Below, piece by piece: positions 1 through 35,379 of a stretch of DNA of 35,379 nucleotides (positions are counted from its first letter, which is position 1; every line of letters starts with the position of its first letter). The notes under the pieces were generated by a model, which was not told where the DNA came from, made no database searches, and was given only the letters and a program-made list of their open reading frames with translations. The position numbers and the translations under genes were made by a program. This stretch comes from an uncultured Collinsella sp. (GTDB lineage Bacteria > Actinomycetota > Coriobacteriia > Coriobacteriales > Coriobacteriaceae): the NCBI GenBank assembly GCA_949287065.1, contig CASEEV010000026.1, forward strand, positions 1 to 35,379, given 5' to 3'.

Positions 1-2
1 CA

Positions 3-299
3 CCCGCACCCGCCCCGGCGCCGGCCGCCGCTCCCGCTCCGGCCGCCGCTCCCGCCGTGGCACCGTCGGCCGAGGCTCCCGCCGGCGCCCACACCCAGGC
101 TGCTCCCATGCCCGGTTCGATCATCGACATCAAGGTGAACGTCGGCGACGCGGTCAAGGTCAACCAGCCCGTGGTCATTCTCGAGGCCATGAAGATGGAG
201 TCCGAGATCGTGGCCGAGAAGGACGGCGTCATTGCCTCCATCAACGTCGCGAAGGGCGACATGGTGAACCCCGGCGACGTGCTGTTCAGCATCAGCTAA
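3..299 (+). CDS. Biotin carboxyl carrier subunit of Na+-pumping decarboxylase (5'-truncated by window)
   Basis: The reading frame is open back to the first bases, so the true start lies upstream. The visible N-terminal part is an Ala/Pro linker, typical of biotin carrier subunits that must swing between active sites. From about nucleotide 108 a complete biotinyl/lipoyl domain follows. It contains the biotinylation motif EAMKM; the acceptor lysine codon is at 192-194. The domain ends in the usual GDMVNPGDVLFSI strand. The carrier takes CO2 from the carboxyltransferase subunit (1649-3040) to the membrane beta subunit (373-1488). In many relatives this domain is the C-terminus of OadA; here it is a separate gene and the alpha protein lacks it. 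TAA stop at 297-299. The linker length is unknown because of the truncation. Confidence 0.93.
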   Translation, partial: PAPAPAPAAAPAPAAAPAVAPSAEAPAGAHTQAAPMPGSIIDIKVNVGDAVKVNQPVVILEAMKMESEIVAEKDGVIASINVAKGDMVNPGDVLFSIS

Positions 300-372
300 G
301 GCGCCCGAGGCAAACACGACCCTGATTCCGCAGCGCCTTGGGCGCGCGGCGCGATAAGAGAAAGGCATCCCG

Positions 373-1488
373 TTGGAAACTCTGGTTCAAGGATTCATCG
401 GCATGGCGACCGAGCCCGGGCGTCTGGTGATGATCCTCATCGGCGTCATCCTCATGTACCTGGGCATTAAGAAGGAGTACGAGCCCACGCTGCTCGTGCC
501 CATGGGCCTCGGCACCATCCTCGTCAACATCCCCGACTCCGGCGTGCTCATGACCGGTGGCGAGGCGGGCCCGTTCCAGATCCTGTTCGACATGGGCATC
601 TCGACGGAGCTCTTCCCGCTGCTGCTCTTCATCGGCATCGGCGCGATGATCGACTTCGGCCCGCTGCTCTCCAATCCGTTCCTGCTCATGTTCGGCGCGG
701 CGGCGCAGTTCGGCATCTTCTTCGTCATCATCGTGGCGTCGCTTCTCGGCTTCCATATCGAGGACGCCGCCTCCATCGGCATCATCGCCGCCGCCGACGG
801 CCCCACCTCGATCTTCGTGGCCAACTCGCTCGGCTCGCAGTACATGGGCGCCATCATGGTCGCCGCGTACTCCTACATGGCGCTCGTGCCGATCATCCAG
901 CCCGTTGCCATCAAGGCCGTCACCACCAAGAAGGAGCGCCAGATCCGCATGGAGTACCATCCTGGCGCGGTCTCGCAGACGGCCAAGATCATCTTCCCGG
1001 TGGTTATCTGCATCATCGCCGGCCTTATCGCGCCGGTCTCGCTGCCCCTCGTCGGCTTCCTCATGTTCGGCAACCTGCTGCGCGAGTGCGGCGTGCTCGA
1101 CAGTCTCTCGCGCTCCGCTCAGAACGAGCTCGTGAACCTTATCTCGATCCTTCTGGGCCTCTGCGTCTCGGTCAAGATGGTCTACACCGACTTCCTCCAG
1201 ATCGACACCCTGCTCGTCATGGGCCTCGGCCTGCTCGGCTTTGTCATGGACTCCGTGGGCGGCGTGATGTTCGCCAAGATCCTGAACCTCTTCCGCAAGG
1301 AGAAGATCAACCCCATGGTCGGCGCTGCCGGCATCTCGGCCTTCCCTATGTCCTCCCGCGTCATCCAGAAGATGGCTACCGAGGAGGATCCGCAGAACTT
1401 CATCCTCATGCAGGCTGCTGCCGCTAACGTCTCGGGCCAGATCGCATCGGTCGTCGCCGGCGGTCTCGTGCTTGGCCTGCTCATCTAA
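373..1488 (+). CDS. oadB: Oxaloacetate decarboxylase beta subunit (Na+ pump)
   Basis: A 371-residue polytopic membrane protein of the OadB/GcdB/MmdB family. It decarboxylates carboxybiotin and couples this to Na+ export across the cytoplasmic membrane. Family signatures seen are GIGAMIDFGPLLSNP, with the conserved Asp at residue 94, the segment AADGPTSIF, and a C-terminal NVSGQIASVVAGG helix. Hydrophobic stretches cover nearly the whole length. The chosen start is TTG at 373, preceded by an AGAAAGG-like ribosome site at about 358-364; it gives the N-terminus METLVQGF, and no better start is visible. It lies 73 bp after the biotin carrier gene and is followed 17 bp later by the gamma-like gene. 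The beta subunit alone cannot separate oxaloacetate from other substrates; the type of alpha subunit points to oxaloacetate. Confidence 0.92.
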   Translation: METLVQGFIGMATEPGRLVMILIGVILMYLGIKKEYEPTLLVPMGLGTILVNIPDSGVLMTGGEAGPFQILFDMGISTELFPLLLFIGIGAMIDFGPLLSNPFLLMFGAAAQFGIFFVIIVASLLGFHIEDAASIGIIAAADGPTSIFVANSLGSQYMGAIMVAAYSYMALVPIIQPVAIKAVTTKKERQIRMEYHPGAVSQTAKIIFPVVICIIAGLIAPVSLPLVGFLMFGNLLRECGVLDSLSRSAQNELVNLISILLGLCVSVKMVYTDFLQIDTLLVMGLGLLGFVMDSVGGVMFAKILNLFRKEKINPMVGAAGISAFPMSSRVIQKMATEEDPQNFILMQAAAANVSGQIASVVAGGLVLGLLI

Positions 1489-1505
1489 GAAAGGACGTGA
1501 TCGAT

Positions 1506-1649
1506 GTGTCGGAAACTCTGTTGATCGCGCTCGAGATCCTCGGCCTTGGCTGGGGCGGCGTCTTTCTCGTCCTGTTCGTGATCTACCTGTGCTCCTTCGC
1601 GCTTTCCAAGCTGTTCCCTCCGAAGGACGATAAGGGAGGTGCCGCGTAA
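1506..1649 (+). CDS. oadG: Small gamma-like subunit (OadG-type) of the decarboxylase, 47 aa
   Basis: A very short gene between the beta and alpha subunits, read from GTG at 1506. An AAAGGA ribosome site sits at 1489-1495; the in-frame GTG at 1497 is too close to it, and the ATG at 1504 runs into a stop after six codons. The protein has one transmembrane helix, with the core LGLGWGGVFLVLFVIYL followed by SKLF and a short charged tail ending PPKDDKGGAA. The pattern GxGxGxVFxxLxxL...SK is the N-terminal anchor signature of OadG, which assembles the complex in the membrane. Known OadG proteins are longer, with a cytoplasmic tail; this one is only the anchor. Its TAA overlaps the ATG of the alpha gene by one base, suggesting translational coupling. 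The assignment rests on motif and position. Confidence 0.8.
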   Translation: MSETLLIALEILGLGWGGVFLVLFVIYLCSFALSKLFPPKDDKGGAA

Positions 1650-3040
1650 TGCCCCGTGCCATCCGCTTCATGGAGACCGTCCTGCGCGACGGTCAGCAGA
1701 GCCAGATCGCCACGCGCATGCCGATCGAGGACATGCTTCCCATCCTCGAGACCATGGACCAGGTCGGCTACGAGGCCATGGAGGTCTGGGGCGGTGCCAC
1801 GTTTGACTCGTGCCTGCGCTTTTTGAACGAGGACCCGTGGGAGCGCCTGCGCACCATCCGCGCCCATGTTAAGAACACCAAGCTCCAGATGCTGCTCCGC
1901 GGCCAGAACCTGCTCGGCTATCACAACTACGCCGACGACGTGGTGGCCTCCTTCGTCAAGAAGTCCATCGAGAACGGCATCGACGTTCTGCGCATCTTCG
2001 ACGCGCTGAACGACACGCGCAACCTCGTGACGTCGATCCGCGCCGCCAAGGAGGCGGGCGGCAGCGTGCAGGCAACCATCTGCTACACCACGAGCGACGT
2101 CCACACCGTGCGCTACTTTGCCTCGCTTGCCGTTGAGATGGAGCGCGCCGGCGCCGACAGCCTGTGCATCAAGGACATGGCGGGCGTGCTGCTGCCGAGC
2201 GTTGCCTACCAGCTCGTGACCGAGATCAAGAACGCCACGCGCCTTCCGGTCCAGGTCCACACCCACGCCACGGCGGGCATCGCGCAGATGACCTACCTCA
2301 AGGCCGTCGAGGCGGGCGCCGATATCATCGATACCTGCATCTCGCCGTTCGCCGAGGGCACGAGCCAGCCGTCCACCGAGTCCATGGCCATGGCGCTCCA
2401 GGACCTCGGGTACCGCGTCGATCTCGACATGGACAAGCTCGAGGCGGTTGCCGAGCACTTCGCCCCGATCCAGAGGCGCTTCTTGGACGAGGGCATTCTC
2501 AACCCCAAGGTGCTTCAGGTCGAGCCCAAGGCGCTGCTCTACAAGGTGCCGGGCGGAATGCTCTCCAACCTCATCAACCAGCTCAAGGAACTCGGCGTGG
2601 AGGATCGCTACGCCGAGGTTCTCGCCGAGGTGCCCCGTGTGCGCGCCGACCTCGGCTACCCGCCGCTCGTAACGCCGCTCTCGCAGATGGTGGGCACGCA
2701 GGCGCTCATGAACGTGCTTTCGGGCGAGCGCTACAAGGTCGTGCCCTCCGAGATCAAGGACTACGTGCGCGGCATGTACGGCCGCCCGCCGGTAACGATC
2801 AGCCGCAAGATGCGTGCCGCCATCATCGGCGAGGAAGAGGTCGTGACCTGCCGTCCCGCCGACCTTCTCGAGCCGGAGCTCCCGAAGCTTCGCGAGGAGA
2901 TCAGCTGCTACGCGCACTCCGAGGAAGACGTGCTCAGCTACGCGCTCTTCCCCGAGCAGGCGCGCGACTTCCTCGGCCGTCGCGAGGACCCGTTCTACGA
3001 CGTTCCCGTGCAGGAGGTCAACGTCTCCATCGCCGTGTAA
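1649..3040 (+). CDS. oadA: Oxaloacetate decarboxylase alpha (carboxyltransferase) subunit without biotin domain
   Basis: A 463-residue cytoplasmic carboxyltransferase of the OadA / pyruvate carboxylase B / transcarboxylase 5S family, moving the carboxyl group of oxaloacetate onto carrier-bound biotin. The TIM-barrel signature LRDGQQSQ is at the N-terminus (Asp14). The lysine expected to be carbamylated is in CIKDMAG (Lys175), and the metal-binding pair is VHTHATAG (His204, His206). After the barrel comes the PYC_OADA C-terminal region, then the protein stops; the biotin domain is encoded separately at the start of the window. A strong GGGAGGT ribosome site precedes ATG 1649, which overlaps the previous stop. 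A rho-independent terminator follows at 3068. A 5S-type transcarboxylase subunit would look similar, but linkage to a Na+-pump beta subunit favours oxaloacetate decarboxylase. Confidence 0.9.
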   Translation: MPRAIRFMETVLRDGQQSQIATRMPIEDMLPILETMDQVGYEAMEVWGGATFDSCLRFLNEDPWERLRTIRAHVKNTKLQMLLRGQNLLGYHNYADDVVASFVKKSIENGIDVLRIFDALNDTRNLVTSIRAAKEAGGSVQATICYTTSDVHTVRYFASLAVEMERAGADSLCIKDMAGVLLPSVAYQLVTEIKNATRLPVQVHTHATAGIAQMTYLKAVEAGADIIDTCISPFAEGTSQPSTESMAMALQDLGYRVDLDMDKLEAVAEHFAPIQRRFLDEGILNPKVLQVEPKALLYKVPGGMLSNLINQLKELGVEDRYAEVLAEVPRVRADLGYPPLVTPLSQMVGTQALMNVLSGERYKVVPSEIKDYVRGMYGRPPVTISRKMRAAIIGEEEVVTCRPADLLEPELPKLREEISCYAHSEEDVLSYALFPEQARDFLGRREDPFYDVPVQEVNVSIAV

Positions 3041-3067
3041 CGCACGCGACAGCACCCCGTACGCCAG

Positions 3068-3101
3068 AGCCGGCGCCCAAGACTCGGGCGTCGGCTTTTT
3101 T
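3068..3101 (+). terminator. Rho-independent terminator of the oad operon
   Basis: An 11-bp stem (AGCCGGCGCCC pairing with GGGCGTCGGCT, one G-U pair) with a 7-nt loop is followed by six T residues, 28 bases after the oadA stop. Confidence 0.9.
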
Positions 3102-3183
3102 GGTTTTTCTCGCGCACGAGGCTCCGCGCCAAAACGCGTTCGGTGCGGGCATGCCGCGCAAAGCGGTACGCCGTGTATGCGGG

Positions 3184-4116
3184 TTATTCGAAGAGGCTGG
3201 TCTTGCCGAGTTCGGCGGCTTCTTTCTCTGCGGCGCGGTGGCGCTCGTCTTGGAGGGGGAGTGGACGGCCTGCGGCGAGGATGCCCTGGTAGTACGACAT
3301 CTTGCGGGCGAAGAGGCGTGCGTAGTCGGCCTCGAAGTAGCAGGCGTAGAGCACGTCGAGCACGTGGAGAAGCGACAAGCGCGTCGCAAACGACGAGACC
3401 TTGTGGTAGTGGTTCTCCTGGGCGCAGAGGCGCAGGCGATACGTGGCAAGGCCGTCGATGGGCGTCGGGTCTGCCGAGGCGATGAGGAGAATGGGCACGC
3501 CCTTCTCGTGAAGTAGGCGCGCGAGGCGCTCGGCGAGCATGCCGCGGCCGCCGAACGAGATGATCATTGCCAGATGCAGCTCGTCGGACGATGCGGCGGT
3601 GAGGCGCTGCTCGTACTCCTCGACGGGAACGTTGACCGTGATGCCGATCTCGCGCATTTGGAACCGGAAGTTCTCCGCAAAGAAGACGTTGCCCGCGCTC
3701 GTGTAGATATCGATGACATGCGCGCCGCGGAGCGCATCCACGCAGCGCTCGAGCTCGGTGACATCAAACAGGTTGCGGGTGGCTGCGAGGGTCTGGTCGT
3801 AGTCCTCGCCCATGTTGCGCACGACTTCGGTGCAGCTCTGGTTCGGCTTGATGGGGAAGTTGAAGTCGAAGGAGCCGTTCTCGCGCCGGTAGGTGCCGAG
3901 CGCACCCGAGACCCTCGTCTTGAGCTCCGAGAGGCCGGAACATCCGAGTTTGGAGCAGAGGCGGTAGATCGTGGCTTGCGATACGTAACTGCGCGCGGCG
4001 AGCTGCTTGCCGCCCTCGTGCAGAAACCGCTCGGGGTCGTCGAGGATCGTGGCGGCGACCGCCTGCTCCTGAACGGTCAGGCCTTGTGCGAGCTGCATCT
4101 GCTTGAGGATGTTCAT
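3184..4116 (-). CDS. RpiR/MurR-family transcriptional regulator (HTH + SIS domain)
   Basis: A 310-residue regulator. The N-terminal winged HTH of the RpiR type (about residues 1-80) includes the helix VSQATIYRLCSKLGCSGLSELK. The C-terminal half (about 125-265) is a SIS sugar-phosphate-binding domain, with the segments VIDIYTSAGNVFFAENF and LAMIISFGGRGMLAERLARLL. Such proteins sense phosphosugars and control sugar uptake or catabolism genes. Start ATG 4116 is chosen because GGGGGAG lies six bases upstream; the frame is open 20 codons further up, but that extension lacks a ribosome site. No sugar transporter or enzyme is adjacent, so the regulon cannot be read from context. The GH4 gene at 12241-13635 is 8 kb away and is not obviously linked. 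Confidence 0.85.
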   Translation of the reverse strand: MNILKQMQLAQGLTVQEQAVAATILDDPERFLHEGGKQLAARSYVSQATIYRLCSKLGCSGLSELKTRVSGALGTYRRENGSFDFNFPIKPNQSCTEVVRNMGEDYDQTLAATRNLFDVTELERCVDALRGAHVIDIYTSAGNVFFAENFRFQMREIGITVNVPVEEYEQRLTAASSDELHLAMIISFGGRGMLAERLARLLHEKGVPILLIASADPTPIDGLATYRLRLCAQENHYHKVSSFATRLSLLHVLDVLYACYFEADYARLFARKMSYYQGILAAGRPLPLQDERHRAAEKEAAELGKTSLFE

Positions 4117-4148
4117 GCTGGCTCCCCCGTGCCGAATTGCCTGATGCA

Positions 4149-4154
4149 AGTATA
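4149..4154 (-). promoter_or_regulatory. Possible -10 box for the RpiR-family gene
   Basis: TATACT on the minus strand lies 33 bases upstream of the start codon. No clear -35 hexamer is visible at the expected distance. Confidence 0.35.
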
Positions 4155-4259
4155 CGCCAGCGGGTTTGGGCGCCATCGCGCGTCCTCGGCGGGCGCGTGC
4201 GGTAGTGGCGGTTGAAACGTGCTTTTCAGGTTGGAGCCAGCCGGCCGGGGGAGCTTGAC

Positions 4260-4307
4260 AAAAAGCTCCGAAGGGCGCGGCGTCGGGGCGCGCGCGGCCT
4301 TCGGAGC
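4260..4307 (-). terminator. Rho-independent terminator downstream of the metal ATPase
   Basis: On the minus strand GCTCCGAAGG pairs with CCTTCGGAGC and is followed by TTTTTGTC. The loop is long (23 nt) but itself G+C-rich. It lies 214 bases past the ATPase stop and also shields the RpiR-family gene from readthrough. Confidence 0.7.
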
Positions 4308-4479
4308 CTTACAGTGGTGGTGTCAAGAGCCTGCGGTCTCCCTTTTCTTCAGCGCGGCGCAGGTTGCGACGCCGTTGGGGGTCTTGGGATGCCCTCGTCG
4401 GCAACACTCCTTTGCGCCCGGGCACGCGCCCGGGCGTTTCCGTGCCCGGCCTGCGAGAGGTGCGAGAAACGAGCGGCCG

Positions 4480-4520
4480 GACGGGGCGCAACGGCACGCC
4501 GCCGCGCCGTTGCGCCCCGT

Positions 4521-4521
<1 letters not shown>
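4480..4521. repeat. Perfect 16-bp inverted repeat at the ATPase stop codon
   Basis: GACGGGGCGCAACGGC pairs exactly with GCCGTTGCGCCCCGTC across a 10-nt loop. It abuts the minus-strand TAG at 4521-4523. There is no T tract on either side, so it is more likely an mRNA 3'-end stabiliser or a terminator helped by other factors than a classical terminator. Confidence 0.7.
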
Positions 4522-6431
<1,910 letters not shown>

Positions 6432-6452
6432 TCGGTACTCCAAATGCACTCG

Positions 6453-6472
6453 TGAACATGCGTTCATATATA
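6453..6472 (-). promoter_or_regulatory. SmtB/ArsR-type operator upstream of the metal ATPase
   Basis: TGAAC-ATGC-GTTCA is a perfect palindrome (6453-6466) flanked by an A/T run. It matches the operator at 7215-7228 except for one base in one half-site and the core orientation. A possible minus-strand -10 (TATATA) overlaps its outer edge. It suggests that the pump gene is controlled separately as well as from the operon promoter. Confidence 0.7.
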
Positions 6473-6509
6473 GGGTGGAGAAATGGGCCGCGCGGAGCGG
6501 CCCCGGTGC

Positions 6510-6731
6510 CTAACGGAGGATCTCGCAGTCGGGCTCGACGTCGGCGGCGAGCTTGACCACGCGGTCGAGCACGTCGTTGAAGTCGGCTTCGTCAGACGTG
6601 GTGAGCGTCAGCTTCTGCGTGAGGAAGTTCACGCGGGCGTCGGCAACGCCGTCGACCTTCTTGATGGCGTCTTCGAGCTTCTGCGCGCACATCGCGCAAT
6701 CGATCTCGTCGAGTTTGAAGGACTTGCGCAT
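6510..6731 (-). CDS. Free-standing heavy-metal-associated (HMA) domain protein
   Basis: A 73-residue ferredoxin-like metal-binding domain. The motif IDCAMCAQKLE gives the CxxC pair (Cys12, Cys15) near the N-terminus, followed by the family features AIKKVDGVADARVNF and a C-terminal VEPDCEIL. It corresponds to the N-terminal domain normally fused to CadA/ZntA pumps. Here it is a separate cytoplasmic protein encoded between the sensor and the pump, so it probably delivers metal to the pump or regulates it. Start ATG 6731 is preferred because AAAGGA lies seven bases upstream; an in-frame ATG at 6749 lacks a comparable site. The gene sits 74 bp after the sensor gene and 78 bp before the pump. Confidence 0.88.
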   Translation of the reverse strand: MRKSFKLDEIDCAMCAQKLEDAIKKVDGVADARVNFLTQKLTLTTSDEADFNDVLDRVVKLAADVEPDCEILR

Positions 6732-6805
6732 AGGTGGTTCCTTTCGCATGAGGGGGGTAGTTGCCGAGCGACGCGTTGCGCGCGCCGCAGGTGGGCCGAA
6801 ACGGG

Positions 6806-7132
6806 TTACTCGCAGAGGTGGTTCATGCCCTGGGCGAGCATGGTGTGCACGTGGTCGTCGGCGAGCGAGTAGATGAGGCTGCGGCCGTCGCGGTCAAAGC
6901 GCACGAGGCGCGCTTGCTTCAGAATGCGCAGCTGGTGACTCACGGCGCTCTGCGTCGCCCCGATGATCTCGGCGATCTCGCCGACGGCGTGCGGCTCGTC
7001 CATAAGCGAGTAGAGGATCTTGATGCGCGTGGTATCGCTGAAGATCTTGAACAGATCCGCCAGGTCGTAGAGAAGCTCCTCGTCGGGCATGCAGGGCTCC
7101 TCTTCGGCCGGACGTGCGTTGTTCTCTGCCAT
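6806..7132 (-). CDS. ArsR/SmtB-family zinc-type metal sensor repressor
   Basis: A 108-residue winged-helix repressor. The recognition region is GATQSAVSHQLRILKQARLVR, followed by the wing FDRDGRSLIYSL. The C-terminal alpha-5 helix carries Asp92-x-His94 and His105-x-x-Glu108. The D-x-H(10)H-x-x-E spacing is that of the interdimer zinc site of SmtB and CzrA. The alpha-3 ELCVCD motif used by CadC and ArsR for soft metals is absent, although one Cys (Cys14) is present in the N-terminal tail. Zinc is therefore the likeliest inducer. AAGGAG precedes ATG 7132. The gene is first in the operon and presumably represses its own promoter through the operator at 7215-7228. Confidence 0.92.
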   Translation of the reverse strand: MAENNARPAEEEPCMPDEELLYDLADLFKIFSDTTRIKILYSLMDEPHAVGEIAEIIGATQSAVSHQLRILKQARLVRFDRDGRSLIYSLADDHVHTMLAQGMNHLCE

Positions 7133-7208
7133 GGTGCTCCTTCGGACGTGCTTGTTCTTTGCGTGCGGCCCGAGGCTTGAGGTCTCTTTGGGTTGCCGTT
7201 CAAGTATG

Positions 7209-7236
7209 ATTATATGAACGCATGCTCATATGTCAA
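7209..7236 (-). promoter_or_regulatory. Metal-responsive promoter with operator in the spacer
   Basis: On the minus strand a consensus -35 TTGACA (7236-7231) and a consensus -10 TATAAT (7214-7209) are 16 bases apart. The spacer contains the near-palindrome TGAACGCATGCTCA (7215-7228), so bound repressor would block RNA polymerase directly. This is one of the few perfect sigma-70-type promoters in the window. Confidence 0.88.
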
Positions 7237-7421
7237 CAGAGCGGGGCGCGCAATTTGAGAAAGTTTCCGTCGTTGTCGCAGGCGCGCCCCGTTGTCGGGA
7301 CAGCGCCTGGAATGTGAGTGTACTTCTCGGGATGTATGCGCAGGCAGGCATGTCTTCTATTAGTATCTAGAGCGTATGTGCCGAAGTATGTCGACGATCG
7401 TCACCAAGGGGGATTCAGCAC
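7237..7421. other. Divergent intergenic region between metal sensor and HAD gene
   Basis: No gene seen. It contains a G+C inverted repeat, CGGGGCGCG at 7242-7250 pairing with CGCGCCCCG at 7283-7291 around a 32-nt loop, and the leader of the HAD gene. No clear promoter for the HAD gene was identified. Confidence 0.4.
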
Positions 7422-8318
7422 ATGTCGTCTTCTGCCATCTCTCGCGATGCCGGGCTGTTTGTGCCCACCGATCTTTCGGGGCTCGTCACGCCCGAGGGCC
7501 GCACGCTCTCCGACGTGAAGCTCATCGCGTCCGACATGGACCGCACGCTGCTCGACAACAACGGCGAGTTGCCCGCAGGGTTCGAGCGCATGCTCGACGA
7601 ACTGCACGAGCAGGGGGTCTATTTTGCCGCCGCGAGCGGCAGGCCCGTCTACACGCTTCGCGCGATGTTTGAGGACTACCTCGACCGCATGGTGCTTATC
7701 GGCGACAACGGCGGTTACATCACGCTCGGCAACGAGGTACTCTACGAGAGCATCATGCCGGCGAGCACGTACCGCCGCCTCGCGCAGTACGTAAACGAGA
7801 AGGGCGGCACGGGATCGGGCAACGTCTGCGCATTTGACGCCGCCTACATCGAGGAGCGCTTCCGTGACCGCGACGCGTTCTACCGCACCTTCTATTACGA
7901 GATCAAGTACGTGGACGACCTGCTCGCCCTCGACGTGCCCGCCGACAAGTTCACCGTCATGTTCCCCGACGGCACCTCCATTGAGCACTTTGAGGAGATG
8001 AAGGCCGACGGGCTCTTCGAGGGGCTCTCTGCGGCAACGAGCGGTCCCAACTGGATCGACGTTATGGAGCCGGGCGTTGACAAGGGCGCCGGCCTGCGCC
8101 ATGTGGGCGAGGTTCTCGGCATCGACGTGGCCGACATGATGGCCTTCGGCGACACCTTCAACGACAAGGAGATGCTTTCGACCGCGGGCTTTGGCTTTAT
8201 GGTCGCCAACGCCACGCCGGGCATGGAGAAGTACGCGCGCTACGTTGCCCCGAGCAACGACGAGGCGGGCGTGGTGTCGGTTGCGCGCGCGGTGATCGAG
8301 GCGCGGCGTGGATGCTAG
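7422..8318 (+). CDS. Cof-type HAD-superfamily phosphatase
   Basis: A 298-residue HAD hydrolase with a C2 cap. Motif I is SDMDRTLLD (about residues 39-47), motif II is the Ser/Gly of AASGRPVYTL, and the C-terminal Mg2+ motif is AFGDTFNDKEML. A Lys in VDKGAGLRHV fits motif III. The family dephosphorylates sugar phosphates and other small metabolites such as nucleotides or FMN; the substrate cannot be read from the sequence. About 30 residues precede the core, longer than most Cof proteins. AAGGGGGA lies seven bases upstream of ATG 7422. The stop is 31 bp before murI, and the genes to 11012 run in the same direction, probably as one unit. Confidence 0.88.
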   Translation: MSSSAISRDAGLFVPTDLSGLVTPEGRTLSDVKLIASDMDRTLLDNNGELPAGFERMLDELHEQGVYFAAASGRPVYTLRAMFEDYLDRMVLIGDNGGYITLGNEVLYESIMPASTYRRLAQYVNEKGGTGSGNVCAFDAAYIEERFRDRDAFYRTFYYEIKYVDDLLALDVPADKFTVMFPDGTSIEHFEEMKADGLFEGLSAATSGPNWIDVMEPGVDKGAGLRHVGEVLGIDVADMMAFGDTFNDKEMLSTAGFGFMVANATPGMEKYARYVAPSNDEAGVVSVARAVIEARRGC

Positions 8319-8349
8319 CGACGCCCTGGCGGGCTTGGGAGGAGACCGC

Positions 8350-9243
8350 ATGGACCTCAAGGTTCTGCCCGTGGACCGTCGGCCAATCGGCGTGTTCGAC
8401 TCCGGCCTCGGCGGCCTGACGGTTGCGCGCGCGATCGCCGAGGCGCTGCCGTACGAGTCGATCTACTACGTGGGCGACACGCACCGCTGCCCGTACGGCG
8501 TGCGCACCGAGGACGAGGTGCGCGCCTATACGCTGCAGGCGGGCAACTGGCTCGTGGAGCGCGGCGTCAAGATCATCGTGATCGCCTGCAACACCGCCAC
8601 CGCCTCGGCGCTGAAAGACGCCCAGCGCGTCTTTCAGGTGCCGGTGATCGGCGTCATCGCGCCTGGTGCGCGCGCGGCGGTGCACACCACGCGTACGCGC
8701 CGCGTGGGCGTGCTGGCGACCAATCTCACGATCCGCTCGGGCGCCTACACGCGCGCCATCCACAGCATCGACGCCGGCGTCGAGGTGTACGGATGCCCCG
8801 CGAGCGCCTTTGTCGAGGTGGTCGAGGACGCGCTCGCCTCGGGAGACCGCCTCAACCAAGATTGGCACTCCGATGAGGGCGTGTTCATGACGCCTGCCGT
8901 GCGCGCGCTTGCCGGCCAGATTCTGCAGCCCCTCGAGGGCAACGACATCGACACCGTGGTTCTCGGCTGCACGCACTTTCCGCTGCTCGCCGCGCCCATC
9001 CGCGAGGCGCTCGGGGAGGGCGTGCGCGTGGTGAGCTCCGCGGAGGAGACCACACTGGAGCTCACCGAGACCCTGCGCCGCCGCGAGCAGCTCGCGGGGT
9101 CGGACGCGCTGCCGCGCCACCGTTTTGCCACCACGTCGGAGGACCTGGCCTCCTTTGCCGTGGCGGGCAGCTTTATCTTTGGCAAGCCCCTGCGCAGCAT
9201 CGAGCACATCGAGCTCGGCGAGCTTGAGAGGCTGCAGCCCTGA
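8350..9243 (+). CDS. murI: Glutamate racemase
   Basis: A 297-residue glutamate racemase making D-glutamate for the peptidoglycan stem peptide, used by MurD in the cytoplasm. The substrate-binding N-terminal motif is IGVFDSGLGGLTV. The two catalytic cysteines are in IACNTATAS (Cys80) and LGCTHFPLL (Cys207), and VGDTHRCPYG is also typical. The length is slightly above the family norm (about 265-290). ATG 8350 is chosen because GGGAGGAG lies six bases upstream; the frame is open earlier, through the end of the HAD gene. rph follows after 20 bp. Confidence 0.95.
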   Translation: MDLKVLPVDRRPIGVFDSGLGGLTVARAIAEALPYESIYYVGDTHRCPYGVRTEDEVRAYTLQAGNWLVERGVKIIVIACNTATASALKDAQRVFQVPVIGVIAPGARAAVHTTRTRRVGVLATNLTIRSGAYTRAIHSIDAGVEVYGCPASAFVEVVEDALASGDRLNQDWHSDEGVFMTPAVRALAGQILQPLEGNDIDTVVLGCTHFPLLAAPIREALGEGVRVVSSAEETTLELTETLRRREQLAGSDALPRHRFATTSEDLASFAVAGSFIFGKPLRSIEHIELGELERLQP

Positions 9244-9263
9244 TCATTGAGAAAGGACCGTAT

Positions 9264-10007
9264 ATGGCGGGAATCGCAAGCATTGAGGTGCCGCGTTCGG
9301 GTGGCCGCGCCGAGAACGAGATGCGCCCGGTCAAGCTCACGCGCGGCGTGATGAAAAACGCGCTCGGGAGCTGCCTGGCCGAGTTCGGCGACACGTGCGT
9401 GCTCTGCGCGGCGACCATCGAGGACGGCGTTCCGGGATGGCGCAAGGCGAGCAGGCAGGGCTGGGTCACCGCCGAGTACGCCATGCTTCCCGCCAGCACC
9501 AACCGCCGCACCAAGCGAGAGACCGGCCAGCGCAAGGGCCGCAGCCAAGAGATCGAGCGGCTCATCGGGCGCAGCCTGCGCACAGTTGTGAACATGCGGG
9601 CCTTGGGCGAGGTGACGGTCACGGTCGACTGCGACGTTATCCAGGCTGACGGCGGCACGCGCACGGCCAGCGTGACGGGCGCGTGGGTTGCGCTGCACGA
9701 CGCGCTGTGGACCTGGGTCGAGGCGGGGCGCATTCCGCGCATGCCGCTCACCGGCCAGGTGGCGGCCGTCTCCATGGGCATGGTCGACGGGCGCCTGCTG
9801 CTCGACCTCGACTACCGCGAGGACAGCCGTGCCGAGGTCGACATGAACCTCGTGGGCACCGAGTCCGGCGAGTTTATCGAGGTCCAGGGCACCGGCGAGC
9901 GCACGCCGTTCTCGCGCGAGCGCTTGAGCGGCCTTCTCGACCTCGGCGAGAAGGGCATTGCGGAGCTTATCGCCCTGCAAAACGAGGTGACGGGCTTCAG
10001 GAGCTAG
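9264..10007 (+). CDS. rph: Ribonuclease PH
   Basis: A 247-residue phosphorolytic 3'-5' exoribonuclease that trims tRNA 3' ends. Family features are RPVKLTRGVMKNALGSCLAEFGDT near the N-terminus, the basic loop ASTNRRTKRETGQRKGRSQEIERLIGRSLR, and the phosphate-binding, catalytic segment VDCDVIQADGGTRTASVTGA. The C-terminal EVQGTGERTPFSRERL is also conserved. AAAGGA precedes ATG 9264. murI-rph adjacency occurs in many bacteria, often with rdgB next; here rdgB is 7 kb further on, and an HAD gene follows instead. Confidence 0.96.
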   Translation: MAGIASIEVPRSGGRAENEMRPVKLTRGVMKNALGSCLAEFGDTCVLCAATIEDGVPGWRKASRQGWVTAEYAMLPASTNRRTKRETGQRKGRSQEIERLIGRSLRTVVNMRALGEVTVTVDCDVIQADGGTRTASVTGAWVALHDALWTWVEAGRIPRMPLTGQVAAVSMGMVDGRLLLDLDYREDSRAEVDMNLVGTESGEFIEVQGTGERTPFSRERLSGLLDLGEKGIAELIALQNEVTGFRS

Positions 10008-10061
10008 GCGCGCCGTTCTCGGTACAATAGGAGCAGCAACGACGCTCGAGAAAGGTCTCAT

Positions 10062-11012
10062 ATGTCAGAAACCGCCGCGCGTGAACTTCTCGCCCCCGAA
10101 ACGCTTCCCGCCCGCCCCGAGGGCGCGCTCAAGGAGCGCCTTGCCAAGGTGCGCTATGTCTTTACCGACCTCGACGCCACGATGCTCGCGCCGGGCTCGA
10201 CGGTCATGGCCGACAGCGCGGGCAATCCGTCTGCCGCGCTGCCCGACGTGCTCGTGGACCTCAAGCGCGCCGGGGTGTCGGTTATTCCCGTGTCGGGCCG
10301 CAACCGCTCGATGCTGCAGGAAGACTGCCGCATCCTCGGCCTCAACACGTACATCGGCGAGATGGGCGGTCTTATCATGACCGACCTCAAGGCCGACCGC
10401 TGGTCGTACTTCACCGCCGACATGGCCTACGACCCGTCGTGCGGGCTCACGCCGCACCAGGTGATCGAGCAGACGGGCATCTGCCGTCGTATCCTCGAGC
10501 GCTGGCAGGGCCTTATCGAGTACCACAACGACATGGGCCCGGGGTTCAAGCACCGCGAGGTTACGGTCACGTACCGCGGCGACGTTGACGACGACAAGTT
10601 CCGTGCCATGCTCGGCGAGTCGGGCTTGGATCTCCAGCTTGCCGACAATGGGTACGTGAACCGCATCTCCAAGCCCACGACGCTCGCCATTCCCGACGAT
10701 GGCACGCGCTGCCGCAGCCTCCACATCATCCCCAAGGGTCTTACCAAGGGCAGGGGCGTGCGCCGTTGCATGCACATCATGGGAATCAAGCCGGAGGAGG
10801 GCCTTGCCATCGGCGACGCTCCGTCCGACTTCCTCATGGGCCGCAAGGTCGACAACTTCATCCTCATGAAGAACGGCCTGCCGCACCCCGGCGTGCAGAA
10901 GGCGCTCGACCACGAGATGCGCCACCATCCCGGCCGCACGCTCGTCTCGTCCGACGTTACGATCGACGGCTGGGTAGCGGCAATGCGCAGCATCCTCGCC
11001 GCCAAGGAGTAG
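10062..11012 (+). CDS. HAD-superfamily phosphatase (Cof-like, second copy)
   Basis: A 316-residue HAD hydrolase. Motif I is FTDLDATML, motif II is VIPVSGRNRSMLQ, and the Mg2+ motif is AIGDAPSDFLMG. The C2-type cap lies between about residues 105 and 215, with KGLTKGRGVRRCMHIMG providing the motif III lysine. It differs clearly from the HAD protein at 7422-8318, so it is not a recent duplicate. The substrate is unknown; sugar phosphates are the usual guess. GAGAAAGG precedes ATG 10062. The tRNA-Val promoter starts directly after the stop, and no hairpin terminator is visible between them. Confidence 0.85.
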   Translation: MSETAARELLAPETLPARPEGALKERLAKVRYVFTDLDATMLAPGSTVMADSAGNPSAALPDVLVDLKRAGVSVIPVSGRNRSMLQEDCRILGLNTYIGEMGGLIMTDLKADRWSYFTADMAYDPSCGLTPHQVIEQTGICRRILERWQGLIEYHNDMGPGFKHREVTVTYRGDVDDDKFRAMLGESGLDLQLADNGYVNRISKPTTLAIPDDGTRCRSLHIIPKGLTKGRGVRRCMHIMGIKPEEGLAIGDAPSDFLMGRKVDNFILMKNGLPHPGVQKALDHEMRHHPGRTLVSSDVTIDGWVAAMRSILAAKE

Positions 11013-11032
11013 CCTTCTCGCCGGTGATTCGC

Positions 11033-11038
11033 TATACT
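11033..11038 (+). promoter_or_regulatory. -10 box of tRNA-Val
   Basis: TATACT ends ten bases before the mature tRNA. No good -35 hexamer is present 17 bases upstream. Confidence 0.55.
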
Positions 11039-11048
11039 ATTCACCCAC

Positions 11049-11121
11049 GGGCGATTGGCGCAACGGTCAGCGCAGGTGCTTTACACGCACAAGGCTGGGG
11101 GTTCGAATCCCTCATCGCCCA
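11049..11121 (+). tRNA. tRNA-Val (anticodon TAC)
   Basis: A full cloverleaf: acceptor GGGCGAT/ATCGCCC, D-stem GCGC/GCGC, anticodon loop TTTACAC (TAC at 11082-11084, reading GUA), T-arm GGGGG-TTCGAAT-CCCTC, discriminator A11121. The top pair of the anticodon stem (G11075/A11091) is mismatched. CCA is not encoded; the next bases are CCC. Its 3' tail is repeated twice further downstream. Confidence 0.95.
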
Positions 11122-11134
11122 CCCATAGACTCGT

Positions 11135-11166
11135 AAATGCCCGGGGCATGCAACCCGGGCATTTTT
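11135..11166 (+). terminator. Terminator hairpin of tRNA-Val
   Basis: AAATGCCCGGG pairs with CCCGGGCATTT and is followed by more T residues. Confidence 0.9.
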
Positions 11167-11314
11167 GTGCCTGTTGCAGGGATTCGAACTCCGTTGGGGG
11201 CGCGAGCGTTAAGCGGATGCGGAGCATCCGTAGCGAGCGCGCGAGGGCGCGGTGTACCCGAGCGGCCGCGCGGCGCAGCCGCGCCGAATCCCTCATCGCC
11301 CACCATAGGTATGC

Positions 11315-11346
11315 AAACGCCCGGACTGCGGTGTCCGGGCGTTTTT
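11315..11346 (+). terminator. Terminator hairpin of second tail module
   Basis: AAACGCCCGGAC pairs with GTCCGGGCGTTT, with TT following. Arm sequences differ from the first module, but the structure is kept. Confidence 0.8.
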
Positions 11347-11458
11347 CGTGCCTGCCCCGGGGGTTCGAACCCCGCTGGGGGCGCGAGCGCGAGGAGCGCC
11401 TGAACGGCCGCGCGGCGCAGCCGCGCCGAATCCCTCATCGCCCACCGCCGAGAGAAGC

Positions 11459-11485
11459 GCCTGGGCCTGTACTGCCCAGGCCTTT
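11459..11485 (+). terminator. Hairpin of third tail module
   Basis: GCCTGGGC pairs with GCCCAGGC around a 7-nt loop, followed by CTTTG. The T run is weaker than in the other two modules. Confidence 0.55.
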
Positions 11486-11529
11486 GCCCTATGTGCCCGC
11501 TACTCGAATCGCGGGTCTCCCAGGGCTAG

Positions 11530-11669
11530 ACAGACATTAAGAAGTCCTCAGTTTTCTTGGCTGAACGACAACAGACATGAGCAAAACCTCGTTTTGCGGC
11601 TGAAAAGTGAGGATTTGCTCATGTCTATGAGAGGCTCGGGCCGCAAAGCGAGGTTTTCTTAATGTCTGT
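11530..11669. repeat. 140-bp foldback element with 41-bp-spaced units
   Basis: ACAGACAT occurs at 11530 and 11571. Its reverse complement occurs 41 bp apart on the other side, ending at about 11626 and 11669. The outer arms ACAGACATTAAGAA / TTCTTAATGTCTGT are perfect, and the inner arms AGACATGAGCAAA / TTTGCTCATGTCT are perfect. Each unit continues into a CCTC..TTTGCGGC-like stretch. The composition is more A+T-rich than the surroundings. The whole could form a long imperfect hairpin. No gene is seen. Confidence 0.8.
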
Positions 11670-11691
11670 TTCATCAGGTCTGGTGCCTGGC

Positions 11692-12022
11692 GCCGCATTG
11701 TCCAGGCTTGGGAGAAGCGAGGGCGGAGGTCCACGGGCTCGATGCGGGCTGCTCGCGCATCGTCCTGGCTTGGGAGGGTTTCGGCTTTGCGGGACGGGAA
11801 AGGGTGGCTTACTGACGCATTTTCTCGCTTTGGGAGAAAATGACTGGAACAAGAACCTTGCTTGGGAGAACGGCCGAGAAGCGCCGGTTGAACTACCTGC
11901 GAAAATGTCAGGCAGCACATCTTTCGCAACCTGGGCATCTCTCCCAAGCCGGGACGTTGCGCAGGAAAGCAGAGAAAACCGCTCCGCGAAGGACGGAGTT
12001 CTCCCAAAGCGGGTCGATGCGC
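11692..12022. repeat. Forward and inverted copies of a ~25-bp TTGGGAG repeat
   Basis: Four forward copies of a unit resembling GCGCATCGTCCTGGCTTGGG plus AG lie at about 11692, 11755, 11814 and 11848. Two inverted copies lie at 11939-11962 and 11999-12022. TGGGAG cores are spaced 62, 60 and 32 bp in the forward half, and the inverted cores 60 bp apart. The centre (about 11898-11929) is a hairpin, TGCGAAA to TTTCGCA. The copies are degenerate. There is no credible coding sequence on either strand; long open frames here are by-products of composition. Confidence 0.7.
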
Positions 12023-12171
12023 GCGCGGTTGGCCTGAGAAGAAGGCGTGCCGCGATGCGGCTCATCGAGCAGCGCCCCGTTTTGCTGCGCGGGCCTCTTC
12101 TGTGGCTTTTCCGCGCGGCTCACATGGGCTCGTACTTCGCCGCCAGTGGAGGAGGCGCATCCTCGTGCCGC
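12023..12171. other. Spacer between repeat region and GH4 terminators
   Basis: I see no gene, clear promoter or strong repeat in this stretch. Confidence 0.4.
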
Positions 12172-12208
12172 AAAAAGAGGGGCGCGCGATCTGGTCGCAC
12201 GCCCCTCT
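12172..12208 (-). terminator. Strong terminator downstream of the GH4 gene
   Basis: On the minus strand AGAGGGGCGTGCG pairs with CGCGCGCCCCTCT (one G-U pair) and runs into TTTTTG. Confidence 0.85.
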
Positions 12209-12212
12209 CGGG

Positions 12213-12237
12213 AAAAGGCTCTGCGCCGCTGAGCCTT
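12213..12237 (-). terminator. First of two tandem terminators after the GH4 gene
   Basis: On the minus strand AAGGCTC pairs with GAGCCTT followed by TTCC. It begins four bases after the stop codon; the stronger hairpin at 12172-12208 backs it up. Confidence 0.65.
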
Positions 12238-12240
12238 GCT

Positions 12241-13635
12241 CTAACGTCCCTCGGCGAGAAGCTCGCGGACCTTGGCGTCCTTGATCTCAACGCCGTCGGC
12301 TTTGAGCTTGGCGATGGCGTCGGCAAACTGCGGCAGGTACTTCTCGTGTGCGATGAGGAGCTCGTTGAGAACCTGGACGGCCTCCTTGCCGTTCTCGACC
12401 ATGGGGTTGATGCAGAAGGCCTCGAGCGCTTTGCCGTAGTCGCCCGAGATGGCGGCGTCGAGGACGCACTCTTCCATGGCCTTCATGAGCTGCAGCCAAC
12501 CGCGCTCGAAGGAGTTCATGGCGCCCCAGGCGATCGGCTCGGCGCCGCGCGCGCCGATAAGGGCAGAGACCTCGACGATGGAGTCGGGCGGCAGGCAGGG
12601 CACCGCGCCGCGGTTCTCGGTCGAGACCACCATGTGAGTCTTGCTGTCGTTGTAGATGGCGCAGATCGTCTCGCATGCGGCGTCGGAGTAATGGGCGCCG
12701 CCGCGCTCGGCCAGCTGCTCGGGTTTGTGGTCGAGCGCGGGGTCGCGGTACAGCTCGAAGAGCTCGTCCTCGACCTTCTTGACGTGCTCGGCGCGGCTGT
12801 CGTTCTTCTCGAAGTCCTCGATGCAGGTCTTGAGCATCTCGTGTGCCATGTAGTAGTAGCGGTGGTAGCCGCACGGCAGAAGGCCGGTGGCGCTCAACAG
12901 CTCCTCGTTGAAGGGCTCGTCATGGATGTTGGCGGGCATACCGTTGTCGGGGTCGTTCAGGCGCGCGATGATGTCCTGCGTGACCTCGCGGCCGTGCTGA
13001 TCGTAGACCTTGTGCCAGTGGAAGTGGTTGAGGCCGGCGAAGCGGAAGGTAAGGCGCGGGTCGTTCTCCTCGTAGCCGATGAGCTTGGGCTCGTCCATCA
13101 TGGCGCCGACGGGTACGTTGCACAGGCCGATGGTCTTCTTCCAGCCGAACCGCTTGATGGCGGCCTCGGTCACCATGCCGGAGGGGTTGGTGAAGTTGAT
13201 GAGCCACGCGTCGGGGCAGAGCTCGCGCATGTCGTCGATGATCTGGCCGATCACGGGAACCGTGCGGAAGGCCTTGAACATGCCGCCCGCGCCGTTGGTC
13301 TCCTGGCCGAGCATGCCGTGGGATAGCGGGATGCGCTCGTCTTTGATGCGCGCGTAGAGCAGGCCCACGCGGAACTGCGTGGTTACGAAGTCGGCGCCGG
13401 GAAGCGCCTCGCGGCGGTCGAGCGTGGTGTGCACAGTCACGTCGTAGGGGCTCGCGTCCCACATGCGCTGCGCCATGGCGGACACGATGTTGAGCTTCTC
13501 CTTGCCGTCCTCGATGTCGACGAGCCAGATCTCGCGGATCGGGAGCTTGTCGTAGCGCTTGATGAAGCCCTCCATGAGCTCGGGGGTGTAGCTCGAGCCA
13601 CCGCCGATGGTCACGATCTTAACGCCGTCAGCCAT
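12241..13635 (-). CDS. GH4-family 6-phospho-glycosidase (6-phospho-beta-glucosidase type)
   Basis: A 464-residue NAD+- and Mn2+-dependent family 4 glycoside hydrolase. The N-terminal dinucleotide-binding signature is VTIGGGSSYTPELMEGFI. The metal-site cysteine lies in GLCNVPVGAMM, the conserved NP in INFTNPSGMVTEAA, and the metal-site histidine in GLNHFHWHKVY. The family opens 6-phospho-glycosides by an oxidation-elimination mechanism in the cytoplasm, after PTS uptake. NPSG and the overall sequence favour the CelF/LicH beta-glucosidase branch over the alpha-glucosidase branch. ATG 13635 is chosen because AAGGGA lies seven bases upstream; the frame is open 62 codons further without an alternative site. 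No PTS genes adjoin, so the natural substrate is uncertain. Two tandem terminators follow. Confidence 0.9.
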   Translation of the reverse strand: MADGVKIVTIGGGSSYTPELMEGFIKRYDKLPIREIWLVDIEDGKEKLNIVSAMAQRMWDASPYDVTVHTTLDRREALPGADFVTTQFRVGLLYARIKDERIPLSHGMLGQETNGAGGMFKAFRTVPVIGQIIDDMRELCPDAWLINFTNPSGMVTEAAIKRFGWKKTIGLCNVPVGAMMDEPKLIGYEENDPRLTFRFAGLNHFHWHKVYDQHGREVTQDIIARLNDPDNGMPANIHDEPFNEELLSATGLLPCGYHRYYYMAHEMLKTCIEDFEKNDSRAEHVKKVEDELFELYRDPALDHKPEQLAERGGAHYSDAACETICAIYNDSKTHMVVSTENRGAVPCLPPDSIVEVSALIGARGAEPIAWGAMNSFERGWLQLMKAMEECVLDAAISGDYGKALEAFCINPMVENGKEAVQVLNELLIAHEKYLPQFADAIAKLKADGVEIKDAKVRELLAEGR

Positions 13636-13805
13636 GTTGCATCCCTTCTCGTGAGCGGGCCCCGCGCCCGCATCCCTGCCCACAGCTTGCCCCACGCGTG
13701 TGCGCCAGGCAAGGCACAGGCAACAGGTTGATACATCTTTTCGGCGTCTTGGGTGGTTTGCAGGGCGACGGTGATACGTATTGGCACATATGGCGGAGAA
13801 CAGCA

Positions 13806-13840
13806 AAGCGCAGCGCGGCACAATGCCAGGCGCTGCGCTT
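13806..13840. terminator. Bidirectional hairpin between the GH4 gene and murE
   Basis: AAGCGCAGCGC pairs with GCGCTGCGCTT. T residues follow on the plus strand (CTTTTG) and a shorter run on the minus strand (TTTGCTG). It probably ends the minus-strand murE transcript. The rest of 13636-13906 shows no gene. Confidence 0.7.
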
Positions 13841-13906
13841 TTGCCAGTTGCGTAACGGTTTTGGCGCGGGGCGCGCCGCCCCTCGGGGCGCTGCGCCTGT
13901 GGCCGC

Positions 13907-15508
13907 CTACCCGAGGATCTCGCGGCCGAGCCGGCTCAGAACCTGGGCGTCGCCCTCGTAGGGCACGGCGCCCTCGGCGCGGAGCATGCGCGTCTCGTGG
14001 CCCTTGCCGGCAACGGCCACCACGGCGGGTCCGGTGCAGCCGAGAAGGGCGGTGCGGATGGCCTCGGTGCGGTCGAGAACCACGCGCGCGTTGCCGTTGC
14101 CCTCGGCCTCGATGAAGCGCATGATCGTGGCGCAGATGTCGGCGGGATCCTCTTTGCCGGGGTCGTCCTCGGTGACGACGATGCGGTCCGCCAGCTTGCC
14201 GGCGGCTGTTCCCATGCCCTCGCGGCGCTCGATGCCCTTGGTGCCCGTGGCGCCGAACACCACGACGACCTCGCGGCCGGGATAGCGGCTGCGCAGATTG
14301 GTGAGCAGCGCCTCGAGGCTGCCGCCGTTGTGGGCGTAGTCGACGATGCCCACAACCTGGTCGCCAGGCATGTCGACGACCTGCATGCGGCCGGGCACGC
14401 GTACGTCGGCAAGGCCGTGCACGATGCTCTCCTCGCTGATGTGGAGCGCCTCGGCGCAGGCGATGGCCGACAGCGCGTTGGAGATGTTGAAGTCGGCCAT
14501 CGAGGGCACCTCGACCTCGGCGATGAAGCGCGGAGTGCGCACGCGGGCCAGTGTGGCCATGCGGTCCTCGAGCGGCGTCTGGGCCATGAGGTACACGTCG
14601 GCGCGGGCGTCGGTCATGGAGTACGTAATGGTTTTGCGGCAACGTGAGGCAGCGGCGAGAATTTCGTCAACGTGGTCGGTGTCGAGATTGACCACGGCCT
14701 GGTCGCAGCGCCTGAACAGCAGGAGCTTGGAGGAGAAGTAATCCTCGAACGTGGGGTGCTCTATCGGCGAGATGTGGTCCTCGCTGATGTTCAGAAACGC
14801 GCCGACGGCAAAGTGCACGCCGATCACGCGGCCGTACTTGAGCGCCTGGCTCGACGCCTCCATCACGACCTCGCGCGCGCCCGCTTCGCGCGCGTTGGCG
14901 AGGTGCTGCTCCAGCTCGATCGGCTCGGGCGTGGTGAGCTTGGACGGGCCGGACTCGATGCCGTCGTCAAACTCGATGGTCGAGAAGATCGGGGTGCGCG
15001 TGGTGCCCAGGCGATGCGCTTCCGCGTCGAGGATGCCCTTGAGGTAGTAAGAGCTCGTCGTCTTGCCCTTGGTGCCGGTGTAGGCGCAGACGGCCAGATC
15101 GTCTGCGGGGTGGCCGTACGCCTCGGCGGCAATGAGCCCCATGGCGCGGCGAATATCGGAGACGAGCAGGCAGGACAGGGCGACGCCGCGGTACGCGCGC
15201 TCGGAGACGTAGGCAACCGCGCCCTGGGCGGCCGCCTGCTCGAGATAGCTCTGCTTGAACGCGGCGCCCTTGCAGATGAAGAGCGTGTCGGGCACGACGG
15301 TGCGCGAGTCGTAGGTTACATGGCAGATGCGCTGCCCCAGCCAGCCGGAGCCGCCGCGAATAGCAAGCAAGAGGTCGTTGGCGTCCAAAACGCGCGCGTA
15401 GCGCACGAGCGTCGTGCGGAGCTGCGCCGCGGGCTGGACAGCAGGGGCAGCATGCTCCTCAGGCTTTTGGGACGGCGCGGTGGGGTCGGACGAGAACTCG
15501 CTGCTCAC
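13907..15508 (-). CDS. murE: UDP-MurNAc-tripeptide synthetase, MurE family (paralogue 1)
   Basis: A 533-residue Mur ligase adding the third amino acid to UDP-MurNAc-L-Ala-D-Glu in the cytoplasm. The P-loop is TGTKGKTT (residues 144-151). The central signature EDHISPIEHPTFEDYFSSKL resembles Lys-type MurE of Firmicutes, and includes the lysine expected to be carbamylated. The C-terminal domain has VDYAHNGGSLEALL and VVFGATGTKG. The residue-selecting loop reads TEDDPGKEDP, close to the DDPNxEDP seen in Lys-adding enzymes and unlike the DNPR of diaminopimelate enzymes. An extra ~30-residue Pro/Ala-rich N-terminus is present. The start is GTG 15508 with GAGGAG upstream. It lies 137 bp downstream of a second MurE paralogue in the same direction. 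L-Lys or L-Orn specificity is inferred. Confidence 0.87.
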   Translation of the reverse strand: MSSEFSSDPTAPSQKPEEHAAPAVQPAAQLRTTLVRYARVLDANDLLLAIRGGSGWLGQRICHVTYDSRTVVPDTLFICKGAAFKQSYLEQAAAQGAVAYVSERAYRGVALSCLLVSDIRRAMGLIAAEAYGHPADDLAVCAYTGTKGKTTSSYYLKGILDAEAHRLGTTRTPIFSTIEFDDGIESGPSKLTTPEPIELEQHLANAREAGAREVVMEASSQALKYGRVIGVHFAVGAFLNISEDHISPIEHPTFEDYFSSKLLLFRRCDQAVVNLDTDHVDEILAAASRCRKTITYSMTDARADVYLMAQTPLEDRMATLARVRTPRFIAEVEVPSMADFNISNALSAIACAEALHISEESIVHGLADVRVPGRMQVVDMPGDQVVGIVDYAHNGGSLEALLTNLRSRYPGREVVVVFGATGTKGIERREGMGTAAGKLADRIVVTEDDPGKEDPADICATIMRFIEAEGNGNARVVLDRTEAIRTALLGCTGPAVVAVAGKGHETRMLRAEGAVPYEGDAQVLSRLGREILG

Positions 15509-15645
15509 GATGGCTCCTCGAAGATCGTTGTACGAGCGGCACAGGCTCTCGCCCGCGCCGCGGTCTTATCGATCTTCAATAATCCTTCAGTTCTCTGGGG
15601 TATGCAAGGAGACGCGCCGGGAGCGCCCGAGTATGCGCGCGATCT

Positions 15646-17181
15646 TCACGCTCCGTTGAGCACCCGTTGCGCGATATGCGTATCGCTTTCGACCTCGGGG
15701 AAGGCGTCGCCGCGGTGCTGCCGCGTCTCGTCGCCCTTGGCGAGCAAAAGGACGCAGGTCGGGGCACCCGGTTGGGGCTCCCAGGCGAGGGCGCGCTCAA
15801 CCGCCTCGGTGCGGTCGGGAACCACCAGATAGGGGGTTCCCGGGGGCGTTGCGGCGGCGAGCTCGGCGCAGATGTCCTCGACGCGCTCGTGGGCTGGGTC
15901 TTCTTCGGTATAGATGATCAGGTCGGCGTAGCGCCCCGCCACGGCAGGAAGCTGCTGCCTGCGCTCGAGCGCCTTGTCTCCCGGCGCACCGAAGACGGCG
16001 ACGATGGCGCGGTTCGGGTGCTCGCGCTTCATAGACGAGAAGAGCGCCTCGAACGAGAGCGGGTTGTGGGCGTAGTCGACCAAGGCCATCACGCGGCGGT
16101 CGGCCGACCAGAAAAGCTCCATGCGCCCCGGCACGCGCGCCTCGGCGAGCCCGCGCGCGATGCTTGCGACGTCGATGCCCATGACGAGGGCGATCGTGGC
16201 AGCGGCAAGCGCGTTGTCGACGTTGAAGGCGCCTGTCATGCCGATGCGCACAGGATTCCTCTCGCCCTGGTAAACGAGGTCGAAGGCGTAGCCCTCCCCG
16301 GATCCGACGACGTTCTCGGCGCGCACGTCGGCGTCTGCGCGGTCCACGCCAAAGGTCACGACCTCGTGGGCGTGGCGGGCGGCGGCGAGGACGCGGTCCG
16401 CGTGGTCCGACCCGAGGTTCACCACGGCGGTGCGGCACTGGCCGAAGAGGCGAAGCTTGGATGCGAAGTAGTCCTCGAAGTCGGGGTGCTCGACGGGCGA
16501 GATGTGGTCGCGCCCGATGTTCAGGAAGCAGCCGATGTCAAACGTGAGCCCAAGCGTGCGGTCGTACTTGAGTGCCTGGCTCGAGACCTCCATGACCATG
16601 CGACGCCGGCCGGAGCGCGCCGTGTTGGCAAGGTGGCGCCACAGGTCGGGCGCCTCGGGCGTGGTGTTGTGGCTCTCGAAGCGCTCCACGCCGTCGTCCG
16701 TTTCGATGGATCCCAGGATGGAGGCCTCGTCGCCTGCAGCGCGCAGGATGGAGCGCAGCATGTACGCCACGGTCGACTTTCCCTTGGTGCCGGTGATGCC
16801 CACGACTTCGAGCGCGCGCTCGGGGTGCCCGAGCACGAGCGGCGGCAGGGTCGCCATGGCGCGACGAATGTCGGTGACCACAATGCCGGGCACGGACTTG
16901 GCGGCGTCGGAAGAGGCCAGGGTCCTGGCCATTCCTTCGTCGGCAACCCAGCAAACGGCGCCGCGCGCGCATGCCTGCCCAAGGTAGGCGGGCTTAAAGG
17001 CGGCTCCCTTGCAGATAAAGATCGAGCCGGGCTCCGCCGCGCGCGAATCGATGGCGCACGACGTGACGGCAAACGAGGGGAACGGCTCGACTCCGATGTT
17101 CTCGAGGGCGGACCCTGCCCAGCGGACGAGCAGCCCCTCGCGGTTGAGGAGGTTCAAAATGTCGGCGGTGGTAACGCTCAT
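15646..17181 (-). CDS. murE: UDP-MurNAc-tripeptide synthetase-like Mur ligase, MurE family (paralogue 2)
   Basis: A 511-residue MurE-type ligase, clearly homologous to its neighbour at 13907-15508. Shared segments are SSQALKY, RDHISPVEHPDFEDYFASKL, VPGRME and VDYAHNPLSFEALF. The P-loop is GTKGKST (131-137). The amino-acid-selecting loop reads TEEDPAHERVED, departing from both the DNPR (diaminopimelate) and DDPNxEDP (lysine) forms. It may add a different residue, serve a different precursor, or be the less constrained copy. Start ATG 17181 has only a weak GAAAGCGAG ribosome site. It is divergent from rdgB across about 160 bp. Which of the two paralogues is the essential MurE cannot be decided from sequence alone. 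Confidence 0.82.
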   Translation of the reverse strand: MSVTTADILNLLNREGLLVRWAGSALENIGVEPFPSFAVTSCAIDSRAAEPGSIFICKGAAFKPAYLGQACARGAVCWVADEGMARTLASSDAAKSVPGIVVTDIRRAMATLPPLVLGHPERALEVVGITGTKGKSTVAYMLRSILRAAGDEASILGSIETDDGVERFESHNTTPEAPDLWRHLANTARSGRRRMVMEVSSQALKYDRTLGLTFDIGCFLNIGRDHISPVEHPDFEDYFASKLRLFGQCRTAVVNLGSDHADRVLAAARHAHEVVTFGVDRADADVRAENVVGSGEGYAFDLVYQGERNPVRIGMTGAFNVDNALAAATIALVMGIDVASIARGLAEARVPGRMELFWSADRRVMALVDYAHNPLSFEALFSSMKREHPNRAIVAVFGAPGDKALERRQQLPAVAGRYADLIIYTEEDPAHERVEDICAELAAATPPGTPYLVVPDRTEAVERALAWEPQPGAPTCVLLLAKGDETRQHRGDAFPEVESDTHIAQRVLNGA

Positions 17182-17340
17182 GGCATACTCGCTTTCGGCG
17201 GTGGCTTGCGTGGTCCGTGCCTGTAGTATGATCAGCCTGGCCCAGGTTTCTCTCTGTATTATGCGCCCCCGCGGTTCGGGGCGCCCAGATCAGCACGAAC
17301 CTGAGCGCAAGCTGCAATACCGATATGCGAAGGAGGGCAC

Positions 17341-17991
17341 ATGCCTTCGTTGGAGAAGCTCGATCCCAAAACGCTCGACCCCGAGCGCACGGTCGTGGTG
17401 GCAACGGGTAACGCGCACAAGCTCGAGGAGATCCAGGCTATTCTCGGCCCCGTTCTCCCCTCCATGCGCTTTGTTGCCTTGGGGCAGCTGGGGGACTTTC
17501 CCGAGCCCGACGAGAACGGCAGCACGTTTCTCGACAACGCGATCATCAAGGCAGAGGCCGCCGTTGCCGAGACGGGCCTTGCGGCCATTGCCGACGACTC
17601 TGGCCTTGCCGTCGACGCGCTCGACGGCGCTCCCGGCGTTCACTCGGCGCGCTACTGCGGCCACCACGGCGACGATGCGGCCAACAACGAGAAGCTCCTC
17701 GCCAACCTGGCGGACGTTCCCGACGCCGAGCGCACGGCGCGCTTCGTGAGCGTCGTGGTGCTGATCGGCCGCTCGGGGCTCGTGCTATCGGGCACCGGCA
17801 CCTGCGAGGGCATGGTCGGTCGTGAGGGTCGCGGCGAGCACGGCTTTGGATACGACCCGCTCTTCTTGCCCGAGGACACCCCGGGCCGCACGATGGCCGA
17901 GCTTCTCCCCGACGAGAAGAACGCCATCAGCCATCGCTTCCATGCGCTCGAGGACCTTATCCCGCAGCTCGAGGGATGGACGACCGCGTAA
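17341..17991 (+). CDS. rdgB: XTP/dITP diphosphatase (RdgB/HAM1)
   Basis: A 216-residue house-cleaning pyrophosphatase that hydrolyses ITP, dITP and XTP to keep inosine and xanthosine out of nucleic acids. The N-terminal signature is VVVATGNAHKLEEIQAIL, the core is ADDSGLAVDALDGAPGVHSARY, and the C-terminal part has GFGYDPLFLP and ISHRFHAL. The N-terminus is about 15 residues longer than in E. coli RdgB. AAGGAGGGCAC precedes ATG 17341. It heads a plus-strand run with an M24 peptidase and dtd. Confidence 0.95.
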   Translation: MPSLEKLDPKTLDPERTVVVATGNAHKLEEIQAILGPVLPSMRFVALGQLGDFPEPDENGSTFLDNAIIKAEAAVAETGLAAIADDSGLAVDALDGAPGVHSARYCGHHGDDAANNEKLLANLADVPDAERTARFVSVVVLIGRSGLVLSGTGTCEGMVGREGRGEHGFGYDPLFLPEDTPGRTMAELLPDEKNAISHRFHALEDLIPQLEGWTTA

Positions 17992-18055
17992 GCGCATTTG
18001 CCCGAGCACTGACTGCGGCGGCCCGCTGGGCGCGCTGCCAGAAAGGAGGCCAGCC

Positions 18056-19141
18056 ATGGCCCTGCAAAACGAGCGCGTTGCCCGCGTTATGGACGCCGCG
18101 CGCAAACAAGGCATCGGCCAGATTCTCGTGACCGATCCGCTCTCGATCTTCTACCTCGTGGAGCGCATCACCGAGCCCATGGAGCGCTTCCTTGGGCTCT
18201 TGCTTGCCTGCGACAAGGCGCCTGTGCTCTTTGCCAACGAGCTCTTTGGCATGGAGCCGGTCGAGGGCTGCGCCTACGTGAAGCTCACCGACAACGACGA
18301 CGTCTGCGCGCTGCTTGCCGAGCATATCGATCCCGAGCAGGTGCTGGGCGTCGACAAGAACCTTCCCGCGCGCGTGCTTGTGCCGCTTATGGCGAGCGGC
18401 GCCGCGCCGGCTGTGGAACTCGGCTCCTTTGCCGTTGACGGCGCGCGCGAGATCAAGGACGCGCGCGAGCAGGAGCTCATGCGCCGGGCGTCGGCGACCA
18501 ACGACGCCTGCATGGCCGAGTTCGCCGCACTCGTGCACGAGGGCGCCACGGAGCGCGGGATCGCCTCGCAGCTCGAGGACATCTACTGCGCACACGGCGC
18601 CGAGGGGCACTCGTTCCCGCCCATCGTGAGCTTCGGCGCCAATGCTGCCGACCCGCATCACGCGCCCGACGACACGCGTCTCAAGCCCGGCGACGTGGTG
18701 CTCTTTGACGTGGGGTGCCGCCGGGAGGGCTACTGCTCCGATATGACGCGCACGTTTTTCTGGGGCGAGCCGAGCGAGGAGACCGCGCGCATCTACGACG
18801 TCGTACGCGCTGCCAACGAGGCTGCCGAGGCCGTGGTGCGCCCGGGCGTGCGCTTTTGCGACATCGACGCCGCTGCGCGCGACCTTATCGCCGAGGCGGG
18901 GTACGGCCCGTACTTCACTCACCGGCTGGGGCACCAGATCGGCCTCGGAGAGCACGAGCCCGGTGACGTTTCGGCCGTGCATGACGAGCCGGTGCGCCCG
19001 GGCATGATCTTCTCGATCGAGCCGGGCATCTACCTGCCCGGAAGGACCGGCGTGCGCATCGAGGACCTGGTGCTTGTTACCGAGGACGGCTGCGAGGTTC
19101 TCAACAGCTACAGCAAGGAGCCGCGCCGCCTGGACGCGTAA
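18056..19141 (+). CDS. M24-family metallopeptidase (Xaa-Pro aminopeptidase-like)
   Basis: A 361-residue pita-bread-fold peptidase with an N-terminal creatinase-like domain (about 1-130) and an M24 catalytic domain. All five metal ligands are visible: Asp218 and Asp229 in FDVGCRREGYCSDMTRTF, His293 in RLGHQIGLGEHE, Glu322 in SIEPGIY, and Glu336 in RIEDLVLV. Such enzymes remove an N-terminal residue before proline from peptides in the cytoplasm. Start ATG 18056 follows AAAGGAGG; upstream in-frame sequence overlaps rdgB in another frame and is not used. It is 64 bp after rdgB and 39 bp before dtd. Confidence 0.9.
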   Translation: MALQNERVARVMDAARKQGIGQILVTDPLSIFYLVERITEPMERFLGLLLACDKAPVLFANELFGMEPVEGCAYVKLTDNDDVCALLAEHIDPEQVLGVDKNLPARVLVPLMASGAAPAVELGSFAVDGAREIKDAREQELMRRASATNDACMAEFAALVHEGATERGIASQLEDIYCAHGAEGHSFPPIVSFGANAADPHHAPDDTRLKPGDVVLFDVGCRREGYCSDMTRTFFWGEPSEETARIYDVVRAANEAAEAVVRPGVRFCDIDAAARDLIAEAGYGPYFTHRLGHQIGLGEHEPGDVSAVHDEPVRPGMIFSIEPGIYLPGRTGVRIEDLVLVTEDGCEVLNSYSKEPRRLDA

Positions 19142-19180
19142 GGCTCAGGCGCTGCGGCTGCGGCAGAAGGGAGGGCGCGC

Positions 19181-19636
19181 GTGAAAGCAGTGGTGCAGCG
19201 CGTGCGCGAGGCGCGCGTGACGGTTGACGGCGCGACGGTCGGCGAGATCGGCGCCGGATACCTGGTGCTTCTCGGCGTGGCACAGGGCGACACCGACGCC
19301 TGCGCCGAGAAGCTCTGGCGCAAGCTTTGGGGCCTGCGCATCAACGAGGACAACCAGGGCAAGACCAACGTGTCGCTTGCCGACACAGGGGGCAGCGTGC
19401 TCGTGGTGAGCCAGTTCACGCTGCTCGCCGATTGCCGGCGCGGCCGCCGCCCCTCGTTCGCGCACGCGGCTGAACCGGGGGAGGCAAAGCGGTTGTACGA
19501 GCACTTCTGCGACCTCGCCCGGGCCGATGCCGGTGCCGACCGCGTGGCAACGGGGCGCTTCGCGGCGCACATGCAGGTGTCGCTCACAAACGACGGTCCG
19601 TTTACGATCCTTCTCGACACAGACGAGCTCGCCTGA
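19181..19636 (+). CDS. dtd: D-aminoacyl-tRNA deacylase
   Basis: A 151-residue DTD that removes D-amino acids, and glycine mischarged on tRNA-Ala, from tRNA. The N-terminus is MKAVVQRVREARVTVDG; the two active-site motifs are VSQFTLLADCRRGRRPSF and SLTNDGPFTILLDT. The second usually reads NxGPVT, so the Phe is a mild variant. It uses GTG 19181 with GAAGGGAGG upstream. Confidence 0.94.
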   Translation: MKAVVQRVREARVTVDGATVGEIGAGYLVLLGVAQGDTDACAEKLWRKLWGLRINEDNQGKTNVSLADTGGSVLVVSQFTLLADCRRGRRPSFAHAAEPGEAKRLYEHFCDLARADAGADRVATGRFAAHMQVSLTNDGPFTILLDTDELA

Positions 19637-19654
19637 CGTCGGGGCTTGCGGGCG

Positions 19655-19687
19655 GGCTCCTCCGTAATATGCAAATGCGGGGGAGCC
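19655..19687 (+). terminator. Possible terminator after dtd
   Basis: GGCTCC pairs with GGAGCC around a long loop, then TTGTGTT. It is weak. Confidence 0.4.
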
Positions 19688-19692
19688 TTGTG

Positions 19693-19722
19693 TTACGTGC
19701 TACCATTACCCTTCGGCATAAT
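19693..19722 (+). promoter_or_regulatory. Probable promoter of veg-ispE
   Basis: TTACGT (19693-19698) and CATAAT (19717-19722) are 18 bases apart, about 43 bases before the veg start codon. Confidence 0.45.
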
Positions 19723-19764
19723 GATCATATTGGGCGCATTCTCGCCCAAATGCGGAGGCATAGC

Positions 19765-20061
19765 ATGGAAGAGCAGGAAGTCAACCACGTCGAAGAGATC
19801 CACGCCAAGCTGCAGGAGCTCGTGGGGGCGCGGGTCAAGGTGCGCGCCAACATGGGCCGCACGCGCATCGTGGAGCGCATGGGCACCGTCATGAACGTGC
19901 ATCCTTCGGTGTTCATCGTCGAGGTCGACGAGCGTCGCGGCCGCAAGTCGCGCCAGAGCTACCAGTACGTCGACGTCCTCACGGGCACGGTCGAGCTGTT
20001 TGACCCCGAGACGGGCGAGCGCCTGTTCCAGCCTGCGGGAGATCCGCTCGAGGAGGAGTAA
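19765..20061 (+). CDS. veg: Veg family protein
   Basis: A 98-residue small protein of the Veg family (B. subtilis Veg is 86 aa). The conserved core is VRANMGRTRIVERMGTVMNV, then HPSVFIVEVDE and SYQYVDVLTGTVEL. In B. subtilis, Veg stimulates biofilm matrix expression by lowering SinR activity; the biochemical role is unknown, and SinR is not expected here. GGAGG precedes ATG 19765; the frame is open further upstream but without a ribosome site. Its stop overlaps the ispE start by one base, and veg just before ispE is the Firmicutes order. Confidence 0.87.
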   Translation: MEEQEVNHVEEIHAKLQELVGARVKVRANMGRTRIVERMGTVMNVHPSVFIVEVDERRGRKSRQSYQYVDVLTGTVELFDPETGERLFQPAGDPLEEE

Positions 20062-20960
20062 TGACTGCCCAGGCCCCCTTTGTCATGATCACCGCTCCTG
20101 CCAAGATCAATCTCTACCTCGGGGTTCATCCTGAGCGCGACGAGCGCGGCTACCACAAGGTCGACTCGGTCATGACCTGCATTGACCTTGCCGACACCGT
20201 GGCCATTGCCCCGGGCAGCGAGCTCATGGTCAAGATGGTCCCGGCGGGCAACCTGCCGCAGGAGAAGAACGCCGCCTGGAAGGCCGCGCGCGCCATGAGC
20301 GAGGCGTTTGGGCGCCCCGCCGACTTTACGATCGTGATCGACAAGCACATTCCCGCGGGCTCCGGGCTCGGCGGCGCCTCGGCTGACGCGGCTGCGGTGA
20401 TCCGCGGCATCAGCGAGTACTGGGGGCTTGATCCGATGGACGAGCGCATCGACGCCGTGGCGCGTTCCGTGGGTGCCGACGTGCCGTTCTTCCTGTACGG
20501 TCCCCCCGCCTACCTCGACGGTGCCGGCGACCGTACGCGCGAGCTCTTCCGTCCGCTCACGGGAACGCCCGTTGCGCTCGTGAAGCCCTGGGACGACGCC
20601 GTGTCCACGCCCGAGGCGTACCGTCGCTTTGACGAGACCGCGCCCGCGGCGGGCCCTTTGGAGCCCGTGCTCGACGCACTGCGGCTTCACAGCGAGGAGG
20701 CGCTCTTCTCGAGCCTCTCGAACAACTTCGAGCCGGTTATCACCGACGCGCTTCCCGAGGTCGCCGAGATCATGGCATGGCTGGCCGAGCAGCCCGACGT
20801 GCGCGCGGTGCGCATGACCGGGTCGGGCTCGTGCGTGTACGCGGTTTGCAACACGCAGATGGCCGCCGAGAAGATCGCTCTTGCCGCCCTCAACGAGCAG
20901 AAGTGGTGGGCCCAGGCCGCCAAGATGCTCGAGCAGGGTCCGTTCGTCGCGGTAGGCTAA
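20061..20960 (+). CDS. ispE: 4-diphosphocytidyl-2-C-methyl-D-erythritol kinase
   Basis: A 299-residue GHMP-family kinase phosphorylating CDP-methylerythritol in the MEP isoprenoid pathway. The substrate motif is ITAPAKINLYLGV, the ATP-binding glycine-rich loop is IPAGSGLGGASADAAAVI, and the third GHMP motif is VRMTGSGSCVYAV. The GADVPFFLYG segment is typical. Translation is probably coupled to veg (ATG overlaps TAA at 20059-20061). ispD and ispF lie 9-10 kb downstream, so three MEP steps are within this window. Confidence 0.95.
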   Translation: MTAQAPFVMITAPAKINLYLGVHPERDERGYHKVDSVMTCIDLADTVAIAPGSELMVKMVPAGNLPQEKNAAWKAARAMSEAFGRPADFTIVIDKHIPAGSGLGGASADAAAVIRGISEYWGLDPMDERIDAVARSVGADVPFFLYGPPAYLDGAGDRTRELFRPLTGTPVALVKPWDDAVSTPEAYRRFDETAPAAGPLEPVLDALRLHSEEALFSSLSNNFEPVITDALPEVAEIMAWLAEQPDVRAVRMTGSGSCVYAVCNTQMAAEKIALAALNEQKWWAQAAKMLEQGPFVAVG

Positions 20961-21041
20961 GGGCACGAAGCGGCGCTTTCGCAGCGAACCGACGGGCATT
21001 GTGCGCGCCTTATGTGCCGGAATGCTCGTCCGAAAAAGTCC

Positions 21042-21070
21042 GTGCAATTATCGCGGGCATCTGCTAAGAT
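21042..21070 (+). promoter_or_regulatory. Promoter of tRNA-Pro
   Basis: GTGCAA (21042-21047) and TAAGAT (21065-21070) are 17 bases apart; the mature tRNA begins 12 bases later. Confidence 0.5.
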
Positions 21071-21082
21071 ATCCAACGCATT

Positions 21083-21159
21083 CGGGTTGTGGCTCAGTTT
21101 GGTAGAGCACCGCGTTCGGGACGCGGGGGTCGCTGGTTCAAATCCAGTCAACCCGACCA
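21083..21159 (+). tRNA. tRNA-Pro (anticodon CGG)
   Basis: Acceptor CGGGTTG/CAACCCG, D-stem GCTC/GAGC, anticodon stem CCGCG/CGCGG with loop TTCGGGA (CGG, reading CCG), T-loop TTCAAAT, discriminator A and encoded CCA (21157-21159). Unlike tRNA-Val and tRNA-Thr, its tail is not repeated downstream. Confidence 0.95.
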
Positions 21160-21169
21160 TCGCATTTGC

Positions 21170-21210
21170 GCAGGCCAGAGTGGTTATCCGCTCTGGCCTG
21201 CTTGCGTTTT
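21170..21210 (+). terminator. Terminator of tRNA-Pro
   Basis: GCAGGCCAGAG pairs perfectly with CTCTGGCCTGC around a 10-nt loop, followed by TTGCGTTTT. Confidence 0.88.
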
Positions 21211-21312
21211 AGGTGCTGTTCTCAATTCTATAGAGCGGGTCTGGGGTCGAAGAGAGCTCCTTGTCGAAAACGCGCTGTTTGCTCTTGGCGAGAAGTTCCG
21301 CCGCGCGCGCCC

Positions 21313-21630
21313 TGCGCCAAAAAGAGCACGATACAGATGCTCTGCGCAAAAAGGTTCACGTTACGGGTGGCTTGCGCAGAAAAGGCCACGGTGCGGGTGC
21401 TCCGCGCAAAAGAGGCTGCGATACAGGCGTGCTTCCTCGTCTGTTGTCAAAATAATCAACAAAACAATCAGATACGTAGCACAAATGTGGGCTCACCACG
21501 ACTCATTTTTGCGGTGAAGCGCTTCGGACTTCGGAAGCCGCCCGTATCAAAGCTCTTTTTGCCCGGCATCCCCGTATCACGCATTGTTCTGCGCGGGACA
21601 CCCGTATCGAAGTCGTTTTTGCGCAACAAC
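21313..21630. repeat. 30-bp-period repeat array, four forward and three inverted units
   Basis: Forward units begin at 21313, 21343, 21373 and 21403, exactly 30 bp apart, and start TGCGCAAAAA-like. The third quarter reads CGATACGGGTG-like. The same unit returns on the opposite strand, with CCCGTATC at 21541, 21571 and 21601, again exactly 30 bp apart, each followed by a run of T and GC. A decayed fourth inverted unit may start at 21631. About 110 bp of A+T-richer DNA separates the halves. Copies vary in sequence, but no indel breaks the period. The region from 21211 to 21844 has no convincing gene. Confidence 0.85.
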
Positions 21631-21844
21631 CTGCACCGAAGCATACTTGGCTCCGGCCTACCTGCCGCGACAGCCTTCGGTTGGCTGTTGTGCGCAGAGT
21701 GCGTCATGATCCGGTAAACTTGGGGCGCTGATAGACTGCGCTGATGGAGGAGGGCCCTCCGCAGCTAGGATTGCCCGCTGGAGGTACTGCGGCAAAGCGC
21801 GTGATGTCTGGCTTCTTGATGCACGGGAAACAATGGGAGGCGCC

Positions 21845-22402
21845 ATGAAGGTCGACAAGAATACTGCCGCTCTGCTTGTAATCGATGCCATCGAGGCGGT
21901 GGGGGAGGACTCGCTGTACGATCCGGACGCGGCGACTGCGGCGTACCGCGATGCCGTTGCCCGCGCCGTTGCCGCATGTCATGCGGCTCATGTCCCCGTG
22001 ATCTTCTGCAATGACGCTCATATCCGCGGCCTGGATCGCGAGCTCGAGCTTTGGGGCGAGCACGGCATCGCCGGCGAGTCTCGGATCTTCCCCGAGATCG
22101 AGGTGGGCGAGAACGACATTATCATTCCCAAGCGCCGCTACTCCGGCTTCTTCCAGACCGACCTCGACCTCACGCTGCGCGAGCTCGGCGTCACGGCCGT
22201 CATCGCCGTGGGCGCCGACACCAATATCTGCGTGCTGCACACTTTGGCCGACGCCTACTTCCTCGGCTACGAATCTGTCGTGGTGACCGACGCGACCATG
22301 ACGTTCCTCTGCGGCACGCAGGAGGGCGCGTTGGAGCACTGCGAGAAGTGCTACGGTTCGACTCTCCTCACGGTGGGCGCTCTCGAGGCCGCGCTGGCGT
22401 AG
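21845..22402 (+). CDS. Isochorismatase-superfamily cysteine hydrolase
   Basis: A 185-residue cytoplasmic hydrolase. The catalytic triad is visible: Asp14 in LLVIDAIE, Lys96 in IPKRRYSGF, and Cys129 in VGADTNICVLHT. The family includes nicotinamidase and isochorismatase-like amidases. The sequence resembles the nicotinamidase-like group, but the PncA metal site cannot be confirmed; VIFCNDAH could supply part of it. The substrate is left open. GGGAGG lies six bases before ATG 21845; the ATG-like start 12 bases earlier overlaps this ribosome site. Flanks are the repeat array and tatA, neither informative. Confidence 0.85.
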   Translation: MKVDKNTAALLVIDAIEAVGEDSLYDPDAATAAYRDAVARAVAACHAAHVPVIFCNDAHIRGLDRELELWGEHGIAGESRIFPEIEVGENDIIIPKRRYSGFFQTDLDLTLRELGVTAVIAVGADTNICVLHTLADAYFLGYESVVVTDATMTFLCGTQEGALEHCEKCYGSTLLTVGALEAALA

Positions 22403-22467
22403 GCCAGGCTGTGCGCGACGTGCCGGCTTCCAAAAGCGCTTCGTAGGGACCGCGTGTGCACGAGGTA

Positions 22468-22495
22468 AGCGGCGCGTTAACCCGCTCCCTTTTTC
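22468..22495 (+). terminator. Possible terminator after the cysteine hydrolase gene
   Basis: A short stem, AGCGG with CCGCT, is followed by CCCTTTTTC. Confidence 0.45.
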
Positions 22496-22504
22496 GTGAA
22501 TGAG

Positions 22505-22533
22505 TTGTTGCGGACTGGCTCTCGCGGTATACT
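22505..22533 (+). promoter_or_regulatory. Promoter of tatA
   Basis: TTGTTG (22505-22510) and TATACT (22528-22533) are 17 bases apart, giving a leader of about 60 nt. Confidence 0.6.
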
Positions 22534-22602
22534 CGTTCGAGCTGATCGCAAAAATGATCGCACCGTTACCTGCGTTTTAACGCTCGTACTAGGAGGATAT
22601 TC

Positions 22603-22863
22603 ATGCGTCTGGGTCCTTGGGAAATCATCGCCATCCTGGCTGTTGTCCTGCTCATCTTCGGTCCGAAGAACCTTCCGAAGCTCGGCAAGTCGCTCGGCCA
22701 GACCGTCAAGAACATCCGCGAGGGCATGGAGGGCGACGACGCCGCCGAGGAGGAACTCTCCGAGGAGGACAAGGAGATCAAGGAGCTCGAGGCCAAGCTC
22801 GCCGAGGCCAAGGCCAAGAAGGCCGAGGCCGCTCCGGTCGACGACGAGGACGCCGACAAATAA
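22603..22863 (+). CDS. tatA: Twin-arginine translocase pore subunit TatA/E
   Basis: An 86-residue membrane protein of the Tat system, which moves folded proteins across the cytoplasmic membrane. It starts RLGPWEIIAILAVVLLIFGP, a single transmembrane helix ending in the conserved FGP hinge, followed by the amphipathic helix KNLPKLGKSLGQTVKNIREG. The tail is strongly acidic, then Lys/Ala/Glu-rich. AGGAGG precedes ATG 22603. No tatC or tatB lies nearby, so the rest of the translocase must be elsewhere. Confidence 0.93.
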   Translation: MRLGPWEIIAILAVVLLIFGPKNLPKLGKSLGQTVKNIREGMEGDDAAEEELSEEDKEIKELEAKLAEAKAKKAEAAPVDDEDADK

Positions 22864-22901
22864 CCTGCCTGCAAGCTTGTGGTGCTTGTGATGAACTGAA
22901 G

Positions 22902-22934
22902 CGACGCGCGGTGCGTATGGACCGCGCGTCGTTT
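22902..22934 (+). terminator. Hairpin between tatA and greA
   Basis: CGACGCGCGGT pairs perfectly with ACCGCGCGTCG around an 8-nt loop. Only GTTTG follows, so terminator strength is uncertain. Confidence 0.55.
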
Positions 22935-22946
22935 GCCGTATATGAT
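22918..22946 (+). promoter_or_regulatory. Promoter of greA
   Basis: TGGACC (22918-22923) and TATGAT (22941-22946) are 17 bases apart. The -35 box lies in the right half of the preceding hairpin. Confidence 0.5.
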
Positions 22947-23001
22947 ACGAGGGATTTAAGCATGCGGCAGAGCCGCGTCGTTGCCTATGAGGGAGTGTTG
23001 C

Positions 23002-23478
23002 ATGGACGCACCTGAGATCGTACTTACTGCTGAGGGCCGCCAGAAGCTTCTTGAGGAGCTCGAGTACCGCGAGGGTACGAAGGCCAAGGAGATCATCGAG
23101 CGCATCAAGGTCGCTCGCGGCTTCGGCGACCTTTCGGAGAACTCCGAGTACGACGACGCGAAGGAAGAGCAGTCCAAGAACGCCTCGCGTATCCACGAGA
23201 TCCAGGCGATCCTCGCCAACGCCAAGGAAGCTCCCTCGAGCGACGTTCACGGCGCCATCGTCTCCATCGGCTCCACGGTCACGCTCGTCGACGCCAACGG
23301 CGTTGCCACCGAGGTTACCATGGTCGGTACGACCGAGACCAACTCGCTGCGGCACAAGATCTCCAACGAGAGCCCCATCGGCCGCGCCATCATCGGCCGC
23401 GGCGAGGGCGAGGCCGTTGAGGTCGTGACCCCCTCGGGCAAGACTCGCAGCTACACGATCATCAAGATCTCGCGCTAG
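23002..23478 (+). CDS. greA: Transcription elongation factor GreA
   Basis: A 158-residue GreA that rescues backtracked RNA polymerase by stimulating transcript cleavage. The N-terminal coiled coil carries the acidic tip in GFGDLSENSEYDDAKEEQ, the catalytic Asp/Glu region. The C-terminal FKBP-like domain has HKISNESPIGRAIIGRGEGEAVEV. Start ATG 23002 follows GAGGGAG; an upstream in-frame ATG would add seven residues without a ribosome site. A terminator follows. Confidence 0.96.
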   Translation: MDAPEIVLTAEGRQKLLEELEYREGTKAKEIIERIKVARGFGDLSENSEYDDAKEEQSKNASRIHEIQAILANAKEAPSSDVHGAIVSIGSTVTLVDANGVATEVTMVGTTETNSLRHKISNESPIGRAIIGRGEGEAVEVVTPSGKTRSYTIIKISR

Positions 23479-23517
23479 GGGCCGCTCGCCGCACGCGCGA
23501 ACAGCTTCTAGCGCACC

Positions 23518-23556
23518 GCCGCTCTTCGGGCCGTTCGGCCTGAGGGGCGGCTTTTT
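23518..23556 (+). terminator. Terminator of greA
   Basis: A branched G+C stem has outer arms GCCGCTC and GGGGCGGC and an inner pair GGCC/GGCC with a GTTC loop. It is followed by TTTTT. Confidence 0.85.
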
Positions 23557-23690
23557 GTTTCGGCGCAGGCGTGCTTGCCGCTTGGCGCTGCCCGAGCGCT
23601 TCTCCGCTGCCGTACGCACGTCCGGCTTGCGGGCAGCGCTCTTCTCACGAGCAACGCGCGGGCAGCCGCGCATCTTCAGAAAGGACTCCC

Positions 23691-25712
23691 ATGGCTGATA
23701 CCGAAGCCGTTCTCGACCCCGCAACCACCGACGAGCGCACGCTGCGCCTTGCCAAGCGCGCCGCCATGATCGAGGCGGGCGGCAACCCCTACCCCGAGCA
23801 CTCCGACGTGACGGCTCATATCGCCGACCTCAACGAGCGCTACGCCGCGCTCGAGAACGGCGAGAACACCGAAGACGCCTACACGGTCGCCGGACGCGTG
23901 ATGGCCATCCGCAACCAGGGCAAGATCGCCTTTGTGGTGCTGCGTGACTCCACGGCCGAGATCCAGCTGTTCTGCCGCGTCAACGCCATGAGCGAGGAGG
24001 CGTGGGCCTTCTTGGGCGAGGTCGACCTGGGCGACATCGTCGAGGCGTCGGGCACCGTTACCCGCACGCGCCGCGGCCAGCTCTCCATCGCGCCCACTGC
24101 GCTGCGCCTGCTCTCCAAGAGCGTGCGCCCGCTGCCCGAGAAGTTCCACGGCCTCTCCGACAAGGAGACCCGTTACCGCCAGCGCTACGTTGACCTCATC
24201 ATGAACGAGGACGTGCGCGACACCTTTGCCAAGCGCTCCAAGATCCTCTCCGCCTTCCGCCGCTATATGGAGGCCGACGGCTACATGGAGGTCGAGACGC
24301 CGATCCTTCAGACCATCCAGGGCGGCGCCACGGCAAAGCCCTTCATCACGCACTTCAACGCGCTCGATCAGGAGTGCTACCTGCGCATTGCCACCGAGCT
24401 GCACCTGAAGCGCCTGCTCGTGGGCGGCTTTGAGCGCGTGTTCGAGGTCGGCCGCATCTTCCGCAACGAGGGCATGGACCAGACGCACAACCCCGAGTTC
24501 ACCTCCATGGAGGCCTACCGCGCCTACAGCGACCTCGAGGGCATGAAGGAGCTCGCCGAGGGCGTTATCAAGGCTGCGGCTGCCGCCGTTGGCGCCGGCG
24601 AGCAGATCGAGTACCAGGGCCAGACGATCGACCTCTCGGGCACGTGGCCCTCTAAGCCCATGACCGAGATCGTCTCGGAGGCCATGGGCCGCAAGCTCGA
24701 CCTCGACACGCCTATCGAGGAGCTGCGCGCCGCCGCCGAGGAGTGCGGCATCGAGGTCAAGTCCGAATGGGGGCCGGGCAAGCTCATCGCCGAGATCTAC
24801 GACGAGAAGGGCGAGCCCTCCATCGTCAACCCGACCTTCGTGGTCGACTACCCGGTCGAGGTGAGCCCGCTCGCCAAGCGCTTCGAGGACGACCCGCGCC
24901 TCACGCACCGCTTTGAGCTCGTCATCGCCGGTCATGAGTACGCCAACGCCTTCTCCGAGCTCAACGACCCTGTTGACCAGGCCGAGCGCTTCAAGAAGCA
25001 GGTCGAGGAGAAGGCCGGCGGCGACGACGAGGCCATGGAGTACGACGCCGACTACGTGCGCGCGCTCGAGTACGGCATGCCCCCGGCGGGCGGCATCGGC
25101 ATCGGCATCGACCGCGTGGTCATGCTGCTGACCGACTCCGCGAGCATCCGCGACGTGCTGCTCTTCCCGCACATGCGTCCCGAGAAGGGCGCCGGCCAGG
25201 CCATCGCAGCCGCGCGCGCCAAGCAGGAGGCCGACGCCGCCGCTGCCAAGGAGGCCGCGGCTGCCGAGGAAGCGGCTGCCCAGGCTGCGCTTTCGGTGGC
25301 GCCCAACAAGGTGCCGACTCTCGACTACAGCCAGGTGGCCGTCGAGCCGCTGTTTGCCGACTACGTCGACTTCGAGACCTTCAGCAAGTCCGATTTCCGC
25401 GCGGTCAAGGTCAAGGCCTGCGAGGCCGTCAAGAAGAGCAAGAAGCTCCTGCAGTTCACGCTCGACGACGGCACGGGCACCGACCGCACGATCCTCTCGG
25501 GCATCAGCGCCTACTACGAGCCGGAGGACCTTGTGGGCAAGACCTGCATCGCCATCGTGAACCTCCCGCCGCGCAAGATGATGGGCATCGACTCCTGCGG
25601 CATGCTCATCAGCGCCGTCCATGCCGAGAAGGACGCCGACGGCAACGAGTCCGAGCGCCTGAACCTCCTCATGGTCGACGACGCCATCCCGGCGGGCGCC
25701 AAGCTGTACTAA
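23691..25712 (+). CDS. lysS: Lysyl-tRNA synthetase fused to a C-terminal MetRS-type tRNA-binding domain
   Basis: A 673-residue class II lysyl-tRNA synthetase with an extra domain. Residues 1-500 are a complete LysRS: an OB-fold anticodon-binding domain, motif 2 in RIFRNEGMDQTHNPEFTSME, and motif 3 in GIGIGIDRVVMLLTDSASIR. An Ala/Glu/Lys-rich linker follows (about 500-540). Residues ~560-673 match the EMAP-II/Trbp111-type tRNA-binding domain normally at the C-terminus of MetRS: FSKSDFRAVKVKACEAV, then KKLLQFTLDDG, SGISAYYEPEDLVG, NLPPRKMMGIDSCGML. The frame is continuous, with no shift at the joint. Start ATG 23691 follows AGAAAGGA. Ordinary LysRS is about 490-510 residues; the fusion probably strengthens non-specific tRNA binding (inference). 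Confidence 0.93.
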   Translation: MADTEAVLDPATTDERTLRLAKRAAMIEAGGNPYPEHSDVTAHIADLNERYAALENGENTEDAYTVAGRVMAIRNQGKIAFVVLRDSTAEIQLFCRVNAMSEEAWAFLGEVDLGDIVEASGTVTRTRRGQLSIAPTALRLLSKSVRPLPEKFHGLSDKETRYRQRYVDLIMNEDVRDTFAKRSKILSAFRRYMEADGYMEVETPILQTIQGGATAKPFITHFNALDQECYLRIATELHLKRLLVGGFERVFEVGRIFRNEGMDQTHNPEFTSMEAYRAYSDLEGMKELAEGVIKAAAAAVGAGEQIEYQGQTIDLSGTWPSKPMTEIVSEAMGRKLDLDTPIEELRAAAEECGIEVKSEWGPGKLIAEIYDEKGEPSIVNPTFVVDYPVEVSPLAKRFEDDPRLTHRFELVIAGHEYANAFSELNDPVDQAERFKKQVEEKAGGDDEAMEYDADYVRALEYGMPPAGGIGIGIDRVVMLLTDSASIRDVLLFPHMRPEKGAGQAIAAARAKQEADAAAAKEAAAAEEAAAQAALSVAPNKVPTLDYSQVAVEPLFADYVDFETFSKSDFRAVKVKACEAVKKSKKLLQFTLDDGTGTDRTILSGISAYYEPEDLVGKTCIAIVNLPPRKMMGIDSCGMLISAVHAEKDADGNESERLNLLMVDDAIPAGAKLY

Positions 25713-25779
25713 GGGCCCGGGAAGTTCGGGATCCGCGCCTTTCGGCGCTTCTCGTTAAGCTTCATATTCGACGCGCTCG

Positions 25780-25813
25780 AGCGGGCCGTTCGCATCGGCG
25801 ACGGCCCGCTTTG
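25780..25813 (+). terminator. Terminator of lysS
   Basis: AGCGGGCCGT pairs perfectly with ACGGCCCGCT, followed by TTG. The short T run makes it moderate. Confidence 0.65.
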
Positions 25814-25936
25814 CTATGCGCTTTCTCGGTCCAGGGGAGAGGGCGCGGTGGGCGCGCAGACTTGAGCGGCGCGTGCCGCGTGTTCTTTGCCGGTGTCGCC
25901 GCGTGCGTGCGCCCTTGTGGAGAAGTGCGCTGATGC

Positions 25937-25994
25937 GTTACGATACTTCAACTCTGGGTAAACAGTCACGGAAAACTGTGACGGAGTGCGTAAC
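25937..25994 (+). promoter_or_regulatory. Nested inverted repeats upstream of clpC
   Basis: Outer arms are GTTACG (25937-25942) and CGTAAC (25989-25994); inner arms are GTCAC (25965-25969) and GTGAC (25978-25982). No CtsR or CIRCE box is present. It is a candidate operator only. The rest of 25713-26046 holds the lysS terminator and no gene. Confidence 0.35.
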
Positions 25995-26046
25995 AGCTCG
26001 TCGCGCTCGGACGCGCGGCTGGGCGCACGCGAAGAGGTGCAAGCGT

Positions 26047-28725
26047 ATGCTAGACAGATTCACCGATCGGGCGCGCAAGGCGATGTCGATCGCCAAGGAG
26101 GAGGCGCTCGCTCAGGGTTGCTCCAAGGTGGGCACCGAGCACCTGCTGCTCGCGCTCGCCAAAGAAAACGAGGGCATCGCCGCCGAGGCGCTGCGCTCGC
26201 TCGATATTGCCTACGACGACATTCTCGAGCAGATCAACGAGATGAAGACCACGGCCCCCGCTCCTGCCGAGGGCGCGGAGGCGGCCAAGCTCGCCTTTAC
26301 GCCGCGCGTCATCGCCGTCATGGAGCGCAGCTTCCGCGAGGCGCGCGAGAACGGGCAGACCTACGTCTCGACCGAGCATCTGCTGCTCGGCATCGTTGCC
26401 GAGGGCAACGGCATGGCGGTCGACATCTTGAACCGTCTCGGCGTTTCGCCGGCGTCTGTGCGCCAGGCGGTCGAGAAGCTCACGGCGGGCGACAAGCGCA
26501 AGAAGCGCCCAATGGCCGGCTCCGCCTCCGGGCGACCGGGTGCGGGGCTGCCGTTCTTCTCGGGCGGCGAGGCGCAGGGCCGCGGCGAGGGCGAGGGCTC
26601 GATGCTCGAGCGCTTCGGCACCAACCTCACCGAGGAGGCGCGCGCTGGCAAGCTCGACCCGGTCATTGGCCGCGAGCACGAGATCTCCCGCGTAATGGAG
26701 ATCCTCTCGCGCCGCAACAAGAACAACCCGCTCGTCTTGGGCGACCCGGGCGTGGGCAAGACCGCGATTGTGGAGGGGCTCGCGCAGGAGATAGCCGCAG
26801 GCAACGTGCCCGAGAACCTCATGGGCAAGAACATCTGGTCGCTCGACCTGCCCGGTCTCGTTGCCGGCGCCAAGTACCGCGGCGAGTTTGAGGAGCGCCT
26901 GAAGGGCGTGATCCAGGAAGCCACCGAGGCCGACGACCTCATCCTCTTCATCGACGAGATGCACACCCTCATCGGGGCGGGCTCCGCCGAGGGCTCCATC
27001 GACGCGAGCTCCATGCTCAAGCCCGTGCTCGCCCGCGGGGCGTTTCAGATCATCGGTGCCACAACGGCCGAGGAGTACCGCAGGCACGTCTCCAAGGATC
27101 CGGCGTTCGAGCGCCGCTTCCAGGCGGTCGACATCGGCGAGCCGAGTCCCGAGGACACGGTCGCCATCTTGAAGGCGCTTCTCCCACGCTACGAGGAGCA
27201 CCACCATGTGACGTACACGCCGGCTGCCGTGGAGGCGGCGGTGTCGCTTTCGAGCCGCTATATCCAAGATCGCTTCCTGCCCGACAAGGCCATCGACCTT
27301 ATCGACGAGGCGGGGGCGCGTGCGCGCATTCGCGTTAACAAGGCTCCCGAGGCCGTGCGCGAGGCCGAGAAGCGCGTAACCGAGCTCGCGGCGAGCGTGG
27401 ACGAGGCCGCCAAGGCAGACGATATGAACAAGGCCGCCGAGCTCAAGGAGGAGCAGAAGGCAGCCGAGATCGCGCTCGCCGAGGCCAAGGCGGCGTGGAC
27501 GGCGGAGCAGGACGCAAAGCCCGTCGTTATCGACACGCGCGAAATCGCCGACATCGTAAGCGTTGCCTCGGGCGTGCCCGTGTCGTCGCTTACCGAGGAC
27601 GAGTCGCGCCGCCTGCTCAGCTGCGAGTCGGTGCTCAAAGAGCGCGTTGTGGGCCAGGACGAGGCCGTTGCCGCCGTGGCGCGCGCCATTCGCCGCAGCC
27701 GTTCGCCCCTCAAGGACCCGCGCCGTCCGGGCGGATCGTTTATCTTCCTCGGACCTACCGGCGTGGGCAAGACCGAGCTCGCCAAGACGCTCGCCGAGTA
27801 CCTCTTCGGCAGCAAGGACGCGCTCATCAGCTTCGACATGTCGGAATTCGCGAGCGAGTACGAGGTCTCCAAGCTCATCGGCTCGCCGCCCGGCTACGTG
27901 GGCCACGACGAGGGCGGTCAGCTCACCAAGGCCGTTCGCCGCCGCCCGTACTCGGTGGTGCTGTTTGACGAGATCGAGAAAGCGCATCCCGACATCTTCA
28001 ACATCCTGCTGCAGGTGCTCGACGAGGGTCGCCTGACCGACGGCCAGGGGCGCACGGTCGACTTCCGTAACACGGTGATCATCATGACGTCCAACGTCGG
28101 CGCTCGAGAGATCGCTCAGACCTCGAGCGTGGGCTTTGGCACCACGGGCAAGGCCGGGCTTAGCCAGGATGAGATCCGCTCGCGCGCCATGGGCGAGCTC
28201 AAGCGGCTCTTCCGCCCCGAGTTCCTCAACCGCGTCGACGACATCGTGGTCTTCTCCTCGCTTACCGACGAGAGCCTGCGCGCGATCGCCGAGCTCATGG
28301 TCGACGAGCTGCGCCAGCGCCTTATCGCCAATGGCATGTCCATCGAACTCACGCCCGCCGCGCTCGACCTTATCGTCGAGAAGGGCACCGACCGCGCCAT
28401 GGGCGCCCGACCGCTGCGCCGCGCGATCCAGACCCTCATCGAGGACCCGCTGTCGGAGGAGCTGCTTGCCGGCGAGTGGACCGAGGGCGACATCGTGCTT
28501 GCCGACGTGGTGCCCGCAGCCGAGGGCAGCGCGTCCGTCGAAGGCGGGGCGCATGAGCGCCGTCTGGTCTTCTCGCATACCGCCGGCGAGGTTCCGGCGC
28601 CGCGCCGCCACGGCGCGCTGGGAGAGGGCTTTGACGAGGCGCCCAAGCCGGCACGCCCCTCGCTGGGAAGCGGCGGTGGCCGTGCCGGCCGCGGCATGGA
28701 GCGCGAGGGTGCGGGCGTACGCTAG
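26047..28725 (+). CDS. clpC: ATP-dependent Clp protease ATP-binding subunit ClpC
   Basis: An 892-residue Hsp100 unfoldase that feeds substrates to ClpP. Domain order: Clp N-domain repeats (about 1-150, starting [20 protein letters not shown]), AAA-1 with Walker A GDPGVGKT at 232, a UVR-type middle domain (about 455-490, [13 protein letters not shown]), AAA-2 with [12 protein letters not shown] at 569, and a C-terminal D2-small domain. The C-terminal tail is long and Gly/Arg-rich. The middle domain marks it as ClpC rather than ClpB. ATG 26047 is preceded by AAGAGGTG; in-frame sequence further upstream is not used. It heads the clpC-disA-ispD-ispF block known from Firmicutes, but the usual partners mcsA, mcsB and radA are absent. 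Confidence 0.95.
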
Positions 28726-28780
28726 GCCTCTCCGCTCTGTCACGGTTTCGTAAGGCTCGTAGTCATCTGCTGTTTCTTGC

Positions 28781-28810
28781 ATGGGAGGCCGTCTTCGGAC
28801 GGCCTCCCAT
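28781..28810 (+). terminator. Terminator after clpC
   Basis: A perfect 13-bp stem, ATGGGAGGCCGTC with GACGGCCTCCCAT, closes on a TTCG tetraloop. It is followed by GTTCT. Confidence 0.8.
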
Positions 28811-28814
28811 GTTC

Positions 28815-28820
28815 TATACT
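28815..28820 (+). promoter_or_regulatory. -10 box for the disA operon
   Basis: TATACT lies directly after the clpC terminator, 69 bases before the start codon. No good -35 is visible; the position is taken by the hairpin. Confidence 0.4.
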
Positions 28821-28888
28821 CATAAGGGGACCATGTGTCCCGCAACGCCACCCAATCGAACCCTTAAACGCGGCACGGAGAGATGCTC

Positions 28889-29950
28889 ATGAGCACAGCA
28901 GACCACAACGATCGTATGAGCGAGGCCATCCGCCTCACGGCTCCCGGACAGCCCCTGCGCACCGCCCTCGACATGATCATCGCGGGCCATCTCGGCGCGC
29001 TTATCTGCGTTGGAGACGTCGACCACGTTCTCGAGGTCGGCAACGACGGCTTTCCACTGAACATCTCGTTCACGTCGCACCGCCTGTTCGAGCTTTCCAA
29101 GATGGACGGCGCCATCGTCATCGACGGCAGCCTGAACCAGATCCTGCGCGCCAACTTTCACCTCAACCCCGATCCTTCGCTTGCCACGAGCGAGACGGGC
29201 ATGCGCCACCGCACGGCGGCGCGTATGAGCGTGCTGACCGACGCCATCGTGATCTCGGTCTCCGAGCGCCGCTCGGTCATCAACGTTTACGTCAAGGGCA
29301 AGAGCTACCAGGTCAAGACGGTCGCCGACATCATGAACACCGTCAACCAGCTAGTCTCCACGCTCCAGACCACCCGAACCTCGCTCGACCGCGCGCTCGT
29401 TCGCCTGACGGCGCTCGAGCTCGACGACTACGTGACGCTCGCCGACGTGACCGAGATCTTCTCGAACTTCGAGCTTCTCCAACAGGCCAAGGAGGGCCTC
29501 GAGTACTGCATCGAGCAGCTGGGAAGCCAGGGCAAGCTCGTGCGCATGCAGCTCGAGCAGCTCGCGGGCGACGCCATCGAGGACGAGTACAACCTCATGA
29601 TCCGCGACTACGCTGCCGATTCGTCCGAGGAGAACGTGGGCGCCGTGCGCGAGAAGTTTGCGCAGATGTCGGCGCAGGAGCTCACCAACCCCAAGCGCAT
29701 CGCGTGCGCGCTGGGCTACGAGAACCTGGAGGAGGACTCCGTGCTCACGCCGCTCGGCCTGCGTACGCTCTCGCGCGTGTCGGTGGTGCGCGACGGCGTT
29801 GCCGAGCGCATCGTCGACCAGTACGACTCGTTCCAGGACGTTCTGCGCGATATTCGCAAGAACCCCGAGCGCCTGCGCGACTTCGGCGTGAACAACCCGA
29901 TGATTCTCGCCAATACGCTCGACCGCATGCAGGACAAGCGAGGGGAGTAG
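28889..29950 (+). CDS. disA: DNA integrity scanning diadenylate cyclase DisA
   Basis: A 353-residue enzyme making cyclic di-AMP from two ATP while scanning DNA for branched structures. The DAC domain carries both signature motifs: DGAIVIDG (Asp73) and GMRHRTAARM (Arg106-His107-Arg108). A helical linker follows (about 150-290), then a helix-hairpin-helix region ending NNPMILANTLDRMQ. ATG 28889 is chosen because GGAGAG is better spaced from it than from ATG 28883; the difference is two residues. In Firmicutes, radA precedes disA and regulates it; here radA is missing from the locus. ispD follows after 3 bp. Confidence 0.95.
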   Translation: MSTADHNDRMSEAIRLTAPGQPLRTALDMIIAGHLGALICVGDVDHVLEVGNDGFPLNISFTSHRLFELSKMDGAIVIDGSLNQILRANFHLNPDPSLATSETGMRHRTAARMSVLTDAIVISVSERRSVINVYVKGKSYQVKTVADIMNTVNQLVSTLQTTRTSLDRALVRLTALELDDYVTLADVTEIFSNFELLQQAKEGLEYCIEQLGSQGKLVRMQLEQLAGDAIEDEYNLMIRDYAADSSEENVGAVREKFAQMSAQELTNPKRIACALGYENLEEDSVLTPLGLRTLSRVSVVRDGVAERIVDQYDSFQDVLRDIRKNPERLRDFGVNNPMILANTLDRMQDKRGE

Positions 29951-29953
29951 CCG

Positions 29954-30706
29954 ATGGGCGCTGAGCTCGGGAGCGAAGCCGCAGAGAAGTGCCCCGCCGA
30001 TGTCGCTGGCCGAGCGTGTGCCGTTATCGCTGCGGGCGGGAGCGGAAGCCGACTGGGCCATGCGGGCGGCAAGCAGCTGCTCGAGGTAGCGGGGCTGCCT
30101 CTCGTAAGTTGGGCTGTTCGTGCATTTGACCAGGCGGCGAGCATCGGTCATATCGTGATCGTGTGCCCTCAGGACCGCTGCGAAGAGATGCGCGCCCGCG
30201 CGCTCGATCCGCTCGATCTTGCAACGCCGGTGAGCTTTGCCTGGGCAGGGCCGACGCGCCAGGCGTCGACGCGGGCGGGTGTTGAGGCGGCGCCCGCTTC
30301 GTGTGACATCGTTGCTATCCACGATGGCGCGCGCCCTCTCGTTACGCCTGACCTTATCGACCGCGCCGTTGCAGAGCTCGTGCGCGGCGGGGCGGACGGG
30401 CTTGTGTGCGGCCAGCCGTCGGTAGACACGCTTAAAGAGGTCGACGGCTCGGGCTTCATTGCGGGCACGCCTGATCGCGCGCGGTTCTGGACGGTTCAGA
30501 CGCCGCAGGTGTTCCCGGTCGGCGTGATGCTCAGGGCTTTTGACGCTGCGGAGCAAGAGGGGTACGCCGGCACCGACGACGCCTCGCTCGTGGAGCGTCT
30601 GGGCTGCCGCGTCGCGTTGTTCCCGGCTCCACGCGACAACGTCAAGGTTACCGTGCCCGAAGACGTTCCCCTCGTGGAAGCCTTGCTGCGCGCACGCCTC
30701 GGCTGA
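29954..30706 (+). CDS. ispD: 2-C-methyl-D-erythritol 4-phosphate cytidylyltransferase
   Basis: A 250-residue nucleotidyltransferase forming CDP-methylerythritol, the step before IspE. The CTP-binding loop is AVIAAGGSGSRLGHAGGKQLLEVAG. The substrate motifs are IHDGARPLVTPDLIDR and VQTPQVFPVGVMLRAF; the C-terminus has NVKVTVPEDVPLVEALL. About 20 extra residues precede the core. Its start is 3 bp after disA, so the two genes are co-transcribed. ispF is 287 bp further, across a foldback repeat, and has its own possible promoter. Confidence 0.94.
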   Translation: MGAELGSEAAEKCPADVAGRACAVIAAGGSGSRLGHAGGKQLLEVAGLPLVSWAVRAFDQAASIGHIVIVCPQDRCEEMRARALDPLDLATPVSFAWAGPTRQASTRAGVEAAPASCDIVAIHDGARPLVTPDLIDRAVAELVRGGADGLVCGQPSVDTLKEVDGSGFIAGTPDRARFWTVQTPQVFPVGVMLRAFDAAEQEGYAGTDDASLVERLGCRVALFPAPRDNVKVTVPEDVPLVEALLRARLG

Positions 30707-30725
30707 GGTCAAAAACCGCCCGAAG

Positions 30726-30865
30726 TGTTCAAAATTGCACGTTTTCAGTTGTTCTCCGGCGTCCGAACGGCTGTTTGCCGTTGTGCCGATAAACTTATCT
30801 GCGCAAACGGCATTCAGAAAGTATTCAGAATAGCGAAAACAACTGAAAACGTGCGTTTTTGAACA
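30726..30865. repeat. 140-bp foldback element between ispD and ispF
   Basis: A 28-bp left arm (30726-30753, TGTTCAAAA...) is repeated inverted at 30838-30865 with two mismatches. The shared core is GCACGTTTTCAGTTGTT. The inside folds further: GCCGTT-type arms flank GATAA-AC-TTATC (30788-30799), close to the exact centre. A short direct repeat, ATTCAGAA, occurs twice near 30815. It is markedly more A+T-rich than the flanks. No gene is seen, and no strong T tract suits an ordinary terminator. Confidence 0.85.
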
Positions 30866-30929
30866 GTTTGGCGCCGAGTTGTCTGCGGGCTTCTTGTATG
30901 GCGCGGTTTTCGGGCATTCGCCGCGCTCA

Positions 30930-30957
30930 TTCGCCGCTCTGCCGGATGCGGTATGAT
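30930..30957 (+). promoter_or_regulatory. Possible promoter of ispF
   Basis: TTCGCC (30930-30935) and TATGAT (30952-30957) are 16 bases apart. The -35 match is poor. Confidence 0.4.
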
Positions 30958-30993
30958 GCAGACGTTCGACGAACCTGCAGAAAGGGCCGCATT

Positions 30994-31482
30994 GTGCAAA
31001 ACGCGTTACGCATAGGTCATGGCTACGACGTGCATCGGCTCGTTGCCGGTCGCCGGTGCATCATCGGCGGCGTTGAGATCCCCTACGAGAAGGGCCTGCT
31101 CGGCCATTCCGACGCCGACGTGCTGGCGCATGCGCTGGCAGACGCCATCCTCGGCGCCTGCCGCGGCGGCGATATCGGCAAGCTCTTCCCCGACACCGAT
31201 CCCGCCTATGAGGGCGCCGACTCGCTCGTGCTCCTGAAGCGGGTCATGGAGTACGCGCGCGAGCTGGGCTATGAGTTCGTTGACGCTGACTGCACGATTG
31301 CCTGCCAGGCCCCCAAGATCAGCCCATATCGGGATCAGATGCGCGAGAACCTCGCCGGCGCGCTCGGCGTGCCGGCCGACCAGGTGGGCATCAAAGCCAC
31401 TACGACCGAGAAGCTCGGCTGGGAGGGCAAGGGCGAGGGCGTCGGCGCATGGGCGGTGTGTCTGCTCGAACGATGTAGCTAA
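30994..31482 (+). CDS. ispF: 2-C-methyl-D-erythritol 2,4-cyclodiphosphate synthase
   Basis: A 162-residue zinc enzyme making the cyclodiphosphate from the product of IspE. The metal and substrate motif RIGHGYDVHRL is at the N-terminus. GLLGHSDADVLAHALADAILGA carries the third metal ligand, and the C-terminus has GIKATTTEKLGWEGKGEGVGAWAVCLL. The start is GTG 30994 with AAAGG eight bases upstream; no ATG fits the family N-terminus. Length is normal for the family. Confidence 0.95.
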   Translation: MQNALRIGHGYDVHRLVAGRRCIIGGVEIPYEKGLLGHSDADVLAHALADAILGACRGGDIGKLFPDTDPAYEGADSLVLLKRVMEYARELGYEFVDADCTIACQAPKISPYRDQMRENLAGALGVPADQVGIKATTTEKLGWEGKGEGVGAWAVCLLERCS

Positions 31483-31548
31483 GCGCATGAGCGCAATCCG
31501 GCAAACGTCCCATGCAATGCAACTACACTCCGCAGGAGAAGCATCATC

Positions 31549-33021
31549 ATGAAGATCTACAACAGCAGCACCCATAAGAAAGAAGAGTTCCGCCCGGTAG
31601 AAGAGGGCAAGGTCCGCATGTACGTGTGCGGACCCACGGTCTACGACAACATCCACATCGGCAACGCGCGCACGTTCATCAGCTTCGACGTGATCCGTCG
31701 CTGGCTCATCGCGAGCGGCTACGAGGTGACGTTCGCCCAGAACCTCACCGATGTGGACGACAAGATCATCAACCGCGCTAACGAGCAGGGTCGTACGGCC
31801 AAGGAGGTTGCCGAGGAGTTCTCGAAGAAGTTCATCGACGTGATGCGCCGCGCCAACGTGATGGACCCCGACGTGCGCCCGCGCGCAACCAAAGAGATCG
31901 GCCCTATGATCGGCATGATCAAGACCTTGATCGAGCAGGGCCACGCCTATGCTGCCGACAACGGCGACGTGTACTTTTCGGTGAGGAGCGATCCGTCTTA
32001 CGGCGAGGTCTCGGGTCGCAAGATCGACGACCTTATGGTCGGCGCCCGTATCGAGGAGAACGAGGACAAGAACGACCCGCTCGACTTTGCCCTCTGGAAG
32101 GCCGCCAAGCCCGGCGAACCCATGTGGAACTCGCCGTGGGGCAAGGGCCGCCCCGGCTGGCATACCGAGTGCGCCGCGATGGTGCACCGTTACCTGGGGT
32201 GCCCGATCGACATTCACGGCGGCGGCTCCGACCTGGCCTTTCCGCATCACGAGAACGAGTGCGCCCAGGCAACCTGCGCCTGGCACCAGGGCTTTGCCAA
32301 CACCTGGATGCACACGGGCATGCTTCTCGTGGACGGCGAGAAGATGAGCAAGAGCCTGGGCAACTTCTTCACGTTGGAAGAGGTGCTCGAGAAGCACTCC
32401 GCCGCAGCGCTTCGCCTGCTCATGCTCCAGACGCATTACCGCAGCCCGCTCGACTTCTCGTGGGAGCGGCTCGAGGGTGCGGAGAACTCGCTCGCGCGCA
32501 TCGCGGGCACGGTGCGCAACCTCAAGTGGGCGGCGGACCACGTGGAGGGGCAGCCGGATGCTGAGCTTGCTGCCGGCCTCACGTCTGCCATGGAGCGCGC
32601 CGCTGCCGAGTACGAGACGTGCATGAACGACGACTTCAACACTGCCGGCGCCGTCGCAGCGTACTTCCAGCTCGTCACCGAGGCCAACACCTATCTCGAT
32701 CAAGCAGCGGGCGCGGTCGATCCCGAGGCGGCCCGCGTATGCGGCGCTGTGATCGCGGGGGCTTTCGCGCAGCTGGGCGTCGAGCTTCCGGTTATCGAGG
32801 AACCGCTTCCGATTGGGCTTCTCGGCGTTGCCGCGGGACTGTGCGCCTATACCGGCGACGACGTCGACGAGGCGGCCGAGAAGATCCTTGCCGCCCGCGC
32901 CGAGGCGCGCGCTGCCAAGAACTGGGAGGTGGCCGACGCCATCCGAGACCAGCTCAAGGACATGGGCCTCATGATCGAAGACACCTCCGCCGGCTCCCGC
33001 ATCAAGCACCTCGCTTCCTAG
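31549..33021 (+). CDS. cysS: Cysteinyl-tRNA synthetase
   Basis: A 490-residue class I synthetase charging tRNA-Cys. The N-terminal zinc/active-site motif is MYVCGPTVYDNIHIGNARTF, containing the HIGH-type signature. The segment GWHTECAAMVHRYLG and HGGGSDLAFPHHENECAQ supply further zinc ligands, and the KMSKS loop is GEKMSKSLGNFFT. The C-terminal DALR-type domain ends KNWEVADAIRDQLKDMGL. AGGAGAAG precedes ATG 31549. The order ispF-cysS-rlmB-yacP agrees with Firmicutes except for missing genes. Confidence 0.96.
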   Translation: MKIYNSSTHKKEEFRPVEEGKVRMYVCGPTVYDNIHIGNARTFISFDVIRRWLIASGYEVTFAQNLTDVDDKIINRANEQGRTAKEVAEEFSKKFIDVMRRANVMDPDVRPRATKEIGPMIGMIKTLIEQGHAYAADNGDVYFSVRSDPSYGEVSGRKIDDLMVGARIEENEDKNDPLDFALWKAAKPGEPMWNSPWGKGRPGWHTECAAMVHRYLGCPIDIHGGGSDLAFPHHENECAQATCAWHQGFANTWMHTGMLLVDGEKMSKSLGNFFTLEEVLEKHSAAALRLLMLQTHYRSPLDFSWERLEGAENSLARIAGTVRNLKWAADHVEGQPDAELAAGLTSAMERAAAEYETCMNDDFNTAGAVAAYFQLVTEANTYLDQAAGAVDPEAARVCGAVIAGAFAQLGVELPVIEEPLPIGLLGVAAGLCAYTGDDVDEAAEKILAARAEARAAKNWEVADAIRDQLKDMGLMIEDTSAGSRIKHLAS

Positions 33022-33291
33022 TGCGACCCACCTCGCTGTTCGATTCCAACGGCGAGCCTTAGGGTGCGGCCCAGGACGGCCTTAGCCGTAGGTTCCTTTG
33101 AGGGGTTCGGGTTATCAGGCGCAGATGAGCATCGCGCGGGCGACCGTGCCTCCGGGCGGGGCGCGCGTCGTCTGGGCGATGCTTTTTTCTCGATAGGGCT
33201 GGCGCTGGCGCGTTCGGGGCGCGCCGTTGCGCGCGACAGTGTGACAATAGGCGGAACAGCAAGCGCGGCTTTCATGTGAAAAGGAGAACCC
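33022..33291. other. 270-bp gap between cysS and rlmB
   Basis: No gene is supported. A T run (33183-33188) has no good stem before it. In Firmicutes mrnC (mini-RNase III) lies here; no remnant is recognised. Confidence 0.4.
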
Positions 33292-34224
33292 ATGGCTAAA
33301 CAGGGCCGACCGACATCAGAGCGCGGGCGTTCCGGTAAACGGACGCACTCCGGCGCCGCCCACGGTTCGCGCGCATCCGAGAGGCGCGGCTCCGGCGCCT
33401 CTCGACCCGGACGCCCCCAGGGACCTCGCTCGGGGGCGCCTCGCGGCAACTACATCGAAGGCCGACGCGCTGCGGCAGAGGCTTTACGCTGCGGTTTTCC
33501 TGTCAAACGGGCGCTTATCGCCAAGGAGGCCGTAGCGCCGGGCCAAGGGCGCGGGCGTGACCCCGAGTTCGACCGCATCGTCGCAGAGGTGACGCGCGCG
33601 GGCGTTCCCGTGCGGGAGGTTCCGCGCTCCGAGCTCGATCGCCTGAGCTCTCACGGTGCCCATCAGGGTATCGTGCTCGAGGCCAAGGCGTTCCCGTACG
33701 TTTCGGTCGAGGAGGTCATTGCATCCGCGGGCAGCGGTCCGGCGCTGGTGGTGGTTCTCGACCATGTGACCGACGAAGGCAACTTTGGCGCCATCGTTCG
33801 CTCGGCCGAGGTCGTGGGCGCCGCAGGTGTCGTCATTGCCGGCAAACGCGCGGCGAGCGTGGGCGTGGGCGCGTACAAGACGAGCGCCGGTGCCGTTATG
33901 CACATCCCCATCGCCCAAGTTCCCAATATCGCCACGGCGCTCGACCAGCTCAAAGAGGCCGGCTTTTGGGTCGGCGGGTCGAGCGAGCATGCCGCGCAGG
34001 ACGTGTGGGGGTCCCCGCTCGAAGGCCGCATTGTGCTGGTCATGGGCTCGGAGGGCGCTGGCATTTCGCGCCTTGTGCTCGAGAAGTGCGACTTTCTCAT
34101 CAAGCTGCCCCAGCGCGGGGCAACCGAGAGCCTGAACGTGGCTCAAGCGGCAACCGTTATGTGCTACGAGTGGCTGCGGGCCAACTGGGCAGTGCTCGGA
34201 GCCGATGAAGGGACGGGAGCGTAG
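33292..34224 (+). CDS. rlmB: 23S rRNA 2'-O-methyltransferase RlmB/TrmH family
   Basis: A 310-residue SPOUT methyltransferase; RlmB methylates G2251 of 23S rRNA. A ~55-residue basic, Gly/Arg/Ser-rich N-terminal extension is probably disordered and RNA-binding. The L30e-like substrate domain follows (GNYIEGRRAAAEAL...SSHGAHQGIVLEA). The knotted catalytic domain has DEGNFGAIVRSAEVVGA, VLVMGSEGAGIS and ATESLNVAQAATVMCYEWLR. AAAAGGAGA precedes ATG 33292. The next gene, yacP, begins two bases after its stop. TrmH-family members with other targets cannot be excluded. Confidence 0.9.
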   Translation: MAKQGRPTSERGRSGKRTHSGAAHGSRASERRGSGASRPGRPQGPRSGAPRGNYIEGRRAAAEALRCGFPVKRALIAKEAVAPGQGRGRDPEFDRIVAEVTRAGVPVREVPRSELDRLSSHGAHQGIVLEAKAFPYVSVEEVIASAGSGPALVVVLDHVTDEGNFGAIVRSAEVVGAAGVVIAGKRAASVGVGAYKTSAGAVMHIPIAQVPNIATALDQLKEAGFWVGGSSEHAAQDVWGSPLEGRIVLVMGSEGAGISRLVLEKCDFLIKLPQRGATESLNVAQAATVMCYEWLRANWAVLGADEGTGA

Positions 34225-34225
34225 C

Positions 34226-34921
34226 ATGGGGAATCGCAAGAAGGCCAAGGCAAAGCGCTTCGCCAAGGTCGACCGCGGCTCTGCGGGTGCTTCTCCGGTA
34301 TATACGCACGGCGTGGGCAATGCGTTCGGCTCCGCTCCTGCTCGGTCGGGACTTCCGGCGCCGGGGAGTCGCGCGCGCTCGGGCAAGCGGCCGCTTCTCG
34401 TCGTTGACGGCTACAACGTCATCTATGCCACGCCTCGCTACGAGCGGCTCGTCTACGATCACAGCGACGACCCGCTTTCGCGCGACGTCTACCCCCGTGC
34501 GCGCGAGGCGCTGATCTCCGACGTCGCGGCGTTTGCGCAGGCAAGCTACGAGGCGGTCGTGGTGTTTGACGGTGCCGGGAACAAGAACCCGGAGCGCCCC
34601 AACATAGGCGCCGCGGGCGTGAGGGTGGTCTTCTCCCCGCCCAACGTGTCGGCGGATCGTGTGATCGAGCAGCTTTGCACCGACGCGCGTGAGGAGGGCC
34701 GCGAGGTCGCCGTGGCAACGAGCGACGGGACGATCCAAGCGGTCGCGATGGGCAAGGGCGTCACGCGCATTTCCGCGCGCATGCTCACCGAGGAGATCCG
34801 CGAGGTCAACGAGTCGGTTCAGCGCGAGATCGACGAGGCCCCGCCCATGAAGCTCACCATGGCGGATCGTCTGAGCCCCGAGGCGCGCGCAAAGCTCGAC
34901 GCCCTGCGCGGTCGCGTCTAG
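34226..34921 (+). CDS. yacP: YacP-like NYN-domain ribonuclease (Rae1 family)
   Basis: A 231-residue PIN-like endonuclease. The basic N-terminus (about 1-55) leads into the NYN domain: LLVVDGYNVIYA with the first catalytic Asp, then VVVFDGAGN, SPPNVSADRVIEQL and VATSDGTIQ, which supply the remaining acidic residues. B. subtilis YacP (Rae1) cleaves mRNA in the ribosomal A site in a translation-dependent way. Start ATG 34226 follows GGGAG; ATG 34205 would overlap rlmB and has no site. It occupies the same place after rlmB as in B. subtilis. Confidence 0.87.
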   Translation: MGNRKKAKAKRFAKVDRGSAGASPVYTHGVGNAFGSAPARSGLPAPGSRARSGKRPLLVVDGYNVIYATPRYERLVYDHSDDPLSRDVYPRAREALISDVAAFAQASYEAVVVFDGAGNKNPERPNIGAAGVRVVFSPPNVSADRVIEQLCTDAREEGREVAVATSDGTIQAVAMGKGVTRISARMLTEEIREVNESVQREIDEAPPMKLTMADRLSPEARAKLDALRGRV

Positions 34922-34939
34922 GGCACGTCACGCCAAAGC

Positions 34940-34968
34940 TTGCAGTTTCGAGCCGCGGACGATATCCT
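34940..34968 (+). promoter_or_regulatory. Promoter of tRNA-Thr
   Basis: TTGCAG (34940-34945) and TATCCT (34963-34968) are 17 bases apart; the leader before the tRNA is about 40 nt. Confidence 0.6.
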
Positions 34969-35014
34969 AAGTACCGCCGCAGGCGCCCAACGGTCTCCTG
35001 CCGCAAACAAAACC

Positions 35015-35089
35015 GCCAGCGTGGCTCAACGGTAGAGCAAGTGATTTGTAATCACTGGGTTGCGGGTTCGATTCCTGTCGCTGGCTCCA
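35015..35089 (+). tRNA. tRNA-Thr (anticodon TGT)
   Basis: Acceptor GCCAGCG/CGCTGGC, D-stem GCTC/GAGC, anticodon stem AGTGA/TCACT with loop TTTGTAA (TGT, reading ACA), T-loop TTCGATT, discriminator T, and encoded CCA at 35087-35089. Its 3' tail is repeated 185 bp downstream. Confidence 0.95.
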
Positions 35090-35098
35090 GAAACGCTA

Positions 35099-35133
35099 CG
35101 GGCCCGGTCCGATACCAGGACCGGGCCCGTTTC
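35099..35133 (+). terminator. Terminator of tRNA-Thr
   Basis: A perfect 12-bp stem, CGGGCCCGGTCC with GGACCGGGCCCG, 7-nt loop, then TTTC. Confidence 0.85.
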
Positions 35134-35283
35134 TGCATCGCGCCGGAATCGAACACGGTTGCGGGCGCGGAGCTGAGCGAACGCGCGAGCGTTCGCCAGC
35201 GCAGCGCGCAAGGGCCCGGAGGGCCCGCAGCGGGGGCGCGGCGCCAGCCGCGCCGATTCCTGTCGCTGGCTCCAGAAACCCTA

Positions 35284-35318
35284 CGGGCCCGGTCCGATAC
35301 CAGGACCGGGCCCGTTTC
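35284..35318 (+). terminator. Second copy of the tRNA-Thr terminator
   Basis: The same 12-bp stem as at 35099-35133, shifted by exactly 185 bp, again followed by TTTC. Confidence 0.85.
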
Positions 35319-35379
35319 TGCATCGCGCCGGAATCGAACACGGTTGCGGGCGCGGAGCTGAGCGAACGCGCGAGCGTTC

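Follow-up and report, generated by a model that had tools for sequence, protein, structure and literature searches.

The window, a stretch of 35,379 nucleotides, constitutes the entire contig C26 of a 2.08-Mb, 97-contig Coriobacteriaceae genome, G000. Three tRNA genes were detected in it by ARAGORN and Rfam (RF00005): tRNA-Val (TAC; 11049–11123, + strand), tRNA-Pro (CGG; 21083–21159), and tRNA-Thr (TGT; 35015–35089, + strand). Arrays of a hairpin-bearing module lie directly behind tRNA-Val and tRNA-Thr; no module is present behind tRNA-Pro. The order of parts at a locus is tRNA, terminator, the host T-arm in reverse complement, a GC-rich hairpin core of about 90 nt, a copy of the tRNA tail beginning at C56, and a copy of the terminator.

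In the Val array, which lies on the + strand, terminator 1 (11135–11166, a GCCCGGG hairpin followed by a T run, read from the sequence) precedes the inverted T-arm GGGATTCGAACTC (11179–11191), the reverse complement of the Val T-arm. Core 1 (11192–11284; 109.5 bits with covariance model R1, described below) was assigned to type B by alignment and folding and consists of a turn hairpin and three further hairpins, hp1, hp2, and hp3 (11268–11284). It is followed by tail copy 1 (11285–11304), which starts at C56 and is identical to the tRNA 3′ end at 20 of 20 positions. Terminator 2 (11315–11347) keeps the stem with a sequence unlike that of terminator 1. A second inverted T-arm, GGGGTTCGAACCC (11360–11372), then leads into a shortened core 2 (11373–11426, with hp3 at 11410–11426 and 67 nt from arm to tail), tail copy 2 (11427–11446), and terminator 3 (11457–11485, read from the sequence).

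The Thr array, also on the + strand, begins with terminator 1 (35098–35133, read from the sequence) and the inverted T-arm CGGAATCGAACACG (35144–35157). Its core (35158–35253; 87.1 bits with R1) is of type A and comprises the turn, hp1 (loop GCGA), hp2 (loop GGA), and hp3, GCGCGGC-GCCA-GCCGCGC (35236–35253), directly before a tail copy that runs from C56 to CCA (CGATTCCTGTCGCTGGCTCCA; 35254–35274) and is identical to the tRNA at 21 of 21 positions. A terminator copy (35283–35318) follows, and then a second inverted T-arm and the start of a second core (35329–35379), cut by the contig end. The Thr unit is 185 bp long and tandemly repeated, with 99% identity across 126 bases up to the contig end; contig C48 of G000 terminates within the same Thr repeat.

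The sequence-only reading from which this work started had described a plan shared by these two unrelated tRNAs, and the strings it quoted held: GGAATCGAACACGGTTGCGG was found at 35145 and again at 35330, GGGATTCGAACTCCGTTGG at 11179, and GCGCGGC-GCA-GCCGCGC at 11268 and 11410. Its placement of Val hp3 directly before the tail copy was also correct for both copies (tail copies at 11285 and 11427). Two points are corrected or extended here. The repeat exceeds the spacer, being a tandem of tail, terminator, inverted arm, and core; and the arm is the inverted T-arm, longer than a mere 7-mer. Duplication of the terminator was absent from that reading and was added here.

Architecture of the module

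The repeat unit consists of the tail copy (C56 of the T-loop to the 3′ end), the terminator, the inverted T-arm (of the GGGATTCGAACC type), a turn hairpin, and the hairpin core. The turn hairpin is small, for example AACCC-NNNN-GGG, and follows the inverted arm; its 3′ strand is similar in sequence to the 5′ strand of the local tRNA's T-stem, the match being exact in 28 of 127 modules, where other tRNAs would lead one to expect 5.7%. The distance from arm to tail is about 106–114 nt in 16 of the 19 aligned copies of G000, the exceptions being 67 nt, 92 nt, and a compound copy of 176 nt. Truncated copies always retain the tRNA-proximal end. Near-complete palindromes of tail, terminator, and inverted tail were found at L119 and at the tRNA-Val locus of G262.

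Two candidate explanations of this layout were rejected. Convergent tRNA genes sharing a terminator are excluded, since ARAGORN finds no second tRNA and the inverted stretch is mostly 8–15 nt of T-arm. Tandem duplication of a tRNA gene is excluded because the copy starts at C56 of the T-loop and does not comprise a whole tRNA.

Modules behind tRNA and tmRNA genes of the family

A DNA search of G000 gave 17 matches, every one at a tRNA array. When the 700 nt behind each tRNA gene were scanned, a full module was present behind 17 of 45 genes (about 40%): Ala-TGC, Arg-ACG, Gln-TTG, Glu-TTC, Gly-CCC, Gly-TCC, Leu-CAA, Leu-CAG, Leu-TAA, Lys-CTT, Lys-TTT, Phe, Ser-CGA, Ser-GCT, Ser-TGA, Thr-TGT, and Val-TAC. 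Arg-CCG carries the inverted arm and turn only. The shared plan is thus larger than had been claimed for two tRNAs.

Covariance model R1, built from 16 modules, matched 52 of 67 genomes of the family, with up to 23 copies per genome; the other 15 had no match above threshold. This search therefore recovered the further loci that the sequence-only reading had proposed to look for. Named carriers include Collinsella ihumii GD8 (L082) and Candidatus Limicola stercorigallinarum, and carrier genome G060 is one that we take to be Collinsella aerofaciens JCM 10188T (PMC7163011). The fetched loci contained 162 distinct R1 hits, 149 of which have a tRNA or tmRNA gene upstream on the same strand. Most of these (128 of 149) start 45–71 nt behind that gene, and 19 are second units at 231–270 nt. 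The 13 hits without an annotated gene lie mostly at contig ends; the rest comprise a tRNA-Lys that is truncated (L148), a tmRNA that the parser overlooked (L180), a module remnant separated from its tRNA (L064), and chance hits. Modules behind ssrA, the tmRNA gene, were found at L145, L146, and L153.

Among the tRNAs of G000, a module lies behind 1 of 10 with a TTCAA loop and 16 of 35 with a TTCGA loop. A preference for the palindrome TTCGAA is possible, but the difference is not significant in one genome.

The arms match the host tRNA

We compared the tail copies of 127 first-unit modules with 42 different tRNA tails. Over 13 nt, the tail copy had no or one mismatch to its host in 100 of 127 modules, and the module's own host was the uniquely best fit in 109, with 10 ties. 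The 8-nt inverted arm matched the host at 8 or 7 of 8 positions in 120 of 127. Beyond these 8 nt, a run of at least four further bases matched in 17% of modules, compared with about 0.6% for other tRNAs. Individual variants follow their hosts as well: the TTCAA loop of tRNA-Leu(CAG) is accompanied by the module arm GGACTTG, tmRNA modules carry the arms GAGAATCG, and the truncated tRNA-Lys pseudogene of L148, with the variant T-arm GACCCCC, is followed by a module with GGGGTC and GACCCCC.

These results show that the modules exist, lie behind tRNAs, have a common structure, and carry arms matched to the host. The earlier claim that the arms follow the local tRNA was borne out, and "tRNA-tail-adapting elements" is a fair description, supported by both the covariance-model search and the arm comparison. 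The adaptation may stem from copying or recombination and not from a dedicated enzyme.

In G000, a truncated tRNA-Gly lies between tRNA-Gly(CCC) and its module array (C27:4717–5309; L008), and the arms of that array follow the truncated copy (GAGTCCC).

Fold, covariation, and loop type

RNAalifold predicted an outer stem formed by the inverted arm and the tail copy, enclosing the turn and three hairpins. In alignment A1, 93% of cells were paired, and 16 of 34 pairs had changes on both sides. None of 500 shuffles of A1 reached the observed values for pairing, double changes, or covariation, and slid controls were only 30–49% paired. Because the copies share ancestry, neither the covariation nor the loop counts given below represent independent events.

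The tRNA-sense strand is the better folder. For Thr, fold z-scores were −4.7 (+ strand) versus −2.9 (other strand) as DNA, and −5.4 (tRNA-sense strand) versus −3.7 (other strand) as RNA; the tRNA-sense strand was also favored for Val. The loops of the core differ from those of terminators at the same loci, which have to function as RNA. GNA triloops close 136 of 318 core hairpins but none of 117 terminators, and tetraloops of the GNYA and GNRA types occur in a ratio of 36:61 in cores and 1:36 in terminators (nominal Fisher p of 1e-23 and 2e-5, respectively, uncorrected for ancestry). A C-G pair closes 92% of core loops. C-GNA-G and C-GNNA-G loops are extraordinarily stable in DNA, the classic example being d(GCGAAGC). 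This hairpin is among the solved single-stranded DNA hairpins (PMC5430850), and mini-hairpins of its kind have been reviewed (PMC10527192). Since the core loops are of the DNA type and the neighboring terminator loops of the RNA type, the functional or mutagenic form of the module is likely to be single-stranded DNA. This inference is well supported by the loop types, though made without transcript or replication-intermediate data. Loops of the GNRA type make up about a fifth of those in the cores and would suit RNA too. More generally, the chemistry of GNA and GNNA versus GNRA and UUCG loops could tell DNA-level from RNA-level structure in genomes.

The loops bear on one rival explanation, a retro-element, in which a structured RNA attached to the 3′ ends of pre-tRNAs would be reverse transcribed and inserted after the terminator. 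In its favor, the duplicated stretch from C56 to the terminator corresponds to the expected content of a pre-tRNA 3′ fragment, and palindromes of tail, terminator, and inverted tail (L119, L270) resemble self-primed extension of the terminator hairpin. Against it, the core loops are DNA-like and not RNA-like, and no reverse transcriptase (PF00078, RVT_1) was found in G000 or in many other module-bearing genomes, including G001, the complete G061, G077, the module-rich G071, and G076. We therefore consider a retro-element unlikely.

Turnover between close relatives

In the sister genome G001, the core at the orthologous locus is usually the closest to that of G000, and those of Thr, Leu-CAG, and Lys-CTT are identical, indicating that modules persist. 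Other loci differ. The Gln cores of the two genomes score 0.59 with each other against 0.85 with paralogues, and the Gly-CCC core differs in type between them (A versus B). At tRNA-Gly(GCC), G001 has a module and G000 an empty site. At Glu and Phe, the first- and second-position terminators are swapped between the genomes, and at Ser-TGA the first terminator of G000 equals the second of G001, an offset of one unit.

Both persistence and turnover concern a second rival, that the module is a host-beneficial device, either an RNA of the 3′ trailer that influences tRNA maturation or read-through, or a decoy or barrier that shields tRNA genes from integrating elements. Modules are kept across the family at many tRNA genes and ssrA, their structure is maintained by compensatory change, and orthologous cores are mostly conserved between close relatives, all of which speak for this reading. 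However, the module lies behind the terminator and would therefore normally not be transcribed, its presence is patchy (the 15 of 67 genomes without a match above threshold) and varies between close relatives, and truncated copies persist (Arg-CCG in G000, L119, L126, and L133). A host function thus appears improbable.

Wider distribution in Actinomycetota

We used a more general pattern, T-arm GGTTCGANTCC, 50–80 nt, and inverted T-arm GGANTCGAACC, for a wider search. It occurred in 138 of 299 genomes of the order Coriobacteriales, and a reversed control pattern in none of the 299. In a phylum sample that includes family members, 28 of 396 genomes were positive. At the inspected loci of other families (L227–L238, L262, and L266), the parts follow one another in this order and the cores are different. 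Modules were also found in distant classes of Actinomycetota (L253, L254, L257, L258, L259, and L245), behind tRNA-Gln, Met, SeC, Ala, and Glu and one intron-bearing tRNA. Their cores have other conserved hairpins, such as GGGGAAACCTTTGGTTGCCCC, and look more like RNA, having long stems and unpaired stretches that are conserved. The same architecture with other cores is present, at the loci inspected, elsewhere in Coriobacteriales and in other classes of Actinomycetota, the phylum that this search covered. Hits in Chloroflexota, Proteobacteria, and JAKBKY (L071, L080, and L088) were dismissed as chance, there being no tRNA at those sites.

Two tRNA-like T-arm loci, L244 and L245, carry a group I intron (Rfam RF00028, 87–89 bits) together with an inverted T-arm module; ARAGORN misses both tRNAs.

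Chance or an assembly artefact in GC-rich DNA might be suspected, as the window contig ends within a repeat. This possibility is all but excluded by modules in complete and isolate genomes (G060; Collinsella ihumii GD8, L082) and by the empty reversed control.

Comparison with known families and candidate enzymes

In Rfam 15, only the tRNAs of the window match, and the core belongs to no family; at the loci of other lineages, tRNAs and group I introns score above the gathering threshold, none of them on the core. A weak LOOT hit in L244 was rejected because it lies over the group I intron and not the core. BLAST of 50,697 phage and 72,556 plasmid records gave no core match, nor did exact patterns find a core copy in IMG/VR. 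No description of the element was found in the open literature searched, which did not cover a 2017 survey of 224 candidate RNAs.

Every known kind of element that we considered fails on a tested defining feature, and the element is apparently undescribed. REP/BIME sequences with their RAYT transposases are likewise short, noncoding hairpin repeats, chromosomal only and foldable as single-stranded DNA, but REPs are not confined to tRNAs and do not carry a copy of the neighboring gene, and G000 lacks a Y1 transposase. MITEs and other non-autonomous elements are similarly short and noncoding with inverted repeats and a flanking duplication; the inverted ends of the module, however, belong to the host gene and not to a transposon family, and no matching autonomous element was found. 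Integron attC sites and cassettes resemble the module in a folded single strand with an imperfect palindrome, in arrays beside a fixed site, and in turnover of units. The folded + strand of the module has covarying stems and DNA-type loops; its likeness to attC rests on this fold alone, the attC core consensus lying outside the comparison. It differs in lacking an integron integrase (G000) and an open reading frame and in having arms customized to each tRNA, and its recombination site would be the tRNA T-arm. Quasipalindrome template-switch mutations (PMC7202029; PMC8794818) offer a route that makes inverted copies and keeps stems perfect, but we found no earlier link between them and a dispersed, tRNA-restricted element family.

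tRNA 3′ ends are favorite landing sites of mobile DNA. Elements that integrate there, and the CIMEs derived from them, have an att core equal to the tRNA 3′ end and, like the module, leave a duplicated tail behind an intact gene. The module differs in having no genes, a length of about 190 bp, a duplicated terminator, an inverted T-arm, and many tRNA hosts per genome. A third rival holds that the modules are scars of ICE or prophage integration at tRNA 3′ ends, seen as attR tail copies or CIME-like remnants. Tail copies are typical of att cores, and a 210-aa integrase fragment lies at C27:4717, just upstream of the tRNA-Gly(CCC) array. Against this, a homologous structured core of constant length, present at 17 tRNAs together with an inverted T-arm and a duplicate of the terminator, is unlike att scars, no core was found on phages or plasmids, and the shared core by itself already largely refutes the idea, leaving it very improbable.

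None of the tested enzyme classes emerged as the driver. Y1 transposases of the RAYT type (PF01797) are absent from G000 and G001, the richest genomes, and from the module-bearing G071, G077, and G023; IS110/IS1111 DEDD transposases (PF01548) are absent from G000–G003, G071, and G077. G000 has three serine recombinases (PF00239), but these are lacking in G010, which has 11 modules, and in G013, G014, G080, and G027, and a hint of correlation in ten genomes vanished in 67. RAYT, reverse transcriptase, IS110, and serine recombinase were each rejected as drivers on the ground of absence from at least one module-rich genome. The tyrosine recombinases (PF00589) of G000 comprise two full-length proteins, which we take to be the host Xer pair, and the 210-aa fragment; no integron integrase was found next to an array in this genome.

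Proposed mechanism of spread

Since no tested enzyme class is present in all module-rich genomes and no copy turned up in the phage and plasmid records or, by exact pattern, in IMG/VR, we favor spread by host replication and recombination. Hairpin template switching occurs in bacteria and can create and maintain stems (PMC7202029; PMC8794818). Our best explanation is a family of short, non-autonomous repeats that would live solely behind tRNA and tmRNA genes, spreading by template switching or recombination at the conserved T-arm with the arms renewed for each host. When single-stranded, for instance during replication, the tRNA-sense strand would fold through pairing of its inverted T-arm and tail copy. 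At the T-arm, whose TTCGA is common to every tRNA, DNA synthesis would switch template and so copy the core beside a new tRNA. The new host gene would supply the tail, terminator, and arm, because synthesis would begin and finish there. The long direct repeats of tail and terminator may then recombine, so that arrays grow, shrink, and swap units, and hairpin-directed template switching would keep arms and stems complementary. On this explanation, the element is likely a selfish or neutral repeat and not a host regulator.

The mechanism is inferred, no insertion event having been observed, and although it is the best we can offer, the balance tips slightly against its being correct. In its support, units are gained, lost, and swapped between close relatives with no linked gene, and the near-complete palindromes noted above are such as snap-back of a terminator hairpin would make. 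On the other side, template switching alone fails to explain why spread is restricted to tRNA loci, and under it some tails should be mis-adapted, yet such tails are almost absent. The shared ancestry of the copies, the GNRA loops, and the more RNA-like look of cores in distant lineages also weigh against it.

The main rival to template switching is mobility of the integron-cassette kind, which remains possible. Here the folded + strand would mimic the T-arm in double-stranded form, its core bulging out at T54–T55, and a recombinase, either host Xer or one from visiting elements, would exchange strands with the tRNA T-arm at TT/CG, integrating a unit of ~190 nt on the side proximal to the tRNA. 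Integrases commonly target T-arms. The unit, read as CGA-tail, terminator, inverted arm, and core, is the product expected of a circle inserted at TT^CGA; GNA and GNNA loops suggest folded single-stranded DNA; and unit order varies between relatives. Against it, there is no dedicated enzyme: G000 has only the presumed Xer pair and the fragment, without Y1, reverse transcriptase, or IS110, and G010 has its 11 modules without a serine recombinase. The phage, plasmid, and IMG/VR collections hold no copies. Moreover, a unit with the tail of one tRNA inserted in another would alter the latter, so arm adaptation would need an extra step.

Whichever route applies, a bolder reading is that the modules represent an undescribed class of DNA element that parasitizes tRNA genes as a gene class, through a single-stranded DNA fold, a universal landing site in the T-arm, and ends rewritten to match any tRNA or tmRNA host, with a range across Coriobacteriales and, where the cores are unrelated, other classes of Actinomycetota. 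We judge this as likely to be right as wrong. If true, it would be a new way of spreading without harm, in which no specific tRNA is needed, the gene stays intact, and host sequence is adopted, and it would offer a natural system in which to assay how templates are switched at hairpins. Because the modules are present in common gut bacteria, including the genome matching Collinsella aerofaciens JCM 10188T, these ideas are testable in cultured strains.

Variant arrays and neighboring repeats

At L140, L142, and L144, all from Collinsella, up to three modules are interleaved with three tandem tRNA-Arg(ACG) genes, and terminator and tail copies are mixed among the three. A tRNA-Thr(CGT) module of G009 is apparently split inside hairpin 1, with its halves on two contigs (L251 on C26 and L252 on C56), each adjoining unrelated coding sequence; an element may have inserted into it. 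In the second unit of L146, behind ssrA, the tail copy is limited to its first part (CGGATTCTCCGCG) and the hairpin spacer is new, so a complete tRNA tail does not seem to be needed for the unit to repeat. Finally, the region behind tRNA-Pro in the window (21313–21624) contains repeats of about 30 nt of the GCGCAGAAAAGNNCACGATACGGGTGC type on both strands. These also occur behind modules in L006, L007, and L014, often where a module array ends, and form a second REP-like family of G000.
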